DNA from: Flavobacterium aerium
GTDB taxonomy: Bacteria > Bacteroidota > Bacteroidia > Flavobacteriales > Flavobacteriaceae
DNA length: 64,000 nt
Reading direction: 5' to 3'
Assembly (NCBI RefSeq): GCF_030766725.1
Contig: NZ_JARQWR010000013.1
Span: forward strand, 1 to 64,000
Part shown: positions 1 to 64,000 of the stretch, one piece after another
Numbering within the stretch: position 1 is the stretch's first letter
Layout of the letters: each line of letters opens with the position of its first letter
Notes under the pieces: generated by a model
What the model was told of the DNA's origin: nothing
The model's database searches: none
What the model saw: the letters and a program-made list of their open reading frames with translations, nothing else
Position numbers and translations under genes: made by a program

Positions 1-420
1 TGTATTTCTGATGAACTTGTGCGCTGTTGCGGGTGCAAAACTACAACCTTTTTAGACTTAAACAATACTTTTTTAAAGTTATTTTTACCTTTTCTTAACT
101 TTTAATCTCAATCAACTGAATTACACCGTATTGTAATCAATCTTTTTTTACCATATTATCGCAAATCGAACCAGTTTATCAACCTTTTCTGCTGCTAGCT
201 CATTACAAAGGGTACTCTTATTGCAAATATCGATTGATTTTCCACTCTTGTTTTTACTTGAAATAGGCGATAACATCCCCTTTTGAGGGCTTCAGGTATT
301 TTTAAAATAGAATTGGAAAGGATTTATAGGTTGTTTTACTGCTTCAGTAGACTATACTCTATTTCTTTTTTGATTTTAAACTCCTATATATAGTATCATT
401 TCGATTCATTTTAATTACTC
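1..420. other. Non-coding left edge
   Basis: No convincing gene is seen here. A plus-strand frame is open from the edge for about 34 codons, but its composition gives no reason to call it coding. The stretch is AT-rich, and the only recognisable signal is a leftward promoter box at 36-43. Confidence 0.5.
36..43 (-). promoter_or_regulatory. Leftward promoter -7 box
   Basis: The minus strand reads TAGTTTTG followed by CACCCGC, matching the Bacteroidota -7 consensus TAnnTTTG. It would drive a gene starting left of the window. No clear -33 box was found. Confidence 0.4.
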
Positions 421-443
421 TACTATATTATAGAGTAGAATCT

Positions 444-545
444 GCGTGAGGGATCGAAGTGAAAAGCCCGTAAACGGAGTGCGGACTTGAAACAGAGAGC
501 CCGACTCTTTAGGTTATTCCCAAAATAACCTAAAGAGTCACGCCC
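444..545 (+). ncRNA. Structured flavobacterial intergenic RNA element (Flavo-1-like)
   Basis: The element opens with GCGTGAGGGAT and closes with TCACGCCC. GCGTGA (444-449) can pair with TCACGC (538-543). Inside it is a perfect 16-bp hairpin, 503-518 with 524-539, with a 5-nt loop. The AAGCCCG and GGACTTG blocks resemble an element I recall as common between genes in Flavobacterium, possibly the Flavo-1 RNA motif. The name is from memory; the structure is seen directly. It is the only copy I noticed in the window. Confidence 0.45.
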
Positions 546-561
546 TACTATATAGTATAAA

Positions 562-603
562 AGATAAAGCTCGAATCTGAAAAATCAAATCCGAGCTTTA
601 TCT
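562..603 (-). terminator. Hairpin downstream of the FtsX-type permease gene
   Basis: A perfect 12-bp stem (562-573 with 592-603) with an 18-nt loop lies 27 bp past the permease stop codon. The following T-tract is weak, so it may be a 3' stabilising hairpin rather than a strong terminator. Confidence 0.4.
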
Positions 604-629
604 ATATATTAGGTATAGTCTAACATGTT

Positions 630-1865
630 CTATTCAAATCGAATTGCTTTGACTGGTGATATCTTCGTTATAATATAGGACGGGATTAATAACACTACTA
701 AGCAAATTATGATTGTTCCTATATTAAGGGCAACTATATATCCCCAACTTAAATAGACTGGGGCTTGATGTACATAATAGTTTGCCGGATCTAATTGTAT
801 GATCCCAAAGGTCTGTTGAATCAATATCATTCCAACACCAATTAGGTTACCCCAAAATAGTCCTCGTATTATTAGGTAGAATGCATTGTATAAAAAAATC
901 TTTCTCACGGTCCAATTTGGAGCTCCTAATGCTTTTAGGATTCCTATCATTTGTGTGCGTTCTAAAATCAGTACTAATAATGCTACTACCATATTAATAG
1001 TCGCCACAATAATCATGATTACTAGTATAACTATTATATTAAAATCGAATAGGTGTAACCAATCAAAGATGTAGTAGAATTTTGCTTCAATGGTTTCTGT
1101 ATCCATTGTAGAGGGTATTGCTTCATATACTTCTTTATTCTTCTCTTCCATCTTACTAAAATCATCGACAAAAACTTCAAAAGACCCCACTTCGTCTGAC
1201 CTCCATTTATTGATGCGTTGAATGTGTCGAATATCTCCTAATATATAGGTAGCGTCAAATTCCTGGAATCCTGAATCGTAAATACCGGTTATCAAGAAGT
1301 TTCTCAAATTTGGCATTTGATTCCCATCTTCTTTCATAAAGAAGGTATTGAACTTGTCTCCTAATTTAAAATCTAACCGGTTGGCTAAATACCTTGAAAT
1401 TAAGATTTCGTTATTCAGCTTATTTGATAAATCTGGTTTTCTTCCTTCTATAATGTATTCTTCTATCTTCTCCCACTGAAAGTCCTTTCCTATTCCTTTA
1501 AAGATTATTCCTTCAAATGATTTCTCTGTTCGTATAATACCTGCTTTTGTCGCTACAGCTCTTATACTACTAATTCCCTTCACTGTATTGAACTTGGGAT
1601 AAAAATCTTGTTTGGTTGAAATAGGTACCTGGCTTACTTCAGATTTGTTATTATCAAAGTTCGAAATTATAATTTGTCCGTTGAAAGCGGAGACTTTTTC
1701 TCTAATCTTTTTCTGCAGTCCTATTCCAGTAGCTACCGAAATAATCATCATCACCATTCCAATAGCAATTGCAGCAATAGCAATTTTTATAATTGGTGCA
1801 GAAATACTACTTTTATTGTTTTTAGTAGTAACAAGTCTTTTAGCTATAAAGTATTCTAAATTCAA
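630..1865 (-). CDS. FtsX-type ABC transporter permease (LolC/LolE-like)
   Basis: The 411-residue protein is an inner-membrane permease of the MacB/FtsX/LolCE type. A first membrane helix at about residues 22-48 is followed by a periplasmic domain to about 270. Three more helices lie at about 275-303, 320-350 and 372-398, the usual four-helix plan. The C-terminus ends in the family-typical SPVKAIRFE. Such proteins work with a separate ATPase, often in lipoprotein release; no partner ATPase adjoins it, so the substrate is unknown. The start MNLEYFIAKRL is typical of flavobacterial homologues. It lies 6 bp from the divergent start of the NamZ-like gene, so each promoter must overlap the other gene. 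Confidence 0.85.
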   Translation of the reverse strand: MNLEYFIAKRLVTTKNNKSSISAPIIKIAIAAIAIGMVMMIISVATGIGLQKKIREKVSAFNGQIIISNFDNNKSEVSQVPISTKQDFYPKFNTVKGISSIRAVATKAGIIRTEKSFEGIIFKGIGKDFQWEKIEEYIIEGRKPDLSNKLNNEILISRYLANRLDFKLGDKFNTFFMKEDGNQMPNLRNFLITGIYDSGFQEFDATYILGDIRHIQRINKWRSDEVGSFEVFVDDFSKMEEKNKEVYEAIPSTMDTETIEAKFYYIFDWLHLFDFNIIVILVIMIIVATINMVVALLVLILERTQMIGILKALGAPNWTVRKIFLYNAFYLIIRGLFWGNLIGVGMILIQQTFGIIQLDPANYYVHQAPVYLSWGYIVALNIGTIIICLVVLLIPSYIITKISPVKAIRFE

Positions 1866-1871
1866 TTTTAT

Positions 1872-3122
1872 ATGGTCTCAATTAGTGTGTTCAAAAATAC
1901 ATTTTTATTCTCTGTTTTGTTTGCTATTTCCTGTGGAAATGCGCAGAAGGTAAAAAATACAGCAATTCAATCTAATCCTGAAACTTCTAATACGGCAACA
2001 ATCTCTGCTGAAAAGATTTTAACTGGTGCAGATAATGCTTCCCAATATCTTCCTTTATTAAAGGGTAAGAAAGTGGGCGTTGTAACAAACCCAACTAGCA
2101 TTGTTGAATATAGTGCTAATGGCAAGGCTACACAAATGCATCTTGTTGATTATTTATTAGAGAATAAAGTTAATGTTACTTCTATATATGCTCCTGAGCA
2201 TGGCTTTCGCGGAATTGCAGATGCAGGTGAACTTATTAAAAATGGCAAGGATACCAAAACGGGTTTGCCTATTATTTCTATGTATGGTAATAACAAAAAA
2301 CCAAAGGCAGATCAATTAACCGGGATTGATATTATGGTTTTTGATTTACAAGATGTAGGGGCACGTTTTTACACTTATATTTCTTCTTTGCATTATGTAA
2401 TGGAAGCTTGTGCTGAAAATAACATTCCTGTTCTTGTTCTTGATCGCCCAAATCCTAATGGAAATATTATTGACGGTCCAGTTCTTGAAAAAGAAAATAC
2501 AAGTTTTGTAGGTATGCACCCTATTCCAATGTTACATGGAATGACTATTGGTGAATATGCTCAAATGATTAATGGTGAAAAATGGTTGAAAAATGGTATT
2601 CAATGTAAACTTCAGGTAATTCCTTGTTCTAATTACAAAAGGGATATGCCTTATAGCTTACCTGTAAAGCCTTCTCCTAATTTACCGAATGATCAATCCA
2701 TCAATTTATATGCTAGCTTATGTTTATTTGAAGGAACAAATGTAAGTATGGGACGTGGTACTGATTTACAATTCCAGATTTATGGTTCTCCTTATTTACC
2801 TAAATCTGATTTTAGTTTTACTCCTAAACCAAACGTTGGCGCTAAGGATCCTACTTATAATGGTAAGGTTTGTTATGGCGAAGATTTATCTCAATCAAAA
2901 AGATTGCATCAATTGGAATTAAAATGGTTACTTCATGCTTACAAAACTACTAGTGATCCATCAAAATTCTTTAATAATTACTTCCTTAAACTGGCAGGTA
3001 CTTCTAAACTACAGCAACAGATCGTAAGCGGAATGAGTGAAGATGATATTAGAGCTACTTGGAAAACAGGTTTAACTGATTTCAAAAAAATGAGAAAGCC
3101 TTATTTATTGTATGCAGAATAG
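1872..3122 (+). CDS. Exo-beta-N-acetylmuramidase NamZ-like lipoprotein (DUF1343)
   Basis: The 416-residue protein belongs to the DUF1343/NamZ family, which removes N-acetylmuramic acid from the non-reducing end of peptidoglycan fragments. The N-terminus is a lipoprotein signal with the acylated Cys at about residue 21 (AISCGN). Family motifs are VGVVTNPTS (68-76), APEHGFRG (107-114) and FDLQDVGARFYTY (157-169). Length fits the family. The product is probably anchored in the periplasm or outer membrane and acts in cell-wall recycling. The start codon is 6 bp from the divergent permease start, leaving no room for a private ribosome-binding site outside the permease start region. No terminator is evident after the stop. 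Confidence 0.85.
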   Translation: MVSISVFKNTFLFSVLFAISCGNAQKVKNTAIQSNPETSNTATISAEKILTGADNASQYLPLLKGKKVGVVTNPTSIVEYSANGKATQMHLVDYLLENKVNVTSIYAPEHGFRGIADAGELIKNGKDTKTGLPIISMYGNNKKPKADQLTGIDIMVFDLQDVGARFYTYISSLHYVMEACAENNIPVLVLDRPNPNGNIIDGPVLEKENTSFVGMHPIPMLHGMTIGEYAQMINGEKWLKNGIQCKLQVIPCSNYKRDMPYSLPVKPSPNLPNDQSINLYASLCLFEGTNVSMGRGTDLQFQIYGSPYLPKSDFSFTPKPNVGAKDPTYNGKVCYGEDLSQSKRLHQLELKWLLHAYKTTSDPSKFFNNYFLKLAGTSKLQQQIVSGMSEDDIRATWKTGLTDFKKMRKPYLLYAE

Positions 3123-3211
3123 GGCTTATAGTCAATCGTAGATCTAAGAAGAATTTATTTACAAATCGTTAGATTTATCTTAAAGGGTATTTTTATCCGA
3201 TTAAAGTTTTT

Positions 3212-3219
3212 TATATTTG
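3212..3219 (+). promoter_or_regulatory. Promoter -7 box of the 60-residue small protein
   Basis: TATATTTG matches TAnnTTTG exactly and predicts a transcript starting near 3226, about 45 nt before the ATG at 3271. No exact -33 TTTG is seen. Confidence 0.55.
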
Positions 3220-3270
3220 AGTAGTGCATATGTTCCCTAAATTATATTAACCAAACAACATACTTGAACT

Positions 3271-3453
3271 ATGAATTACAATAAAAAAATAATGGAATAT
3301 GTTGATGCTATTATGGATTTCATTGATCAAATCATATTTTTCATTCAGCGTCTAAAAACTGGTATTGAAAATGCTGTAAATTACATACAAGATGTCATCG
3401 AATATATTTCTGATTTTATCAGTGATTTAAAACAGGATCTTATCGAAGTTTAA
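3271..3453 (+). CDS. Small amphipathic helical protein, 60 residues
   Basis: I do not recognise this gene. It encodes 60 residues with no Pro, no Cys and a single Gly. Ile, Val, Phe and Leu recur every three to four residues and alternate with Asp, Glu and Lys, which predicts one long amphipathic, net acidic helix. It has no signal peptide and no segment hydrophobic enough for a classical membrane helix. A consensus promoter box lies upstream and a strong terminator follows 3 bp after the stop, so it looks like a self-contained transcription unit rather than a chance frame. A membrane-surface or coiled-coil role is possible; nothing further can be said. Confidence 0.6.
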   Translation: MNYNKKIMEYVDAIMDFIDQIIFFIQRLKTGIENAVNYIQDVIEYISDFISDLKQDLIEV

Positions 3454-3455
3454 TA

Positions 3456-3489
3456 AAAAAAAGCCCTTCTTATACAGAGGGCTTTTTTT
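3456..3489. terminator. Bidirectional Rho-independent terminator
   Basis: A 12-bp stem (3456-3467 with 3478-3489) with a 10-nt loop has an A-tract on the left and a T-tract on the right. It ends the 60-residue gene on the plus strand. The convergent 79-residue gene has its stop codon in the loop (3470-3472). Confidence 0.85.
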
Positions 3490-3709
3490 GTGACATCTTT
3501 GTCGTTGCTTTCTTAAAGGTTATATGAAGTATATTCTTTATGATGTAAAGTATCGTTAATATGATAAACCATATCACTACCGTAAATAGGATTTCGAAAA
3601 TCTTAGCTGATGTACTGGATACAATTAAATCACTACTCAAGAAAAAAACGATTACTGATAATACTATTGAAAGTAATAGTATAATAAACAGATTTCTTTT
3701 ATGTTTCAT
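3470..3709 (-). CDS. Small two-helix membrane protein
   Basis: This 79-residue protein has no recognised family. A basic N-terminus (MKHKRN) is followed by a hydrophobic segment at about 7-28, a short polar stretch, a second hydrophobic segment at about 37-62, and a lysine-rich tail, so both ends should face the cytoplasm. It lies 85 bp downstream of the YkgJ gene on the same strand and may be co-transcribed with it. The stop codon falls in the loop of the shared terminator, so the hairpin must act after or during translation of the last codons. Hydrophobicity and position support it; homology was not tested. Confidence 0.55.
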   Translation of the reverse strand: MKHKRNLFIILLLSIVLSVIVFFLSSDLIVSSTSAKIFEILFTVVIWFIILTILYIIKNILHITFKKATTKMSQKKPSV

Positions 3710-3794
3710 AACTTCTCAATTTGATATGGCTCTAACGGTTTACTTTTTACTAAATTGTATTGTCTCTTAAACTCCTCTTTTAATTTATTCTTCC

Positions 3795-4292
3795 TTAAAG
3801 CGGCATTCTCTTTTTCATTTCTTCGACAATATTGAATGCAGCTGGACAAATCTCTACATTCTTTAGTGTTAAATTTGAAATTTGCTGGAACTTCTTGCGG
3901 TCTGTATGTGGAAATTCTCGACATGCTTTCGGCCTTACTTCATAAATCATACAGTAATTTTCTGAATCTAAAAATGTACAGGGTACTTCTTTTAATACAT
4001 AATCTTTATCTTCATCTATACGTAAATATTGATCAATGAATTGTTGTGGCTTTTGTCTAAAAGATTTAGCGATACGTTCAATATCTGCACTTGTAAATAA
4101 TGGCCCTGTCGTCTTACAGCAATTTGCACATTTTAGGCAGTCTGTTTTTTTAAATTCTGAATCATGTATGTCCTGCATGATATAATCAATATTTTTTGGA
4201 GCTTTCTTTTTTAGCTTATCAAAATACTTCTTATTTTCATTATGCTTATCTTTGGCCTGTTTAGGCAACTGCTGTATTATTCTATCCATCAT
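3795..4292 (-). CDS. YkgJ-family cysteine-cluster protein
   Basis: The 165-residue protein belongs to the CxxCxxCC family (UPF0153/YkgJ), cytosolic proteins thought to bind zinc or an iron-sulfur cluster. The first cluster is CLKCANCC in the middle of the protein. It is followed by the paired motif PCTFLDSENYC and the RPKACREFPH stretch typical of the family. The N-terminal 40 residues are lysine-rich. The biochemical function of the family is unsettled. A promoter box lies 20 bp upstream of the start, and the small membrane protein gene follows downstream. An ORF overlapping its 3' end in another frame (3706-3924) is a shadow. Confidence 0.85.
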   Translation of the reverse strand: MMDRIIQQLPKQAKDKHNENKKYFDKLKKKAPKNIDYIMQDIHDSEFKKTDCLKCANCCKTTGPLFTSADIERIAKSFRQKPQQFIDQYLRIDEDKDYVLKEVPCTFLDSENYCMIYEVRPKACREFPHTDRKKFQQISNLTLKNVEICPAAFNIVEEMKKRMPL

Positions 4293-4312
4293 TAATGCGT
4301 TAATCGCAACGG

Positions 4313-4320
4313 CAAAATTA
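4313..4320 (-). promoter_or_regulatory. Promoter -7 box for the YkgJ gene
   Basis: The minus strand reads TAATTTTG, an exact TAnnTTTG match, predicting a short leader of about 14 nt before the start at 4292. Confidence 0.5.
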
Positions 4321-4382
4321 CAACAAAAGAATATAAAATAATTTTTCAGCCTAATTTCTTATCACTTATTATATTTAAAATC

Positions 4383-5090
4383 ATGAAAGACCTTTTTGGA
4401 AAAGCTATATTGGATTATCAAACTGGAAATAATCCTGAGGATTTAATTACCGAAACATCTATTTCTGAAGCTGATGAAATGTCTGTAGCCTATTTATTTC
4501 GCTCTTATGCTGAAATGCCAAAGATTGAGCAAAAGGCTTTACAATTAGCCAAAGGAAAAGTACTCGATGTAGGTTGTGGTGCTGGAAGTCATAGTTTGTA
4601 TTTACAAAATGAGCGTCATCTGGATGTTACTGCTATTGATATTTCTGAAAATGCAATCCAAGCTTGTACGCTTCGTGGTTTAAAGGATGCCAAAGTTCAA
4701 GATGTTATGCAACTTAAGGGTCAGCAATATGATACTATTTTATTAATGATGAATGGCGCTGGAATGTGTGGTCGACTAAAAAACATCAGCCCTTTTTTAC
4801 TACAGCTCAAATCACTATTAAATCCTGGCGGTCAAATTCTAGTTGATTCTTCTGATTTAATATATATGTTTGACGAGGATGAAGATGGTGGTAAATGGAT
4901 TCCAACAGAAAATGAATATTATGGTGAGTTGGTTTTTAATGTTTCTTATAAAAATGAAGCGGAAGAGCCTTTCGACTGGTTATATGTTGATTATAATACT
5001 TTACAGAATGCTGCGCATACGAATGGGTTTAAATCAAAATTAATTCTGGAAGGAGAGCATTATGATTATCTTGCTCAATTATCTATATAG
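4383..5090 (+). CDS. Class I SAM-dependent methyltransferase
   Basis: The 235-residue protein has the Rossmann methyltransferase fold. Motif I is VLDVGCGAGSHS (60-71), and the acidic residue that contacts the SAM ribose lies in DVTAIDIS (about residue 86). The substrate is not evident; the short N-terminal segment and the C-terminal region carry no recognisable specificity domain. It is monocistronic: the upstream gene is divergent, and a strong terminator follows the stop at 5108-5149. TATATTTA, one mismatch from the -7 consensus, lies just upstream of the ATG. Confidence 0.85.
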   Translation: MKDLFGKAILDYQTGNNPEDLITETSISEADEMSVAYLFRSYAEMPKIEQKALQLAKGKVLDVGCGAGSHSLYLQNERHLDVTAIDISENAIQACTLRGLKDAKVQDVMQLKGQQYDTILLMMNGAGMCGRLKNISPFLLQLKSLLNPGGQILVDSSDLIYMFDEDEDGGKWIPTENEYYGELVFNVSYKNEAEEPFDWLYVDYNTLQNAAHTNGFKSKLILEGEHYDYLAQLSI

Positions 5091-5107
5091 TGTGATTGTG
5101 ACAAATA

Positions 5108-5149
5108 AAAAAACGGGTATTGAAATTATAATTTCAATGCCCGTTTTTT
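5108..5149. terminator. Bidirectional terminator between methyltransferase and DUF2059 genes
   Basis: A long hairpin pairs CGGGTATTGAAAT with ATTTCAATGCCCG around a TATA loop, flanked by A6 and T6 tracts, so it works in both directions between convergent genes. Confidence 0.9.
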
Positions 5150-5169
5150 ATTCTTTATATGTACTACTG

Positions 5170-5574
5170 TTATTTCAAGTATTTACTGATAACCGCTTGG
5201 AAAGTTGGTCCCCAAGCTTCACCTACTTTTTGTCCTTTTTCAGCCAAAACTTCTGTTTTACTAGATAATTTTTTCCCTACTGGAGATTCATAGAATTTTA
5301 AGATTGCTTTTACATCATCGTGTGTAAACTCTGTCATATACATATCAGCCGTTTTACTCATCAATTCTTTTATTGCTCCATCAAGATCTTTCACAAATTC
5401 ACCTTGTTTATCGGCAGGTACATTTTTCACATATTGTTTTGTGATCATACTAATATTTGAACTAGCTCCACTCACATCTAGGTATTTTAATACATCTGCT
5501 TTGAATGCCGCATCTTGAGCAAAGCTCACTTGGGCAACACATATAACCACTAAAGACAACAATAATTTTTTCAT
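5170..5574 (-). CDS. Secreted DUF2059 protein
   Basis: The 134-residue protein begins with a clear signal peptide (MKKLLLSLVVICVAQVSFAQ, cut after about residue 20). The rest is helical and matches the DUF2059 pattern, including the FTHDDVKAILKFYESPVGKKL block that is the family's signature. It is probably periplasmic; the family has no established function. It lies 40 bp downstream of queE on the same strand and may be read through from it, ending at the bidirectional terminator at 5108-5149. Confidence 0.8.
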   Translation of the reverse strand: MKKLLLSLVVICVAQVSFAQDAAFKADVLKYLDVSGASSNISMITKQYVKNVPADKQGEFVKDLDGAIKELMSKTADMYMTEFTHDDVKAILKFYESPVGKKLSSKTEVLAEKGQKVGEAWGPTFQAVISKYLK

Positions 5575-5614
5575 AGTTTGGATTTGTTTGATTAGACTGC
5601 TAAATTAAAATAAT

Positions 5615-6244
5615 TTAAGGGATATTCAAATATTTATGTGTTTGTAACGACACTCTCCATTTTGGATTATTCATCACGTATTCTACAATAAGGGGAGTCA
5701 TCTCTTCTCGCTTACTCCATTCGGGTTGTAAAAACAGTATTGCTTTATCATTGACTTTACTTGCTTGTTCTTCAGCAAAAATAAAATCATGTTTATTATA
5801 CACTATTACCTTTAGTTCGTTAGCATTATCATACACAATCTGTGTTGGTAATTTATTCTTTTTAGGGGATAGACAAATCCAATCCCATGTTCCAGAAAGT
5901 GTATAGGCTCCAGAAGTTTCGATATGTACTCTAAGGTTTCGCTCTTTCAATTTTTGTGTTAGGATAGTCATGTCCCACATTAAAGGTTCACCCCCAGTTA
6001 CAACGACAGTATCAGCATATTTTTTTGCATGATCTACAATAGTATCTGTAAGTGTTGGCGGGTGAAGTTCTGCATTCCAGCTTTCTTTTACGTCACACCA
6101 ATGACATCCAACATCGCACCCTCCGATTCTAATAAAATAAGCAGCAGTTCCTGTATGGAATCCTTCTCCTTGAATGGTATAGAATTCTTCCATCAAAGGT
6201 AACATATCTCCTTTTTGAACTAATGCTGCAACATCTTCCTTCAT
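5615..6244 (-). CDS. queE: 7-carboxy-7-deazaguanine synthase
   Basis: QueE is a radical-SAM enzyme that contracts 6-carboxy-tetrahydropterin to 7-carboxy-7-deazaguanine in queuosine biosynthesis. The 209-residue protein has the substrate-binding FYTIQGEGFHTG stretch (21-32). The iron-sulfur motif CDVGCHWC places Cys at 43, 47 and 50, the C-x3-C-x2-C spacing of the family, and VVTGGEPLM follows at 81-89. Length fits the compact bacterial form. A consensus promoter sits 25 bp upstream. queA, a later step of the same pathway, lies elsewhere in the window (22299-23348). Confidence 0.93.
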   Translation of the reverse strand: MKEDVAALVQKGDMLPLMEEFYTIQGEGFHTGTAAYFIRIGGCDVGCHWCDVKESWNAELHPPTLTDTIVDHAKKYADTVVVTGGEPLMWDMTILTQKLKERNLRVHIETSGAYTLSGTWDWICLSPKKNKLPTQIVYDNANELKVIVYNKHDFIFAEEQASKVNDKAILFLQPEWSKREEMTPLIVEYVMNNPKWRVSLQTHKYLNIP

Positions 6245-6268
6245 AATCTTCTCTAAATTTTAAGTGGG

Positions 6269-6276
6269 CAAAGATA
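6269..6276 (-). promoter_or_regulatory. Promoter -7 box for queE
   Basis: The minus strand reads TATCTTTG followed by CCCAC. It predicts a transcription start near 6262, giving a leader of about 18 nt. Confidence 0.6.
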
Positions 6277-6346
6277 CTTCATAAAATCATTTTAGATTCA
6301 AAAAATAGAAATTGATTTTTATAATTTCTTTAATTCCTTTTTATTC

Positions 6347-6384
6347 CAAAAAAAAAAGAGACTGTTCGTTTCGAACAGCCTCTT
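6347..6384 (-). terminator. Terminator of the exbB-tonB operon
   Basis: The minus-strand hairpin pairs GAGGCTGTTCG with CGAACAGTCTC around AAA and is followed by about ten Ts. It lies just past the TPR gene, the last gene of the operon. Confidence 0.85.
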
Positions 6385-6407
6385 AATATTATCTATTGTT
6401 TCGTAAA

Positions 6408-8102
6408 TTATTTACGTAAACTTTTAATAGCTTTAACTGATGCCTCATCTGCAGGGTTAATCAATAATGCTTTTTCAAAATTCTGAATAGCTTTTGCTTT
6501 GTCTTTACTTACGTAAAATGCTCCAATTGTAGAATATGCTTCCACTAAGTTTGCTTTAATAGCAGCTTTAGAAGTTTCTGCTTCTCCTTTTTCAGTCACA
6601 AGCTTAATATATTCTTCGTAATGTGTAACCATTAATAATTGTGCTGCTTCAGCTTCTAACAATCTGTTTACACGTGCTCTATATAAATGAGCATCTTGTG
6701 TTGTTGGAGATGCAGTAATTACGTTTCCAAAAGCAATATCTGCTTTGTGTAATAATGCTTCTTCTGGTTTATCTTGGCTAGCATATTCGAAATAAAGTGC
6801 ATATCCTAAGTAGAAATTATCGTATAAGAAGTTTTGAGACTTAGTATTCAATACCGCAACTTGATACATTTCGGCAGCTGGTCCGTATAATTTTTGTTTG
6901 AATAATTTCAAAGCTATTGGGCTAATTTCCTCTGACATTGCAGGATCAACTTCTACCCCTTTTTTCATATCTGCAATTGCACTTGCAAATATTTCTTTAT
7001 TTGAAACAATTGTATCTGAATCTTTAACTGCTTGTTTTAATTTAGCTAGCCCTAAGTATAAATAATCTCTTCCGATTACACGATCTGCTGGAGATTTAGT
7101 AATAAAATCTTGTAAAGCTTTTACACTTCCATCAGCATTATTGTTTTCGTATGCAGCATAACCTAAATAACGTAAAATTCTAGGGTTTACATTATCGATT
7201 TGTTTCATTTTGTTTGCTTCATCTTCTAATGCTTTATATTCTTTTGTCAAGATTAAGAAATCTGCATGACGCATACGAGAATCTAAAGAGTAATCTGTAA
7301 GTGTCATATATTTCTCATAATATCCTAAAGCTTTTTTGATATTTGCATTATAGCTCGCTTCATCTTTAGCATTGTTTGCCCAGAAATAATAGGTCTCAGC
7401 TAATTCTCTATAAGCTGGTCCGTAATTAGGGTTTGTTGCCAATACATCTTCGAAAGCTTTTACTGCCTCAGGAAAGGCTTTTGCTCTTTTTGTAATTACA
7501 CCCATTTGAATTTTAGCTCTTAGAATAGAACTATCAGCTGTTAATGCACTACGGTAATTGCTATAAGCTTCATTGTTATTGTTATCTCCATAATATGCAT
7601 CTCCTAATGCTAAAAGCACTTGTGCATCTTGTGGTTGAACACTTTTTGCTTTATTCAAACTTACTAAAGCGTTTTTGTAATCTGGTTTTTTAGAATTCAT
7701 GTAAGCACGACCTACATATAAGTATTCTTCAAAATCTTTTTTTCTAAGATCTTTTGTTGCTGTAGCAAAATTTGTTTGGGCTCCAGTTTTATTATCCTTA
7801 TCAAGATCTAGTTGACCTAAACCAATATAATTAAAATTTGCATTATTTTTTACTGCAATACCTTTTTGGAAAACTGCATTTGCAGAATCAGCTTGATTCA
7901 AAGTCAAATAAACATTTCCTAAAAAGAAATAATTTTTACCTTCGTCAGCTTTAGAAGCGACTAACGATTTTAAAATTGTTTTAGCCTTTTCATATTGTTC
8001 TCCATCGATTGCTTTTTTAGCTTGTTCTAAATCTTGTCCGTATGTTACGGTTCCAAGAGCTAAAAAAGTAAGACTCAAAATCATAATTTTTTTCATCTTC
8101 AT
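6408..8102 (-). CDS. Secreted TPR-repeat protein, last gene of the exbB-tonB operon
   Basis: The 564-residue protein has a signal peptide (MKMKKIMILSLTFLALGTVTYG, cut near residue 22) followed by tetratricopeptide repeats along its whole length. Clear TPR units include PANFNYIGLGQLDLDK-like and AQVLLALGDAYYGDNN-like helices and a final AIQNFEKALLINPADEASVKAI. It should be periplasmic or attached to a membrane and act as a scaffold. It is the distal gene of the energy-transduction operon and is followed by a strong terminator. In Bacteroidota this position downstream of a PstS-like lipoprotein recurs, which suggests a link to TonB-dependent uptake; the binding partner is unknown. Confidence 0.85.
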   Translation of the reverse strand: MKMKKIMILSLTFLALGTVTYGQDLEQAKKAIDGEQYEKAKTILKSLVASKADEGKNYFFLGNVYLTLNQADSANAVFQKGIAVKNNANFNYIGLGQLDLDKDNKTGAQTNFATATKDLRKKDFEEYLYVGRAYMNSKKPDYKNALVSLNKAKSVQPQDAQVLLALGDAYYGDNNNNEAYSNYRSALTADSSILRAKIQMGVITKRAKAFPEAVKAFEDVLATNPNYGPAYRELAETYYFWANNAKDEASYNANIKKALGYYEKYMTLTDYSLDSRMRHADFLILTKEYKALEDEANKMKQIDNVNPRILRYLGYAAYENNNADGSVKALQDFITKSPADRVIGRDYLYLGLAKLKQAVKDSDTIVSNKEIFASAIADMKKGVEVDPAMSEEISPIALKLFKQKLYGPAAEMYQVAVLNTKSQNFLYDNFYLGYALYFEYASQDKPEEALLHKADIAFGNVITASPTTQDAHLYRARVNRLLEAEAAQLLMVTHYEEYIKLVTEKGEAETSKAAIKANLVEAYSTIGAFYVSKDKAKAIQNFEKALLINPADEASVKAIKSLRK

Positions 8103-8129
8103 TATTTAAGTTTAAAATTTAGTACTAAT

Positions 8130-9053
8130 TTATTTTTGGATCTTAATTTGTCTACTCGGTAAACGTACAGGTAATAGTCCTGATTTCAAAATGATACGTT
8201 GTCCTATTTCCCCAGCTACAAAAGAGGCAAATCCCATGCCTAAACCAGACCCTCCTTGATAATTTAACACATACAATTGACGTGTTAATGGGTATAATCC
8301 CCCACCAATGCTAGACTGAGTTGGCTTATTGTATTCATTATCTCCTACTTGTCCTTTAACATTTTTCACACCCATAATTTTCACCTTTTCTACATATTGT
8401 TGCATTGTTGTGGAAGGCTGCAACACCCAATTCACTCCAATTACCCCAATTGCACCAGGGTTTTCTGCTACATATTTAATCACTTCGTCATTTGACTTTA
8501 ATGAATAAACTTCTTTTGTTGGCAAATTATCAACTTTCGCTAATTCTTTCATATAACGAACGGTGCTTGAACCTGGGTTATCAAAAACTAAGCGTTTTAC
8601 TTTTGAAGGTTTCCCTTGTATAAAGTTGATTACTTCTTGTAAGTCAACCAAAGTATCTTTTGATGTAGTATCCGTAATTAATGCAATTGCATCTGTAGCA
8701 AAAGGAGTAATTTTTGGTACAATATTTCTATGTGCTAATGCTTTTGTTTCATCTGCATTAAGTTCTCTAGATAGAATTGCAATATTTATAGAATCACTTA
8801 ATAATAGTTTAATCGCTTCACTTTCTGGTTTATTTACCAAAGTGATTTTAGCAGTATATTGATTTTGGAAAACTTCCAATTGAGCTTGCATAACAGGCTC
8901 AAAACTTTCATCTACCAAAATGCTTGCTTGGCCTTGTGTAAGAGTTTGTAATTTTTTATCTTCTTTTGAATTACAAGAAAAGATGAACAAGGTACAAATA
9001 CCTAATGTTACTTTTAAAATTGTTGCATTTAATTTTACGGTCATAATAGTCAT
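8130..9053 (-). CDS. PstS-like substrate-binding lipoprotein
   Basis: The 307-residue protein has the periplasmic-binding-protein fold of PstS-type phosphate receptors. A lipoprotein signal ends at IFSCNS, with the acylated Cys near residue 27. The PGSSTVRYMKELA segment and the GAIGVIGVNWV segment are typical of the family, as is the late LTRQLYVLNYQ stretch. No phosphate ABC transporter genes are nearby. The gene sits 1 bp after a small membrane protein gene in the TonB-ExbBD operon, so it may serve outer-membrane uptake rather than an ABC importer. The ligand is unknown; phosphate is a guess from family membership. Confidence 0.8.
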   Translation of the reverse strand: MTIMTVKLNATILKVTLGICTLFIFSCNSKEDKKLQTLTQGQASILVDESFEPVMQAQLEVFQNQYTAKITLVNKPESEAIKLLLSDSINIAILSRELNADETKALAHRNIVPKITPFATDAIALITDTTSKDTLVDLQEVINFIQGKPSKVKRLVFDNPGSSTVRYMKELAKVDNLPTKEVYSLKSNDEVIKYVAENPGAIGVIGVNWVLQPSTTMQQYVEKVKIMGVKNVKGQVGDNEYNKPTQSSIGGGLYPLTRQLYVLNYQGGSGLGMGFASFVAGEIGQRIILKSGLLPVRLPSRQIKIQK

Positions 9054-9054
9054 T

Positions 9055-9282
9055 TTATTTATTTTGTAATAATCTTATGAATCGAAGAAAAGCATAAACT
9101 ATTAATACGATTCCAAACAATATTCTATAATTCTGGGGCATATCTAATGGAAACTTTTTCCAGAAAATTACAATAAGCCCTAACACGAAATAAATTAAAA
9201 AAAACAGGATTCCTATAACGAGCAGAAATCGCTCTTTAGGCGATTTCTGTATTCTTTTATGAGGGTCATTCTCATGTGTCAT
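9055..9282 (-). CDS. Small two-helix membrane protein of the exbB-tonB operon
   Basis: The 75-residue protein starts with a charged cytoplasmic segment (MTHENDPHKRIQKSPKER) and then has two hydrophobic helices at about 19-41 and 51-70, with a short periplasmic loop (KKFPLDMPQNY). No known family name comes to mind. It lies between tonB and the PstS-like gene with gaps of 21 and 1 bp, so it is translated from the same message, and its conserved place suggests a role with the TonB complex or the lipoprotein. The function is unproven. Confidence 0.7.
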   Translation of the reverse strand: MTHENDPHKRIQKSPKERFLLVIGILFFLIYFVLGLIVIFWKKFPLDMPQNYRILFGIVLIVYAFLRFIRLLQNK

Positions 9283-9303
9283 GTGTATATCTATTGAGTT
9301 GTA

Positions 9304-10131
9304 TTATGATTTGACATTTACAACGATTGGTAAAGAGTATAATACTCTTACCGGCCTTCCATTTTGAATTCCAGGATTCCACTTTGGAGAGGCTTTTAAT
9401 ATACGAATGGCTTCTTTACCTGTACCAAAACCTAAATCTCTTATAACATTAATATCTGATAAACTTCCATCTTTTTCAACTACAAAGTTTACGATAACAC
9501 GTCCCTTAAGATCTGAAGACACTTCTGGTGTTTTAAAGTTCTTAGCAACATACGCATAGAATTTTGCCATACCTCCAGGGAAATCAGGTTTTACTTCCAA
9601 ACCACTCATATTATAAACATCACCCTCAGTAGATGGACCATCAGTCCCATTTGTTTCATTTCCTGTAGGCAAATCAATTATTACAGTACCTACATCACTG
9701 CCTTTACTGTTTTTCAGACCAATGTCAGAATCTTTAAAATCTTTATTTTCAGCTACTTCATCTGTTGCATCTTCAGCATTCACAACAACTGGTTTCACAA
9801 ATCTTTTAACATCCTTAACAGATGCTACTTTTTCTGATTTTGATGGTAAAAGGGGAGTTGATTTTTCTTCTTTTCTCTCCACAGGTGGTAAATTAACCAC
9901 AGTTGGCATTTCGAGAGGTATATTCTCTACTATTATAACTTCAGGAGTTTCATTAATAAAATTAGAAATAAGCGGTAAGCTTAATACTCCTGTAAAAACT
10001 AATGCTCCAATAATTAAAGCCTTTACTGTAGTTTTAGGGTTTTCAGTACGTAATTCATAAGCACCATAGCTTTTATTACGTCCTTCAAAAACTAGGTCAA
10101 TCCATTGTTTTTTGTTAATATCAAATTTCAT
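9304..10131 (-). CDS. TonB-family energy transducer, duplicated copy (distal)
   Basis: The protein (276 residues from this start) has a cytoplasmic N-terminus with FEGRNKSYGAYELR, one membrane helix at about 37-57, a periplasmic linker, and a C-terminal TonB domain with GRVIVNFVVEKDGSLSD and YSLPIVV. I set the start at MKFDINKKQW because it aligns with MKLDIFKKQW of the upstream paralogue. The open frame continues upstream to 10257, but those 42 extra codons translate into a decayed ExbD C-terminus, not a TonB N-terminus. The ends are nearly identical to the other copy. The linker has diverged and lost the long proline run, so this copy may reach less far across the periplasm. Confidence 0.88.
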   Translation of the reverse strand: MKFDINKKQWIDLVFEGRNKSYGAYELRTENPKTTVKALIIGALVFTGVLSLPLISNFINETPEVIIVENIPLEMPTVVNLPPVERKEEKSTPLLPSKSEKVASVKDVKRFVKPVVVNAEDATDEVAENKDFKDSDIGLKNSKGSDVGTVIIDLPTGNETNGTDGPSTEGDVYNMSGLEVKPDFPGGMAKFYAYVAKNFKTPEVSSDLKGRVIVNFVVEKDGSLSDINVIRDLGFGTGKEAIRILKASPKWNPGIQNGRPVRVLYSLPIVVNVKS

Positions 10132-10141
10132 AATTTCTATT

Positions 10142-10340
10142 TTTTTGAGTTTTAGAGTAAAGTGATAGAACAAATAAATTGTCCCTAGTGTACCTTCAAC
10201 AATTGTATTTCTTATAATCCAATGCAATAAATAAGAAGAAACTTTTGCGATTACCATCTCCTATAATTAGCAAACCAAGTTAGGATTTGACTCTTTACTT
10301 GGTTTGATAATCATTACAATCCATTATCTGGATTTATCTC
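10142..10340 (-). pseudogene. Decayed 3' fragment of exbD left by a tandem duplication
   Basis: This stretch between the two tonB genes aligns over its whole length with the 3' end of the intact exbD at 11234-11791 and the following spacer. The best block pairs 10284-10322 with 11354-11392, around TCTTTACTTGGTTTGATAAT. At the protein level the frame entering tonB reads MVIAKVSSY and EGTLG where ExbD has MAITKVPSY and EGSTG. Indels and stops (for example directly after NPDNGL) break the frame. It is the scar of a duplication whose unit was the exbD 3' end plus tonB. Confidence 0.8.
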
Positions 10341-10363
10341 ATATAATAGCTATTATGCAAATA

Positions 10364-11194
10364 TTATGATTTTACATCCACAACAATTGGTAAAGAGTAC
10401 AATACTCTTACCGGACGTCCATTTTGAATTCCAGGGCTCCATTTTGGAGAAGCTTTTAATAAGCGTATTGCTTCTTTACCTGTACCAAAACCTAAATCTC
10501 TTACTACTTTGATATCTGATAAACTTCCGTCTTTTTCAACTACGAAGTTTACGATAACACGTCCTTTAAGATCTGAAGACACTTCTGGTGTTCTAAAGTT
10601 TTTAGCAACATACGCATAGAATTTTGCCATTCCTCCAGGGAAGTCAGGTTTTACTTCTAATCCGCTACCCATACTATGGATTTCGTTATCATCTGTAACT
10701 CCTTTACCTTTATCTGCAAGACCAATAGGTTCATCAATTTTGATTTCACCTAATAACTTATCTCCTTTGATATCTTTTTTACCAACATCAGCAGTTTTAA
10801 GGTCTTCAATCTTTGCAATTTCTTCCGTCACCTGCTCTTTTTTCACTACTACTGGTTTCACAAATTTCTTAACATCGTTAATCGATTTTGTTGCCTCAGC
10901 TGGTGGCGGTGGTGGTGGCGGTGGAAGTGGTTTATCATCTACCGGTGGTGGTGGTAATTCAATTAAAGTACTCATTACTGGTGCTTCAACATTTTTTACC
11001 ATATCCCCTGAAGTAGATATATATTTTGAGATAAGAGGTGCACTTAAAGCTCCAGAGAAAATTAAAGCTCCAATAATCAAAGCTTTCACTGTAGTTTTAG
11101 GATTTTCTGTACGTAATTCATAAGCTCCGTAGCTTTTATTACGACCCTCAAAAACCAAATCTATCCACTGTTTTTTAAATATGTCTAATTTCAT
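10364..11194 (-). CDS. TonB-family energy transducer, proximal copy
   Basis: The 276-residue protein has a single membrane helix at about 37-57, then a periplasmic linker with a PPPP group and a run of eight prolines at about 92-99. A C-terminal TonB domain follows (GRVIVNFVVEKDGSLSD, then RVLYSLPIVVDVKS). It passes proton-motive energy from ExbB/ExbD to outer-membrane receptors; several such receptors are encoded in this window. It follows the second exbD by 39 bp. The C-terminal domain is about 95% identical to that of the next gene, marking a recent duplication. The poly-proline linker is typical of TonB, so this is the likelier ancestral copy. Confidence 0.92.
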   Translation of the reverse strand: MKLDIFKKQWIDLVFEGRNKSYGAYELRTENPKTTVKALIIGALIFSGALSAPLISKYISTSGDMVKNVEAPVMSTLIELPPPPVDDKPLPPPPPPPPAEATKSINDVKKFVKPVVVKKEQVTEEIAKIEDLKTADVGKKDIKGDKLLGEIKIDEPIGLADKGKGVTDDNEIHSMGSGLEVKPDFPGGMAKFYAYVAKNFRTPEVSSDLKGRVIVNFVVEKDGSLSDIKVVRDLGFGTGKEAIRLLKASPKWSPGIQNGRPVRVLYSLPIVVDVKS

Positions 11195-11233
11195 AATTTC
11201 TTTTTTTTGAGTTATCTAGTAAGAAAAAGCAAA

Positions 11234-11791
11234 TTAATTTGCTCCTGTTGAACCTTCTAACAATTGTAACTCTTCTGGGCTAATATCAACTATCGCATAA
11301 GAAGGTACTTTTGTGATCGCCATCTCATCAAGTATATCTACCAAGTTTCTGTAATTTGATTCTTTACTTGGTTTGATAATTACTATCAATCCTTTCTCAG
11401 GATTTCTCGTTTCTGCTACTACAGATGTCACACGTGCCAATAATTCTTTACGAATCCCGTCCTTCCCATAAGATGTATCCGTAGGTCCTGCAAGCGGAGT
11501 TGCAAATTGCCCCATGTACCATTTTACTTGATTGTCTGCTCCTAGAAGAATTGTCAGAGTACGGTTGTCCGCAACATTCATTTCTTCTATTTTAGTCTTA
11601 TCTTTCTCTTTGGCAGGCATAGCCAAATCCATCGATTGTGGTTTCGACAAAGAAGTCGTAAGCATAAAGAAAGTAATCAATAAGAATGCCAAATCCACCA
11701 TTGCCGTTAAATCGACGCTTGTAGATTGTTTTTTACTTCTTACTTTACCGCCTTTGCCTTTATCTCCTCCGCCAGTATCTAATTGTGCCAT
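11234..11791 (-). CDS. ExbD/TolR-family biopolymer transport protein (second)
   Basis: The 185-residue protein has a basic N-terminus rich in Gly and Lys, one membrane helix at about 28-48 (VDLTAMVDLAFLLITFFML) and a periplasmic domain. The Asp in AMVDLAF corresponds to the ExbD proton-path aspartate. The C-terminal part (GLIVIIKPSKESNYRNLVD, MAITKVPSY) is the fold that dimerises and contacts TonB. It pairs with the ExbD-like protein encoded just upstream (22-bp gap); two different ExbD proteins per operon is usual in Bacteroidota. Its 3' end was the source of the decayed copy at 10142-10340. Confidence 0.92.
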   Translation of the reverse strand: MAQLDTGGGDKGKGGKVRSKKQSTSVDLTAMVDLAFLLITFFMLTTSLSKPQSMDLAMPAKEKDKTKIEEMNVADNRTLTILLGADNQVKWYMGQFATPLAGPTDTSYGKDGIRKELLARVTSVVAETRNPEKGLIVIIKPSKESNYRNLVDILDEMAITKVPSYAIVDISPEELQLLEGSTGAN

Positions 11792-11813
11792 TTATTACAC
11801 TTTTTGTATTTTG

Positions 11814-12431
11814 TTAAAAATCTTCTGTTCTTAAACCTGTAACCAAATTAAATTTATTGATACCTTGATCTTGCAATACATCAATAATTTCTTTAATCTG
11901 AGGATACTGTTCTTGAGCATCACCTTTAATAGCGACATTCAATGGTTTATCAGCAATTTCTTTTGTTGCAAAACGGGCAGCCATAATCCATTCTTTCAAT
12001 TGATTATCAGTAGAGTCTTTTGGAATTCCAGACTGTACACCTGCTACATTTCTATCTGCATTTTTCATTGCGATTAAGCCTTTCAATTGGTTCAATGGAA
12101 CCCCAAAACCTTCAATCAATGAAAATCTTTCATATTCTTCTGGAGTAAACTCGACTTTATATTTTTCTGCAATACGCTCAAGCGTACGCTTTCTAACTTC
12201 TTGTCCCGTTACGCCAAAAAACACTTTACCTTGATCTCCTATTGTTACTGTTGCTAAATCACTATCTGGCAATTTAACTTTAACTGTAGAAGCTGGTGTA
12301 TCAACCGGCAATGGTTCTGGCTGTCTAGCCGTAGCCGTTAAGATAAAGAATGTCAACAAAAGAAATGATACATCGCACATTGCGGTCATGTCAATTGCCG
12401 TACTCTTTTTTGCCATTTTTACTTTAGCCAT
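11814..12431 (-). CDS. ExbD/TolR-family biopolymer transport protein (first)
   Basis: The 205-residue protein has a short basic N-terminus (MAKVKMAKKS), one membrane helix at about 13-35 with the proton-path Asp in AMCDVSFLL, and a periplasmic domain. It has an insertion of roughly 40 residues relative to the second ExbD (around KYKVEFTPEEYERFSLIEGFG). It lies between exbB and the second exbD and should form a mixed or alternative motor with ExbB. A short perfect hairpin separates it from exbB, which may set different transcript levels for the two. Confidence 0.92.
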   Translation of the reverse strand: MAKVKMAKKSTAIDMTAMCDVSFLLLTFFILTATARQPEPLPVDTPASTVKVKLPDSDLATVTIGDQGKVFFGVTGQEVRKRTLERIAEKYKVEFTPEEYERFSLIEGFGVPLNQLKGLIAMKNADRNVAGVQSGIPKDSTDNQLKEWIMAARFATKEIADKPLNVAIKGDAQEQYPQIKEIIDVLQDQGINKFNLVTGLRTEDF

Positions 12432-12465
12432 TAATTTTTTATATTAAATTTTTAAAGGCGACTGC

Positions 12466-12488
12466 AGTCTCTATAAATTATAGAGACT
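12466..12488. repeat. Perfect inverted repeat between exbB and exbD
   Basis: AGTCTCTATAA is followed by one base and its reverse complement, giving a tight hairpin in the 81-bp gap. No T-tract follows on the minus strand. It is better read as an mRNA processing or stability element protecting the exbB message than as a terminator. Confidence 0.55.
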
Positions 12489-12512
12489 TACAAGTCACTA
12501 CAAAAATTATTA

Positions 12513-13364
12513 TTATACTGTTTTCTCACTACTTTTTACTGCACCTCTGAAACGTCTGTACGTTTGAGCGATAGTAAAACCTGCTTCATCAATTGAGTAA
12601 GTTAATTTATCAATTTTAGATGTGAAGAAGTTGTAAGAAATAATAGCAAGTGTAGATGTTGAGATACCTGTAGCCGTGTTAATTAACGCCTCAGAGATAC
12701 CATTTGCTAATTGAGCTTGATCTGGAGTACCTGCTGTTGCTAATGCACCAAACGCAGTAATCATCCCCATAACCGTTCCTAACAAACCTGCTAATGTACC
12801 GATAGATACTAAAGTAGAAATGATTGTTAAGTTTTTCTCTAACATTGGCATTTCTAATGAAGTAGCCTCTTCGATTTCTTTTTGGATTGTTTCAGTAGCT
12901 TTTTCGCTATCTAATCCTTCTAATTTAACTTCTTGGTATTTAATCAATGCTGATTTAATTACGTTTGCAACAGAACCTTTTTGGTTGTCACATTCTCCAA
13001 TAGCTGCATCGATATTTCCTTTAGCAATATCAACTTGTACTTTTTTAACAAAAGCGTCAACATTTCCTTTTCCTGAAGCTTTAGTGATTACAAAAAAACG
13101 TTCGATTGAAAACACTACTACCATTAAAAATAATCCCATTAATACTGGTACGATTACTCCTCCTTTGTAAACCATTCCTAAATAGTTTCCAGGTAGTGGG
13201 TGTAAAGTATTGTCTCCATTTTCAAAATTAGAACCATGACCCATAATAAATTTCCAGATCAAAATTCCAAGGATGATACAAATTGCGATAGCAAAACCTG
13301 CAAATACACTATTCCCTCCAGTACTCTCTTTCTTCGCTATTGATGCGTTTGATGCGTTTGTCAT
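12513..13364 (-). CDS. exbB: MotA/TolQ/ExbB-family proton channel protein
   Basis: The 283-residue protein has membrane helices at about 20-43, 68-90, 185-215 and 225-250. The conserved channel segment lies around TLAGLLGTVMGMITAFGAL, followed by GISEALINTATGI, both diagnostic of ExbB/TolQ. The N-terminal extra helix is typical of the Bacteroidota form. It forms the pentameric channel that houses the ExbD helices and drives TonB. It is the first gene of an eight-gene minus-strand operon ending near 6408, with a promoter box 78 bp upstream of the start. Confidence 0.92.
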   Translation of the reverse strand: MTNASNASIAKKESTGGNSVFAGFAIAICIILGILIWKFIMGHGSNFENGDNTLHPLPGNYLGMVYKGGVIVPVLMGLFLMVVVFSIERFFVITKASGKGNVDAFVKKVQVDIAKGNIDAAIGECDNQKGSVANVIKSALIKYQEVKLEGLDSEKATETIQKEIEEATSLEMPMLEKNLTIISTLVSIGTLAGLLGTVMGMITAFGALATAGTPDQAQLANGISEALINTATGISTSTLAIISYNFFTSKIDKLTYSIDEAGFTIAQTYRRFRGAVKSSEKTV

Positions 13365-13441
13365 TTTTTTTTTAATTTTAGTTTTTTAAATTTTTAAAAG
13401 TTGCATTACTTAATAGATCTCTCTTATATCTATAAGAACGA

Positions 13442-13449
13442 CAAATTTA
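13442..13449 (-). promoter_or_regulatory. Promoter -7 box of the exbB-tonB operon
   Basis: The minus strand reads TAAATTTG, an exact TAnnTTTG match, predicting a leader of about 70 nt. No clear -33 box was found upstream. Confidence 0.5.
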
Positions 13450-13773
13450 TATTTTTAGTGGATATAAAAAAATAAAAAAATACATTTTATTGTTTATTAA
13501 CAATATATTACAATTATGTTAACCCAAAAACAATTAAAAACATAATAGGAATCAGACATAACACACTATTATTTTTTTAATAATCAAAAAGTTAGCCTAT
13601 TTTAAACCTTTAAAAAATTGCGACTCTTCTAATTTTAGCAAAATTTATCTAAATATCCTGTTATTAAATAAATGTACGATTTTTATTCTAAAAAATATTA
13701 ATCACACAAGACTTTAACGATATAATTTCGGAATTTTAAGTACTATTTATATCAATCCTAAATAATTCTGCGC
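13450..13773. other. AT-rich divergent intergenic region
   Basis: No gene, hairpin or repeat stands out here. It separates the divergent exbB operon and the HerA-like ATPase gene, and each side carries one promoter box at the edge. Confidence 0.6.
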
Positions 13774-13781
13774 TATTTTTG
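13774..13781 (+). promoter_or_regulatory. Promoter -7 box for the HerA-like ATPase gene
   Basis: TATTTTTG matches TAnnTTTG. Transcription would begin near 13788, about 42 nt before the start codon. Confidence 0.5.
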
Positions 13782-13829
13782 TTTAGCTTTATTTCATCTG
13801 AAAGCGAACTAATTAACTTTTCGTAAACT

Positions 13830-15356
13830 ATGCAAAACAAGGATATTTTTTTAGATCATATAACAAAAGGATATGAAACCAAGGGGGATTCTATCATATT
13901 AGGAGCAGCAATGCTAAATGGTGAAACAATCGCTGATGCTCATGTCAAAATCCCATTAAAAACATTAAATCGTCATGGATTAATTGCTGGAGCAACAGGT
14001 ACTGGCAAAACAAAAACCTTACAGGTACTAGCAGAGAATCTTTCTGAAAATGGAATTCCTGTATTAATGATGGATATTAAAGGTGATTTAAGTGGTATTG
14101 CTCAACCTGGCGTGGAACTTCCTTTTATTACGGAACGTCAGCAAAAAATAAACCTACCTTACTCTATCAAAGGGTTTCCTGTAGAATTACTTTCACTTTC
14201 TCAACAAGATGGTGTACGACTTAGAGCTACTGTTTCTGAGTTTGGTCCTGTCTTATTTTCTAGAATACTTGATTTAAATGATACTCAATCGGGTGTTATT
14301 GCTGTGATCTTCAAGTATTGTGATGATAAAAAGATGGCTTTATTGGATTTAAAAGATATCAAAAAGGTTATCCAATATATTACAGAGGAAGGAAAAGAGG
14401 AAATAGAAAGAGAATATGGCCGGATTTCTACTGCTTCAACGGGTTCAATTCTTCGAAAAATCATTGAATTGGAACAACAAGGTGCTGAATTATTCTTTGG
14501 AGAGATGTCATTTGACATTGATGATTTGATGCGTATCGACCGAAATGGTAACGGTTATATTAATATTGTTCGTTTAACTGATATTCAAGATAAACCAAAG
14601 CTCTTCTCAACTTTCATGTTGAGTTTATTAGCTGAAATATATAGTATACTTCCTGAAAAAGGGGATGCTGATCGTCCAGAATTAGTGATTTTCATAGATG
14701 AAGCGCACTTAATATTCAATCAGGCTAGTAAAACCTTGTTGGATCAGATTGAAACTATTGTAAAATTAATTCGTTCTAAAGGTGTGGGTATTTTCTTTGT
14801 AACTCAAAATCCTACTGATGTACCGAATGGGGTATTGAGTCAATTGGGATTAAAAATCCAACATGCTTTAAGAGCTTTCACGGCTAACGATAGAAAGGCA
14901 ATTAAGATGACTGCTGAGAATTATCCTATTTCGGAATTTTATAAAACTGATGAAGTCTTAACTCAGCTTGGTACTGGGGAAGCTTTTGTCACGGCCTTAA
15001 ATGAAAAAGGAATTCCAACACCTCTTGCTGCTACTATGATGAGAGCACCAATGAGTCGAATGGACATTTTGAATGATTCAGAAATTGATGCTATAAATGC
15101 CAATTCAAAATTGGTGAAAAAATATAGTGAAGTTATTGATCGCGAAAGTGCTTATGAGCTTCTGAATAAAAAGATTGAAGAAATACAACAAAATAAAACA
15201 ATAGAGGAAACTAAAAAAGCAGAAGAAAAAGCTTCAAAATCAACCTCGAGAAGCGGTGGTGGTGATACTGTTCAGAAAGCAGTTATAAAAGTTTTCACTA
15301 GCGCTACATTTATTAGAGGTGCAATGGGAATACTAACTAAGTTATTTAAAAAATAA
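13830..15356 (+). CDS. HerA-like ATPase, DUF853 family
   Basis: The 508-residue cytosolic protein belongs to the DUF853 group of HerA/FtsK-type ATPases. Walker A is GATGTGKT (54-61). Walker B is VIFIDEAH at about 282-289. A late arginine-bearing stretch (GLKIQHALRAFTANDRKAI) resembles the sensor region of this superfamily. The tail before the last 40 residues is a charged, flexible EETKKAEEKASKS segment. The family's physiological role is not settled; DNA translocation is inferred from relatives. It is the first of four closely spaced plus-strand genes, followed after 9 bp by a DUF486 gene. Confidence 0.85.
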   Translation: MQNKDIFLDHITKGYETKGDSIILGAAMLNGETIADAHVKIPLKTLNRHGLIAGATGTGKTKTLQVLAENLSENGIPVLMMDIKGDLSGIAQPGVELPFITERQQKINLPYSIKGFPVELLSLSQQDGVRLRATVSEFGPVLFSRILDLNDTQSGVIAVIFKYCDDKKMALLDLKDIKKVIQYITEEGKEEIEREYGRISTASTGSILRKIIELEQQGAELFFGEMSFDIDDLMRIDRNGNGYINIVRLTDIQDKPKLFSTFMLSLLAEIYSILPEKGDADRPELVIFIDEAHLIFNQASKTLLDQIETIVKLIRSKGVGIFFVTQNPTDVPNGVLSQLGLKIQHALRAFTANDRKAIKMTAENYPISEFYKTDEVLTQLGTGEAFVTALNEKGIPTPLAATMMRAPMSRMDILNDSEIDAINANSKLVKKYSEVIDRESAYELLNKKIEEIQQNKTIEETKKAEEKASKSTSRSGGGDTVQKAVIKVFTSATFIRGAMGILTKLFKK

Positions 15357-15365
15357 ATAGATTCG

Positions 15366-15734
15366 ATGAAAGGTTTTATCACCATTGGATTACTCATACT
15401 TTCCAATATATTCATGACGTTGGCTTGGTATGGACATTTAAAATTTAAGGATTTAAAGTGGTTTGAAAATCTGGGATTAATTTCGATTATCCTGATTAGT
15501 TGGGGCTTGGCTTTATTTGAGTATTTCTTTCAAGTTCCTGCCAATAAAATTGGGTTTAAAGAAAATGGAGGCCCTTTTACGTTGATGCAACTTAAGGTTA
15601 TTCAGGAAGTTATAACATTGGTCATATTTACCATATTTTCATTGCTATTTTTTAAGAATGAAACTTTTCGATGGAATCATGCCGTTGGTTTTATGTTTTT
15701 AATTCTTGCTGTTTATTTCATATTCAAAAAATAA
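15366..15734 (+). CDS. DMT-family membrane protein, DUF486
   Basis: The 122-residue protein has four hydrophobic helices at about 4-22, 33-53, 72-94 and 100-120 and matches the DUF486 pattern: IFMTLAWYGHLK near the start and LALFEYFFQVPANKIG in the middle. The family is related to small multidrug resistance/DMT transporters, but no substrate is known. It lies 9 bp after the ATPase gene and 15 bp before the cupin gene, so it is translated from the same message. Confidence 0.85.
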   Translation: MKGFITIGLLILSNIFMTLAWYGHLKFKDLKWFENLGLISIILISWGLALFEYFFQVPANKIGFKENGGPFTLMQLKVIQEVITLVIFTIFSLLFFKNETFRWNHAVGFMFLILAVYFIFKK

Positions 15735-15749
15735 TAATTTGATATACTC

Positions 15750-16112
15750 ATGAAAAAATATATTGTACAGAAAAACCCATTTATCGTCCCTACGACTGAT
15801 GGTAAAATCATTAAAGAATATCATGGATTAGCCACTACTCATGACCCAGAGGTTAGTGTTGCTCATATGATTGCTCCTCCGCATTGGAGTGAACCTTTTC
15901 AGACTCCAGAATTTGATGAATATACTTTTATAATCAAAGGTAAGAAGCAATTTATTATTGAAGAAAATACCGTTATATTGGAAGCAGGGCAATCCATTAA
16001 AATAGAAAAAAATACGCGTGTACAATATTCTAATCCTTTTGATGAGGCTTGTGAATATCTTTCAGTATGCAGACCTGCTTTTTCTATTGATAAAGTAAAC
16101 CGAGAAGAATAA
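15750..16112 (+). CDS. Small cupin-domain protein
   Basis: The 120-residue protein folds as a single cupin barrel: HWSEPFQTPEFDEYTFIIKG covers the first cupin motif and LEAGQSIKIEKNTRVQY the second. Of the usual metal ligands, one His and one Glu can be assigned in motif 1, and the second motif lacks a clear His, so metal binding is uncertain. No substrate can be named. It sits between the DUF486 and NADH dehydrogenase genes on the plus strand, in the same probable operon. Confidence 0.8.
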   Translation: MKKYIVQKNPFIVPTTDGKIIKEYHGLATTHDPEVSVAHMIAPPHWSEPFQTPEFDEYTFIIKGKKQFIIEENTVILEAGQSIKIEKNTRVQYSNPFDEACEYLSVCRPAFSIDKVNREE

Positions 16113-16154
16113 CATTCTTTTCAATCACCCAATATTTTAATTAAAATCACCACT

Positions 16155-17426
16155 ATGAACACCCAAAAACGAATCGTAATAATCGGCGCTGGATTTGCCG
16201 GATTACGATTAGCGCAAGAGCTAAAAGACTCTGCCTATGAAGTGCTTCTAATAGACAAACACAATTATCATCAATTTCAACCTTTGATGTATCAAGTTGC
16301 CACTGCGCGACTAGAGCCTACAAGTATATCTTTTCCTTTACGAAAGGTTTTTCAATACTCTAAAAATGTTCGTATTCGAATTGCGGATGTACTGAATGTT
16401 GATACACAAAATAAAATTGTAAAAACTTCAATTGCTGATTTCAACTATGACTACCTCGTAGTCGCATTAGGTTGTACTAGTAATTATTTTGGGAATAAGG
16501 CGTTAGAAAAGTATGCTTTCCCAATGAAATCAGTTCCTGAAGCGATCCAACTTCGCAATAGAATATTACAAAGTTTTGAGGATGCATTAATGGCTTCTCC
16601 TGAAAAACTAGAATCAATCATGAATTTCGTCGTTGTAGGTGGTGGCCCAACTGGTGTTGAATTATCAGGTGCATTAGCCGAAATGAAGAAAAATGTATTA
16701 CCAAAAGATTATCCTGACAAGGACTTCTCAAAGCTTACCATCTATTTACTAGAAGGCTCACCAAATACGTTGAGTGTAATGAGTGATACAGCAAAAAAGA
16801 TGTCTCAAAAATATCTTGAGGACTTAGGTGTTGTTGTAATGACCAATACGATTGTTGAAGATTATGATGGACAAACTGTTCTTTTAAAGGGTGGTGGGAA
16901 AATCGTTTCTAAAAATTTAATTTGGGCTGCAGGTGTTACTGGAAATTCATTATCTGGAATCCCAAAAGAATCAATCACGAGAGGAAATAGAATGATTGTA
17001 AATCGTTTTAGTGAGGTGGAAGGCTTACCTGATGTTTATGCTTTAGGAGATATTGCTTATATGGTTACACCAAAATACCCAAATGGTCATCCACAATTAG
17101 CAAATGTAGCCTTAAATCAAGCAAAGTTACTGGGCAAAAACTTTAAGTTATTGCTTAAGAATAAAGACCTAATCCCATTTGAATATCACAACAAAGGTTC
17201 TATGGCTACTGTTGGAAAACGAAAAGCTATTGTTGATTTACCTAAGTTTAGTTTCCAAGGTAGAATTGCATGGTTTTTCTGGATGTTTATTCACCTCATG
17301 CTTATTTTAAGTGTAAAAAATAAACTTTCAATTTTCATCAATTGGATGATGAGCTATTTCAATAACGATTCAACTTTACGGGTATTAATAGTACCCGAAT
17401 CGAAAGAAAAAGAAAAGAAAGAGTAA
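16155..17426 (+). CDS. ndh: Type II NADH dehydrogenase
   Basis: The 423-residue flavoprotein matches NDH-2, which passes electrons from NADH to quinone without pumping protons. The FAD-binding motif is IIGAGFAGLRLAQEL (8-22). The NADH-binding motif is VVGGGPTGVELSGAL near 163-177, and the second FAD contact is VYALGDIA near 298-305. A hydrophobic C-terminal segment (IAWFFWMFIHLMLIL, about 375-390) provides the membrane anchor typical of this group. It is the last gene of the plus-strand unit and is followed at once by a bidirectional terminator. Confidence 0.9.
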   Translation: MNTQKRIVIIGAGFAGLRLAQELKDSAYEVLLIDKHNYHQFQPLMYQVATARLEPTSISFPLRKVFQYSKNVRIRIADVLNVDTQNKIVKTSIADFNYDYLVVALGCTSNYFGNKALEKYAFPMKSVPEAIQLRNRILQSFEDALMASPEKLESIMNFVVVGGGPTGVELSGALAEMKKNVLPKDYPDKDFSKLTIYLLEGSPNTLSVMSDTAKKMSQKYLEDLGVVVMTNTIVEDYDGQTVLLKGGGKIVSKNLIWAAGVTGNSLSGIPKESITRGNRMIVNRFSEVEGLPDVYALGDIAYMVTPKYPNGHPQLANVALNQAKLLGKNFKLLLKNKDLIPFEYHNKGSMATVGKRKAIVDLPKFSFQGRIAWFFWMFIHLMLILSVKNKLSIFINWMMSYFNNDSTLRVLIVPESKEKEKKE

Positions 17427-17427
17427 T

Positions 17428-17458
17428 AAAAAAAGGGTGTTTAAAACACCCTTTTTTT
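17428..17458. terminator. Bidirectional terminator between ndh and kmo
   Basis: A symmetrical hairpin of GGGTGTT with AACACCC is flanked by A7 and T7. The kmo stop codon (17457-17459) lies partly in the T-tract, so the two convergent genes share the signal. Confidence 0.9.
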
Positions 17459-18797
17459 ATTTCAATCGATCTAATATCATCTTTTCTACTTTCTCGCTTT
17501 CCCAAATGTTTTCAATATCTGGCAGGCTCATTACTTCATCCATAATTTCTTTTTGAAGATCTCCTATAGCTAATGCTTCTGAATAGGGTCTGTGTGAAAA
17601 AGTTACTCTACTGTATAGTGGTAACCATTTATCTGGATATTTATCTGTAAATGTTTTTTCTATTTTTTTACGAAGTAAGAATTTATCATCTGCTGTTTTA
17701 GAACTCATTTCCATAAAATTACGGTATGATAATTCTGCTATAGCGTCTGCATTTGGCTTTCTTGAAGTTTGATATTCAGAAAAAATCATTTTCCAATCAT
17801 CTCCGTATTCTTCCATTAATTCATGTAACACCGTAATATCCTCAAAACCAGCATTCATTCCTTGTCCATAGAATGGAACAATGGCATGGGCTGCATCTCC
17901 TATTATTGCTACTTTATCTTCAAAGGTCCACGGGTAGCATTTCATTGTTACCAATGTGCTGGTTGGATTTCTAAAAAACTCTTCTACAAGCAATGGCATA
18001 ATTTCCATTGTATCAGGGAAATTTTTATTAAAAAACGCAGCTACTTCTTCGTTGGTTTGCAATGAATCAAAAGAGTTCTCTCCTTCAAAAGGCATGAATA
18101 AAGAGCAGGTAAAACTACCATCTAAATTAGGCAAGGCAATCAACATATAATCTCCTCTTGGCCATATATGAAAGGAATACTTATCTAATTTATGTGTTCC
18201 ATCTGCATTGGCTGGAATATTTAATTCTTTATATCCAGTATTTAAAAATTCTTGACAATAATTAAACATGCTTTGGCGCTGCATTCTATGTCGTACTCTT
18301 GAGAATGCTCCATCTGCTCCAAAAACCATATCATATTTTAGTGGTTCCCATGCTCCTTTTTCTGTTTCGCCAATATGAATTATCGCTTCTGCTAAACTTA
18401 CATCCCAGATTTTTTGTTCAAAGAAAAATTCTACTCCAACTTCTTCTGCCAGCGTAATCATCTTTCTGTTTAATGTTCCTCTAGAAATAGAATATATGCT
18501 TTCCCCATCTTGTCCATAATATTGGAAATTCAAAGGTTTATCGACCAAGTGAATGGCTCTTTTTTCCATAGGGATTGAGATTTCCCTAACTCGTTCTCCA
18601 ATTCCAGCTCCATCTAATGCTTTCCATCCTCGATCTGACATTGCCAAATTAATGGAACGCCCCGAAAATTCAATATTTCTTATATCTGGACTTCTATCGT
18701 ATACATGAACGTTGTGTCCTGCTTTTTTTAAATATATGGCCAATAATGACCCTACTAATCCTGAACCAACTACGGCAATCTTAAGCTGCTTTTGCAT
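17457..18797 (-). CDS. kmo: Kynurenine 3-monooxygenase
   Basis: The 446-residue FAD enzyme hydroxylates kynurenine to 3-hydroxykynurenine using NADPH. The FAD motif is VVGSGLVGSLLAIYLKKAG (9-27), with an acidic residue in VHVYDR. The KMO-specific SGRSINLAMSDRG lies at about 45-57, and the second FAD motif IIGDAAHAIVPFYGQGMNAG in the latter half is almost invariant in the family. It belongs to aerobic tryptophan catabolism with kynU, two genes upstream. A terminator separates it from the kynU-arginase pair, so it may have its own promoter, although no clean -7 box was found. Confidence 0.93.
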   Translation of the reverse strand: MQKQLKIAVVGSGLVGSLLAIYLKKAGHNVHVYDRSPDIRNIEFSGRSINLAMSDRGWKALDGAGIGERVREISIPMEKRAIHLVDKPLNFQYYGQDGESIYSISRGTLNRKMITLAEEVGVEFFFEQKIWDVSLAEAIIHIGETEKGAWEPLKYDMVFGADGAFSRVRHRMQRQSMFNYCQEFLNTGYKELNIPANADGTHKLDKYSFHIWPRGDYMLIALPNLDGSFTCSLFMPFEGENSFDSLQTNEEVAAFFNKNFPDTMEIMPLLVEEFFRNPTSTLVTMKCYPWTFEDKVAIIGDAAHAIVPFYGQGMNAGFEDITVLHELMEEYGDDWKMIFSEYQTSRKPNADAIAELSYRNFMEMSSKTADDKFLLRKKIEKTFTDKYPDKWLPLYSRVTFSHRPYSEALAIGDLQKEIMDEVMSLPDIENIWESEKVEKMILDRLK

Positions 18798-18943
18798 GAA
18801 ATGTTTCTTATTGTACGAAGCGTAAATTTAAATAATAATTAGGAGATAGCCTTTTATATTAAGATTTATTTAAAGCTTTTAAGGCATGCACTTAATTTCA
18901 TTGAAAATATTTTAACAAAACCCTAAATGTGCTCTTTTTTTGA

Positions 18944-18969
18944 CAAAAAAAATCCCCTAACCGGGGATT
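18944..18969 (-). terminator. Terminator after the arginase-fold gene
   Basis: The minus strand reads AATCCCC, a five-base loop, GGGGATT and then about eight Ts, just beyond the stop of the arginase-fold gene. It separates kynU-arginase from kmo. Confidence 0.85.
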
Positions 18970-18973
18970 CTTA

Positions 18974-20074
18974 TTATTTACATTCGTTTTTACAGAATTG
19001 TATCTTTTTTCCAACTTCCATCTTATTGTTTTTAGCTAGCATTCCACACATGTGAAAAAGCATTCTTGCCCCTACATTCCCATCCCAATCATCGTCTCCT
19101 GGTGCTACTTCAACTAAATCAAATCCAATGATTTCTTTCCCGCTATCGGCTAATTTACTTAGTAAATAGGCTGCTTGCTCGAATGAAAATCCTCCTGGAA
19201 CTGGTGTTCCTGTATTGGGACAGTACCATGAATACATTCCATCTATATCAAAACTTACGGCTACTTTTTGCGGTAACGCAGAGATGATTGCTTCACATTG
19301 TTGCGCCCAAGTAAATCCATGGAACGTTTGTGCTTTTAAATCGATATCTGTATGTACATGAACTCTATTTCCTTCTGCTAATGCTGTATCTACTTCTTGC
19401 TCACAGAAATCACGAATTCCAACTTGAACTAATTTACTAATTTGTGGAATTTTCAAAGCATTGTACATAATCGAAGCATGTGAATACGTGAATCCTTCAT
19501 AGGCGATTCTTAAATCCATATGTGCATCTAAATGTAGTATTCCAAAATCCTCATGTTTTGTTGCCAAAGCTTCATAATATCCCAGTGGTGTACTATGATC
19601 ACCTCCTAATAAAACAACTTTTTTACCTTGATTCATCCAGTATAAAGCTTTTGCTTTCACGGCTTCTTTCAATTCTTCACAAGCTTCATTAATTGTATCT
19701 AAATCTCTTTTTAATACTAAATCTTGATCGATTTGTTGTCCGTTTTCTAAAGCTTCAATTATAGGCTGCGCCATTGCTTTGTATTTCGCACTGTCCTTTG
19801 CCCATTGGTCTGTTTCTTCATTCAAATCCAAATACATTCCTAACTTCCAAAGTTCAGGAAATTCCTGGTGGTGTAAATCCACCTGAAAAGAAGCTTCTAA
19901 TATTGCTTCAGGTCCTTCTGAAGCTCCTGCTCCATAGCTTACTGTTACTTCCCATGGCACTGGAATAATAATAATTTCACTTTCTTCCGCCGTAAAAGGT
20001 AAACCAAAAATACTTTGATCTGCCAGTCCTGGTTGACTCGGATCAAATCCAGCTATTTTCTCTTGTTTGGTCAT
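18974..20074 (-). CDS. Arginase/ureohydrolase-fold enzyme in the kynurenine cluster
   Basis: The 366-residue protein is a dimanganese ureohydrolase by fold (arginase, agmatinase and formiminoglutamase family). All metal ligands are present: His160 in GGDHS, Asp183, His185 and Asp187 in DAHMD, and Asp276 and Asp278 in FDID. PVPGG at 291-295 is also kept. The loop after FDID reads GMYSWYCPNTG instead of the usual ALDPSFAPGTG, which should change the active-site rim. The chain is some 50 residues longer than a typical arginase, with an insertion at about 85-150. It lies 21 bp after kynU. Arginase and formiminoglutamase annotations are possible; context suggests a kynurenine-pathway amidohydrolase such as the missing formamidase. 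Confidence 0.8.
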   Translation of the reverse strand: MTKQEKIAGFDPSQPGLADQSIFGLPFTAEESEIIIIPVPWEVTVSYGAGASEGPEAILEASFQVDLHHQEFPELWKLGMYLDLNEETDQWAKDSAKYKAMAQPIIEALENGQQIDQDLVLKRDLDTINEACEELKEAVKAKALYWMNQGKKVVLLGGDHSTPLGYYEALATKHEDFGILHLDAHMDLRIAYEGFTYSHASIMYNALKIPQISKLVQVGIRDFCEQEVDTALAEGNRVHVHTDIDLKAQTFHGFTWAQQCEAIISALPQKVAVSFDIDGMYSWYCPNTGTPVPGGFSFEQAAYLLSKLADSGKEIIGFDLVEVAPGDDDWDGNVGARMLFHMCGMLAKNNKMEVGKKIQFCKNECK

Positions 20075-20095
20075 TTTAATGGTATTGTTGTTTAA

Positions 20096-21376
20096 TTAAT
20101 TCTCTTTTGTAATTCCTTTTTTAAGGATTTGTCCAAATTCATACATATCTTCAAAAGAACAGTATAATGGTACTGGTGCTAAACGAATTACATTTGGTTC
20201 TCTCCAATCTGTAATTACACCATTTTTCATTAGGTATTCAAATAGACTTCTTCCTTCTCCATGTAAGAAGACTGATAACTGGCATGCTCTTTCTTCTGGA
20301 TTTGATGGTGTAATAATTTCAAACGTACTGCTTACTTCTTTGTCTATTTCATGTAAAATAAATTCTAAGTAAGCTGTGATTTTATCGCGTTTTGCAATTA
20401 AAGCATCCATACCTACTTCATCAAACATTTCTACTGATGCTAAGTAAGGGGCTAATGATAGTATTGGTAAATTGCTAATTTGCCATCCTTCTGCTCCACG
20501 TACCGGATTAAATTTAGGTTCCATTAAAAAACGACGTTCTTTATTGTGTCCCCACCATCCTGCAAATCTTGGTAATTCAGTATCATTATGGTGCATTTCA
20601 TGTACAAATGCTCCTGATGCATTTCCGGGTCCTGAATTCATATATTTATAACTACACCATGCTGCAAAGTCTACTCCCCAGTTGTGTAATTCCAATTTTA
20701 TATTTCCTGCCGCATGGGCTAAATCCCATCCTACATAGGCTCCTACATCATGTCCCGCTTTGGTAATCGTTTTCATATCAAAAACCTGACCTGTGTAATA
20801 ATTCACTCCTCCCATGAGTACTAAAGCTAATTCATCTCCAATTTCATTGATTTTAGCTAATACATCTTCTAGTCGGATATTGTGTTCTCCTTCTCTTCTC
20901 TCAATCTCAACAATTGCTTCCTTTGGGTCTAATCCATGAAAATGCACTTGACTTTGGATCATGTATTGATCGCTTGGAAAGGCTTTTGATTCACATAAAA
21001 TTTTAAACTTCTTTGCCGTTGGTCTGTAAAATGACACCATCATCAAATGAAGGTTCACAGTCAATGTATTCATTACTGTTACCTCGCTTAATTTGGCTCC
21101 TACTATTTTACTTAATGGTGCTGCAAATCGTTCTTGATAATCCCACCATGGTTTTTCTGCATAAAAGTGTCCTTCTACTGCTAATTTTGCCCAATCGTCC
21201 ATTACTTCATCTACATACTTCTTCGTTCTTTTTGGTTGTAATCCAAGTGAGTTTCCTGTAAAATAAATTACTTGTTTTCCATTTACTTGTGGAAATAAAA
21301 ACTCATCTCTGTATTTACTTAATTTGTCTTGGGCATCTAATTCCTGAGCAAAAGTTCTTGTATTCTGAAAAGTCAT
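20096..21376 (-). CDS. kynU: Kynureninase
   Basis: The 426-residue PLP enzyme cleaves kynurenine or 3-hydroxykynurenine to anthranilate or 3-hydroxyanthranilate and alanine. GNSLGLQPK (41-49) and the GWDLAHAAGN stretch (216-225) are family signatures. The PLP-binding lysine is Lys244 in CSYKYMNSGPG. Length matches bacterial and animal kynureninases. It is the first gene of a two-gene unit with the arginase-fold enzyme, ending at the terminator at 18944-18969; kmo follows. Tryptophan dioxygenase and a classical formamidase are not in this window. Confidence 0.94.
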   Translation of the reverse strand: MTFQNTRTFAQELDAQDKLSKYRDEFLFPQVNGKQVIYFTGNSLGLQPKRTKKYVDEVMDDWAKLAVEGHFYAEKPWWDYQERFAAPLSKIVGAKLSEVTVMNTLTVNLHLMMVSFYRPTAKKFKILCESKAFPSDQYMIQSQVHFHGLDPKEAIVEIERREGEHNIRLEDVLAKINEIGDELALVLMGGVNYYTGQVFDMKTITKAGHDVGAYVGWDLAHAAGNIKLELHNWGVDFAAWCSYKYMNSGPGNASGAFVHEMHHNDTELPRFAGWWGHNKERRFLMEPKFNPVRGAEGWQISNLPILSLAPYLASVEMFDEVGMDALIAKRDKITAYLEFILHEIDKEVSSTFEIITPSNPEERACQLSVFLHGEGRSLFEYLMKNGVITDWREPNVIRLAPVPLYCSFEDMYEFGQILKKGITKEN

Positions 21377-21475
21377 CGTTATAGTTTTGGTTTGCCGTAA
21401 AAATAAGAAAAAAAGACAATTTTAAAGCGCATTCTGAATTAATGCCACTCAAAATAATTTCAATAGAATAAACGT

Positions 21476-21483
21476 TATCTTTG
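21476..21483 (+). promoter_or_regulatory. Promoter -7 box for the SIMPL-domain gene
   Basis: TATCTTTG matches the consensus and predicts a leader of about 20 nt before the ATG at 21510. Confidence 0.55.
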
Positions 21484-21509
21484 AGTATACATTAATTTAA
21501 TATTATTAC

Positions 21510-22241
21510 ATGAAAAATCATCTTAGTGCGTTACTTATTGGTATTGCTATAATCGTCTCTGCTTTTTTATTCTCTCATGCTTTCAAAAACAGGAACCAAA
21601 GTAATGATACAATTAGTGTAACTGGTTTAGGGAAAAAAGACTTTGTTTCTGACTTTATCGTTTGGAGTGGATCGTTTACCAAGAAAAGTTTTACCTTGAA
21701 AGAGGCTTATGCTGCTCTTGAAAATGATAGAACTACTATTAAAAATTATTTAATTTCAAAAGGTGTCAAAGAGAATGAAATGGTTTTCTCCGCTGTTAGT
21801 ATTACTAAAGAATTCGAATATTCTTATACCGATAATGGTAGTATTAAAAATCAAACTTTCACTGGTTTTACTTTAACTCAAAATGTTCAAATAGAATCTA
21901 AAGAGGTAGACAAAATTGAAAATATATCTCGTGAAGTAACTGAATTAATTAATTCTGGAGTAGAATTTTATTCTAATGCTCCTGAGTATTATTATACAAA
22001 ACTAGCTGCACTTAAAATTGAAATGATTGCAGAGGCTACAAAGGATGCTAATTCCAGAGCAAAAAGTATTGCTGAAAATGCAAATGCTTCTTTAGGTAAA
22101 TTGAAAAAATCAGAAATGGGTGTTTTCCAAATTATTGCCCAAAACTCATCTGAAGATTATTCTTGGGGTGGTTCCTTTAATACACAGGCCAAAAAGAAAA
22201 CGGCAAATATCACAGTAAAATTAATCTATCAAGTGAATTAG
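21510..22241 (+). CDS. SIMPL-domain protein (DUF541)
   Basis: The 243-residue protein begins with a membrane-spanning signal or anchor (about 5-25, LSALLIGIAIIVSAFLF). A SIMPL/DUF541 domain follows, recognisable from ISVTGLGKKDFVSDF near the start and the late EATKDANSRAKSIAENA helix. Such proteins are exported or membrane-tethered, and some form large oligomers; the function is unclear. It is monocistronic, with its own promoter box and a strong terminator shared with the convergent queA. Confidence 0.83.
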   Translation: MKNHLSALLIGIAIIVSAFLFSHAFKNRNQSNDTISVTGLGKKDFVSDFIVWSGSFTKKSFTLKEAYAALENDRTTIKNYLISKGVKENEMVFSAVSITKEFEYSYTDNGSIKNQTFTGFTLTQNVQIESKEVDKIENISREVTELINSGVEFYSNAPEYYYTKLAALKIEMIAEATKDANSRAKSIAENANASLGKLKKSEMGVFQIIAQNSSEDYSWGGSFNTQAKKKTANITVKLIYQVN

Positions 22242-22248
22242 TTTTAAT

Positions 22249-22280
22249 AAAAAAGTCCCGACAAAATCGGGACTTTTTTT
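22249..22280. terminator. Bidirectional terminator between SIMPL gene and queA
   Basis: A 13-bp stem (AAAAAAGTCCCGA with its complement) and a CAAAA loop lie between two convergent genes and can act in either direction. Confidence 0.92.
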
Positions 22281-22298
22281 ATTTCTTGTTCTATTGGA

Positions 22299-23348
22299 TT
22301 AGATGATTAACATCGCGTCTCCGTAAGAATAGAATTTATATCCTTCTTTGATTGCTTCTTCGTAGGCTTTCTTCATTAAATCATGTCCTGTAAAAGCAGA
22401 AATCATCATTAATAAAGTAGACTTTGGTGTATGGAAGTTTGTAATCATACAATCTGCGATACTAAAATCATGTGGAGGAAAGATAAATTTATTTGTCCAT
22501 CCTTCAAATGGGTTTAATGTTTTTTGTGAAGAAACTGAACTTTCTAATGCACGCATTGATGTTGTTCCTACTGCACAGATACGTTTCTTTTTTGCTTTAG
22601 CATTATTAACGATATCACATGCTTCCTGAGTTACTTTTAATTCCTCAGAATCCATTTTGTGTTTTGATAAATCTTCAACCTCAACTGGATTGAATGTTCC
22701 TAAACCAACGTGTAATGTTACTTCAGCAAAATCAATTCCTTTGATTTCAAGTCTTTTCAATAAATGTTTTGAAAAGTGTAATCCTGCTGTTGGAGCTGCT
22801 ACTGCACCTTCTTCTTTAGCATAGATTGTTTGGTATCTTTCTGCATCTTCTGGAGTTACTTCTCTATTGATGTATTTTGGGATTGGAGTTTCTCCAAGTT
22901 CTGTCAATTTATTTCTGAACTCTTCATAAGATCCATCGTATAGAAAACGTAATGTTCTACCACGTGATGTTGTATTGTCGATAACTTCAGCAACTAATGA
23001 ATCGTCATCTCCAAAATATAATTTATTTCCGATTCTGATTTTTCTAGCTGGATCTACTAATACATCCCATAATCTTTGTTCTGAATTTAATTCTCTTAAC
23101 AAAAAAACTTCAATTCTTGCTCCCGTTTTTTCTTTATTTCCATATAAACGTGCTGGGAAAACTTTGGTATTATTCAATACCATCACATCTCCTTCATCAA
23201 AATAATCAATAACGTCTTTGAACATTTTGTGTTCTATGGTTTGTTTCTTACGATCTACTACCATTAATCTTGCTTCATCTCTGTTTTCAGCAGGGTACTC
23301 AGCAAGTAATTCTTTTGGTAAATTAAACTGGAAGTGTGATAATTTCAT
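22299..23348 (-). CDS. queA: tRNA preQ1(34) S-adenosylmethionine ribosyltransferase-isomerase
   Basis: QueA moves the ribosyl group of SAM onto preQ1 in the tRNA wobble position to form epoxyqueuosine. The protein (349 residues from this start) shows the family's opening [19 protein letters not shown], the [12 protein letters not shown] block, APTAGLHFS in the middle, and the C-terminal [16 protein letters not shown] chose MKLSHF at 23348 rather than the longer frame to 23399 because it matches the family start and because a -7 promoter box lies between the two candidates. SAM is a substrate, linking it to metK elsewhere in the window. Confidence 0.93.
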
Positions 23349-23367
23349 GTAAATTTTATTTAGGGTG

Positions 23368-23375
23368 CAAATATA
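23368..23375 (-). promoter_or_regulatory. Promoter -7 box for queA
   Basis: The minus strand reads TATATTTG followed by CACCC, 20 bp upstream of the chosen start. It rules out initiation at the upstream ATG at 23399. Confidence 0.6.
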
Positions 23376-23475
23376 CGACTGTGAGATAGGCGTTGTCAAG
23401 TGTTTTACAGTATTTCTTTTATAATAGTTCTAAAATCACACTGTTGCGTATTTAAAACTATACGTCAAGTATACC

Positions 23476-24696
23476 CTAGCTTGGACTCACATCAAATCCC
23501 AGTGTTTTCATATCTTCCCAAAAATCTGGGTATGATTTTGAAACGACATCTGATTCTTCAATAATAAGTGGCACTTTTAAAGCTAATGGAGCAAACGCCA
23601 TTGCCATTCTGTGATCTTTGTATGTTGGAATACTTACATTTGAATGAATAATATTAGACGGTTCCATTGTTAAACTATCATTCGTAACTGTAATAACAGC
23701 TCCTAATTTTGTCAATTCTGTGTATAACGCTTCTAGTCGGTCTGTTTCTTTGATTTTTAAAGTATGCAATCCCGTAAGATGGCATCCTATTCCTAATCCA
23801 AAGCAGGTTACCGCAATTGTTTGTGCTATATCGGGTGTATTATTCAATTCAAAATTCACGGATTGTCCTGTTCCAGCCACTTTAGTCAACGTAATTTGAT
23901 TGCTGTTGAATGTGGTAGCCACTCCTAATTCTTTATATAATTCGACCAAAGCACTATCGCCTTGTAGACTGTTTTGTTTATAGCTGGACAATGTGATCAT
24001 TCCCGTATTTGACAATGCTACAATACTGTAAAAATAGGAAGCTGAACTCCAATCGGACTCTACTACCATATTTCTATTTTCTACTGTTTTCTTAGGAAAA
24101 ACAGTAATTTTATTTCCTTCAAAAATCGTTTTTATACCTAGTTCTTCCAATAAGGTAAGTGTCATTTTAATATAAGGAACTGATGTTATTTCTCCCTCTA
24201 AAGTTAACTCTAATCCATTTTCTAGTTTTGGTGCTATTAATAATAATGCGGATATATACTGACTACTCACAGATGCTGATAACACAACTTTGTTTTTGAC
24301 AATAGTTCTGCCTTGAATTCTAATTGGTGGGAAACCATCATTTTCTAGGTAATCAACAACAACATCTAGCTGACGAAGTGCTTCTACTAGAATTTTAATT
24401 GGACGTTCTTTCATACGAGCAGATCCCGTCAGTGTTACTACTCTACCTTCCTTCAGTGCAAAATAGGCTGTTAGAAATCGCATTGCAGTTCCTGCATGGT
24501 GAACATCAATTGTATTCTCCTCGCTATTCAATGCTTTTTGCATTACATCACTGTCGTCTGAATTTGAAATATTCTCAATTTTAATTGTGGGATATAATGC
24601 TTGTAACAGTAATAACCGATTCGTTTCACTTTTTGAACCTGTTACTGCAATTGAAGAATGTATTTCCTGTTTCTGAGAATTGATAAGTATATTCAC
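23476..24696 (-). CDS. aroA: 3-phosphoshikimate 1-carboxyvinyltransferase (EPSP synthase)
   Basis: The 406-residue enzyme joins phosphoenolpyruvate to shikimate 3-phosphate, the sixth step of chorismate synthesis. The phosphate-binding GSKSETNRLLLLQAL lies near 20-34, HAGTAMRFLTAYFAL (about 66-80) is the PEP-site block, and LKIKETDRLEAL and YKDHRMAMAFAPLAL in the C-terminal half are near-universal. It is the last gene of a minus-strand series from the DUF3857 genes, 84 bp after a MazG-like gene, and supplies the same pathway as the attenuated aromatic operon upstream. Confidence 0.94.
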   Translation of the reverse strand: MNILINSQKQEIHSSIAVTGSKSETNRLLLLQALYPTIKIENISNSDDSDVMQKALNSEENTIDVHHAGTAMRFLTAYFALKEGRVVTLTGSARMKERPIKILVEALRQLDVVVDYLENDGFPPIRIQGRTIVKNKVVLSASVSSQYISALLLIAPKLENGLELTLEGEITSVPYIKMTLTLLEELGIKTIFEGNKITVFPKKTVENRNMVVESDWSSASYFYSIVALSNTGMITLSSYKQNSLQGDSALVELYKELGVATTFNSNQITLTKVAGTGQSVNFELNNTPDIAQTIAVTCFGLGIGCHLTGLHTLKIKETDRLEALYTELTKLGAVITVTNDSLTMEPSNIIHSNVSIPTYKDHRMAMAFAPLALKVPLIIEESDVVSKSYPDFWEDMKTLGFDVSPS

Positions 24697-24738
24697 TTTA
24701 ATTGTATTTTAAAAAGTCTGTTTAGCACAGAACAAATT

Positions 24739-24773
24739 AGCGTTTACTTTCTTTTAATAAGAACGTAAACGCT
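24739..24773. repeat. Inverted repeat upstream of aroA
   Basis: AGCGTTTAC (24739-24747) and its exact complement (24765-24773) flank a 17-nt loop in the mazG-aroA gap. No T-tract follows on the minus strand, so termination is unlikely; it may be a transcript-processing or stability hairpin. Confidence 0.45.
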
Positions 24774-24780
24774 TTAAATA

Positions 24781-25107
24781 TTATTTTAGTTTGTCATTGT
24801 TATGATGGCGATCGTGGTCTCTCTTCGATTTCAAATCCATTTTTTTATCAAATGCTTCCTGAAGATTAATACCAGTTTGATTTGCCAAACACATAACCAC
24901 AAAGACTACATCGGCTAATTCTTCTCCTAAATCTTTGTTTTTGTCGCTTTCTTTTTCACTTTGTTCTCCATAGCGACGGGCTATAATTCGGGCTACTTCC
25001 CCTACTTCTTCGGTAAGCTGAGCCATATTTGTCAATTCATTAAAATAACGAACTCCATGTTCTTTAATCCAATTATCAACGTCTTGTTGTGCGTTTTGTA
25101 TGTTCAT
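24781..25107 (-). CDS. MazG-like nucleotide pyrophosphohydrolase
   Basis: The 108-residue all-helical protein matches the single-domain MazG-like family. The EEVGEVARIIARRYGE segment supplies the ExxE metal ligands and DLGEELADVVFVVMCLAN the following ExxD ligands. It would hydrolyse (d)NTPs to monophosphates for housekeeping. The tail is rich in His, Asp and Lys (HDRHHNNDKLK). It starts 2 bp after the stop of the DUF3857 gene, so the two are likely translationally coupled, and aroA follows. Confidence 0.87.
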   Translation of the reverse strand: MNIQNAQQDVDNWIKEHGVRYFNELTNMAQLTEEVGEVARIIARRYGEQSEKESDKNKDLGEELADVVFVVMCLANQTGINLQEAFDKKMDLKSKRDHDRHHNNDKLK

Positions 25108-25109
25108 GT

Positions 25110-27137
25110 TTATCCTTTTTTAAGAACAATTCTTTCAGTTTGTTTTTCAATAATTTTTTGATAATAATCTTTCAATGCAATATAATCGTCTGCTCTAATA
25201 ACTACATCATTGGTATCATGATTGACTACTAAATTAATCTGATTATTTGCATTACTGATATTAAATTTAAATGTTGCCATTTTATCGCCCAATTGTATTG
25301 ATATAGGTGCAGGAATTGACTCCACAACATATCCTTCTGGTATCTGAACACCAATCGTATATCTATTTTGAGTTGGATAAACGAAATCTACTGGGTATTC
25401 TCTCTTATCTTGTTTAAATGGATTTGAACTAGTCATTGTAAACAATAATGGTGAGAAATAGATTTTATCTCCAATCAGTTCACAAAATTTATTGTCCTTA
25501 AAAAGATAGCTTTCTCCAATTGGTTTACTCAAATCTAATTCATTATCTACTGCATAGTTATCGATTTCAATTCCATTGTTATCCTTTTCTAATTTTTCTA
25601 AATAGTTATCTTTATTTACTCCAACATATCTAGCTCTGAATAAAAAAGCATTGTAATCTGTATGGAACGTTCTTACTTGTCCACTAATCTCTCCTTTATC
25701 TGAAATCGTATAATTCATGGTTGTCATTTCCTTTGAATTATTTTTAGGCATTAAATCAACTTCAATAGATGCACCATCTGTTTTTATTAATCTTCCACTC
25801 CAGTTAAGATCTCTAATTGGCAAAATGTTTGGCGCCCCATATTTATTAGTTGCATCTAATAGCATATAAGTGTTATTAATCTCAACTCCTGCTATTACAT
25901 AGTTATAGGCTGTTCTACTTGGAAACAAAGCAATTCCATTATCTCTTGTACTCAAAATTACTGGATTAGCCACAAGACCGGCATAACGTAACATTGCAGT
26001 AAGCATTAAATTAATCTCTGCACTATTTCCAACCTTATTTGTGTAGGCTTTTTTAACGCCATCATTACACGCATATCCGCTAAAATCATTCCAGTTCATT
26101 CTCTTTTTGACATAATCATAAATTGCAGTAATTTTTTCTTCTTTGGTACTCAAACTGGCAATCAATGCATCTATATCTTTTTCAAAATAACCTGTTTTCT
26201 TTAATTCTGAACCAAAATCATCATTGTCATAAATAGTTTTTGCTACTTCTTCCCAAGTTGTAGAATATTTCTTAAAACTAGCATTTGGGAATCGTGTTAA
26301 GGATAATTCATGTTGAATACTTGCTGTATAATTAGCTATATTGTTCACATATGATTCTTCTTTTAGCGCAGGAACATCTTTTAACACATAGGTTGTATTC
26401 ACTTCATTAAACTCTAGCGTTCGTGTTACTGCTTCGGTCAGTGGCCCTCCATAACCAACACCTTTATCTTCTAAAGCTTCTCTGCTCGTGAAACTTTGTT
26501 TTTTCGTTTTATTTTCTGTCTTAATTACTGGAGTAATAAAACCTTTGGTACGGATATTATATACATAATACTCAGGTACTACTGTTTTATATTCTGAATA
26601 ATCTACTGGAATATTATACTGAAACTTCCATTCTGGGAAAGAAGAAAAATAAGGGGATCGTATTGAATATTGATATTCAATTATAGATCCTTCTTTCACA
26701 TTAGGCATTGTTATTTTTTTCTGAGACCAGTATTTATTAATCGAGTTATTAAATTCTCCATCACTTTTTAATTTCGTTTTTTCTATTTTTCCATTCACTA
26801 GATTGTAAGTATACGCCTTAGAATAATCTACAGTTTCTTTTGGATTATTATAGACATAATACTTAATTGCATCATTCGCCCATTCATATCCTTCTTTTTT
26901 ATAGATCTTGATTTTCATCTGCACATCCGTCACCATAACAAAACCATTTTGTGGACTATATTCAAAATAAGTATTTCCTTTATTATATAGTATTGCAGCT
27001 GGCGCATCTTTTTCTCTAGGGTGTTCTTTTTCTAAAAGCTCTTCAGCCGTCACTTTTCCAAGTTCCTGTTTTTGGGCTAATAGATTATTGAATATAAAGC
27101 AACAAGTAATTATAAATATCAACGTAATTTTCTTCAT
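25110..27137 (-). CDS. DUF3857/transglutaminase-like protein with degenerate active site
   Basis: The 675-residue protein has a signal peptide (cut after LLAQ, about residue 22), an N-terminal DUF3857 region, a transglutaminase-like domain at about 330-435, and a C-terminal beta-rich region. Where active family members have GDC or GNC, this has GNSAEIN (Ser372). The catalytic His position in YNYVIAGV is Tyr413, while Asp428 in MLLDATNKYG is kept. It is therefore probably a non-enzymatic, perhaps structural or ligand-binding, relative. It lies 9 bp after an apparently active paralogue, an arrangement that suggests a two-protein partnership in the envelope. Confidence 0.82.
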   Translation of the reverse strand: MKKITLIFIITCCFIFNNLLAQKQELGKVTAEELLEKEHPREKDAPAAILYNKGNTYFEYSPQNGFVMVTDVQMKIKIYKKEGYEWANDAIKYYVYNNPKETVDYSKAYTYNLVNGKIEKTKLKSDGEFNNSINKYWSQKKITMPNVKEGSIIEYQYSIRSPYFSSFPEWKFQYNIPVDYSEYKTVVPEYYVYNIRTKGFITPVIKTENKTKKQSFTSREALEDKGVGYGGPLTEAVTRTLEFNEVNTTYVLKDVPALKEESYVNNIANYTASIQHELSLTRFPNASFKKYSTTWEEVAKTIYDNDDFGSELKKTGYFEKDIDALIASLSTKEEKITAIYDYVKKRMNWNDFSGYACNDGVKKAYTNKVGNSAEINLMLTAMLRYAGLVANPVILSTRDNGIALFPSRTAYNYVIAGVEINNTYMLLDATNKYGAPNILPIRDLNWSGRLIKTDGASIEVDLMPKNNSKEMTTMNYTISDKGEISGQVRTFHTDYNAFLFRARYVGVNKDNYLEKLEKDNNGIEIDNYAVDNELDLSKPIGESYLFKDNKFCELIGDKIYFSPLLFTMTSSNPFKQDKREYPVDFVYPTQNRYTIGVQIPEGYVVESIPAPISIQLGDKMATFKFNISNANNQINLVVNHDTNDVVIRADDYIALKDYYQKIIEKQTERIVLKKG

Positions 27138-27146
27138 GCGTAATTA

Positions 27147-29054
27147 TTAAATTTTGGTTAGTATAATTTTTGAGTTGTCGTAACGTGCTATTTGTTCTCT
27201 AAATAGTCTGTAATCATTATATTCACTACTTGCATAATAGCCTTCTTTCAGCAATAGTTCTCTTTTATATGTTATTTCTCCATCCGCATTTTTTATAAAT
27301 TCTAATTTATAATCCCCATATTTGGTTGCTACTGTAACATTATCTGGCAACATCTCTAATTTAAAATCTTTGGGTAAACTTATTGTTACCTCATCAACAT
27401 CATAAAAACCTCTTTGTATTTCAAAAGGGTTATATCTTTTACGATAACGTTGTGGAACTCCTAAATTAAAATTAAATGCATTGACAATAAAAATCAATTT
27501 ATCTCCAGTTTTCTCGGCATAACTTACTGCTGACAATTTAATTTTTTCATTAAAATGAACCTCCTCTTTATTGTTTACTAATTTTAGATCATCAATTTTA
27601 AGGTTGTTGATATTATTAAAATATTTTTTATAATATTTAATTCTATCTTCATTGGACATTCTTTCTTTTAGATATCGGTCATCATATTGAGATCCATTTG
27701 TTTCAATAGAGACTTGCCCATTAATATCTCCCTTTTCATTAATGGAATACGTTGCTTTCGTTACCTGTTTATTGGTTTTTTCGATTAATGGTTTTGTTGT
27801 AACTACTTCACTATTATTTGGTTTTATAACCAACACATCTCTATTGTCGGTAAATGTTCCTTGAAATCCAAAAGGAATAACTTGACTAGTACATTCCAAC
27901 CATATGATATCATTTTCAATCGGTAATGCTAAAATTGCATGATTACCTTGCAATGACACAAAATCTGACTGAATATTCCTTTTATTCTGTTCGCCTGCAA
28001 ATACAAGAGTATAGTAAGAAGGAACTCCGACTACATTTAATAAAGCACGAGTATAGTTTGTTAATGCTTTACAATCGCCATATCCTAAACGGTCTACATC
28101 TTTTGCTAGCATTGGCTTCCACCCTCCAATACCTAATTGAATACTAACATATCTTGTTTTTTCCTGTACATATTGATATATTATCTTCGCAATAGCTTTA
28201 GGGTCTTTTTCCGTGCCAACAAGGTTTTTAATTTTACTCTGTGTATCAGCACTCAATTCATCTGTCCCTACTATTAGATTCTTATAATACCATTCTCCAA
28301 ATTCATTCCAATTATTTGCTTCTCCATTTACACCTTCTAGATGAAATTTACTCACAGCAATCATTAAACGTGGTGCTATTTTTGAAAAATCAGGACTCCA
28401 ATCTTCCATTTTTACCGCAGGAATATTTTCAATCTCGTAACTTAATTTCCCTATATTTTCTTCTTTTTTAACTTCATATCCTACCAGATTAATTTCTTTT
28501 TTTCGAAAACCTAAATCTGATGTATAACTGACATTAAATATGGATTTTTGCACACTTACTAAATACCCACTTAATGGGTACCAATTGGGTAAAAAAGCGG
28601 TATTTGGCGTTTCAATTTCACTTTCGTATTCAATTGTAAAGGGATAACCAATTGGGGTATAATCTAAGTAAATAGACCTATCATCCGAAACACTGGCACC
28701 TCCACCAGCAAGGCTCACGTCTTTAAAATCTTTCTTTTTAATCTTTTTTATTTCAGTCCCTTGAGCATTATAAATGGTTGCTTCAATCTTCTTAATTCTA
28801 TAGTTCGGACCATATCGTTCATAAGCACCAATACTACTTATCCCTTTTTCATTTAGAACTGTAATTATTCTACTATTCTTAATGTTAAGATTTCTTTGAG
28901 AGGAAATAATGACATCAGTCTGATCCAATCGAACGACTGCGTTAGCATTTTCTTTAAGTTCTTGAGAAATTAAAAGGGAAGATAATTCTTGTTTTTGCGC
29001 ATTTGTAATTGCAAATGAAAAAAGAAAAAGAAATGAAAAAATTCTTAAAGACAT
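27147..29054 (-). CDS. DUF3857/transglutaminase-like protein with intact catalytic triad
   Basis: The 635-residue protein has a signal peptide (cut near NAQ, residue 20), DUF3857 at about 50-220, and a transglutaminase-like domain at about 280-400. Cys328 in YGDCKALTNY and His372 in GNHAILAL are present, with Glu387 in WLECTS at the third position. A C-terminal beta domain follows. It may cleave or cross-link envelope peptides, but no substrate is known. It has its own promoter box 16 bp upstream and starts a unit running through the degenerate paralogue, the MazG-like gene and aroA. Confidence 0.84.
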   Translation of the reverse strand: MSLRIFSFLFLFSFAITNAQKQELSSLLISQELKENANAVVRLDQTDVIISSQRNLNIKNSRIITVLNEKGISSIGAYERYGPNYRIKKIEATIYNAQGTEIKKIKKKDFKDVSLAGGGASVSDDRSIYLDYTPIGYPFTIEYESEIETPNTAFLPNWYPLSGYLVSVQKSIFNVSYTSDLGFRKKEINLVGYEVKKEENIGKLSYEIENIPAVKMEDWSPDFSKIAPRLMIAVSKFHLEGVNGEANNWNEFGEWYYKNLIVGTDELSADTQSKIKNLVGTEKDPKAIAKIIYQYVQEKTRYVSIQLGIGGWKPMLAKDVDRLGYGDCKALTNYTRALLNVVGVPSYYTLVFAGEQNKRNIQSDFVSLQGNHAILALPIENDIIWLECTSQVIPFGFQGTFTDNRDVLVIKPNNSEVVTTKPLIEKTNKQVTKATYSINEKGDINGQVSIETNGSQYDDRYLKERMSNEDRIKYYKKYFNNINNLKIDDLKLVNNKEEVHFNEKIKLSAVSYAEKTGDKLIFIVNAFNFNLGVPQRYRKRYNPFEIQRGFYDVDEVTISLPKDFKLEMLPDNVTVATKYGDYKLEFIKNADGEITYKRELLLKEGYYASSEYNDYRLFREQIARYDNSKIILTKI

Positions 29055-29069
29055 GTTAAATTATTTCTT

Positions 29070-29077
29070 CAAAAGTA
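29070..29077 (-). promoter_or_regulatory. Promoter -7 box for the DUF3857 pair
   Basis: The minus strand reads TACTTTTG, an exact TAnnTTTG match, between dtd and the DUF3857 gene. It suggests that the downstream genes through aroA form their own transcript with a leader of only about 10 nt. Confidence 0.5.
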
Positions 29078-29102
29078 GAGCATTTTCTTAAACTAACAAC
29101 TA

Positions 29103-29555
29103 TTATTCTTTGTTTTTGGTGTCGATAATTATAGTAACTGGCCCATCATTTAGGAGTCTCACTTTCATATCTGCGCCGAATTCACCAGTCTGAACGGGTT
29201 TACCCAATTCATTTTCAAAGGCTTTTATAAAGTCTTGGTATAAAGGAATAGCAACATCAGGTTTTGCTGCTTTTATATAGGAAGGACGGTTGCCTTTTTT
29301 AGTACTTGCATGAAGTGTAAACTGGCTTACAATAATGACGTCTCCTTGTACATCTTGTACGGATAAATTCATTACTTGTTGGTCGTCTCCAAAAACTCGC
29401 AGCTTCACAATTTTTGAAACTAACCAATCAATATCTTCTTTAGAATCGGCATCTTCAATTCCAAGTAAAATTAGTAATCCACTTTTAATCTCACTCGTAA
29501 CTATACCTTCTATCGTAACTGATGCTTCACTTACTCTTTGAATAACTGATTTCAT
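29103..29555 (-). CDS. dtd: D-aminoacyl-tRNA deacylase
   Basis: The 150-residue enzyme removes D-amino acids (and glycine from mischarged tRNA-Ala) from tRNA. The opening MKSVIQRVSEASVTIEG is typical. VSQFTLHASTKKGNRPSY (about 96-113) carries the SQFTL motif, and the late LNDGPVTIIID region supplies the conserved GP motif; both build the active site. Length matches the family exactly. It follows rsgA by 27 bp and is probably co-transcribed with it. Confidence 0.93.
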   Translation of the reverse strand: MKSVIQRVSEASVTIEGIVTSEIKSGLLILLGIEDADSKEDIDWLVSKIVKLRVFGDDQQVMNLSVQDVQGDVIIVSQFTLHASTKKGNRPSYIKAAKPDVAIPLYQDFIKAFENELGKPVQTGEFGADMKVRLLNDGPVTIIIDTKNKE

Positions 29556-29582
29556 TCCAATAATTATATGTAGTTGTTATTT

Positions 29583-30548
29583 TTAATCTTCTTTCGCGCG
29601 TTCTTCTCCATAAATATCGGTGCGATAATGTTCATCATCGCCTTCTAAAATTTGGATATAACTTCTATAACGTGACCATGCAATTTCATCTTTTTCTAAT
29701 GCATCTTTCACCGCACAATGTGGTTCTTCTTTATGCAGGCAGTTATTGAATTTGCATTTATCTTGTAGCTTGAAAAATTCTGGGAAATAGCCACTGATTT
29801 CATGCTTTTCCATATCGACTATCCCGAATCCCTTGATTCCAGGTGTATCAATAATTCGAGCATCAAATGACAAATCATACATTTCGGCAAATGTAGTGGT
29901 ATGTTGTCCTTGTTTATGTTGTTCTGAAATAATTGCTGTTTTCAAATGTAAGGTTGGTTCCATTGCATTGACTAAAGTAGATTTCCCTACTCCTGAATGT
30001 CCCGAAAACATACTTACTTTCCCAATCATCATTTCTTTTAGCTTCTCTATTCCAGTTCCTTCTGTAGAGGATACACGTAAACATTTATATCCAATTTGAG
30101 AATAGGTATATTGTAGGTATAATTGTTCATCACTTGTTGCCTCATCGTAAGTATCAATTTTATTAAAAATCAATACTGCTTCAATTCCATAAGCTTCCGC
30201 AGTAACTAAAAAACGGTCAATAAAACTGGTCATTGTTGGCGGATTATTAATCGTCACCAATAAAAAAACCTGATCAATATTGGAAGCTATAATATGGAGT
30301 TGCTTTGATAAGTTTACTGATTTTCTTACGATATAATTCTTTCTATCATGAATCTTATTAATGACTCCTGTAGTAGTATCCGAAGTTTCTTCTAAATCGT
30401 AATCAACTATATCTCCAACAGCAATTGGATTGGTACTTTTAATCCCTTTCATACGAAATTTCCCTTTCATACGACATTCCATAAAATCTCCTTGTTCTGA
30501 TTTTACGGTGTACCAACTGCCTGTTGATTTATATACTGTTCCTGTCAT
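29583..30548 (-). CDS. rsgA: Ribosome small-subunit-dependent GTPase A
   Basis: RsgA is a circularly permuted GTPase that assists late 30S maturation. The protein (321 residues from this start) has an N-terminal OB fold, the G4 motif FNKID, the P-loop SGHSGVGKST, the G3 DTPGIKGFG, and a zinc-binding tail with CKFNNCLHKEEPHC. I chose MTGTVYKST at 30548 because it is the usual family start and because a consensus -7 box (30553-30560) lies between it and the alternative start at 30581. The box is so close that the message may be leaderless. Confidence 0.92.
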   Translation of the reverse strand: MTGTVYKSTGSWYTVKSEQGDFMECRMKGKFRMKGIKSTNPIAVGDIVDYDLEETSDTTTGVINKIHDRKNYIVRKSVNLSKQLHIIASNIDQVFLLVTINNPPTMTSFIDRFLVTAEAYGIEAVLIFNKIDTYDEATSDEQLYLQYTYSQIGYKCLRVSSTEGTGIEKLKEMMIGKVSMFSGHSGVGKSTLVNAMEPTLHLKTAIISEQHKQGQHTTTFAEMYDLSFDARIIDTPGIKGFGIVDMEKHEISGYFPEFFKLQDKCKFNNCLHKEEPHCAVKDALEKDEIAWSRYRSYIQILEGDDEHYRTDIYGEERAKED

Positions 30549-30552
30549 ACCG

Positions 30553-30560
30553 CAAAGATA
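30553..30560 (-). promoter_or_regulatory. Promoter -7 box abutting the rsgA start
   Basis: The minus strand reads TATCTTTG, then CGGT, then the ATG. Only four bases separate the box from the start codon, so transcription should begin at or within the start codon. Confidence 0.5.
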
Positions 30561-30593
30561 ATCAGTTTTCTTGATTTTCATGTTTTAAAATGA

Positions 30594-30619
30594 CTATGAG
30601 GTCTTTAAAAACCTCATAG
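30594..30619. repeat. Inverted repeat after the aromatic operon
   Basis: CTATGAGGT and its complement flank an 8-nt loop in the 116-bp gap between the DAHP synthase gene and the chosen rsgA start. It may act as a weak terminator or 3' stabiliser for the aromatic operon; the T-tract is poor. Confidence 0.45.
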
Positions 30620-30664
30620 CATCTTATCCTAGTGTATCATTTAAGCTTATCAAATGATTACTTT

Positions 30665-31747
30665 CTAACTATTAATAATTTTTTCCTGGTGATTAATTGA
30701 TTCCTGGTGAATTGCTTTGAACATTTTCAAGATAAACTCTTCACTCAATCCTTTTTCTTCTCCTTCAAGAACCATTTTCCCAAGGATTTCATTCCATCGT
30801 TTATTTTGTAAAACCGCTACGTTTTTCTCTTTTTTCAAGGCTCCAATTTCTTCGGCTACTTTCATACGTTTTTGAAGAATCTCTAATATTTTTGTATCCG
30901 CTTCATCAATTTTCACTCTTAATGCAGCCATTCTATGGTTGTAATCGTCTTCTGTATTTGTTTCTTTTCTGATTCTTAAGTCATTGAAGATTTGTTTCAA
31001 TACTGTAGGCGTTACTTGTTGTGCTGCATCACTCCATGCATTATCTGGATCAATGTGTGTTTCGATAATTAATCCATCATAATTTAAATCTAAAGCTTGT
31101 TGGGAAACATCCTGAATCATATCTCTCTTCCCTGTAATATGAGACGGATCACATAATAATGGTAAATCTGGGAATCGATGTTGCAATTCAATTGGTAACT
31201 GCCATTCTGGAATATTTCTGTATTTAGTTTTTTCGTAAGTTGAAAATCCTCTGTGAATAACACCTAGCTTTTTAATTCCTGCGTTATGCAAACGTTCTAC
31301 AGCTCCAATCCATAAGGCTAGATCTGGATTTACTGGATTTTTCACCAACACTATTTTATCGGTTCCTTGTAATGCATCGGCTATTTCTTGCACTGCAAAT
31401 GGGTTTACTGTTGTTCTCGCTCCAATCCACAACACATCAATATCGTGTTCTAAAGCTAACTTCACGTGATTTGCATTGGCTACTTCCGTTCCCATTAAAA
31501 GTCCTGTTTCTGCTTTTGCTTTTTGCAACCATTTCAATCCAATTGCTCCTACTCCTTCAAATCCTCCTGGCCGTGTTCTTGGTTTCCAAATTCCTGCTCT
31601 AAATACACTAACGTCTGAACCTTTTAATTCATGTGCAATTTTCAATACTTGCTCTTCTGTTTCCGCACTACATGGTCCAGCAATTACTAAGGGATGTGAT
31701 AAATTAAAATCCTCTAACCATGTTCTCATTTGTTTACTATTTTCCAT
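30665..31747 (-). CDS. Bifunctional DAHP synthase / chorismate mutase
   Basis: The 360-residue fusion joins a KDO8P-synthase-like DAHP synthase (about 1-265) to a type II chorismate mutase (about 270-360). Synthase motifs are PLVIAGPCSAE (19-29), VSVFRAGIWKPRTRPGGFEG and the late LPLLCDPSHITGKRD. The mutase part is helical, with LRVKIDEADTKILEILQKRM. It therefore catalyses both entry to the shikimate pathway and the committed step to Phe and Tyr, an arrangement known from Bacteroidota. It is the last gene of the attenuated pheA-aminotransferase-tyrA operon, 8 bp after tyrA. Fusion to the mutase domain may provide allosteric inhibition by prephenate. Confidence 0.92.
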   Translation of the reverse strand: MENSKQMRTWLEDFNLSHPLVIAGPCSAETEEQVLKIAHELKGSDVSVFRAGIWKPRTRPGGFEGVGAIGLKWLQKAKAETGLLMGTEVANANHVKLALEHDIDVLWIGARTTVNPFAVQEIADALQGTDKIVLVKNPVNPDLALWIGAVERLHNAGIKKLGVIHRGFSTYEKTKYRNIPEWQLPIELQHRFPDLPLLCDPSHITGKRDMIQDVSQQALDLNYDGLIIETHIDPDNAWSDAAQQVTPTVLKQIFNDLRIRKETNTEDDYNHRMAALRVKIDEADTKILEILQKRMKVAEEIGALKKEKNVAVLQNKRWNEILGKMVLEGEEKGLSEEFILKMFKAIHQESINHQEKIINS

Positions 31748-31755
31748 AACCCTTT

Positions 31756-32613
31756 TTATTTTTTGATGCTTATTCCGTTTAATATTTCTTTTATTCTATT
31801 GACATCTTCCATTTCCTGAAAGAGCTTTTGATAATCGTTTTTTACTAATAGTTCTTTAAAGTGATTCAAATTGTGAATGTATTCTTCTAATGTTTCCACT
31901 ACTTGATCTTTATTCTGTTGAAAAATAGGTGTCCACATCGCTGGGGAACTCTTCGCTAATCGAACTGTGCTCTCAAATCCACTACCGGCCATGTCGAAAA
32001 TATCTTTTTCATTTTTTTCTTTTTCAATAACTGTTTTCCCTAACATGAAGGAACTAATATGAGATAGATGCGATACATAGGCAATATGTTTATCATGTGA
32101 TTTTGGATCCATATATCGAATCCGCATACCCAAAGTTGTAAACAGCTCTAATGCTTTCTCCTGTAACTTAAAAGCTGTTTTTTCTACTTCACAAATAATA
32201 TTTGTCTTCCCGTTGTATAATCCTCTAAATGCAGCCGATGGCCCTGAGAATTCTGTTCCTGCAATAGGATGTGTTGCTATAAAATTTCTTCTTTTTGGAT
32301 GGTTCGCTACCGCTTCACAAATTGGATTTTTTGTTGATCCTACATCAATCACTATTGCTTGGTCTGAAACTTCATTTAAAATTTCAGGCAATAATTCAAT
32401 TGCTGTATTAACTGGTACAGATACAATAACCCAATCTGCTTTTATTAAATCTTGAAATATTGCTGTTTCATCGATAATTCCAAACTCTTTTGCTTGTCGC
32501 AAATGTTCTTCATTATGATCAATCCCAAAAACAACCGCATCTTTATGTAATGATTTAATATCTAATGCTAATGAACCTCCTATTAGTCCTACGCCTACTA
32601 TAAAAATATTCAC
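31756..32613 (-). CDS. tyrA: Prephenate dehydrogenase
   Basis: The 285-residue enzyme oxidatively decarboxylates prephenate to 4-hydroxyphenylpyruvate for tyrosine. The NAD-binding motif is IVGVGLIGGSLALDIK (4-19). The HPIAGTEFSGP stretch (about 110-120) contains the catalytic His, and SHLSHISSFML supplies a second conserved His region. There is no fused chorismate mutase or ACT domain; the mutase is provided by the next gene. It follows the aminotransferase by 56 bp. Confidence 0.92.
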   Translation of the reverse strand: MNIFIVGVGLIGGSLALDIKSLHKDAVVFGIDHNEEHLRQAKEFGIIDETAIFQDLIKADWVIVSVPVNTAIELLPEILNEVSDQAIVIDVGSTKNPICEAVANHPKRRNFIATHPIAGTEFSGPSAAFRGLYNGKTNIICEVEKTAFKLQEKALELFTTLGMRIRYMDPKSHDKHIAYVSHLSHISSFMLGKTVIEKEKNEKDIFDMAGSGFESTVRLAKSSPAMWTPIFQQNKDQVVETLEEYIHNLNHFKELLVKNDYQKLFQEMEDVNRIKEILNGISIKK

Positions 32614-32669
32614 TTTTTCTATTCGTTTGTCGTTTAAATCAAAAACTTATCTAAACGTTGTTATTTTAT

Positions 32670-33815
32670 TTAAAAGCGATCAATCGCTTCCTGAATTTTT
32701 TCTTCCTTAATACATAATGAAAATCGAATATACCCTTCTCCATTACTTCCAAATATTGTTCCTGGTGCTAGGAAAATATGCTTTTCATATAATACCTGAT
32801 CTACAAATTCTTCTGCTGAAGTTATACCTTCTGGTAATTTTGCCCAAACAAAAAGACCTACCGTGTTCTTGTCATAAGTACATTTTAATTTATCTGCTAG
32901 ATTGTAAATCAAATCTCTACGTTTAGCATATACTTTATTCAATTGTGTAAACCATTCTGGTTTGCTTTTCAATGCTGCAATGGCTCCTTTTTGAATTCCA
33001 TAGAACATTCCGCTATCCATATTACTTTTTACTTTCAAAATGGCATCTAATAATGTGCTATTTCCTAACACCATTCCTACACGCCAACCGGCCATATTGA
33101 ATGTTTTGCTTAATGAATTCAGTTCTAAAGCAACTTCATTTGCTCCTTCTACTTGTAGTAAGCTTAATGGCTCTTCGTTCAATACAAAACTATAGGGATT
33201 ATCATTAATCACTATAATCTGGTGTTTTTTTGCGAAGGCAATCAATTTTTCAAATAACTTCAAACTTCCTCGTGCTCCCGTAGGCATGTGTGGATAACAA
33301 ACCCACATTAATTTCACTTTTGATAAATCTTCTTTCTCCAAAGTTTCAAAATCGGGTTCCCAACTTTGCTCTTCTGTTAAGTCATAGTATACTGGAACTG
33401 CTCCTACCAAATTGGTTACCGACGTATAGGTTGGATAGCCTGGATTTGGAATTAAAACCTGATCTCCCTCATTTAAAAAGGCTAGCGAAATATGCATGAT
33501 TCCTTCTTTGGATCCCATTAAGGGCAATATTTCGGTGGCAGGATTGACTTCTACATTAAATTGATTTTTATAAAAATCTGCAATACTTTCTCTTAATTCT
33601 GGCAGGCCTTGATAACTTTGATATTGGTGTGCATTCTCATCATACATTGCATTTTGTATTGCCTCAATCACTGCTTTTTCTGGCTGTAAATCGGGACTTC
33701 CAATACCCATATTAATTATCGGTTTACCTTCTGAAACCAACTGACGTACTTCTCTTAATTTTTTTGAGAAGTAGTACTCTTCAACAACTTGTAATCGTTT
33801 TGCCATTGTGATCAT
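32670..33815 (-). CDS. Class I/II aminotransferase of the aromatic operon
   Basis: The 381-residue PLP aminotransferase has the fold-type I pattern: INMGIGSPDLQPE near the N-terminus, NPGYPTYTSV in the middle, the PLP lysine in SLSKTFNMAGWRVG, and RFSLCIKEEKI near the end. Placed between pheA and tyrA, it probably transaminates phenylpyruvate and 4-hydroxyphenylpyruvate. Other substrates are possible because family members are often annotated as LL-diaminopimelate or aspartate aminotransferases. The ATG overlaps the pheA stop (ATGA), which supports this start and translational coupling; a second in-frame ATG lies three codons later. Confidence 0.9.
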   Translation of the reverse strand: MITMAKRLQVVEEYYFSKKLREVRQLVSEGKPIINMGIGSPDLQPEKAVIEAIQNAMYDENAHQYQSYQGLPELRESIADFYKNQFNVEVNPATEILPLMGSKEGIMHISLAFLNEGDQVLIPNPGYPTYTSVTNLVGAVPVYYDLTEEQSWEPDFETLEKEDLSKVKLMWVCYPHMPTGARGSLKLFEKLIAFAKKHQIIVINDNPYSFVLNEEPLSLLQVEGANEVALELNSLSKTFNMAGWRVGMVLGNSTLLDAILKVKSNMDSGMFYGIQKGAIAALKSKPEWFTQLNKVYAKRRDLIYNLADKLKCTYDKNTVGLFVWAKLPEGITSAEEFVDQVLYEKHIFLAPGTIFGSNGEGYIRFSLCIKEEKIQEAIDRF

Positions 33816-34639
33816 ATTCTTGCATTTTTATATTCTCCTAAAATCTTTAAATCTTCTGCCATAATCCCTAGTAGTGATTTAGCCTTTTCATAGTCTGCAT
33901 ATTTTTCAAAGGTTACATCGATGAAAAAAGCATATTTCCAAGGGGTTTCTATTTTGGGTAACGATTGTATTTTTGTCAAATTCAACTGGCAATCGCTCAT
34001 TACATTCAATACTGTTGCTAAGCTTCCTCTTTTATGGTCTAATTCAAACTTGATGGAGGCTTTATTAATTTCTTCTTTGGGAATGACCGAATTCTGTGTC
34101 TTTACAATTACAAATCGCGTCATGTTATTTTTTATCGTTTGTATATCGGGTGCTATAATTTTCAATCCATATAGATGAGCGGCTGTTTTACTAGCAATAG
34201 CTCCAATCCCTTTCAATTGATTTGCTTGAATTCTTCTTGCTGTTTCGGCAGTATCTACATCTTCCACCATTTTGATGTGTGGGAACTGAGCAAAGAAATC
34301 GGCACATTGTAACAAAGCCATTGGATGAGAATGTACCTCTTTAATTTCATTGATTTCTTGTCCATCCAAAGCCATAAAATTTTGACTTATGTCTAAATAA
34401 TGTTCTCCAATGATGTGCAAATTGTTTCGGTCTATTAATGCATAATTGGGGATAATTGAACCCGCTATTGAGTTTTCCAATGCCATAATTCCTAAATCAG
34501 ACTCTTCTGCTAAAATATTTTTTACCAATGCGCTAAAGGACATACATTCTTCCACTAGAATATTTTTCTCAAAATATTCTATCGCTACTTGATGGTGGAA
34601 TGAACCTTTTATACCCTGTATTGCAATTTTCGTTTTCAT
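33812..34639 (-). CDS. pheA: Prephenate dehydratase
   Basis: The 275-residue enzyme converts prephenate to phenylpyruvate. The catalytic domain shows AIQGIKGSFHHQVAIEYF (7-24) and DLGIMALENSIAGSI (about 57-71). The C-terminal ACT domain, starting near SIKFELDHKRGSLATVL, would bind phenylalanine for feedback inhibition. There is no fused mutase. It is the first structural gene of the aromatic operon, preceded by a leader peptide and terminator that form an attenuator. Confidence 0.93.
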   Translation of the reverse strand: MKTKIAIQGIKGSFHHQVAIEYFEKNILVEECMSFSALVKNILAEESDLGIMALENSIAGSIIPNYALIDRNNLHIIGEHYLDISQNFMALDGQEINEIKEVHSHPMALLQCADFFAQFPHIKMVEDVDTAETARRIQANQLKGIGAIASKTAAHLYGLKIIAPDIQTIKNNMTRFVIVKTQNSVIPKEEINKASIKFELDHKRGSLATVLNVMSDCQLNLTKIQSLPKIETPWKYAFFIDVTFEKYADYEKAKSLLGIMAEDLKILGEYKNARI

Positions 34640-34704
34640 ATTTTATGCTGTTTCTTTTTAAAATTCTGATTTAATCTATTGTTTTTGTTATTTCATTTTT
34701 GAGC

Positions 34705-34733
34705 AAAAAAAAATCCCGACGCGGGTCGGGATT
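34705..34733 (-). terminator. Attenuator terminator of the aromatic operon
   Basis: The minus-strand stem AATCCCGAC with GTCGGGATT (loop of four) is followed by nine Ts. It lies between the aromatic leader peptide and pheA, which makes it a conditional terminator. Its 5' arm can instead pair with 34781-34788 inside the leader peptide coding region. Confidence 0.9.
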
Positions 34734-34765
34734 ATATATATTGGTTTAATTTATATTTTTATAGA

Positions 34766-34846
34766 TCAAATAACAATACGACAATCCCTCTCTCCGTTCC
34801 AGAAGAAATAAAAAGAATTGCTGTAATAAAAACTGTTATTTAACAT
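34766..34846 (-). CDS. Aromatic leader peptide of the pheA operon attenuator
   Basis: A 26-codon frame lies between a consensus promoter and the attenuator terminator. It translates to MLNNSFYYSNSFYFFWNGERDCRIVI in two blocks: FYY at 6-8 and FYFFW at 12-16, so 8 of 11 residues from 6 to 16 are Phe, Tyr or Trp or adjoin them. The sequence GGGATTGT in codons 20-22 (34781-34788) can pair over 8 bp with ATAATCCC of the terminator 5' arm. A ribosome stalled at codons 12-16 leaves that segment free, allowing antitermination; a ribosome at the stop codon covers it. This is the classical attenuation layout, sensing charged aromatic tRNAs. Confidence 0.88.
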   Translation of the reverse strand: MLNNSFYYSNSFYFFWNGERDCRIVI

Positions 34847-34876
34847 TGGTATGTTTTTTTCCTATTTGTTGTGGGA

Positions 34877-34884
34877 CAAAACTA
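34877..34884 (-). promoter_or_regulatory. Promoter of the aromatic operon
   Basis: The minus strand reads TAGTTTTG, with a TTG 21 bases further upstream (34906-34908). Transcription would begin near 34870, about 24 nt before the leader-peptide start. Confidence 0.6.
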
Positions 34885-35063
34885 GAAAATAATTCTATCG
34901 CTTCGACAAGAGATTCGGATTTTTTTTCAAATTTTTAACTTTTTATAGTTTTCCAAACCTTGAATAACATAGGCTTAGCTCCTATTAACAGTGATAAAAT
35001 AAAAGAAAATACAACTTTCATATTTATTTCAATTTCATCGTTCGAATTGATTCTTTTTCTCCT

Positions 35064-35071
35064 TACTTTTG
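35064..35071 (+). promoter_or_regulatory. Promoter -7 box for gldA
   Basis: TACTTTTG matches the consensus, giving a leader of about 10 nt before the ATG at 35088. Confidence 0.55.
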
Positions 35072-35087
35072 CTCAAAATCAGTTATT

Positions 35088-35987
35088 ATGTCAATCGAAG
35101 TTAATTCAATTTCTAAAAGTTATGGTGCTCAAAAGGCATTAGACAATATTTCTTTTTCTATTAAAAAAGGAGAAATCGTAGGATTTTTAGGTCCAAATGG
35201 TGCTGGAAAATCTACGTTAATGAAGATTTTGACAACGTATATTAATGCTGATGAGGGTACGGCTTCCATCAATGGAAATGATGTTATTGCTCAACAAAAA
35301 GCGGTTCAAAAGGCTGTAGGTTATTTACCAGAACACAATCCATTGTATTTAGATTTATATGTTAAAGAGTACTTGACTTTCAATGCTGATGTCTATAATG
35401 TTCCTAAATCGCGCATTCAGGAAGTAATCGAATTAACGGGTTTAACACCTGAATCACACAAAAAAATAAGTCAATTATCAAAGGGTTATCGTCAACGTGT
35501 AGGATTAGCCAATGCTTTATTACACAATCCTGATGTATTGATTCTTGATGAACCTACTACTGGCTTAGATCCAAACCAATTGGTTGAAATTAGACAATTG
35601 ATTAAGAATGTGGGGGCTGACAAAACGGTTTTTCTATCTACGCATATTATGCAAGAAGTTGAAGCAATTTGTGATCGTGTAATCATCATTGACCAAGGGA
35701 AAATTGTAACGGATAAAAAACTAAATTCTTTGATGACTGAGAAAGAACAAGTCATTGAGGTGGAATTTGATTTCCGCGTTGAAGAACAATTAATCGCTCG
35801 TATTCCAAACATTACTGCCTATAAAAACACGCATGATTGTATCTGGAATCTAACATTTACAACGGATATTGATATGCGTCCAGCAATTTTTGATTTTGCT
35901 ACTGAAAATGGATTGAAGACATTACAACTGAATCAGAAAAACAAAAATCTAGAGGCTATATTTAGAGAAATGACTTCTAAGAAATAA
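35088..35987 (+). CDS. gldA: Gliding-motility ABC transporter ATPase GldA
   Basis: The 299-residue ATPase matches GldA, the nucleotide-binding subunit that works with GldF and GldG in flavobacterial gliding. Walker A is GPNGAGKST (35-43), the signature is LSKGYRQRVGLA, Walker B is VLILDEPTTGLDP, and the switch His is in FLSTHIMQE. The C-terminal 80 residues are the regulatory extension seen in this group. gldF and gldG are not adjacent, which is usual because gldA is often a separate locus. It ends 7 bp from a convergent gene, with no terminator between them. Confidence 0.88.
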   Translation: MSIEVNSISKSYGAQKALDNISFSIKKGEIVGFLGPNGAGKSTLMKILTTYINADEGTASINGNDVIAQQKAVQKAVGYLPEHNPLYLDLYVKEYLTFNADVYNVPKSRIQEVIELTGLTPESHKKISQLSKGYRQRVGLANALLHNPDVLILDEPTTGLDPNQLVEIRQLIKNVGADKTVFLSTHIMQEVEAICDRVIIIDQGKIVTDKKLNSLMTEKEQVIEVEFDFRVEEQLIARIPNITAYKNTHDCIWNLTFTTDIDMRPAIFDFATENGLKTLQLNQKNKNLEAIFREMTSKK

Positions 35988-35994
35988 GTTTTTT

Positions 35995-36738
35995 CTACTG
36001 ATTTAGCACCAAATATCCTTTGTAATGCTCTACAATGTCTATAATGGGTGGGTTATTTTTTAAAATCACATTTCCTGTACTGTAAATATTCCCTTTGATT
36101 CGTTGTTGCGGATTAACAATAATATCGTTCGAACTTCTTTGAAAGAATTCTACATTTTGTGCTATTAAATTACTTCCATCAAAACGCGCATCACCTGCAT
36201 ATAAATTCACACTAAGATAATTCGTGTTACCTTTGATTTTAAAGAAGTTTACAAAGTTACTTTCTACATATAAATTTTCACAGTTTACTTCTAAATCTAT
36301 AATGCCTGATGTTTCATCCTTATATACTCCAGACTGTAAAGTCAACATGGGGAAATTCAATATTCCATCGGATTTTACTGTAAACTGGGAGGCCGAATAG
36401 ATGGTCGTTAAATTAGGAACGGTAACATAGACTTTCGTCAAATTATAATCACGAACCCAATTGCAGGTTGCATTATTTTTCAATTTCAGCACTCCTTCTT
36501 CTACTTTAATTTCAATATCGTTGCTCAGGTTACTGCCTGTGGTCAATTTTACTGTGGTCACCTCAGCTTGTTTGATAATTAATTCAATTCCTTCGTATAC
36601 ATTAATCTTATCGAAATTGGCTGTTGTTATGTCTTCAGTAATTGTATTTCCCGCTGATTTGAAACAATCACTTCCGCTCTCGGAGTTACAAGAAACAACT
36701 AGAATACAACTTATAATCAATAGTATTTTTTTCATCAT
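35995..36738 (-). CDS. Lipoprotein with GIN/DUF2807 domain
   Basis: The 247-residue protein has a lipoprotein signal ending at VVSCNS (Cys near residue 17) and then a right-handed beta-helix-like DUF2807 (head GIN) region: FDKINVYEGIELIIKQ near 43-58 is the characteristic opening. The rest is repeats of short beta strands. It is probably attached to the outer membrane and may be an adhesin or polysaccharide-binding protein; the function is unknown. It follows the PagL-like gene by 10 bp and is co-transcribed with it. Confidence 0.8.
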   Translation of the reverse strand: MMKKILLIISCILVVSCNSESGSDCFKSAGNTITEDITTANFDKINVYEGIELIIKQAEVTTVKLTTGSNLSNDIEIKVEEGVLKLKNNATCNWVRDYNLTKVYVTVPNLTTIYSASQFTVKSDGILNFPMLTLQSGVYKDETSGIIDLEVNCENLYVESNFVNFFKIKGNTNYLSVNLYAGDARFDGSNLIAQNVEFFQRSSNDIIVNPQQRIKGNIYSTGNVILKNNPPIIDIVEHYKGYLVLNQ

Positions 36739-36748
36739 AGCTTTTGTT

Positions 36749-37843
36749 TTAAAATCGAATTCCTATTCCTAGTTCTAAGGCTTCTGCTTTTGCTCCATGG
36801 GCTTTTAATGATAAAGCTCCATAGAAGTTATCGTTTATATAGTATTTCATTCCGACACGTTCGTATATTCTACCCAAATAATCAAATGGAGAATAAACAT
36901 AATATCCAAGTTGGGTTTCTACTGATATCTTATTAATAAACAATTCATGTCCAACAAATATTCCTATTTTTCTATAATCTGTATTGGCATCTATATTTTC
37001 ATCAGGATAAGCTACTGATTTGAATTTGATATATTCTTGTAATGATTTTGTCCAAAAAACATCGGCTCCCAATTGTATTGCACTTTTCCGATTGATTCTT
37101 TTATCGGCATAGGCAGACAATACATAGAAAGGAAATTGTCCACTATTAATAATATCGTTTTCACTAATTCCTGTCCTAAAGACTACATTATATCGGATGG
37201 GTTCTGTAAATTGTATGGAATCGTTAAAGGGTTTATAAACTGGTATTTCTTCATGATCTAATGTATAATTTACTCCTACATTGAACGCTAAAGTATTGGT
37301 ACTGGTATTGGGTGCTTTTATATTTGCGTTTGAGTGATGGAATAATGAGAGTCCTGCTTGAACGCCAAAACCTTTCCAGAGATTTTGCTTGTTGTAATTC
37401 AACATAAAATAGGTGGATGGCATGATTGCAGTACCATATACAATATTTCTAAAATTAGTTTCTTTATCGTAAGGATTGGTATTATAGGCAATTCCTTGTC
37501 CTACTCTAAGCACTAAATTGCGGTTGAGGAAATAAAAATTATAATGGGCATAGAGTCCAAATAACTCTCCTAGTGTTTGATTTCTCAAATCCTGATAATG
37601 GAATGAGAGTCCAATATCAGGATAATTATAGGCTGCTTCCCATGTTTTATTACCGAATGTCTTTTTATTTACGCTTAGTAAAAAGCCTTGTGGATGTGCA
37701 GTAACCAAATGTTTCATGGTCTTATTATGTGTCAATACATTTCCATAGAAATAATTGGCATCAAAGGTATACTGCTCATTTACTTTTTCCTGTGCATAGG
37801 TTGAAACGACAATAAATAATACTACATAGTAAAGTTTCTTCAT
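36749..37843 (-). CDS. PagL-like lipid A deacylase / acyloxyacyl hydrolase family protein
   Basis: The 364-residue protein has a signal peptide (cut after TYAQ, about residue 18) and alternating beta strands of an outer-membrane barrel. SLFHHSNANIKAPN (about residues 167-180) matches the PagL catalytic HxSN block with a following Asn-rich turn, where His and Ser form the hydrolase site. It would trim acyl chains from lipid A. The barrel is larger than the 8-strand PagL, as in other Bacteroidota members annotated as acyloxyacyl hydrolases. A consensus promoter lies 20 bp upstream. Confidence 0.78.
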   Translation of the reverse strand: MKKLYYVVLFIVVSTYAQEKVNEQYTFDANYFYGNVLTHNKTMKHLVTAHPQGFLLSVNKKTFGNKTWEAAYNYPDIGLSFHYQDLRNQTLGELFGLYAHYNFYFLNRNLVLRVGQGIAYNTNPYDKETNFRNIVYGTAIMPSTYFMLNYNKQNLWKGFGVQAGLSLFHHSNANIKAPNTSTNTLAFNVGVNYTLDHEEIPVYKPFNDSIQFTEPIRYNVVFRTGISENDIINSGQFPFYVLSAYADKRINRKSAIQLGADVFWTKSLQEYIKFKSVAYPDENIDANTDYRKIGIFVGHELFINKISVETQLGYYVYSPFDYLGRIYERVGMKYYINDNFYGALSLKAHGAKAEALELGIGIRF

Positions 37844-37863
37844 TCGAAATTTTTGAATCTTTA

Positions 37864-37871
37864 CAAATATA
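37864..37871 (-). promoter_or_regulatory. Promoter -7 box for the PagL-like gene
   Basis: The minus strand reads TATATTTG. The predicted leader is about 14 nt. Confidence 0.5.
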
Positions 37872-37879
37872 TAGGAATT

Positions 37880-38836
37880 TTAAAATATCTGGCTTGCAAT
37901 CGATTTAATGTTATCTGATTTACCCATTGAGTAATAATGCAATACAGGAATTCCTGCCTTGATAAGATCTTTACTTTGCGCAATACACCATTCAATTCCT
38001 ATTTGTCGTACTGCATCATTGTCTTTTGCATTTACAACGGCCATAATTAAATCATCTGGCAAATCTACTTTGAATCGGTGTGGGATTAAATTGAGTTGTT
38101 TTTTTGTTGAAATGGGTTTTAATCCTGGAATAATGGGTACTGTTATTCCTTCTTTTCTGCATTTGGCTACAAAATCGAAGAACTTTTTATTATCATAAAA
38201 CATTTGTGTGATAATATAATCGGCTCCATTTTTTATTTTTTGTTTTAAAAAATGGATGTCACTGTCCAAACTTGGCGCTTCCATGTGTTTTTCTGGATAG
38301 CCCGCTACACCAATGCAGAAGCTTGTCGCTGTTGAATTTTGCAAATCATCATCCAGATACACTCCTTTGTTCAGGTTAGATATTTGAGAAACTAATTCAC
38401 TTGCAAATTGATTTCCTTCTCGTTCTGGTTTAAAATAGATTTCGCTTTTCACCGCATCTCCTCGTAAGGCTACAACATTCTGAATGCCTAAAAAATCTAA
38501 ATCAATCAGAAAATTTTCAGTGTCTTCTTTACTGAATCCTCCACACAAAATATGTGGAATCGCATCGACTTCGTATTTATTTTGAATTGCCGAACATATC
38601 CCAACTGTTCCTGGGCGTTTCTTGACAATTTTCTTTTCTAACAGTCCACTTGGAAGTTCTTTATATTCATATTCTTCTCTATGGTAAGTAACATTAATAA
38701 AGGGCGGATTAAAATCCATTAAGGGATCAATACTATCAAAAATTGATTGAATGTTTTGTCCTTTTAAAGGGGGTAATATCTCGAAAGAAAACAGCGGTTT
38801 TCCTGCTGCTTTTTCTATATGTTGTGTAACTTTCAT
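37880..38836 (-). CDS. metF: Methylenetetrahydrofolate reductase
   Basis: The 318-residue FAD enzyme makes 5-methyl-tetrahydrofolate, the methyl donor for MetH. FSFEILPPLKG (16-26) holds the catalytic Glu, INVTYHREEY and VALRGDA are substrate- and FAD-site blocks, and IITQMFYDNKKFFDFVAKC lies in the C-terminal half. It lies 35 bp after the large MetH polypeptide and belongs to the SAM-I riboswitch-controlled unit metH1-metH2-metF. Confidence 0.93.
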   Translation of the reverse strand: MKVTQHIEKAAGKPLFSFEILPPLKGQNIQSIFDSIDPLMDFNPPFINVTYHREEYEYKELPSGLLEKKIVKKRPGTVGICSAIQNKYEVDAIPHILCGGFSKEDTENFLIDLDFLGIQNVVALRGDAVKSEIYFKPEREGNQFASELVSQISNLNKGVYLDDDLQNSTATSFCIGVAGYPEKHMEAPSLDSDIHFLKQKIKNGADYIITQMFYDNKKFFDFVAKCRKEGITVPIIPGLKPISTKKQLNLIPHRFKVDLPDDLIMAVVNAKDNDAVRQIGIEWCIAQSKDLIKAGIPVLHYYSMGKSDNIKSIASQIF

Positions 38837-38871
38837 TTGCTTGTTTGTTGTCTTTGATATTCGTTTGTATT

Positions 38872-41553
38872 CTAATCGGCAATATTAGGATTCAACCATT
38901 TTTCGGCTACTTCAAAGGGTATATTTCTTCTTTTCGCATAATCGATCACCTGATCTTCTTTAATTTTCCCTAAACCGAAATATTTACTTTCTGGATTGGC
39001 AAAATAATAACCTGATACAGAGGAAGCTGGCCACATTGCTAAGCTTTCGGTTAGTGTTACTCCAATAGCTTTGTCTACCTGTAATAGTTTCCAAATGGTA
39101 TTTTTCTCCAAATGGTCTGGACAGGCTGGATAACCGGGTGCAGGACGAATTCCTTTGTAGCTTTCGGCAATTAAAGCTTCATTGTTCAATGTCTCTTCGG
39201 ATGCATATCCCCAGATTTCTTTTCTTACTTTTTTATGTAAATATTCCGCAAATGCTTCGGCAAATCGATCTCCTAACGCTTTAATCATAATCGAATTATA
39301 ATCATCGTGATTGGCTTCAAATTCGGCTGCTTTTTGATCTACTCCAAAGCCTGTGGTCACACAAAAGGCTCCCATATAATCTACTTTTCCTGAATCTTTT
39401 GGTGCAATGAAATCGGATAAAGCAATATTTGGTGCTCCTTTCGTTTTTTGGGATTGTTGTCTTAACGTTAGAAATGTCTGCAAATGATTCCCTTCTTCAT
39501 CGGAGATTGCAATATCATCATCATTGATTTGATTGGCTGGAAAAATCCCATAAATTCCTTTGGCTTCTAACCAATTTTCGGCGAGTAATGAGGATAACAT
39601 TTTCTGAGCATCTTTAAATAATAAAACTGCTTGTTCTCCAACTACTTCATCGGTTAGAATAGCAGGATATTTCCCGTGTAAATCCCATGTTCTGAAAAAA
39701 GGAGTCCAGTCAATAAAATCAACCAATTTTTCCAATCCCACAGTAATTGTTTTTACTCCAACGAAATTTGGTTTCACAGGCGTAAACTCATTCCAATTTA
39801 ATTGTAATTTATTTTTTCTAGCTTCTTCAATATTCAAGAAGTTTTTATCGCGAGAGCGATTCAAATAGCCTTCTCGTAGTTCATTGTATTCAGAACGTAG
39901 ATTTTTAAAGTATTCTTGGTTTGTATTTGTATTAATCAAGTTACCTACTACTGTTACTGCTCTGGAAGCATCGTTTACATGTACAACTGTTTCTCTATAT
40001 TCTGGTGCAATTTTCACCGCAGTATGTGCACGTGATGTCGTTGCTCCACCAATCATTATTGGAATTTTAATATTCAGCTTATCCATTTGTTTTACCAGAT
40101 AGACCATTTCATCTAGTGATGGTGTAATTAAACCACTTAATCCAATAATGTCGACTTTTTCTTTGATAGCAGTTTCAATAATTTTTTCTGGAGGAACCAT
40201 TACACCCATATCCACAATTTCATAATTATTACACCCTAATACGACTGCAACAATATTTTTCCCAATATCGTGCACATCTCCTTTTACGGTTGCCATCAAT
40301 ACTTTACCTGCCGATTGTGCTCCTCCTCCTTTTTGTGCTTCTATAAAAGGAAGTAGATAGGCTACAGCTTTTTTCATTACTCGGGCCGATTTTACTACTT
40401 GTGGTAAAAACATTTTTCCGCTTCCAAACAAATCTCCTACGACATTCATTCCGCTCATCAAATCAATTTCGATTACTTCAATCGGGTTTTCAACTTGTAA
40501 ACGGGCTTCTTCTACATCAATTTCAATAAACTCATCGAGTCCTTTCACTAAGGAATGCACTAATCGTTCTTGTACGGGTAGGGATCGCCATTCTTGGGCT
40601 TGTTTTTCAGTGATTTTACTTTCTCCTTTAAAGCTTTCAGCAAAATCTAATAATCGTTCTGTTGCATCATCGCGTCTGTCTAACAAGACATCCTCAACGT
40701 GTTCTAATAGGTCTTTGGGTATTTGATCGTATATTTCCAGCATTTCTGGATTTACGATTCCCATGGTCATCCCGTTTTGTACGGCATAATATAGAAACAC
40801 AGAATGCATCGCTTCCCGTACTTTATCGTTGCCACGAAATGAAAATGAAACATTGCTCACACCTCCACTTACACTGGCATAGGGAAGGTTTTCTTTGATC
40901 CATTTTGTTGCTCTGAAAAAATCAATTGCATTCTGACGGTGTTCTTCCATCCCAGTTGCAACTGGAAAGATATTAGGATCAAAAATGATATCTTCTGCTG
41001 GGTATCCTACAGTATCGACCAAGATGTCATAGGATCTCTTACAGATTTCAATACGACGTTCATAATTATCGGCTTGTCCTACCTCATCAAAAGCCATTAC
41101 AATAACGGCTGCTCCGTAGCGTTTGATTAATTTTGCCTGACGGATAAAATTCTCTTCTCCTTCTTTTAAACTAATTGAGTTAACAATACTTTTTCCTTGT
41201 GCTACTTTTAATCCTGCCTCAATGATTTCCCATTTAGAACTATCAATCATGATGGGTACGCGGGAAATATCGGGTTCGGAGGCAATTAAATTCAAAAAGG
41301 TCGTCATAGCATGAACGCCATCTAGCATTCCCTCATCCATATTAATATCGATGATTTGTGCTCCTCCTTCTACTTGATCTCTGGCGACTGCCAGCGCTTC
41401 GGAATATTTTTCTTCTTTTATTAAACGCAGGAATTTTCGTGAACCTGTTACATTAGTACGCTCTCCTACATTGACAAAAATGCTTTCTGGCGTAATAATC
41501 AAGGGTTCTAATCCTGATAATTTCAAATATTTATTACAGTCAATCTCTGCCAT
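38872..41553 (-). CDS. metH: Methionine synthase, folate/cobalamin/activation polypeptide
   Basis: This is the C-terminal three-quarters of cobalamin-dependent methionine synthase (893 residues from this start). Domains in order: pterin-binding (INVDMDEG-type motifs, [17 protein letters not shown] near 24-40); cobalamin cap and cobalamin-binding (DVHDIG with the axial His, then [13 protein letters not shown]); and the SAM-dependent reactivation domain ([12 protein letters not shown]). The homocysteine-binding domain is a separate gene just upstream. I set the start at MAEIDCNKY: it overlaps the upstream stop as TAATG, whereas the longer frame to 41640 would overlap that gene by 88 bp and adds unrelated residues. 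Confidence 0.92.
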
Positions 41554-42554
41554 TATATCGTTTGTTCTATTTTTCTCGGTTGGTATTCTTTTGCTACTTC
41601 TGCAATTAATCGAATATGCTCCGGATTCGTTCCACAGCATCCTCCAATAATATTGATTAGATCGTCTTCTAAATATTCTCGGATTAAGGCTTGCATTTCT
41701 TCTGGTGTTTGATCGTATTGACCAAAGGCATTGGGTAATCCTGCATTAGGATGTGCCGAAACATTGAAAGAAGTATTGTGTGATAATCGTTGTAAATAAG
41801 GTTTCAACTGATCAGCACCTAGGGCACAATTGAATCCTATACTCAACAACGGAATATGAGAAATTGAGATTAGAAATGCTTCTACAGTTTGTCCCGACAA
41901 GGTTCTCCCTGAAGCATCGGTTATAGTACCACTCACCATGATAGGAATATCCAGATTTCGTTCATCTTTCACTTCTTCTATTGCGAATAGGACGGCTTTC
42001 GCATTTAATGTATCAAAAATGGTTTCTACCAAAAGAATATCGGCTCCTCCATCAATCAGCGCTTCTACTTGTTCTTTATAGGCAATACGTAAGTCATCGA
42101 ATGTTACGGCACGGTATCCCGGATCATTTACATCGGGAGACATACTAGCTGTTCTATTTGTTGGTCCTATTGAACCTGCAACAAAACGGGGTTTATCTGG
42201 ATTTTGAGCAGTGTATTCGTCGGCTACTTCACGAGCTATTCTAGCAGATTCATAGTTTAGTTCATAGACTAAATCTTCTAAGTGGTAATCGGCCATACCA
42301 ATGGTTGTTCCCGAAAAAGTATTGGTTTCAACAATATCAGCTCCAGCAGCAAAATACTGACTGTGTACATCGCGAATGGCTTGTGGTTGTGTTAGACTCA
42401 ATAGGTCATTGTTTCCCTTCAATGAATGTGGGAAATCTTTAAAGCGTTCTCCTCGGAAATCTTCTTCGGAAAAATTATAGCGTTGCAACATGGTCCCCAT
42501 CGCTCCGTCGAGTATGAGAATTCTATCTTGTATTGCTTGGTGTATTTTAGACAT
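41553..42554 (-). CDS. metH: Methionine synthase, homocysteine S-methyltransferase polypeptide
   Basis: The 333-residue protein is the N-terminal, homocysteine-binding barrel of MetH encoded as its own gene. [11 protein letters not shown] (13-23) opens the barrel. The zinc ligands are the Cys in [12 protein letters not shown] and the CC pair in [15 protein letters not shown] (about 300-314). It must assemble with the next gene's product to make a working synthase; the TAATG junction would help equal synthesis. A SAM-I riboswitch precedes it by about 75 bp. Confidence 0.92.
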
Positions 42555-42603
42555 AAAACGATAAACTTTAGTTTATATCGATATGTCATCAGGAAAGGAA
42601 AGG

Positions 42604-42624
42604 GAATACTAAAAAAAAGTATTC
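42604..42624 (-). repeat. Hairpin between SAM-I aptamer and metH start
   Basis: The minus strand pairs GAATACT with AGTATTC around a loop of seven Ts, directly after the aptamer. With no T-tract behind the stem it is not a standard terminator. It could be part of the riboswitch expression platform. Confidence 0.45.
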
Positions 42625-42628
42625 GTGT

Positions 42629-42730
42629 GTTATCTATCCAAAAAATTTGGTAGAATGTAGCACCTTCTTTAATAAATTAAAGGGTTGCTAAGGCTTCATT
42701 GGGTCTAATCCCTCTGCCTTTCGTGATAAC
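42629..42730 (-). ncRNA. SAM-I (S-box) riboswitch upstream of metH
   Basis: The minus strand carries the S-box core: GTTATC (P1 5' strand), AGAGGGATTAGACCC, AATGAAGCC, AGCAACC, AAGGTGCTAC, and the closing GATAAC (42634-42629) that pairs with the opening GTTATC. P3 forms from CTTTAATTTATTAAAG and P4 from CTACCAAA with TTTGGATAG. It binds S-adenosylmethionine and should repress metH1-metH2-metF when SAM is plentiful. The expression platform is not obvious because no T-tract terminator follows. Confidence 0.92.
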
Positions 42731-42753
42731 GATCAATATGTGAATGAACATTG

Positions 42754-42761
42754 CAAAGCTA
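42754..42761 (-). promoter_or_regulatory. Promoter of the metH-metF unit
   Basis: The minus strand reads TAGCTTTG with TTTG 21 bases upstream (42783-42786). Transcription would start near 42747, just ahead of the riboswitch. The -33 box lies inside the 3' end of the homoserine dehydrogenase gene. Confidence 0.65.
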
Positions 42762-42769
42762 CTACAATT

Positions 42770-43873
42770 TTAGGATATTAAACAAATTTCTTTTGTCTTT
42801 ATTATTTCTGCTACTTTCAGTATATCAGTCAGTACGCCTCTAGCAGTTACTTCTTTTCCTGCACCAGCACCTTGAATTACTATTGGATTATCACCATAAG
42901 AATCTGTGAAAATTGCAATTAATGAATCGGCTCCTTTGAGTTGTCCCAAGGGTGAGCCAAGTGGTTCTGAAACTAATTTTACTTCTAGTTTTTGCTTCTC
43001 CACATCGAGTTCTCCAATATAGCGTAACACATGATCTGGTAGCTGGGTAATTTTTGCAGTATGAAAGGGTTCGTCTAATTGGGTTATATTTCGTTTATAT
43101 TCCGATCGGGTTACGTTTTCCTCCAAAGAAGGGAGTAATAATGAGGTTACTTTTACATCTGAAAACTCAAAGGATTGTTCTATTTCTCGGGCTAAAATCA
43201 GTAGTTTTCGGGCTACATCATTTCCTGAAAGGTCTTCTCTGGAATCGGGTTCTGTATATCCTAATTTTTCTGCACGTTGTACAATTGTTGAAAAAGGTAC
43301 TTCTTCTTTGGCAAAGGCATTAAAGATATAGCTTAATGATCCTGAAAAAACGCCTTGTATTTTAGTAATTCTTTCTCCAGAATAATGTAAATCTCTAATG
43401 GTTTGTACTACTGGTAATCCAGCTCCTACGTTGGTTTCATATAAAAAGGTTTTGTCAAATTTCTGAAGGTTCTCACGAATTTCATCATATAAGCTCAAGG
43501 GTAATGTATTGGCTATTTTATTGGCTGCTACAATATGAAATCCATTTTGGATTAACTTCAAATAGTCTTTTACCAACTCTCCACTGGCTGTAGCATCTAC
43601 CGCAACAAGGTTTTCCAATTGGTTTATTTTGACATATTCTATGATATCTTCTATTCTGAATGGAATAGCCGATTGGGCAAAATTCGCTTCCCACGAGTTT
43701 CTAATTCCTTCTTTTTCAAAAAAAGCTAAGGTAGAATTGGTAATAATCGGGAATCTTAGTTCTATATTTTTCTTTTCTAAAAAGAAGTCCTGACTTTCAA
43801 TCACTTGATTGATTAGTGTACTTCCTACATTTCCTATTCCGAATAGGATGATATTTACTTTATGCGTTGACAT
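42770..43873 (-). CDS. Homoserine dehydrogenase
   Basis: The protein (367 residues from this start) reduces aspartate semialdehyde to homoserine. The nucleotide-binding motif is ILFGIGNVGSTLINQV (7-22), and the catalytic region is EKLGYTEPDSREDLSGNDVARK-like, containing the conserved Lys and acidic residues. It is monofunctional: no aspartate kinase domain is fused, unlike ThrA. I chose MSTHKVN at 43873, overlapping metX by 14 bp; the frame extends to 43930, but that adds a Lys/Gln-rich piece unlike the family start. It is the last gene of the leader-peptide-controlled operon. Confidence 0.9.
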   Translation of the reverse strand: MSTHKVNIILFGIGNVGSTLINQVIESQDFFLEKKNIELRFPIITNSTLAFFEKEGIRNSWEANFAQSAIPFRIEDIIEYVKINQLENLVAVDATASGELVKDYLKLIQNGFHIVAANKIANTLPLSLYDEIRENLQKFDKTFLYETNVGAGLPVVQTIRDLHYSGERITKIQGVFSGSLSYIFNAFAKEEVPFSTIVQRAEKLGYTEPDSREDLSGNDVARKLLILAREIEQSFEFSDVKVTSLLLPSLEENVTRSEYKRNITQLDEPFHTAKITQLPDHVLRYIGELDVEKQKLEVKLVSEPLGSPLGQLKGADSLIAIFTDSYGDNPIVIQGAGAGKEVTARGVLTDILKVAEIIKTKEICLIS

Positions 43874-44861
43874 AGCTTGTTTGTTTTTGTTTGTTAAAGA
43901 TTGATTGAATTCCTTTTGACAATTGTTCATATTCGATCAGAAAGGCATCGTGTCCATGAATGGAATCTATTTCATGGTAGTACACATTCATTTTATTGGC
44001 TTTTAAGGCTTGATAGGTTTCTCGATTTTCATCGGGTGTAAAAAATCCATCGGTGGCAATCCCGATAATATGGATGTTTGATTTTATTTCTTTGGTTACA
44101 TCAAAAAAACTTCCTCTTCCTCTTGTTATATCAATGGTTTTCAAGAGGTGATTCATTAATTTATAAGAGGATAATTGAAACCGGTTTTTTAATTTTTCTC
44201 CATGATGGTGTAACCATGATTCTACTTCGAATTGTTTTGTTTCTATATTAATCTCTCGTTTAAACTTCAATCGAAAGGATTGTGGTGTACGGTATAAAAG
44301 CATTGCATGTAATCGGGCATCGTGAATGGGATTTTCCGAATTGTTCAAAATTTGATCTTGAACTAGCACATTGGAAATAATCCAATCTGATGCTTTCCAA
44401 TCGGTCGCGATCACAATTAAATTTTCTATATAATTGGGTTCTAAAGCGGCCATTTCCCATGCAATTCCTCCTCCTAAACTTCCTCCTATTACTGTAAATA
44501 GCTTCTCTATTTTTAATTGTCTTGTTCCTTCCAAAAAAATTTGAGCGATGTCTCTTGCTGTAAAATCTTTATAGTTTTCAATTAAATTTTCTGGATTTCC
44601 ATCGTATCCATTTCCGGGTACATTAAAGGCTATTACCGTAAATTCGTTTGTATCAATTGTTTTATTGGTTCCTATCAATTCATTCCACCATCCTTTTTCT
44701 CCTATTACTTGCGAATTTCCTGTTAGGGCGTGATTGACGACGACTACTGGAGCGCTTCCCAATATTTTTCCAAAGGATTGATAGTGTAATACTATTTCTG
44801 CATAGTTTTTACCCTGCTCTGTACAGAAATTCTGAATTGCTATTTTGTGTATTTTTCCCAT
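43860..44861 (-). CDS. metX: MetX-like homoserine O-acyltransferase
   Basis: The 333-residue alpha/beta-hydrolase activates homoserine by acylation (probably acetylation) for direct sulfhydrylation by MetY. VVVNHALTGNSQV (about 38-50) is the MetX-type HALTG block, the nucleophile elbow is GGSLGGG with the catalytic Ser, and DGFFTPDENRE and IDSIHGHDAFLIE carry the Asp and His. It diverges from classic MetX in reading FNVPGNGYDGNP where CN.LGG.GSTGP is usual, so it is a distinct subgroup. It overlaps the next gene by 14 bp. Confidence 0.85.
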   Translation of the reverse strand: MGKIHKIAIQNFCTEQGKNYAEIVLHYQSFGKILGSAPVVVVNHALTGNSQVIGEKGWWNELIGTNKTIDTNEFTVIAFNVPGNGYDGNPENLIENYKDFTARDIAQIFLEGTRQLKIEKLFTVIGGSLGGGIAWEMAALEPNYIENLIVIATDWKASDWIISNVLVQDQILNNSENPIHDARLHAMLLYRTPQSFRLKFKREINIETKQFEVESWLHHHGEKLKNRFQLSSYKLMNHLLKTIDITRGRGSFFDVTKEIKSNIHIIGIATDGFFTPDENRETYQALKANKMNVYYHEIDSIHGHDAFLIEYEQLSKGIQSIFNKQKQTSYVNA

Positions 44862-44875
44862 TTTGATTTTAAATT

Positions 44876-44938
44876 AGACTGTCTTTAGTCGAAGTTCCAA
44901 AGACAGTCTTTAGTACAATAATCTAAACAAATTGTACT
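44876..44938. repeat. Two hairpins in the osmC-metX gap
   Basis: AGACTGTCTTT (44876-44886) pairs with 44899-44909, and AGTACAAT (44912-44919) pairs with ATTGTACT (44931-44938). No leader frame and no T-tract accompanies them, so they are better read as processing or stability elements than as an attenuator. Confidence 0.45.
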
Positions 44939-44958
44939 GTTCTTTTATCGTATTTCCA

Positions 44959-45426
44959 TTAGGCAACTTCATCTAATATTTCTTTCGGAAACTCTTTTAC
45001 TAAAGTGAGTTCGATGGGTGTACTATTGACCAGATTGTCTTGAATGGGGCATCGTTCTTCCACGAGTGCTAACCATTTTTGCAACAATTCAAACGAAACA
45101 TCTGTTGTTGGTTTTACTACAACTTCTATCTTTTTAAATCCTGCTCTTTCATTAGTTTCTTTTCCATAATATTTTGAAGTATCTAATTCACCTGAGATTT
45201 CTACTTGTAATGATTTTAAAGGGATGGCTAGTTCTTTTGCTACTAATTGTCCTACTGCGTTAATGCATCCTGCAAAACCGGATAATAGATATTCTATTGG
45301 GCTTGGTCCTTCTAATTCTGGTGCTTTAGCGTTTTTACTTATTCTAACACTAAAGTTTTGTGTCTTGACAACGAATTGTTCATTGCCTTCTACATATCCT
45401 AATACGTTTACTGTTTTTGTGCTCAT
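44959..45426 (-). CDS. OsmC-family protein
   Basis: The 155-residue protein has the OsmC/Ohr fold: APELEGPSPIEYLLSGFAGCINAVGQ (about 33-58) carries one redox Cys (Cys53 region) and ERCPIQDNLVNSTPIE near 130 the second. OsmC proteins reduce organic or fatty-acid hydroperoxides through these cysteines. It starts 5 bp after metY and is in the methionine operon, so it may handle sulfur-containing or persulfide intermediates; that is inference from position only. Confidence 0.88.
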   Translation of the reverse strand: MSTKTVNVLGYVEGNEQFVVKTQNFSVRISKNAKAPELEGPSPIEYLLSGFAGCINAVGQLVAKELAIPLKSLQVEISGELDTSKYYGKETNERAGFKKIEVVVKPTTDVSFELLQKWLALVEERCPIQDNLVNSTPIELTLVKEFPKEILDEVA

Positions 45427-45431
45427 CTTTT

Positions 45432-46724
45432 TTATACTAAGTGGGTTGTTTTTATTATTTCAAATACGGCTTTTAGATCTGCTTTTAAATCTTCAATGTC
45501 TTCTAGTCCTACTGAAAGTCGAATCAAATCTTTTGTAACTCCTGTTGCAAGTTGTTGTTCCTCTTTTAATTGTTGATGGGTTGTGCTTGCTGGATGAATA
45601 ATTAGTGATTTTGTATCTCCAATATTGGCTAGTAAGGAGAATAATTTCGTTTCATCGGCTATTTTCTTCGCTTGTTCATATCCGCCTTTTACTCCAAATG
45701 TTACAATTCCACTGCTTCCTTTTGGCAAATAAGCTTGTGCTAATGCGTAATATTTATTGCTTTCTAGTCCTGGATAATTTACCCATTGTACTTCTTCTTG
45801 ATCTTCTAGCCATTTTGCTAGGGCTAGTGCATTTTCACTATGTTTCTTTACTCGAATATCTAGGGTTTCTAATCCTTGGATAATTTGGAAAGCGTTGAAT
45901 GGGCTTAAGGCCGCTCCATGATCGCGTAATCCTTCAATGCGAACTTTTGCAATAAAAGCAACATTTCCTAGGGCTTCGTGATATACTAATCCGTGGTATC
46001 CTTCTGATGGCTCTGTAAACTCAGGAAATTTCCCATTACTCCAATCAAAGTTTCCACCGTCAATGATTACTCCTCCTAGTGAGGTTCCATTACCACCAAT
46101 ATATTTTGTCAAGGAGTGAATGACAATATTAGCTCCGTGTTCAATAGGGTTGAGTAAATAGGGTGTTGCTACAGTATTGTCCACAATAAACGGGACTTTG
46201 AATGCTTGTGCTTCTTTTGAAATAGCTCTTAAATCGAGTACATCTAATTTTGGATTCCCAAGTGATTCTACAAAAAAGGCTCTCGTATTTTCTTTAGCTG
46301 CTTTTGTGAAATTTGTTGGATCAGATGGATCAACAAAAGTGGTTGTTATCCCTAATCGAGGTAGTGTAACATTTAATAAATTGTAGGTTCCTCCGTATAA
46401 ACTATTGGAGGCAACAATATGATCTCCCGATTTTAGTAATACTAATAGGGCTGTTGATATGGCAGCGGTTCCCGAAGCAGTAACTACTGCGCCAACGCCT
46501 CCTTCTAGTGTGGCTAATCGCTGTTCTAGAATATCATTTGTTGGGTTATTTAATCGGGTATAAATATAACCTGGTTCTGCTAATGCAAATAAATTTGCTG
46601 CATGTTCTGCATTGTTAAACACATAGGATGTTGTTTGGTAAATTGGTACTGCTCGGGTTCCACCATTTTTAGTAACATCATGTCCTGCGTGCAATGCGTT
46701 TGTTGAGAATTTTTGTGTGCTCAT
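45432..46724 (-). CDS. metY: O-acetylhomoserine sulfhydrylase
   Basis: The 430-residue PLP enzyme makes homocysteine from O-acetylhomoserine and sulfide. TNALHAGHDVTKNGG near the start, YTRLNNPTND (about 54-63), GGTYNLLNVTLP, the PLP lysine in HSLTKYIGGNGTSLGG, and the late HPASTTHQQL are family hallmarks. Its length of about 430 residues and the GHDVTK start favour MetY over cystathionine gamma-synthase. It is the first structural gene after two tandem Met-rich leader attenuators. Confidence 0.92.
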   Translation of the reverse strand: MSTQKFSTNALHAGHDVTKNGGTRAVPIYQTTSYVFNNAEHAANLFALAEPGYIYTRLNNPTNDILEQRLATLEGGVGAVVTASGTAAISTALLVLLKSGDHIVASNSLYGGTYNLLNVTLPRLGITTTFVDPSDPTNFTKAAKENTRAFFVESLGNPKLDVLDLRAISKEAQAFKVPFIVDNTVATPYLLNPIEHGANIVIHSLTKYIGGNGTSLGGVIIDGGNFDWSNGKFPEFTEPSEGYHGLVYHEALGNVAFIAKVRIEGLRDHGAALSPFNAFQIIQGLETLDIRVKKHSENALALAKWLEDQEEVQWVNYPGLESNKYYALAQAYLPKGSSGIVTFGVKGGYEQAKKIADETKLFSLLANIGDTKSLIIHPASTTHQQLKEEQQLATGVTKDLIRLSVGLEDIEDLKADLKAVFEIIKTTHLV

Positions 46725-46770
46725 AATAGATCGTTTTTAAGATTGTTTTATTGAAATTTGAATTGGTTGA

Positions 46771-46811
46771 AAAATAAAAAAGCCCTTTTGGAACATTTAC
46801 CAAAAGGACTT
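46771..46811 (-). terminator. Attenuator terminator 2 of the methionine operon
   Basis: The minus-strand stem AAGTCCTTTTGG with CCAAAAGGGCTT (one G-U pair) is followed by TTTTTATTTT, 47 bp before the metY start. Its 5' arm can instead pair with 46847-46856 in the second leader peptide. Confidence 0.9.
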
Positions 46812-46834
46812 TACACTTGAAATATAAACTAAGA

Positions 46835-46933
46835 TTAAGTCATTCGCTTTTGGCAATAGCTGGGTTGCATGAAAATACACATACACATGTGCATCATCAT
46901 TTTATTCATCATTGTTGCTATTGTCTTATTCAT
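46835..46933 (-). CDS. Methionine leader peptide 2
   Basis: A 32-codon frame with nine Met codons between residues 1 and 22, including MMNKMMMHMCMC at 8-19, lies between terminators 1 and 2. TTGCCAAAAG (46856-46847, codons 26-29) can pair over 10 bp, with one G-U, with CTTTTGGTAA in the 5' arm of terminator 2. Stalling of ribosomes at the Met codons would leave that segment free and prevent termination; reading to the stop at 46835 would cover it. An in-frame ATG at 46972 sits in the T-tract of terminator 1 and is less likely to be used. Confidence 0.85.
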   Translation of the reverse strand: MNKTIATMMNKMMMHMCMCIFMQPSYCQKRMT

Positions 46934-46972
46934 GATTATTGATATAATTTTATAATTTTTATTGTATTGCAT

Positions 46973-47005
46973 AAAAAAAGCCCCTGCGAATGGCAGAGGC
47001 TTTTT
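46973..47005 (-). terminator. Attenuator terminator 1 of the methionine operon
   Basis: The minus strand reads AAGCCTCTGC, a short loop, GCAGGGGCTT and T7, a strong Rho-independent terminator with one G-U pair. It lies directly after methionine leader peptide 1. Its CTCTGC (46998-46993) can pair with GCAGAG (47048-47043) within that leader. Confidence 0.9.
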
Positions 47006-47027
47006 GCTTTATATTTAGAATTTAAAT

Positions 47028-47096
47028 TTAGGCAATAGTGTGCTCTGCGGAAGTTCTCCACATCATCATACACATATTGCTAATAATAAATTTCAT
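47028..47096 (-). CDS. Methionine leader peptide 1
   Basis: A 22-codon frame, MKFIISNMCMMMWRTSAEHTIA, carries MCMMMW at 8-13. It starts about 42 nt after the predicted transcription start and is followed by terminator 1. GCAGAG in codons 17-18 complements CTCTGC of the terminator 5' arm, six perfect pairs. A ribosome waiting at Met12 would end just short of that segment, and one at the stop codon would cover it. Together with leader 2 this makes two attenuators in series. Confidence 0.85.
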   Translation of the reverse strand: MKFIISNMCMMMWRTSAEHTIA

Positions 47097-47144
47097 TTTG
47101 TTTCTTTTTAACGGAACAAACCTCCGAACTCTTTTTTAATTTTC

Positions 47145-47152
47145 CAAATTTA
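47145..47152 (-). promoter_or_regulatory. Promoter of the methionine biosynthesis operon
   Basis: The minus strand reads TAAATTTG, an exact -7 match, with transcription predicted near 47138. A GGAGG lies between it and leader peptide 1. Confidence 0.55.
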
Positions 47153-47240
47153 TTTTCAAATTTTAACATTTATAGGTTTTTATTCCAAAAAAACAGGTTC
47201 TATTTTAACCGTTTTTTCTGGCATTATTTAAATGCAAAAT

Positions 47241-47663
47241 CTAACTTTTAATAATTTTTTTTATCGAAGTTCCCTTTGTTGTCTCCACTCTTACAAAGTA
47301 TAATCCCATTATTAAATTTGAAATATTCACTTGGGTTTGACTTACTTGATTTGCATTGACCTTTTTAACAATTCTACCATTAATATCAATTAGTTCAATT
47401 TTATTTATAGTTGATAAAGTTGATTTTATGGTAAACACATCTCTTGTCGGATTAGGATACATCGTGAATGTATTTTTAATATCCGAAACCTCTTCTAGTT
47501 CTAAAGCGATTGCATCATCTTCTTCTGGAGCAGTTCCAGTTTCTGTTATATTTGCTTCAACATTTCCACTTGTTAATGTTTCGGAATTGTCAATTTGTAG
47601 GAATTGCGCTTTTGCGTTAGTTAAAAATAAGCAGATAATAATTGAAAGTATTTGTTTTTTCAT
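47241..47663 (-). CDS. Short T9SS sorting-domain protein, internally deleted paralogue
   Basis: The 140-residue protein has a signal peptide (cut after NAKAQ, about residue 20), a short acidic middle, and a type IX secretion C-terminal sorting domain (about 65-140: FTMYPNPTRDVFTI, IELIDINGRIV, GLYFVRVETTKGTSIKKIIKS). Both ends match the 339-residue protein at 48997-50016, including LQ.(D/E)N and GN.....IT.T after the signal, but about 200 middle residues are missing. It therefore looks like a paralogue that lost its passenger domain and exports little more than the sorting signal. Confidence 0.75.
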   Translation of the reverse strand: MKKQILSIIICLFLTNAKAQFLQIDNSETLTSGNVEANITETGTAPEEDDAIALELEEVSDIKNTFTMYPNPTRDVFTIKSTLSTINKIELIDINGRIVKKVNANQVSQTQVNISNLIMGLYFVRVETTKGTSIKKIIKS

Positions 47664-47700
47664 ACTAGTTTCTTTTACGATTAATTTTCTGCAAAATTCT

Positions 47701-47847
47701 AATAACCTCAGCTATTTCACCTCCATGATAAGTTTATTTTTCACTACAATAGGGTATTTTCTCAGTATTGTTTTAATAAAAAATCCACTCATTTCTGAGT
47801 GGATTTTTTATCATTTTATTTAAAACGAAATTAATTTTTGATAATTT
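47701..47847. repeat. Duplicated 3' flank, copy A
   Basis: This stretch aligns with 48869-49012 at roughly 80% identity by eye. Both contain AATAAC.TCAGCTA, TTTATTTTT.ACTACAA, a terminator, and the last codons of a sorting-domain gene. It indicates tandem duplication of a cargo gene with its 3' flank. Confidence 0.7.
47778..47809 (-). terminator. Terminator of the choice-of-anchor cargo gene
   Basis: A perfect 14-bp stem, AAAAAATCCACTCA with its complement around TTTC, lies 22 bp past the gene's stop. It could act in both directions. Confidence 0.88.
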
Positions 47848-48724
47848 TTGCTGTTCCAGAACCTAAGTCTGATGTTGCTTTTAGCATATATACTCCTGCA
47901 GCTAAATCTGAGATATTTATCTGTGTAGATGTTGCGTTAACTTTAATTGATTTTACAACTCTTCCATTAAAATCTACAACTTGTACATCATTAACTAAAG
48001 AAGTTGAATTACTATTAATCGTTACGTTATCCTTCGCTGGATTTGGATATACTGAAAAGTTTTTTGCAAAGAACTCATTTGTTCCTAATGTTCTATCCAC
48101 TGACAAAGCATCTATACCAACGATGTTTGAATTGTCTCCAGATGGTCCACCGCTTGTTACAAAATATCTAAACGCAATTTTACAATCTGTTGCTGTAGGT
48201 AAACCTGTAACAGTATACGTGTATTGTGTCCATGTAAATGGATAACCTGTAGTGGTTAAATCTGGATTAATTGATAATGCCAAAGTTGTATAATCTCCTA
48301 CTCCAGCTGATCCTCCTGATGGTGCAACAGTGGCAGCCCCAGTTGTACTTAATCTCAACTCTAAACGATCTGCATATACAGTACCTGTACCTGTACCTCC
48401 AGCTCTACTATAAAATTTAATAACATCACCATCTTTTAAACTTACAACAGGTGTCATTAACCAATTGCTAATTGTTCCAGCTCCTGTTGTACTATTGAAG
48501 TTACACAGTGCAAATGATGTTGCTCCCCCATTATATCCTCCCGTAGCAAATGCAGTTCCTCCACCTTGTGCCCAACTTGAGGCTCCTGCAGGCGAGCTTT
48601 GATTTGTCATCGTCCAACCGGCTGTAGCTAAATTGGCGAAAGTATCAAAGTTCTCCGTCAATAAATTAGTTTGCGCATTTGATGCAAATGTTGCAAACAT
48701 TAACATAAGTAAAGTTTTTTTCAT
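47831..48724 (-). CDS. T9SS cargo protein with choice-of-anchor/cleaved-adhesin domain
   Basis: The 297-residue protein has a signal peptide (cut after SNAQ, about residue 18). A jelly-roll domain typical of cleaved-adhesin or choice-of-anchor J proteins follows: LLTENFDTFANLATAGWTMTNQ near 21-42, and the ISNWLMTPVVSLKDGDVIKFYSR strand pair. A type IX sorting domain begins near FSVYPNPAKDNVTI and ends AKIIKN. It should be secreted across the outer membrane by the gliding-linked T9SS and attached to the surface; the ligand is unknown. A terminator follows, so it is probably transcribed alone. Confidence 0.85.
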   Translation of the reverse strand: MKKTLLMLMFATFASNAQTNLLTENFDTFANLATAGWTMTNQSSPAGASSWAQGGGTAFATGGYNGGATSFALCNFNSTTGAGTISNWLMTPVVSLKDGDVIKFYSRAGGTGTGTVYADRLELRLSTTGAATVAPSGGSAGVGDYTTLALSINPDLTTTGYPFTWTQYTYTVTGLPTATDCKIAFRYFVTSGGPSGDNSNIVGIDALSVDRTLGTNEFFAKNFSVYPNPAKDNVTINSNSTSLVNDVQVVDFNGRVVKSIKVNATSTQINISDLAAGVYMLKATSDLGSGTAKIIKN

Positions 48725-48868
48725 GATAAATTTAAGTTTAGGATTTTATGCTAAATTTAATGAAATTTTAATACAAAGTTCTAAAAAAACAAAACTTATT
48801 GTACATATTTAACTTAAAGAAAAAAAATACAATACAAAATACTATAATACATTATTATGTAAGATTAC

Positions 48869-49012
48869 AATAACGTCAGCTACTCCACCTCTGTAATAAA
48901 TTTATTTTTTACTACAACTGAGTATTTCTTAATATTGTTTTAATAAAAAACCCCACTCATTTCTGAATGGGGTTTTTCATTTTATTTAAAACTAAATTAG
49001 TTTTTGATAATT
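48869..49012. repeat. Duplicated 3' flank, copy B
   Basis: This is the partner of 47701-47847. The two copies share order and spacing of all blocks, including the terminator, whose stem bases have changed together and so kept pairing. Confidence 0.7.
48946..48977 (-). terminator. Terminator of the 339-residue cargo gene
   Basis: The minus strand reads ACCCCATTCA, a short loop, TGAGTGGGGT and T6, with one G-U pair. It is equivalent to the terminator at 47778-47809. Confidence 0.85.
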
Positions 49013-50016
49013 TTTTTAGTAGATGTTCCTGCTTCAGTTTGAACTTTCACTAAATAAACACCTGTTGTTAAATCAGAGATATTTACTTGAGTTTGGTTTA
49101 CTCCATTTGCTTTCACAGTTTTTACAGTTCTACCATTGATATCTGTTACTTCAATTGTATTGATACCTGATAAAGTAGATTCTAAAGTGAATATATCTTT
49201 AGTTGGGTTAGGATACATTGCAAATTTTCCAGAAGTTACAACATCTTCCACACTTAAAAGTGCATCTTGATCTGTAGCTTTTACTGTTAAATTATCAAAT
49301 AAACCAACACCTGCAACTGCATTACTTGTCCCAGCTGCTACTGCAAAATCAACTTCAGCTGGCTCAGAACCTGTAGCTGCTCCATCATAACCTCCATCAA
49401 TTCCAGGACCTTTCCATAGAACTTCACCGGTTGTTTGATTGAAACTCATACCTAATTTAACCCATGTATTAGCTGGTAATGTTACTGGAGTAGCGCCTAA
49501 GTTTAAAAGGTAGTTACCCAATGTCCCATTATTATCCACATAAAGAATACCTTGTATAACTTTAGTATCCATTGTAATATTATACCCTGCTAATACTTGC
49601 GAAGAGTCTTCATTGTAAAGTACAACTCTAAATGCGTTTTTACTTGTTGTAGCTGGCCCTGTAAAGAAATCAAATTCAATAGCAATAATATTGTTTCCAG
49701 CAGTTCTAGTACCCCATGCTTCTAGAAGACCATCTTTCCACATTAATCTTGATCCTGTAGCTACATTAGAACCTGTAATTTGTAATGCATTTTGATGTGT
49801 AGCATCATTTGCCACAACTTGGAAATTACTGTTGTTTGCATTTCCACTACCTGCACCAACGAAAGTTAAAAAACTCCCTTGTCCAGGTGTAGTACCAGTT
49901 ATATCAGTTCCAATATTCCCAATAGGTAATGAGTTGAAGTTTTCTGTCTGTAAAGATTGTGCAGATGCACTAAGTAAAAACGAACAAAAAACAACAGAAA
50001 GTAATTGTTTTTTCAT
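48997..50016 (-). CDS. T9SS cargo protein, 339 residues
   Basis: The protein has a signal peptide (cut after SASAQ, about residue 20), a beta-sandwich passenger (about 25-250: NFNSLPIGNIGTDITG, then WGTRTAGNNIIAIEFDFFTG) of the lectin/glucanase-like type, and a type IX sorting domain (FAMYPNPTKDIFTLES to TSTKKIIKN). The passenger resembles carbohydrate-binding jelly rolls, but no catalytic residues can be named. Signal and sorting ends are closely related to the 140-residue protein downstream. A promoter box lies about 30 bp upstream. Confidence 0.85.
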   Translation of the reverse strand: MKKQLLSVVFCSFLLSASAQSLQTENFNSLPIGNIGTDITGTTPGQGSFLTFVGAGSGNANNSNFQVVANDATHQNALQITGSNVATGSRLMWKDGLLEAWGTRTAGNNIIAIEFDFFTGPATTSKNAFRVVLYNEDSSQVLAGYNITMDTKVIQGILYVDNNGTLGNYLLNLGATPVTLPANTWVKLGMSFNQTTGEVLWKGPGIDGGYDGAATGSEPAEVDFAVAAGTSNAVAGVGLFDNLTVKATDQDALLSVEDVVTSGKFAMYPNPTKDIFTLESTLSGINTIEVTDINGRTVKTVKANGVNQTQVNISDLTTGVYLVKVQTEAGTSTKKIIKN

Positions 50017-50044
50017 AATTATATTTTTTTAAGTTTAATAACAG

Positions 50045-50052
50045 CAAACCTA
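50045..50052 (-). promoter_or_regulatory. Promoter -7 box for the 339-residue cargo gene
   Basis: The minus strand reads TAGGTTTG, predicting a leader of about 22 nt. A TTTG lies about 24 bases further upstream (50077-50080). Confidence 0.5.
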
Positions 50053-50427
50053 ATAAAATTATTAATTATATATACACAAAACAAAGCTTAAAATATAATT
50101 TTAACATTAAACCAAAATCATACTCAAACAAGCAACTATTCAATTAAAATAAAAAACATGCACTATTTTTAACAAAAAAGGAGATTCATTGATAATACTT
50201 TAAATTATCGCTTTCTATCCCAAAAGAAGAAATTGAATTCTCAAAATTTATTATTAAACTAATAAAAAAATTTAACAATATAAAGATTTAAAAATCCATA
50301 TTGTTAATTAGACCAAACGACTATCATTTAATTAACATTAAAAAAGTACATCTATTAAAAATTACTTACTGTAATAATTCACGATAAAACGCTTTTTTAC
50401 GTCTATTTTTAATTAATCTAAATAAGC
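50053..50427. other. AT-rich divergent intergenic region
   Basis: No gene or strong structure is visible between the cargo gene and the TonB-dependent receptor. The base composition is extremely AT-rich. I looked for a Fur-like palindrome and found none that was convincing. Confidence 0.55.
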
Positions 50428-50458
50428 TTGTTTTAAGTACTTCGGTTACTTACTTTTG
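50428..50458 (+). promoter_or_regulatory. Promoter of the TonB-receptor/peroxidase operon
   Basis: TTG at 50428-50430, then 20 bases, then TACTTTTG at 50451-50458: both boxes are present at the usual spacing. The leader would be about 78 nt. Confidence 0.65.
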
Positions 50459-50542
50459 CAACCCCAAATTATACGTGCTCATAGCATTCAATAACTATAT
50501 TTTAATTCTAGCAGTGGAATTTCCCAATACAGATTAAAGACA

Positions 50543-53374
50543 ATGATTTCTTATTATAATCGCTCTCCCAAAAAAAACTGGCTCAATAATCCTGTTTTTA
50601 TATTTATATTACTGTTTCTCATATTTACAAATGTTGGTTATTCTCAAAGCGTACATAATCTTAGTGTACAATTTACACTAAAGGACAAGGAGAGTAAACT
50701 ACCGCTAAAAGGGGTATCAATAGTTCTAGAAGGATTATTTCAGAAATACGAAAATCAATCTAATGATTTTGGTATCGTTATACTAAATTCTATACCATCT
50801 GGTGATTATAGGCTGAAATTATCACATATAGGATACGACGGAATTGAACAACTCCTTTCCTTAACAAAAGATCAAATTCTATTGTTTGAATTAACACCCA
50901 AAAGTATTGAACTTAATGAAGTGGTTGTAACAGCTACCGAATCTCGTGGAATGACTAGTACCTCTATTATTGATAAAAGGGCCATGCAGCATCTTCAACC
51001 TTCTAGTTTCACAGATCTATTGGAATTATTACCTGGAGGTCGATCAAAGGATCCCATTTTTAATGCTTCTAATCATATTAAATTGCGAGAAGTCGGAACT
51101 GCTGATTCTAATTATGACATCTCATCTCTTGGAACTGCTTTTGTGATTGATGGAATTCCAATTAACACCGATGCAAACCTACAATATACTACGGGGCCTA
51201 AAACGATAATTACATCGGGTTCAAGTTATGCTAATACAAGACGCAATACCACCTCAAAGGGTATTGATATGCGTTCTATTTCTACAGATCAAATTGAGAA
51301 AGTTGAAATAATCAGAGGTATTCCATCGGTAGAGTACGGGGATTTGACTAGCGGATTAATTAAAATTAAACGAAAAAGAGGTCGTAGCAATTGGGAATCA
51401 CGCTTTAAGGCGGATGAATTCAGTAAATTGTATTATGTAGGTAAGGGTTTTGAATCGGAAGAAAAAAGTTTTGTCTTGAATGTCGGATTGGATTATTTGG
51501 ATGCTAAATCGGACCCTCGCAATAGTTTTGAAAATTACAAACGGATCACAGCGTCGATTCGAGCGCAAAAAACATGGGAAAACGATGCTTATCTACTTCA
51601 ATGGGATTCTAGTTTAGATTACAGTGGTTCGATGGATAATGAAAAAGCAGACCCTAATGTGGGTTATGCAAAAATTGACCGTTACACTTCCAGTTATAAC
51701 CGATTGGCTCTAGCAAATACATTTGATCTAAATTTTAAATCTTCTTCTTTTATAAAAGCACTAAATGTATCAACCTCTTTTAGTCAGCAATACGACAAAA
51801 TTGAACAGACAAAATGGGTACAAGTAAGTAGTGCTACAGCCATCCCTAATACAACGGAACAAGGGGAGCATGATGGTATATTTCTAACTCCTCAATATAC
51901 TTCAGATCTTTTAGTTGATGGGAAACCATTTGATGCTTTCTTAAAAGCGATGGGAGATTTTGAAATTCATTTGTTTGGTGTAAAACATACCTTAAAAGCA
52001 GGAATTGAATGGACTTATGCTAAAAATAATGGAAAAGGTCAGGTATATGATACTACTCATCCACCTTCTCCAGAAATGACCACTCGTCCGAGATCTTATA
52101 GAGATATCCCAGCTAGTACAGACATTGCATTTTTTGCAGAGGATGCTATAACAATTCCATTGGGACAACATCAACTGAACATTGCTGGGGGACTTCGTGC
52201 CATGTCTCTATTAAACATTCCTTCTGCCTATGCTATTCATGGGAAATATTATTTTGATCCTCGCATCAATGCTCAATGGGCACTTCCTGCAATCCAAATT
52301 GGTCAACATGCCTTAAAAACTGAATTCACAGCAGGAACGGGACAATACACTAAGTTCCCAACGCTTGCTCAGCTTTATCCTGATTATGTCTATAATGACT
52401 TGGTACAGCTGAACTATTACCACAATACACCTGAATATCGAAGAATAAACTTGATGACTTATAAGACTTCTGCTGTGAATTATGATTTAGCACCGGCCAT
52501 CAATAAAAAATGGGAGATTCGCGCTGATTTTTCTTATGATAATAATCGATTTTCTATTACTTATTTCAATGAGCGTATGAATTCCGGTTTCCGAAATGGT
52601 TCTGGATATCATGCTCTTTCTTATAAAAAATACGATACTAATTCTATAGACCCTGCTACTTTAACGGGACCGCCTGACCTTGCCCAAATGAGTTTTGTAA
52701 TGGATACTTTACTGACGACTTACAACATTACAAATAATGGTAGCAGGCTTCTAAAAAGTGGTATTGAATTTCAATTTTCTTCCAAACGTTTCCCTTCAAT
52801 CAATACTCGATTTACGGTGAATGGTGCTTGGTTTAAATCTACTTATACAAACAGTAATCCTGTTTATAAAAGTGGGCAAAAGGACATTATTATCAATGGA
52901 AAACGTCTGCCTTATTTGGGTCTTTACCAATGGGATGATGGTTTTGAAAAACAGCAACTCAACACGAATTTAATTGTTGATACTTATATCCCATCATTAG
53001 GTTTGGAATTTTCAAGTTCCTTCCAATTTATGTGGTTCAAGAGTGATCAGTCTACACCAATGAATGGCACTCCTATTTCATATATTGACCCTTCCGGACA
53101 ACAGCATCCTTATCTCGAAGAGGACAAAACTGATCCTATATTGCAATGGTTGAACATTAAGTACAACAATGAATTATTTCAGAAAAAGACCATTCCAATG
53201 TCGATGAATATGAATCTAAAAATCTCAAAGGATTTTTACAAGAAATTTAGAATTTCAATGTTCGTAAACCGTCTCTTTAGTTATTATCAAAACTATGAGA
53301 TAAACGGTCAAAAAATAGAACAAAGAGGGCTTACTTCTCCTTATTTCGGAATGGAATTAAACTTGAATTTATAA
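50543..53374 (+). CDS. TonB-dependent outer-membrane receptor
   Basis: The 943-residue protein has a signal sequence (cut after VGYSQ, about residue 36), a carboxypeptidase regulatory-like domain (about 40-115: FTLKDKESKLPLKGVSIVLEG), and a plug (about 120-290: LNEVVVTATESRGM, then IEKVEIIRGIPSVEYGDLTSGLIKIK). A long TonB-receptor barrel ends in MELNLNL. The plug contains an unusual insertion (GGRSKDPIFNASNHIKLRE). It should import a ligand using the TonB-ExbBD motor. The genes behind it (DUF4876, DUF6850, di-heme peroxidase) suggest a metal or metal-chelate substrate; that is inference. Confidence 0.9.
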   Translation: MISYYNRSPKKNWLNNPVFIFILLFLIFTNVGYSQSVHNLSVQFTLKDKESKLPLKGVSIVLEGLFQKYENQSNDFGIVILNSIPSGDYRLKLSHIGYDGIEQLLSLTKDQILLFELTPKSIELNEVVVTATESRGMTSTSIIDKRAMQHLQPSSFTDLLELLPGGRSKDPIFNASNHIKLREVGTADSNYDISSLGTAFVIDGIPINTDANLQYTTGPKTIITSGSSYANTRRNTTSKGIDMRSISTDQIEKVEIIRGIPSVEYGDLTSGLIKIKRKRGRSNWESRFKADEFSKLYYVGKGFESEEKSFVLNVGLDYLDAKSDPRNSFENYKRITASIRAQKTWENDAYLLQWDSSLDYSGSMDNEKADPNVGYAKIDRYTSSYNRLALANTFDLNFKSSSFIKALNVSTSFSQQYDKIEQTKWVQVSSATAIPNTTEQGEHDGIFLTPQYTSDLLVDGKPFDAFLKAMGDFEIHLFGVKHTLKAGIEWTYAKNNGKGQVYDTTHPPSPEMTTRPRSYRDIPASTDIAFFAEDAITIPLGQHQLNIAGGLRAMSLLNIPSAYAIHGKYYFDPRINAQWALPAIQIGQHALKTEFTAGTGQYTKFPTLAQLYPDYVYNDLVQLNYYHNTPEYRRINLMTYKTSAVNYDLAPAINKKWEIRADFSYDNNRFSITYFNERMNSGFRNGSGYHALSYKKYDTNSIDPATLTGPPDLAQMSFVMDTLLTTYNITNNGSRLLKSGIEFQFSSKRFPSINTRFTVNGAWFKSTYTNSNPVYKSGQKDIIINGKRLPYLGLYQWDDGFEKQQLNTNLIVDTYIPSLGLEFSSSFQFMWFKSDQSTPMNGTPISYIDPSGQQHPYLEEDKTDPILQWLNIKYNNELFQKKTIPMSMNMNLKISKDFYKKFRISMFVNRLFSYYQNYEINGQKIEQRGLTSPYFGMELNLNL

Positions 53375-53402
53375 CTTTTAATATTAAATAAATACCTCAA
53401 TT

Positions 53403-54608
53403 ATGAAAATTAAATTACTGCCCATTTATCTCACAATAGCAATCATGGCTTTATTACAATCTTGTTCTAAAGATGATGATTATACAGGAAGAGAAACTGC
53501 TTTAACTTTGACGCTTATCAATCCTGCGGATTTAAATAATGTTGCTCTTTCTAATCTTTCGGTATCTTTTAAAGAGTTGAATACCGGGAAAACAACACAG
53601 AGTAGTTCTTTTATTAATAATAATCTTTCAATTACTTTGAGTGAAGGTTCTTATGAAATTTCTGTAGATGGAAAAATCCAATATTCAGCTGATGGAAATA
53701 CGATTGAAGCTACTGTAAATGGCTATAAAGAATCTGTAGTTATCACGGGAGAAACGTCTCTTGTTTCTTTAAATCTTTTCTTGAAAACAAGTCAATCTGA
53801 TTTCATTATTGAGGAAATATTTTTCACAGGAACACGTACAGCGGAAGGGCAACAGTACCTAGGTGATAAATATTTTAAAATCTACAACAACACCGATCAC
53901 GTTTTATATGCCGATGGATTAGTGATTGCTCAATCGGAATTTATGACGGTTGACAAACAAGATTACACTCCAAATATCATGGGTCAATCATTTGCTGCCT
54001 CTGCCATTGCGATCGTTCCAGGATCGGGTACAGATCATCCAATTCCATCTGGTGAATTTTTCATTATTGCTGAGGATGCTATCAATCACAAAGAATACAA
54101 TTCTAATTCAATTGATTTGAGAAATGCTAATTTTGAATTTTATACTGATGATGCAGACGATGTAGATAATCCTAGTGTTCCAAATATGGAGAACTTATTT
54201 TCTTCAATGATTATCCACAATAGAGGTTTTAAAAGTTTTGTTATCGCTCGTATGCCTATCAATAAAAACACTTTCCTAAGTGATTACACGTATGATTATG
54301 AATATAATCTTATCATTAATGGAGAGAGTTACCCAATGGGTGAAAGTGTATATTCAATTCCAAACTCTTGGATTATTGATGCTGTAAACTTAAGTGTTCA
54401 ATCGGAATACCAATGGATCGTTACTGCTCCATCATTGGATATGGGATGGACATACTGTGGTAAAGTTGATGCGGATCAAAGTCGTTATGGAAAAAGTGTA
54501 CGTCGTAAAATACTTTCGACAACTACTAATGGCAAAAAAATACTGAAAGACACGAATAATTCTACATTGGATTTTAACCCTGAGGTTGTTCCTTCTTTAA
54601 TGCATTAA
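53403..54608 (+). CDS. DUF4876 lipoprotein
   Basis: The 401-residue lipoprotein (acylated Cys at about residue 21, LLQSCSKDD) matches DUF4876, a Bacteroidota family found next to TonB-dependent receptors. An N-terminal beta-sandwich (about 25-130, a carboxypeptidase-regulatory or transthyretin-like fold) precedes a larger domain from about 135 with FIIEEIFFTGTRTAEGQQYLGDKYFKI and a surface rich in Asp, Tyr and Trp. It is probably the surface partner of the receptor encoded 28 bp upstream. Its biochemical role is unknown. Confidence 0.8.
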   Translation: MKIKLLPIYLTIAIMALLQSCSKDDDYTGRETALTLTLINPADLNNVALSNLSVSFKELNTGKTTQSSSFINNNLSITLSEGSYEISVDGKIQYSADGNTIEATVNGYKESVVITGETSLVSLNLFLKTSQSDFIIEEIFFTGTRTAEGQQYLGDKYFKIYNNTDHVLYADGLVIAQSEFMTVDKQDYTPNIMGQSFAASAIAIVPGSGTDHPIPSGEFFIIAEDAINHKEYNSNSIDLRNANFEFYTDDADDVDNPSVPNMENLFSSMIIHNRGFKSFVIARMPINKNTFLSDYTYDYEYNLIINGESYPMGESVYSIPNSWIIDAVNLSVQSEYQWIVTAPSLDMGWTYCGKVDADQSRYGKSVRRKILSTTTNGKKILKDTNNSTLDFNPEVVPSLMH

Positions 54609-54619
54609 TAGATTAAATC

Positions 54620-56131
54620 ATGAGCTTTCGTTCCCTATTCTTATTTATTATTTTCAGTTCTGCTATGCTACGGGCACAGGATAGTACTTCAGTGCTGTTG
54701 CGTATTCATGAAGATTTATCGCCTGCAAATAATTTCTCAAGTGTCTTTTATAGTAATCCTGCTAATCAGCATTATGCCCGTCGTTATTCATTATCAGAAT
54801 TTAGCGCAAGTTATTATGCCAATTCGCAAGAAACTAATATCCAGCAATTAGGAAATGGAATCACTCAATTCATAATCAATGCTCAATCTTATTATAAGAT
54901 TAATCCTCAAAATACGGTTTGGGGAAATGCTTCATATAAGAATGGCAAGCGTAAAAATGTGCATTGGAACGAAAGCTCAGATTATCAGGTTATATATCCT
55001 TATGTAACTGCCGATTCTATTGGTGGTGATCTTTCTTTTGAAGAATATTCTTTTAAAGGAGGTTATTCTAAAGCGTATGAAAAAATAACCCTTGGGATTG
55101 TTGCGCAATATAGAGCGCTGATGGAATACCGCGCTATTGATCCCAGACCTAAAAATACGGTTTCTGATCTTACTTTATCCCTTGGCATTTCAAGAAATCT
55201 CGGAGAACATTATGTCTTAGGAACGGCTATTAATCTGCAAAAATATACTCAATCTAACAATCTGAAATTTTTTAGTGAATTAGGTGCTCCAGCTGTGTAT
55301 CACATGACTGGTCTTGGTGTTTACAATAATTTATTAACGGGTAATAAGCTGAGTTCATTTTATGATGGAAAAGGATATGGTGCCTCAGTACAATTATTTC
55401 CCAAAGACCGAAATGGATTTGCACTATCGATTGGATACAATCACTTTGGGTACGAGAAGATCATGACCGAATTTCAAAATTTGATTGCTTCCACGATTGC
55501 AGAACAACAATACGTAAGTGAAGTTTCTTATTTGAAGAAAACAAAACATCGAATTTGGGGTGCAAAAATGGGCTTCCAATATACCGATAGAGCAGGAACT
55601 GAAAACATATTCGACAATCAGACATCTACTTCTTACATCAAAATATCAGAAGACACTAAATACACCAATCAAGTTACATCAGTAGTCTTATCCGGATTGT
55701 ATAGTATTCCTGATCCAGAATTATCATGGTCTATTGCTCCTAGTTTTTATTTAAAAAATACGGCTACAAAATACATCGAACCGCTTCGAACAATTGATAT
55801 CAAACAGGGCATTGGACGATTGGACCTTTCGGCTTCAAAACTTTTATCACAATCCTTGATTACATTGTCTACTTCCTTTGAACACAACTGGGCGCTAGAT
55901 TCAAAAATGAAGCTTCGTGATCGTGTAAAAACAAATTCGATTTTCGAAATGTTAGACCATAATTTTGCTTATTTATCTTCTAATTATACCAAAGTAAATT
56001 TAGCCGCTCGTTGGGATTACAAATACAGTCCCGATCTTAACCTCTTCGTTAAGGCTGATATTGATTATTACAATTATTCCACAAATTCAAACAATACTTA
56101 TTTTCAAATGTCAGTTGGTATGACATTCTAA
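54620..56131 (+). CDS. DUF6850-type outer-membrane beta-barrel protein
   Basis: The 503-residue protein has a signal peptide (cut after LRAQ, about residue 19) and then alternating amphipathic strands with aromatic girdles (repeated YY, YN, YxY pairs) ending in YFQMSVGMTF, a C-terminal aromatic residue typical of barrels. It matches what I recall of DUF6850 proteins encoded beside DUF4876. It should be a porin-like or accessory barrel. It starts 11 bp after the DUF4876 gene, in a four-gene operon. Confidence 0.72.
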   Translation: MSFRSLFLFIIFSSAMLRAQDSTSVLLRIHEDLSPANNFSSVFYSNPANQHYARRYSLSEFSASYYANSQETNIQQLGNGITQFIINAQSYYKINPQNTVWGNASYKNGKRKNVHWNESSDYQVIYPYVTADSIGGDLSFEEYSFKGGYSKAYEKITLGIVAQYRALMEYRAIDPRPKNTVSDLTLSLGISRNLGEHYVLGTAINLQKYTQSNNLKFFSELGAPAVYHMTGLGVYNNLLTGNKLSSFYDGKGYGASVQLFPKDRNGFALSIGYNHFGYEKIMTEFQNLIASTIAEQQYVSEVSYLKKTKHRIWGAKMGFQYTDRAGTENIFDNQTSTSYIKISEDTKYTNQVTSVVLSGLYSIPDPELSWSIAPSFYLKNTATKYIEPLRTIDIKQGIGRLDLSASKLLSQSLITLSTSFEHNWALDSKMKLRDRVKTNSIFEMLDHNFAYLSSNYTKVNLAARWDYKYSPDLNLFVKADIDYYNYSTNSNNTYFQMSVGMTF

Positions 56132-56161
56132 TTCACAATACAAAATCCCCATTGCTTTATA

Positions 56162-57304
56162 ATGAAGTCTATATTATTAAAAACACTTTTTTTCCTTCTT
56201 ACCATTGTGGTTGTTCAATCACTTTTGAGCTTTACCTCAACACTCGGTGAGAAAATAACAAACTCGAATTGGCGTGAACTGTATAGTAAACCTATCAATC
56301 AGTGGCCTAGACCTACAATTGACAAAGGTATTCTATGGCAAGAACTAGAACCCTTGGCTGTGGATACTAGTTACTATGATCGAATGGAAGATCCTAAGGT
56401 CATACTGGGTCAAATGCTTTTCTTTGATCCAAAACTTTCAGGTTCAAATCAAATTTCCTGTAGCAGTTGTCATGATCCAGAATTGGCATGGGGGGATGGT
56501 CGAGAAATATCACTTGGAAATGATCATTTACAAGGAAAACGAAATACTCCGTCGCTCTACAATATCAATGCTCGTCAATCTTTCTTTTGGGATGGTCGCG
56601 CTACCACTTTAGAAGAACAGGCTCAAGGTCCTCTTACAGCACATCACGAAATGAACATGGAACCCAAAGGCTTAGCTAAGAAGTTAAAGAAAGTAAAAGG
56701 ATATTCTGTATTGTTCCAAAATGCTTATGGCAGTTCTGATATTACTTATGAAAAGGTATTACAATCATTGGCTACTTTTCAAAAAACTATACTAAGCAAA
56801 AGAAGTCGATTTGATGCTTTTATGGATGGTGATTATACCGCATTATCGGATCAGGAAATTGAAGGTTTACATCTTTTCCGTACTAAAGCGCGTTGTATGA
56901 ATTGTCATTATGGAAAATATTTAACAGATGAATCTTTCCATAATATTGGTCTTACATATTATAAAAGAGAGTATGAAGATTTAGGATTATATCATATCAC
57001 TAAGAAAGCAGAAGATGTTGGTAAATTCAGAACACCATCGCTTCGTGATGTTATGCATACTGGTCCATGGATGCACAATGGTTTATTTGATAATATGACG
57101 GGGGTTGTTAACATGTACAACAGTGGCATGCATATGATTGATCCTACTGAAAGTGAAAAAGCTGCTGATCCATTATTTCCCCAAACGGATGTATTATTAC
57201 AGTCTTTAGATCTTAATGATGATGAAATTGTAGCCTTAGTTTCTTTTATTAAAACATTATCGGGAAGGCAATATAAAATGGAACGTCCGCAAATACCTCG
57301 ATAA
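56162..57304 (+). CDS. Di-heme cytochrome c peroxidase / MauG-family protein
   Basis: The 380-residue exported protein has a signal anchor (about 5-24) and two c-type heme sites, CSSCH at 100-104 and CMNCH at 245-249. It also has the family blocks FWDGRATTLEEQA (142-154) and GKFRTPSLRDVMHTGPWMHNG (about 286-306). It reduces peroxide in the periplasm or, like MauG/MbnH, uses high-valent heme to oxidise a protein partner. The only close partners are the TonB receptor, DUF4876 lipoprotein and DUF6850 barrel encoded upstream in the same operon. Confidence 0.9.
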   Translation: MKSILLKTLFFLLTIVVVQSLLSFTSTLGEKITNSNWRELYSKPINQWPRPTIDKGILWQELEPLAVDTSYYDRMEDPKVILGQMLFFDPKLSGSNQISCSSCHDPELAWGDGREISLGNDHLQGKRNTPSLYNINARQSFFWDGRATTLEEQAQGPLTAHHEMNMEPKGLAKKLKKVKGYSVLFQNAYGSSDITYEKVLQSLATFQKTILSKRSRFDAFMDGDYTALSDQEIEGLHLFRTKARCMNCHYGKYLTDESFHNIGLTYYKREYEDLGLYHITKKAEDVGKFRTPSLRDVMHTGPWMHNGLFDNMTGVVNMYNSGMHMIDPTESEKAADPLFPQTDVLLQSLDLNDDEIVALVSFIKTLSGRQYKMERPQIPR

Positions 57305-57407
57305 ATTACAACGCATTAAATTTCAGACTAAAACAACTTATTTCTCAAACTTATAGTTGCAAATTGTGTCTCGTAAAAAGAACTTGCAAAATAAACGTTA
57401 AGCTTTT

Positions 57408-57437
57408 TTTGCAATCCAAAATCGTTTCATACATTTG
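57408..57437 (+). promoter_or_regulatory. metK promoter
   Basis: TTTG at 57408-57411, 18 bases, then TACATTTG at 57430-57437: a near-ideal Bacteroidota promoter. Transcription would start near 57444, right at the riboswitch. Confidence 0.75.
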
Positions 57438-57448
57438 CACCATAAAAT

Positions 57449-57503
57449 CGAGAGGAAAAATTTGAACTGATTGCAACCTCATTAAAAAAATGCTAAAGCA
57501 GAA
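57449..57503 (+). ncRNA. SAM-II-type riboswitch upstream of metK
   Basis: The layout matches the SAM-II (metA-type) pseudoknot. GAGG (57452-57455) pairs with CCTC (57477-57480) as P1, and the loop contains AUUUG and the conserved AUUGCAA. The downstream AAAAAAAUGCUAAAGCAG can re-enter the loop: AUUU (57460-57463) with AAAU (57488-57491), and CUG with CAG. It compares block for block with the metX SAM-II RNA of marine origin (AUUU, AUUGCAA, P1, GCUAAA). A SAM-sensing role before SAM synthetase fits. The class assignment is by eye. Confidence 0.78.
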
Positions 57504-57540
57504 ACACTCCTTTAGCTTCTTGCAATCCTATTTTTTCCTC
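57452..57540 (+). other. Nested alternative hairpin spanning the metK riboswitch
   Basis: Three nested helices can form instead of the aptamer: GAGGAAAAA (57452-57460) with TTTTTCCTC (57532-57540), GATTGCAA (57469-57476) with TTGCAATC (57520-57527), and GCTAAAG (57492-57498) with CTTTAGC (57510-57516). Each uses bases needed by the SAM-II fold, so the two states are mutually exclusive. This is probably the expression platform. Confidence 0.6.
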
Positions 57541-57566
57541 ATTAAAATTTAAAATAATTTACAATT

Positions 57567-58817
57567 ATGGCATATTTATTTACGTCAGAATCGGTGAGCG
57601 AAGGACATCCAGACAAAATTGCCGATCAAATATCGGACGCATTAATTGATAACTTTTTAGCTTTTGACCCTGAGTCGAAAGTAGCTTGTGAAACTTTAGT
57701 TACTACAGGTCAGGTTATTTTAGCAGGTGAAGTAAAATCCAAAATATATCTTGACGTACAGAACATTGCGCGTGAAGTTATTAAGAAGATTGGTTATACG
57801 AAAAGCGAATACATGTTTGAAGCAAATTCTTGCGGTGTATTATCAGCTATTCATGAGCAATCACAAGATATTAATCAAGGTGTAGATCGTACGAGTAAAG
57901 AAGAACAAGGAGCTGGTGACCAAGGAATGATGTTTGGTTACGCTACAAATGAAACGGAAGATTACATGCCATTGGCATTGAATTTATCTCATAAATTATT
58001 GCAGGAACTTGCTGTATTACGTCGTGAAAATAGTGAAATCACTTATTTACGTCCTGATGCAAAATCACAAGTTACATTAGAATATGACGATCATAACAAA
58101 CCTGTTCGTATTGATGCTATTGTAATTTCTACACAGCATGATGATTTCGCTGAAGAATCGGTTATGTTAGCTAAAATCAAAAAGGATATTGTAGAAATTT
58201 TAATTCCTAGAATTATCGCTAACAATCCTCAGTATGCTCATTTATTTAATGACACAATCCAATATCATATTAATCCTACTGGAAAATTTGTAATTGGTGG
58301 GCCTCACGGTGATACTGGATTAACAGGAAGAAAAATCATTGTAGATACTTACGGTGGTAAAGGTGCTCACGGTGGTGGTGCATTCTCTGGAAAAGATCCT
58401 AGTAAAGTAGACCGTAGTGCTGCTTATGCAACGCGTCACATTGCTAAAAATTTAGTTGCTGCTGGTGTAGCTGACGAAATTTTAGTTCAGGTGAGTTATG
58501 CTATTGGTGTAGCAAAACCAATGGGAATTTACATCAATACTTATGGTACTAGTAAAGTAAACTTAAAGGATGGTGAGATTGCTAAAATCGTTGAAGGCCT
58601 ATTTGATATGCGTCCATACTTTATTGAGCAACGTTTGAAATTAAGAAACCCTATTTATAGCGAAACTGCTGCTTACGGGCACATGGGACGTAAGTCTGAA
58701 GTTGTGACTAAAACGTTTACAGCACCAGGAGGAAAAGAAAAAACAGTTACTGTTGAACTATTCACTTGGGAGAAATTAGACCACGTAGATGTCGTTAAAA
58801 AAGCATTTGGATTATAA
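57567..58817 (+). CDS. metK: S-adenosylmethionine synthetase
   Basis: The 416-residue enzyme forms SAM from methionine and [24 protein letters not shown]-type opening (ATP and Mg site), [12 protein letters not shown] (about 115-126), the P-loop-like [20 protein letters not shown] (about 248-267) and the [19 protein letters not shown] signature are all intact. It is 20-30 residues longer than the E. coli enzyme, as usual in Bacteroidota. The gene is monocistronic, behind a SAM-II-type riboswitch and ahead of a strong terminator. Confidence 0.95.
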
Positions 58818-58836
58818 TCTAATTCAATCATTATAT

Positions 58837-58870
58837 AAAAAAAACCTGTTCCAAAAGAACAGGTTTTTTT
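58837..58870. terminator. Bidirectional terminator between metK and the barrel gene
   Basis: AAAAAACCTGTTC and GAACAGGTTTTTT form a 14-bp stem with a short CAAAA loop between convergent genes. Confidence 0.92.
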
Positions 58871-58886
58871 ATGGAATTAAACTTCA

Positions 58887-61580
58887 TTACAAATTGTATT
58901 TTATATGTAACATTATATATCTTGGCTGCACAATGTATTGAGAGGTTCGTGTTGAGAATTGCGAGAAACTATCATCATTCAATGATCTTGTATTCAATAA
59001 ATTGGTCACTTCAACTTTGTATTCCCATTTACTATTTTTCTTCTGATAAATCATACTGGCATTTAAAAAGTCATATTCATTGTTCACGGTTTTATTCGTA
59101 TTTGAATAATGGTAATAATCATATTCTGCATTGAATGTAAAACTGTCCAAGAAGTAATAATCTAATCGTGCAAAAGGTTGCTGCGTATAAAATGATGTTT
59201 TATTATAATCGTTTTTCGTTAGGCTATATCCTATTTCCAAATTCGGCCATTCTCTATAGTTTGTCGCTAATTTTCCTGTATAGGATTGTGTAAACGACTC
59301 TGTACTATTAAAACTTTCTTGTTGTGTAAACTGATCTATTCTAACATTATTAAACTTCGACCAAGCTAAATTTAAACTTACCGACGCTTTGTACTTTCCA
59401 AATGATCTTCCATAACTTCCAGATCCTGTTAAACTTTCATCGGCAAAATTAGAATTATATGGTGTTGAGGATTGATTGATTCCTAGAAACTCTGCTTTTG
59501 TCTTCACTGCGTCCATTCTTTTATTGTAATTAATAAAAGCAAATACATTGGTGAAATTAAACATATTGTATTTAAAATAACGCAAAGAATGATTCTGTGA
59601 CAGAGCACTTTCCAATGTTCTATTTCCTCTAAACAAACTGTTGTAATTTGTAAAAGTATACCCTTGAGACAATTGGTTGATGTCTGTAAAATCATTGGTC
59701 ATCGTATAATTATACGTCAGTGATTCTGATTTTTTGATTTGATACAAAGCATATACATCGGGTAGTATTCGTGTAAAATTATTTTTATATGTACTGCCTA
59801 ATTGTTCATTGTTCATCATATAGGAATGCACACTGAATCCTGGATTAAAAGTGAATTTTCCAGTGATGAATTTATAATGGACCCCTAAAAACACATCATT
59901 GAACTTATAATCTACCTCATTTTTCTTGTCTGAATCTCCCAAGTTATAAATCTGAGAATTATCTAATATTTGGAAAATGGACGAATTAAAATTCTGAAAC
60001 GAATAAGTATTTCCTATCGTGATGTTAATATTACTTTTTGGAGTAAGCATATAATAATAATCAAGTTTTGCATCTAATTTATTTGTTTTCACAAAACGAT
60101 TCTGATTCAGATTATATCGATTTTGATTAATCAAATTCAGGGATGAAAATGGATTCTCTTCTAAATTTGCATTATAAAAAGGATCTTCTTCTTGATATAG
60201 ATGTTGTAAAGCAAAAGCAAATACATTTTTTGCGTCCATCGTATAGAAAGCATCTAAATTCTGATTCACGGAAACAGGATCTTGTTTCTTTTTAGATAAA
60301 ATACTTCCTTGTAAATCGGAAGTCAAATTGAGATCTTCTGTTTGTGATGACTTCTTTAAGAAAACATCATAGTCCAATTGAAACTTTTCATTGGGTTTAT
60401 AGTTTGAGCTCAATTTCAGTAATCCAAGATTGCTTTTTAAATGTGAAATGTTTTTTCGATTTTCTACTGTTTCAACTTCAGTAGAATTATTTTTAAATAC
60501 CTGAGTATTCGTCTGCGTTTCCATATCGGTTCGTGTAGAGGATAGAATACCAAATCCACTTACACCCCATGCTTTATTAATATTATAAGAGAAATTTGTA
60601 GCTCCAAATTGTGTTTCAATTTCTTTTGCTCTGTTATTTCGAACAATTGAAATCCCTAAATCATTGGACCCAATATTAAAATTCGTCCCTCCTTTTTTCA
60701 TCATATTTCTAAATCCTCCCGTAAACTTGAAATAGTCTTGTGGAGTAAATGGAACATCTCCGTTATTATTAAAATTTCCAATAAAATTTAAACTGTATTT
60801 TGGACTGTAATAAAACAACTTTGGGTTAATATTATAACGATCTCCATCTCCAAGACTTGCTCCGGCAGTTAGGTCTCCAAACCAAAAATTCTTCTTTCCT
60901 TCTTTTAATTTTATGTTTAAAGCGACGTTATCTTCATTATTCTCCAATCCTTTCATGGCGGGAACTTCATTATAATTCCGCAATACTTCTACTTTATCTA
61001 CTGCATCTGCTGGAATATTCTGCACACCTAATTTGGTATCTCCATCAAAGAAATCTTTTCCTTCTACGGTGAGCTTGGTTACTTTTTTACCTTCCACCTC
61101 CACTTCGCCATCAGCATTCACTTCAACACCCGGTAGTTTTTTCAATACATCACCCAGTTTTCGTTCTGTACCTGTTTTAAAAGAATCGGCATTATAAATT
61201 ATAGTGTCTCCCTTAATGGATACAGGCATTTCTCTCACAATCTCAACGCCATCTAATTCAATTCCTCCTGCTTCCATCACTACATTCTGAATCATATTTT
61301 CCGTATTGGTTTTCACTATGATTTCTTTTCCTTTAAATCCCAAGTAACTAAATTTAATGGCATAGTTTGAATTGGGCTTTAAAGCTAACTGAAACTTCCC
61401 TTTATCATTGGTTATTCCATAAGAATCCATCGCTTTTGTATTTTGATTAACGGCCATAACATTGGCCATTTCGAGAGCCTGTCCCGTAGAATCGACAATC
61501 ACTCCTTCAAATCGTATATTCTGGGCCTTACCTATTGAGAACAAAAACAATAGGGTAATTGTTATTATTATTTTTTGCAT
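58887..61580 (-). CDS. Outer-membrane beta-barrel protein, TonB-receptor-like
   Basis: The 897-residue protein has a signal peptide (cut after GKAQ, about residue 20), a carboxypeptidase regulatory-like domain (about 22-105: FEGVIVDSTGQALEMANVMAVNQ), and a plug-like domain (about 110-235: VSIKGDTIIYNADSFKTGTERKLGDVLKKLPGVEVNADGEV). A large barrel of the outer-membrane beta-barrel 3 type fills the rest. Such proteins often lack a known ligand and occur with GLPGLI genes, as here, 47 bp upstream. The pair is probably a surface uptake or envelope-stress system under the divergent two-component system. Confidence 0.88.
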   Translation of the reverse strand: MQKIIITITLLFLFSIGKAQNIRFEGVIVDSTGQALEMANVMAVNQNTKAMDSYGITNDKGKFQLALKPNSNYAIKFSYLGFKGKEIIVKTNTENMIQNVVMEAGGIELDGVEIVREMPVSIKGDTIIYNADSFKTGTERKLGDVLKKLPGVEVNADGEVEVEGKKVTKLTVEGKDFFDGDTKLGVQNIPADAVDKVEVLRNYNEVPAMKGLENNEDNVALNIKLKEGKKNFWFGDLTAGASLGDGDRYNINPKLFYYSPKYSLNFIGNFNNNGDVPFTPQDYFKFTGGFRNMMKKGGTNFNIGSNDLGISIVRNNRAKEIETQFGATNFSYNINKAWGVSGFGILSSTRTDMETQTNTQVFKNNSTEVETVENRKNISHLKSNLGLLKLSSNYKPNEKFQLDYDVFLKKSSQTEDLNLTSDLQGSILSKKKQDPVSVNQNLDAFYTMDAKNVFAFALQHLYQEEDPFYNANLEENPFSSLNLINQNRYNLNQNRFVKTNKLDAKLDYYYMLTPKSNINITIGNTYSFQNFNSSIFQILDNSQIYNLGDSDKKNEVDYKFNDVFLGVHYKFITGKFTFNPGFSVHSYMMNNEQLGSTYKNNFTRILPDVYALYQIKKSESLTYNYTMTNDFTDINQLSQGYTFTNYNSLFRGNRTLESALSQNHSLRYFKYNMFNFTNVFAFINYNKRMDAVKTKAEFLGINQSSTPYNSNFADESLTGSGSYGRSFGKYKASVSLNLAWSKFNNVRIDQFTQQESFNSTESFTQSYTGKLATNYREWPNLEIGYSLTKNDYNKTSFYTQQPFARLDYYFLDSFTFNAEYDYYHYSNTNKTVNNEYDFLNASMIYQKKNSKWEYKVEVTNLLNTRSLNDDSFSQFSTRTSQYIVQPRYIMLHIKYNL

Positions 61581-61627
61581 AATTAAGAGATAATTGTGTG
61601 AAAATATGAAATTATTCTAATGCTTGG

Positions 61628-62476
61628 TTATCTTCCTATTTCAATTGCAGTAGTTATTCCTTTGCTATCTTTCATCTTATTAAGTTGTTTTTCCATTATT
61701 CTTTTATATTCTTCTTGTGATACTTTTTTACCTTTAGTAGGTTTTTTAATGACTATTTTCTCTTTAGGATTCAAAACAATTTTTGAACATAACATCATTG
61801 TTTTACCATCATTCACTTCTAATATTAACCCCGGTAATCCCCAATAATCCGCAGGACCTTGACTCACAGGTATTTCAGGAGTATACCAAGCTGTAATTAA
61901 TTTATCTTTTGGTGCTTCTTCCGACAGAAGCAAGTTTACTTTTTTATCTTTATCTTCTTTTTTCTGTTTCTCATAATTCTCCAGTTCTTTCTTTGATACT
62001 GGTATTACAGCTGTTGCTTTATAGCAGGTATATTCTCCAATTTTCTTCGTTTCACTTTCCATTTTCCAATTCAAAACGGATAAAGAATCCATAACAAGAA
62101 ATTCTTTTCCAAAAAAGTCTTCTTCTGAAATATCAATTTTCTCTTTAATGTTTTTATATCTTTTTGCTTCACCTGTTTTCACCATAGCGAAAAAGAATCC
62201 TTTTGATTCTGGTTGTGGGGCTTCCATTTTTTGTTCTTCAAAGTATACTGATTCAAAGCGATTAAAATTCAATGTAAAAGTCTTCTCTAAAGCTTTTTTC
62301 ATTGCTTCTTCCATCTTTTTATTCATTTCATCATTCATTCCCTGAATCTTCATTTTAATTTTTCCAACATCCGATTTTGTTTGATAGATTGCCTGTCCGG
62401 AAAAATCTTGCGCATTTATTAAATTACTGTATAGTATTACAATAAAGAAGATGGTTTTAATTACTAATTTTATCAT
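61628..62476 (-). CDS. GLPGLI-family protein
   Basis: The 282-residue secreted protein has a signal peptide (cut after NAQ, about residue 23), a helical Lys/Glu/Met-rich start (KIKMKIQGMNDEMNKKMEEAMKK), and the family-naming motif WGLPGLILEVNDGKT (about 216-230). It is exported and typically paired with a TonB-receptor-like barrel; the molecular function is unknown. It starts the unit that continues into the barrel gene. A triple GTTAAC array lies between its start and the divergent histidine kinase. Confidence 0.9.
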   Translation of the reverse strand: MIKLVIKTIFFIVILYSNLINAQDFSGQAIYQTKSDVGKIKMKIQGMNDEMNKKMEEAMKKALEKTFTLNFNRFESVYFEEQKMEAPQPESKGFFFAMVKTGEAKRYKNIKEKIDISEEDFFGKEFLVMDSLSVLNWKMESETKKIGEYTCYKATAVIPVSKKELENYEKQKKEDKDKKVNLLLSEEAPKDKLITAWYTPEIPVSQGPADYWGLPGLILEVNDGKTMMLCSKIVLNPKEKIVIKKPTKGKKVSQEEYKRIMEKQLNKMKDSKGITTAIEIGR

Positions 62477-62531
62477 GATGATTTGTTTTTATGTTATGCT
62501 GCAAATTACATGACAATAAATCTTTTTCTTA

Positions 62532-62559
62532 GTTAACCAACGTTAACGATTGTTAACGT
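62532..62559. promoter_or_regulatory. Triple GTTAAC operator candidate
   Basis: GTTAAC occurs at 62532, 62542 and 62552, exactly 10 bp apart. The last two also form the inverted repeat ACGTTAAC-GATT-GTTAACGT (62540-62559). Repeats with a helical-turn spacing are typical sites of OmpR/PhoB-type response regulators, and a histidine kinase gene starts 37 bp away. Confidence 0.6.
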
Positions 62560-62583
62560 CAAATTTTCAATGCTTTTTGTTTA

Positions 62584-62591
62584 TACTTTTG
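62584..62591 (+). promoter_or_regulatory. Promoter -7 box abutting the histidine kinase start
   Basis: TACTTTTG is followed by AACC and the ATG at 62596, only four bases later, so the message is probably leaderless. Confidence 0.5.
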
Positions 62592-62595
62592 AACC

Positions 62596-64000
62596 ATGAA
62601 TTCAAAGACAAATCGATATATTTTACTTTTTATCACCATAACTATTATGGCAACCATCGTATTGCAAATACATTGGAATATAAAGAACTACAATGAAAAC
62701 AAACTCCGATTAACGAACGAAATACAAATCGCTTTTGATAATAGTGTAGAAAAATATTATGCTGAAAATGCTAAAAAGAATGTTATTACTTTGGCTAATC
62801 GAATTCCTGAGATTAGTAATAATAAATTTGCGAGAACAATCAACTATTCTGAGGCTATTAATATTAATCCTAAATCCCCTACCGCAACAGAGATAAAATC
62901 TCCAGATAAAAGCACTGCTGTTATCATAAAAAGGGATTCTCTTTATGCCACAAATGCTTCTTCTATACAAGTATTTAAAAGCACGAGTGCTATGAATGCT
63001 ACGAAAGCAAAAAACAGTTTAGATAAACTTGTAAGCACTATTGTGGTTTCGATGGTTGAAGATTCTCTTGATTTAAAAAAACTAAGTACCTATTTTGTTG
63101 GTGAACTAGATCGAAAAAAATTAAATATCAATTATAAAATTGATTTACTTAAAGATAAAACCATCGTAGAAACTACTCTTAAAAACAACAATCAATCCTT
63201 TCCACTAAATACTTTTTCTACTTCATCCTATATTCCACCACAGCAACAATTAAAATTATCTTTTAGTGACTCATCATCACTTATTTTACAAAGAAGTATG
63301 GTAGAAATTATACTTTCTCTTCTATTATCTCTTTCTATTATAAGTTGTCTACTCTATTTATTGAAAATTATAAACCGACAAAAAAAGACTGATGAAATTA
63401 AGAATGATTTAATTAGTAACATCACGCATGAATTTAAAACACCAATTACGACCATTTCATCTGCGATTGAGGGTATCCGAAATTTTAATGCAATGAATGA
63501 TGTTGAGAAAACGAATCGGTATTTGAATATTTCAACTCAACAATTGGGTAAATTAGAAAATATGGTGGAAAAACTTCTGGAAACTGCTACACTTGAAACG
63601 GATCAATTACGCATTCATAAAGAATCTATTGATGTAATTCCCTTGATAAAGAACAACATTGAAAAGCATCAACTCATTGCTCCTGACAAAACAATATCCT
63701 TTCAGTCCAATATGGAACGATTACCTTTAGAAATTGATTTGTTTCATATTGACAATACGATCTCAAATTTAATTGATAATGCGGTTAAATATGGGGGTGA
63801 TTCCATCTCGATTACTCTTCATTATAATGAAGGAAAAACTGAAATTAGTATTGAGGATAGTGGAATGAGCATAAACAAAAGTGAACAGGATAAAATTTTC
63901 GATAAGTTTTACCGTATTCCTAAGGGAAATATACACAATATAAAAGGCTTTGGAATTGGATTATATTACGCTAAGAAAATCATAGAGAAACATGGTGGAG
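62596..64000 (+). CDS. Sensor histidine kinase (3' end beyond window)
   Basis: The open frame runs from the ATG to the window end, 468 codons without a stop. A first membrane helix (about 8-26) is followed by a periplasmic sensor domain of about 210 residues and a second helix (about 236-256). The cytoplasmic part has the H-box SNITHEFKTP with the phospho-His at about residue 278, the N-box NLIDNAVKYGG (Asn near 395), and the G-boxes IEDSGM and GFGIGLYYAKKI. It is a RprX-like two-component kinase; its response regulator should follow to the right. The adjacent GTTAAC array and divergent GLPGLI-barrel genes are likely targets. Confidence 0.9.
   Translation, partial: MNSKTNRYILLFITITIMATIVLQIHWNIKNYNENKLRLTNEIQIAFDNSVEKYYAENAKKNVITLANRIPEISNNKFARTINYSEAININPKSPTATEIKSPDKSTAVIIKRDSLYATNASSIQVFKSTSAMNATKAKNSLDKLVSTIVVSMVEDSLDLKKLSTYFVGELDRKKLNINYKIDLLKDKTIVETTLKNNNQSFPLNTFSTSSYIPPQQQLKLSFSDSSSLILQRSMVEIILSLLLSLSIISCLLYLLKIINRQKKTDEIKNDLISNITHEFKTPITTISSAIEGIRNFNAMNDVEKTNRYLNISTQQLGKLENMVEKLLETATLETDQLRIHKESIDVIPLIKNNIEKHQLIAPDKTISFQSNMERLPLEIDLFHIDNTISNLIDNAVKYGGDSISITLHYNEGKTEISIEDSGMSINKSEQDKIFDKFYRIPKGNIHNIKGFGIGLYYAKKIIEKHGG

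What the first reader, a model, noticed from the sequence alone, without database searches (positions are those of the whole stretch)
46771..47152. Two Met-rich leader-peptide attenuators in series before the methionine operon
Between one promoter and metY the minus strand holds leader 1 (MCMMMW at residues 8-13), terminator 1, leader 2 (MMNKMMMHMCMC at 8-19) and terminator 2. In each unit a segment inside the leader, downstream of the main Met run, complements the 5' arm of the following terminator: GCAGAG with CTCTGC, and TTGCCAAAAG with CTTTTGGTAA. Their positions fit ribosome stalling at the Met codons (segment free) against reading to the stop (segment covered). Two units in tandem would give multiplicative, steeper control by charged Met-tRNA. 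Leader-peptide attenuation is established for other amino acids; a tandem methionine pair is unusual to me.
Basis: partly seen in the sequence, partly recalled or inferred. Interest (0 to 1): 0.92.

Follow-up and report, generated by a model that had tools for sequence, protein, structure and literature searches.

The report
Two serial methionine/cysteine leader-peptide switches
In Flavobacterium and relatives the methionine genes are often preceded by two short peptide-coding switches in a row, rich in methionine and cysteine codons, that most likely let RNA polymerase through only when ribosomes stall for lack of these amino acids, where most related genera have a SAM riboswitch instead.

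Summary
On the minus strand, after one predicted promoter, lie leader 1 (47096-47028), terminator 1, leader 2 (46933-46835) and terminator 2, then metY. Chance is unlikely: 0 of 2000 shuffles gave two such units. Both units recur upstream of metY in relatives: all 20 congeneric genomes with a close metY (of 37 searched) have at least one, and 10 have the adjacent pair. A segment of each leader pairs with the 5' arm of its own terminator, and both sides change together across species. A ribosome stalled in the Met/Cys run leaves this segment free; near the stop it covers it. In related genera, 65 of 74 scanned leaderless loci carry a SAM-I riboswitch before metY; 0 of 12 leader loci do. Best reading: serial ribosome-mediated transcription attenuators sensing charged Met- and Cys-tRNA. 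Such attenuation is known and was suspected in flavobacteria; I found no report of a same-signal tandem before a biosynthetic operon. All evidence is comparative; nothing was measured.

The parts
47145..47152 (-). promoter-like element TAAATTTG (TAnnTTTG, the -7 motif of Bacteroidetes promoters, recalled)
   Evidence: 56 nt upstream of leader 1 ATG; motif within 160 nt upstream of U1 in 16 of 31 tandem pairs, and in 0 of 31 spacers between the units
47028..47096 (-). leader 1 ORF MKFIISNMCMMMWRTSAEHTIA*, regulatory Met/Cys codons 8-12
   Evidence: conserved as U1 in relatives
47075..47083 (-). segment 1 of leader 1 (TTAGCAATA), can pair with TATTGCCTAA 47037-47028; part of the helix that closes segment 2 when leader 1 is untranslated
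   Evidence: sequence; P of 2:3 is 0.01 without ribosome; segment 2 paired upstream with mean probability 0.62 over 43 U1 units
47043..47048 (-). segment 2 of unit 1 (GCAGAG), antiterminator 5' half
46975..47005 (-). terminator 1; its 5' arm holds segment 3 (CTCTGC 46998-46993)
   Evidence: 3:4 energy -18.5 kcal/mol
46835..46933 (-). leader 2 ORF MNKTIATMMNKMMMHMCMCIFMQPSYCQKRMT*, regulatory Met/Cys codons 8-22
   Evidence: conserved as U2 in relatives
46847..46856 (-). segment 2 of unit 2 (TTGCCAAAAG)
46779..46812 (-). terminator 2; its 5' arm holds segment 3 (CTTTTGGTAA 46806-46797)
   Evidence: 3:4 energy -17.0 kcal/mol
45432..46724 (-). metY, O-acetylhomoserine aminocarboxypropyltransferase/cysteine synthase, first regulated gene
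   Evidence: TIGR01326 648 bits, above cut-off 495
37880..45426 (-). rest of the gene cluster on the same strand: OsmC-like, metX-like, hom, metH (two ORFs), metF
   Evidence: the metX, hom and first metH matches are below the NCBIfam cut-offs
42627..42732 (-). SAM-I riboswitch inside the gene cluster, between hom and the first metH ORF
   Evidence: Rfam RF00162, 80.4 bits

Best explanation
Two ribosome-mediated transcription attenuators in series control the metY-osmC-metX-hom-metH-metF cluster. Each unit is a short ORF rich in Met and Cys codons followed by an intrinsic terminator. When charged Met-tRNA (or Cys-tRNA) is scarce the ribosome stalls in the codon run. Segment 2 just downstream is then free and pairs with segment 3, the 5' arm of the terminator, so RNA polymerase reads on. 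When charged tRNA is plentiful the ribosome runs to the stop codon, covers segment 2, and the terminator forms. In leader 1, if translation does not start, a 1:2 helix sequesters segment 2 and termination is again favoured. The polymerase must pass both units, so read-through should be the product of two probabilities. The units belong to a wider sulfur-amino-acid leader family in Flavobacteriaceae that also stands before sulfate-assimilation genes, and at metY it takes the place of the SAM-I riboswitch found in most related genera. Shown by sequence: ORFs, codons, terminators, alternative pairings, geometry, conservation, SAM-I in place of leaders elsewhere. Inferred: one transcript, translation of the leaders, tRNA sensing, transcription-translation coupling, multiplicative output.
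For: Own segment 2:segment 3 duplex -12.48 (43 U1) and -12.84 (36 U2) kcal/mol against -9.38 and -10.16 with partners swapped between loci (Wilcoxon 5e-10, 6e-7) and -8.02 and -8.65 shuffled. Matched changes on both sides: GCAGAG:CTCTGC, GCAGCG:CGCTGC, GCAGGG:CCCTGC, TGTGGG:CCCACA; TTGCCAAAAG:CTTTTGGTAA, ATGGCCAAAA:TTTTGGCCAT, TTACCAAA:TTTGGTAA. ATG is 355 of 1928 codons in frame, but 11 and 14 of 1849 in the other frames (ORFs were chosen partly for Met/Cys content). 472 of 570 Met/Cys codons lie where a stall leaves segment 2 free; 78 of 79 units have two or more such codons. In the window, P(2:3) in leader 1 is 0.93-0.97 with the A site at M8-M12 and 0.01 with no ribosome; in leader 2 it is 0.95 or more through M22. 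20 of 20 congeneric genomes with close metY hold one or more units. SAM-I before metY in 65 of 74 scanned leaderless loci and in 0 of 12 leader loci. A second tandem before cysH and a single Met/Cys leader before a sulfite-reductase-family gene in G159.
Against: No expression data. RNAalifold found no consensus pair in the unit 1 alignment, so the covariation rests on my own duplex test, which does not remove shared ancestry; taken one by one only 22 of 43 U1 and 19 of 36 U2 units rank within the best 2 of 50 against shuffled leaders. Six of 43 and six of 36 do not beat their swapped mean. Leader 2 is predicted open (0.77) even with no ribosome, so unit 2 alone would be leaky. The zeros of P(2:3) for ribosomes near the stop are set by rule once segment 2 is covered. 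Only 10 of 20 congeneric genomes have the adjacent pair: 6 have U1 alone; 4 have U2 next to metY, and in the 3 of these that I read U1 lies about 3 kb upstream with a TonB-receptor gene between. Some copies are decaying (G159 unit 2; five of 84 parsed copies had fewer than three Met/Cys codons and were dropped). Leaders are a minority in the family: 12 of 87 metY loci.
Confidence: 0.85

Rival explanations
1. Only one of the two units matters in a given species; the other is a redundant or decaying copy of an ancestral duplication.
For: 10 of 20 congeneric genomes lack the adjacent pair, unit 2 is decayed in G159, and second pairs inside clusters are often degenerate.
Against: In the window both units keep codons, pairing and terminator. 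31 adjacent pairs were found in the loci examined (several are decayed second pairs), across genera, and a second intact pair stands before cysH in this genome.
Confidence: 0.1
2. Nascent-peptide arrest: the peptide itself binds a ligand such as SAM or methionine in the exit tunnel, rather than codons sensing tRNA.
For: C-terminal residues of leader 1 look conserved in many copies (SAExxIA).
Against: The conserved stretch behaves as RNA, not peptide: segment 2 is read as SA[EAGR] in 19 of 43 U1 units and in another frame as PQ[RSG] in 9. Order and length of the Met/Cys run vary while content stays high.
Confidence: 0.04
3. The signal is Met-tRNA only; Cys codons are a by-product of ATG-TGT sequence.
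For: G018 and G020 leaders are almost pure Met; Cys codons are also frequent in the +1 frame (186 of 1849).
Against: Runs such as MMMCCMM and CCC do not follow from ATG overlap. The Cys share is higher where cysH is present (mean 0.48 in 12 genomes against 0.24 in 6, p 0.007, not corrected for phylogeny), and the metY family's name includes cysteine synthase.
Confidence: 0.15
4. The hairpins are ordinary terminators of upstream transcripts and the ORFs are chance.
For: A gene ends upstream on the same strand at 47241.
Against: Shuffle and background tests, matched pairing, recurrence of both units in relatives.
Confidence: 0.01

Closest known systems
Classical amino-acid leader-peptide attenuators (trp, his type)
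   Same: Short ORF with codons of the product amino acid, alternative 2:3 and 3:4 pairings, intrinsic terminator. This genome has an ordinary single His leader (MFSIQLHHHHFHICSQAKC) before hisG.
   Different: Two units in series before one operon, with Met and Cys codons mixed; the classical form as recalled has one unit.
Salmonella mgtCBR tandem attenuators mgtM/mgtP (PMC3641672; abstract and one section read)
   Same: Two short ORFs in one leader, each part of an attenuator.
   Different: There the two sense different signals (ATP, proline), effects are additive, the stem-loops do not resemble intrinsic terminators, and the operon is for Mg2+ transport and virulence. Here both units carry the same kinds of codon and intrinsic terminators, and precede the cognate biosynthesis.
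Candidate metL of Streptomyces lividans before metNIQ (PMC8079986; passages)
   Same: Leader peptide with Met and Cys codons (CMCRRMC) before a methionine-related operon.
   Different: Single, transport genes, no typical Rho-independent terminator according to that paper.
Leader-peptide attenuation clues in F. psychrophilum (PMC9723704; passages and one section read)
   Same: A Flavobacterium; leader attenuation suspected upstream of amino-acid biosynthesis operons; conserved 5' elements before hisG and pheA among others.
   Different: The section read names no methionine or tandem case, and the word methionine does not occur in its main text; its supplement was not available to me.
SAM-I riboswitch (RF00162)
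   Same: Stands before metY in most related genera sampled, and lies inside this gene cluster.
   Different: Senses SAM directly, no leader ORF; no Rfam match in 46.7-47.2 kb.

Membership tests
Ribosome-mediated transcription attenuator (leader-peptide type) | short ORF with a run of codons for the pathway's amino acid | tested here: met
Ribosome-mediated transcription attenuator (leader-peptide type) | intrinsic terminator between leader ORF and first gene | tested here: met
   terminator 2; both; by sequence only
Ribosome-mediated transcription attenuator (leader-peptide type) | mutually exclusive antiterminator pairing, conserved by matched changes | tested here: met
   but RNAalifold gave no consensus pair for unit 1
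Ribosome-mediated transcription attenuator (leader-peptide type) | geometry: stall at regulatory codons frees segment 2, ribosome at the stop covers it | tested here: met
   (model with a fixed ribosome edge)
Ribosome-mediated transcription attenuator (leader-peptide type) | leader translated; read-through depends on charged tRNA | not testable with these tools
   needs expression data; in-frame ATG excess supports translation only indirectly
Tandem attenuators of the mgtCBR kind | two leader ORFs in one transcript, each with its own alternative structures | tested here: inconclusive
   two ORFs with own structures: met; one transcript is inferred from the lack of a promoter-like motif in the spacers (0 of 31 pairs)
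Tandem attenuators of the mgtCBR kind | the two units sense different signals | tested here: not met
   codon content of both units is Met/Cys; the sensed signals themselves were not measured
SAM riboswitch (SAM-I/SAM-II) | aptamer match in the metY leader | tested here: not met
   matches in the window only at 42627-42732 and 57446-57506
T-box | Rfam T-box match | tested here: not met
   no match in the window at gathering threshold

The most novel reading that the evidence does not exclude
A regulon-wide design in which two leader-peptide attenuators that read the same pair of codons (Met and Cys) are placed in series before sulfur-amino-acid operons, giving a product of two tRNA-charging readings. 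The tandem is kept as an element, swaps repeatedly with SAM-I riboswitches at the same gene, and its Met:Cys codon ratio tracks whether the genome can make its own cysteine from sulfate.
Probability: 0.55. Interest if true: 0.82.

Novelty: new variant of a known kind. Interest (0 to 1): 0.72.

Why it matters
The RNA-level methionine control best known in bacteria uses SAM riboswitches or T-boxes (recalled). Here a phylum whose transcription-translation coupling is little studied (recalled) appears to use peptide attenuators for sulfur amino acids, doubled in series. It makes three questions testable in culturable Flavobacterium: whether Bacteroidota couple translation to transcription closely enough for attenuation, what a second gate of the same kind adds (steepness, lower leak), and why a lineage trades a metabolite sensor (SAM) for a tRNA-charging sensor at the same gene, at least ten times by parsimony on a weakly supported metY tree.

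Tried and rejected
RNAalifold consensus on the unit 1 alignment gave no pairs; model R1 is therefore sequence only. The tally (176 of 299 family genomes at E 0.01 with R2) is not a count of leaders: hits as good as about 1e-7 are plain gene-end terminators without a leader (L128 and G170:C8; also C52:70367 in G000), so I count only loci read one by one upstream of metY, cysH or sulfite reductase. I considered chance ORFs, riboswitch or T-box, nascent-peptide arrest and one-relic models (see rivals). The metY tree by FastTree has 44 of 104 inner branches open; I use it only for 'many switches'. For the pairing test I took 88 model hits (cross-hits of one model on the other unit, antisense hits and duplicate loci left out). 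Four could not be parsed into an ATG ORF plus terminator: G019 unit 1, whose frame starts with GTG, L180 unit 2, L261 unit 2 and the G159 sulfite-reductase leader. Five parsed units with fewer than three Met/Cys codons were dropped. R1 and R2 were built from units of loci L001-L100, so most genus matches are by construction; of the family loci only L179 repeats a training stretch (L043). L257 has a weak candidate leader (MITAISKHNHCMRMSFLLGTI plus hairpin) and was counted as leaderless; L189 (G066), also in the leaderless set, has only 383 nt upstream and its leaders are on another contig.

Absence of prior reports rests on the held open-access library only: searches.

Full report
Observation. 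On the minus strand of the window the stretch 47152-46771 reads: promoter-like TAAATTTG (47152-47145), leader 1 (47096-47028), terminator 1 (47005-46975), leader 2 (46933-46835), terminator 2 (46812-46779), then metY from 46724. The scanner listed only terminator 2. Chance is unlikely: 0 of 2000 dinucleotide shuffles gave two Met/Cys-rich ORF-plus-terminator units and 2 of 2000 gave one or more. In 254,566 background bases (both strands counted), 2 of 100 ORF-plus-terminator pairs had five or more Met/Cys codons.

Setting. The genes downstream on the same strand are metY, an OsmC-like gene, metX-like, hom, metH in two ORFs and metF. MetY passes the curated cut-off of the family 'O-acetylhomoserine aminocarboxypropyltransferase/cysteine synthase'. 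A SAM-I riboswitch lies inside the cluster at 42732-42627, and a SAM-II element precedes metK, which starts at 57567 (metK named by eye). The genome (G000, 4.0 Mb) is unnamed. Five named Flavobacterium records give 83-87% metY identity.

Conservation of the tandem. Upstream of metY I find the same two units, in the same order, in Flavobacterium, Christiangramia, other Flavobacteriaceae and, more diverged, a MAG labelled Saprospiraceae (L031). Of 60 genomes searched, 37 are of the genus (own included) and 20 of these hold a metY at E 1e-200 or better. All 20 have one unit or more by covariance models, most of them by construction since the models were built from these loci: 10 an adjacent pair (in G019 the first leader starts with GTG), 6 unit 1 only, 4 unit 2 only. 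In the three of these four that I read (G004, G006, G015) unit 1 is still present about 3 kb upstream, with a TonB-dependent-receptor gene between the units (Pfam on two of the three). Unit 1 is found in 91 of 120 congeneric genomes at E 1e-6. In the family sample 88 of 129 genomes have metY at E 1e-200. Of the 87 other than the window's own, 12 show leader units: 7 pairs, one with a decayed second unit, and 5 single. One more (G066) has the pair on a contig where a transposase-like ORF follows, while its metY lies near the end of another contig.

Replacement of a riboswitch. Of the 75 leaderless loci, 74 have upstream sequence and were scanned with Rfam. 65 carry SAM-I on the coding strand with its near end within about 300 nt of metY, and one (L224) carries SAM-II there. 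None of the 12 leader loci carries SAM-I in the stretch held (2.5 kb upstream and metY). On a FastTree of 107 metY proteins the two states change at least 10 times (many weak branches). Several leader-bearing genomes, including the window's, have SAM-I further downstream in the cluster.

Pairing. From 88 chosen model hits I parsed 84 units and kept 79 with three or more Met/Cys codons (43 of type 1, 36 of type 2). The best duplex between the leader's 3' part and the terminator's 5' half is stronger with its own partner (-12.48 and -12.84 kcal/mol) than with partners from other loci (-9.38 and -10.16) or with shuffled leaders (-8.02 and -8.65). 37 of 43 and 30 of 36 beat their swapped mean; 22 of 43 and 19 of 36 rank within the best 2 of 50 against shuffles. 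Segment 2 lies at a near-constant distance before the stop in unit 1 (median -22 to -12) and more variably in unit 2. Matched changes include GCAGAG:CTCTGC, GCAGCG:CGCTGC, GCAGGG:CCCTGC, TGTGGG:CCCACA and, in unit 2, TTGCCAAAAG:CTTTTGGTAA, ATGGCCAAAA:TTTTGGCCAT, TTACCAAA:TTTGGTAA, GCCAGAGG:CCTTTGGC. Shared ancestry is not removed by the swap test, and RNAalifold found no consensus pair for unit 1.

Codons. ATG makes up 355 of 1928 in-frame leader codons but 11 and 14 of 1849 in the other frames. The ORFs were chosen partly for Met/Cys content, so this is not a fully independent test. Cys codons are frequent (mean 1.9 and 3.7 per unit). Segment 2 of unit 1 is read in two different frames (SA[EAGR] in 19 of 43 units, PQ[RSG] in 9), so RNA, not peptide, appears to be kept there. 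This speaks against nascent-peptide arrest.

Geometry. Counting a downstream ribosome edge 12 nt from the A-site codon, 472 of 570 Met/Cys codons lie where a stall leaves segment 2 free. In the window, the probability that 2:3 has formed when segment 3 emerges is 0.93-0.97 for an A site at M8-M12 of leader 1 (0.83-0.93 already at I5-N7), 0.79 at W13, and 0.01 without ribosome. For leader 2 it is 0.95 or more up to M22, 0.79 at Q23, 0.01 at P24, but 0.77 without ribosome. Values of 0 closer to the stop are set by rule because the ribosome covers segment 2. So leader 1 looks like a full three-state attenuator and leader 2 a leakier one.

A sulfur-amino-acid leader family. The same genome has a second tandem pair before cysH-cysD-cysN and a PALP-family gene that looks like cysK: MTNQVLCMTMCMCFSENEEVSAMV and a second leader with MMMCCMC, each with its terminator and pairing. 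Of 30 cysH loci examined in the genus (of 41 matches), 4 have such a pair and 1 a single unit; in 25 none was recognised within 900 nt. In G030, whose cluster I read, cysH lies on the same strand of a met-cys cluster that carries two tandem pairs. G159 has a single Met/Cys leader before a sulfite/nitrite-reductase-family gene with a 10-bp CACTTAAAAG:CTTTTAAGTG alternative (read by eye). The Cys share of regulatory codons is higher in 12 genomes with cysH (0.48) than in 6 without (0.24; p 0.007, not corrected for phylogeny; two of the 20 genomes not scored for cysH). By contrast the His leader before hisG in this genome is single.

One transcript. Between terminator 1 and leader 2 the spacer has a median of 39 nt (19-203) and holds the TAnnTTTG motif in 0 of 31 pairs; within 160 nt upstream of unit 1 it is present in 16 of 31. 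That both units lie on one RNA is therefore inferred, not shown.

Known systems. Leader-peptide attenuation is classical. In the passages read, Naville and Gautheret 2010 (PMC2965389) know it only in Proteobacteria and Actinobacteria and add Firmicutes. A 2021 F. psychrophilum study (PMC9723704, passages and one section read) reports 'strong clues' for it in flavobacteria without naming methionine. A candidate single Met/Cys leader is listed in S. lividans (PMC8079986, passages). Cys leaders without obvious terminators are listed in Actinobacteria (PMC1262725, passages). A B. thetaiotaomicron map mentions sORFs reminiscent of leader peptides (PMC7366714, passages). [quoted passage not shown] I found no report of two same-signal leader attenuators in series (searches; open-access library only). 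Hence 'new variant of a known kind'.

Noticed in passing
L302, L303, L304 (G006, G004, G015): A TonB-dependent-receptor gene (about 948 aa) sits between unit 1 and unit 2, as if the tandem had been split and unit 1 now controls an uptake gene; a possible sulfur-compound transporter.
   Followed up: partly
L270 (G030:C8), also L093, L097, L098: A second tandem pair of related units lies downstream of metY, before a second metY in G030; in L093, L097 and L098 these copies have few Met/Cys codons left.
   Followed up: partly
window 38872-42554: metH is split into two ORFs (homocysteine S-methyltransferase part and the rest), while G020 has a single 1243-aa ORF (L271).
   Followed up: no
window 57446-57506: SAM-II riboswitch before metK, so SAM-I, SAM-II and leader attenuators all lie in one methionine network.
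   Followed up: partly
L302:4478-4654 and equivalents in L303, L304 (coding-strand coordinates): A small ORF of 58-62 aa lies between unit 2 and metY in some Flavobacterium; the one tested (L304) has no Pfam match.
   Followed up: no
L272 (G000:C22), 163 nt upstream of hisG: Ordinary single histidine leader peptide MFSIQLHHHHFHICSQAKC with terminator.
   Followed up: yes
L125 and L189 (G066): A transposase-like ORF follows the intact tandem leaders; metY lies on another contig behind an integrase-like remnant.
   Followed up: no
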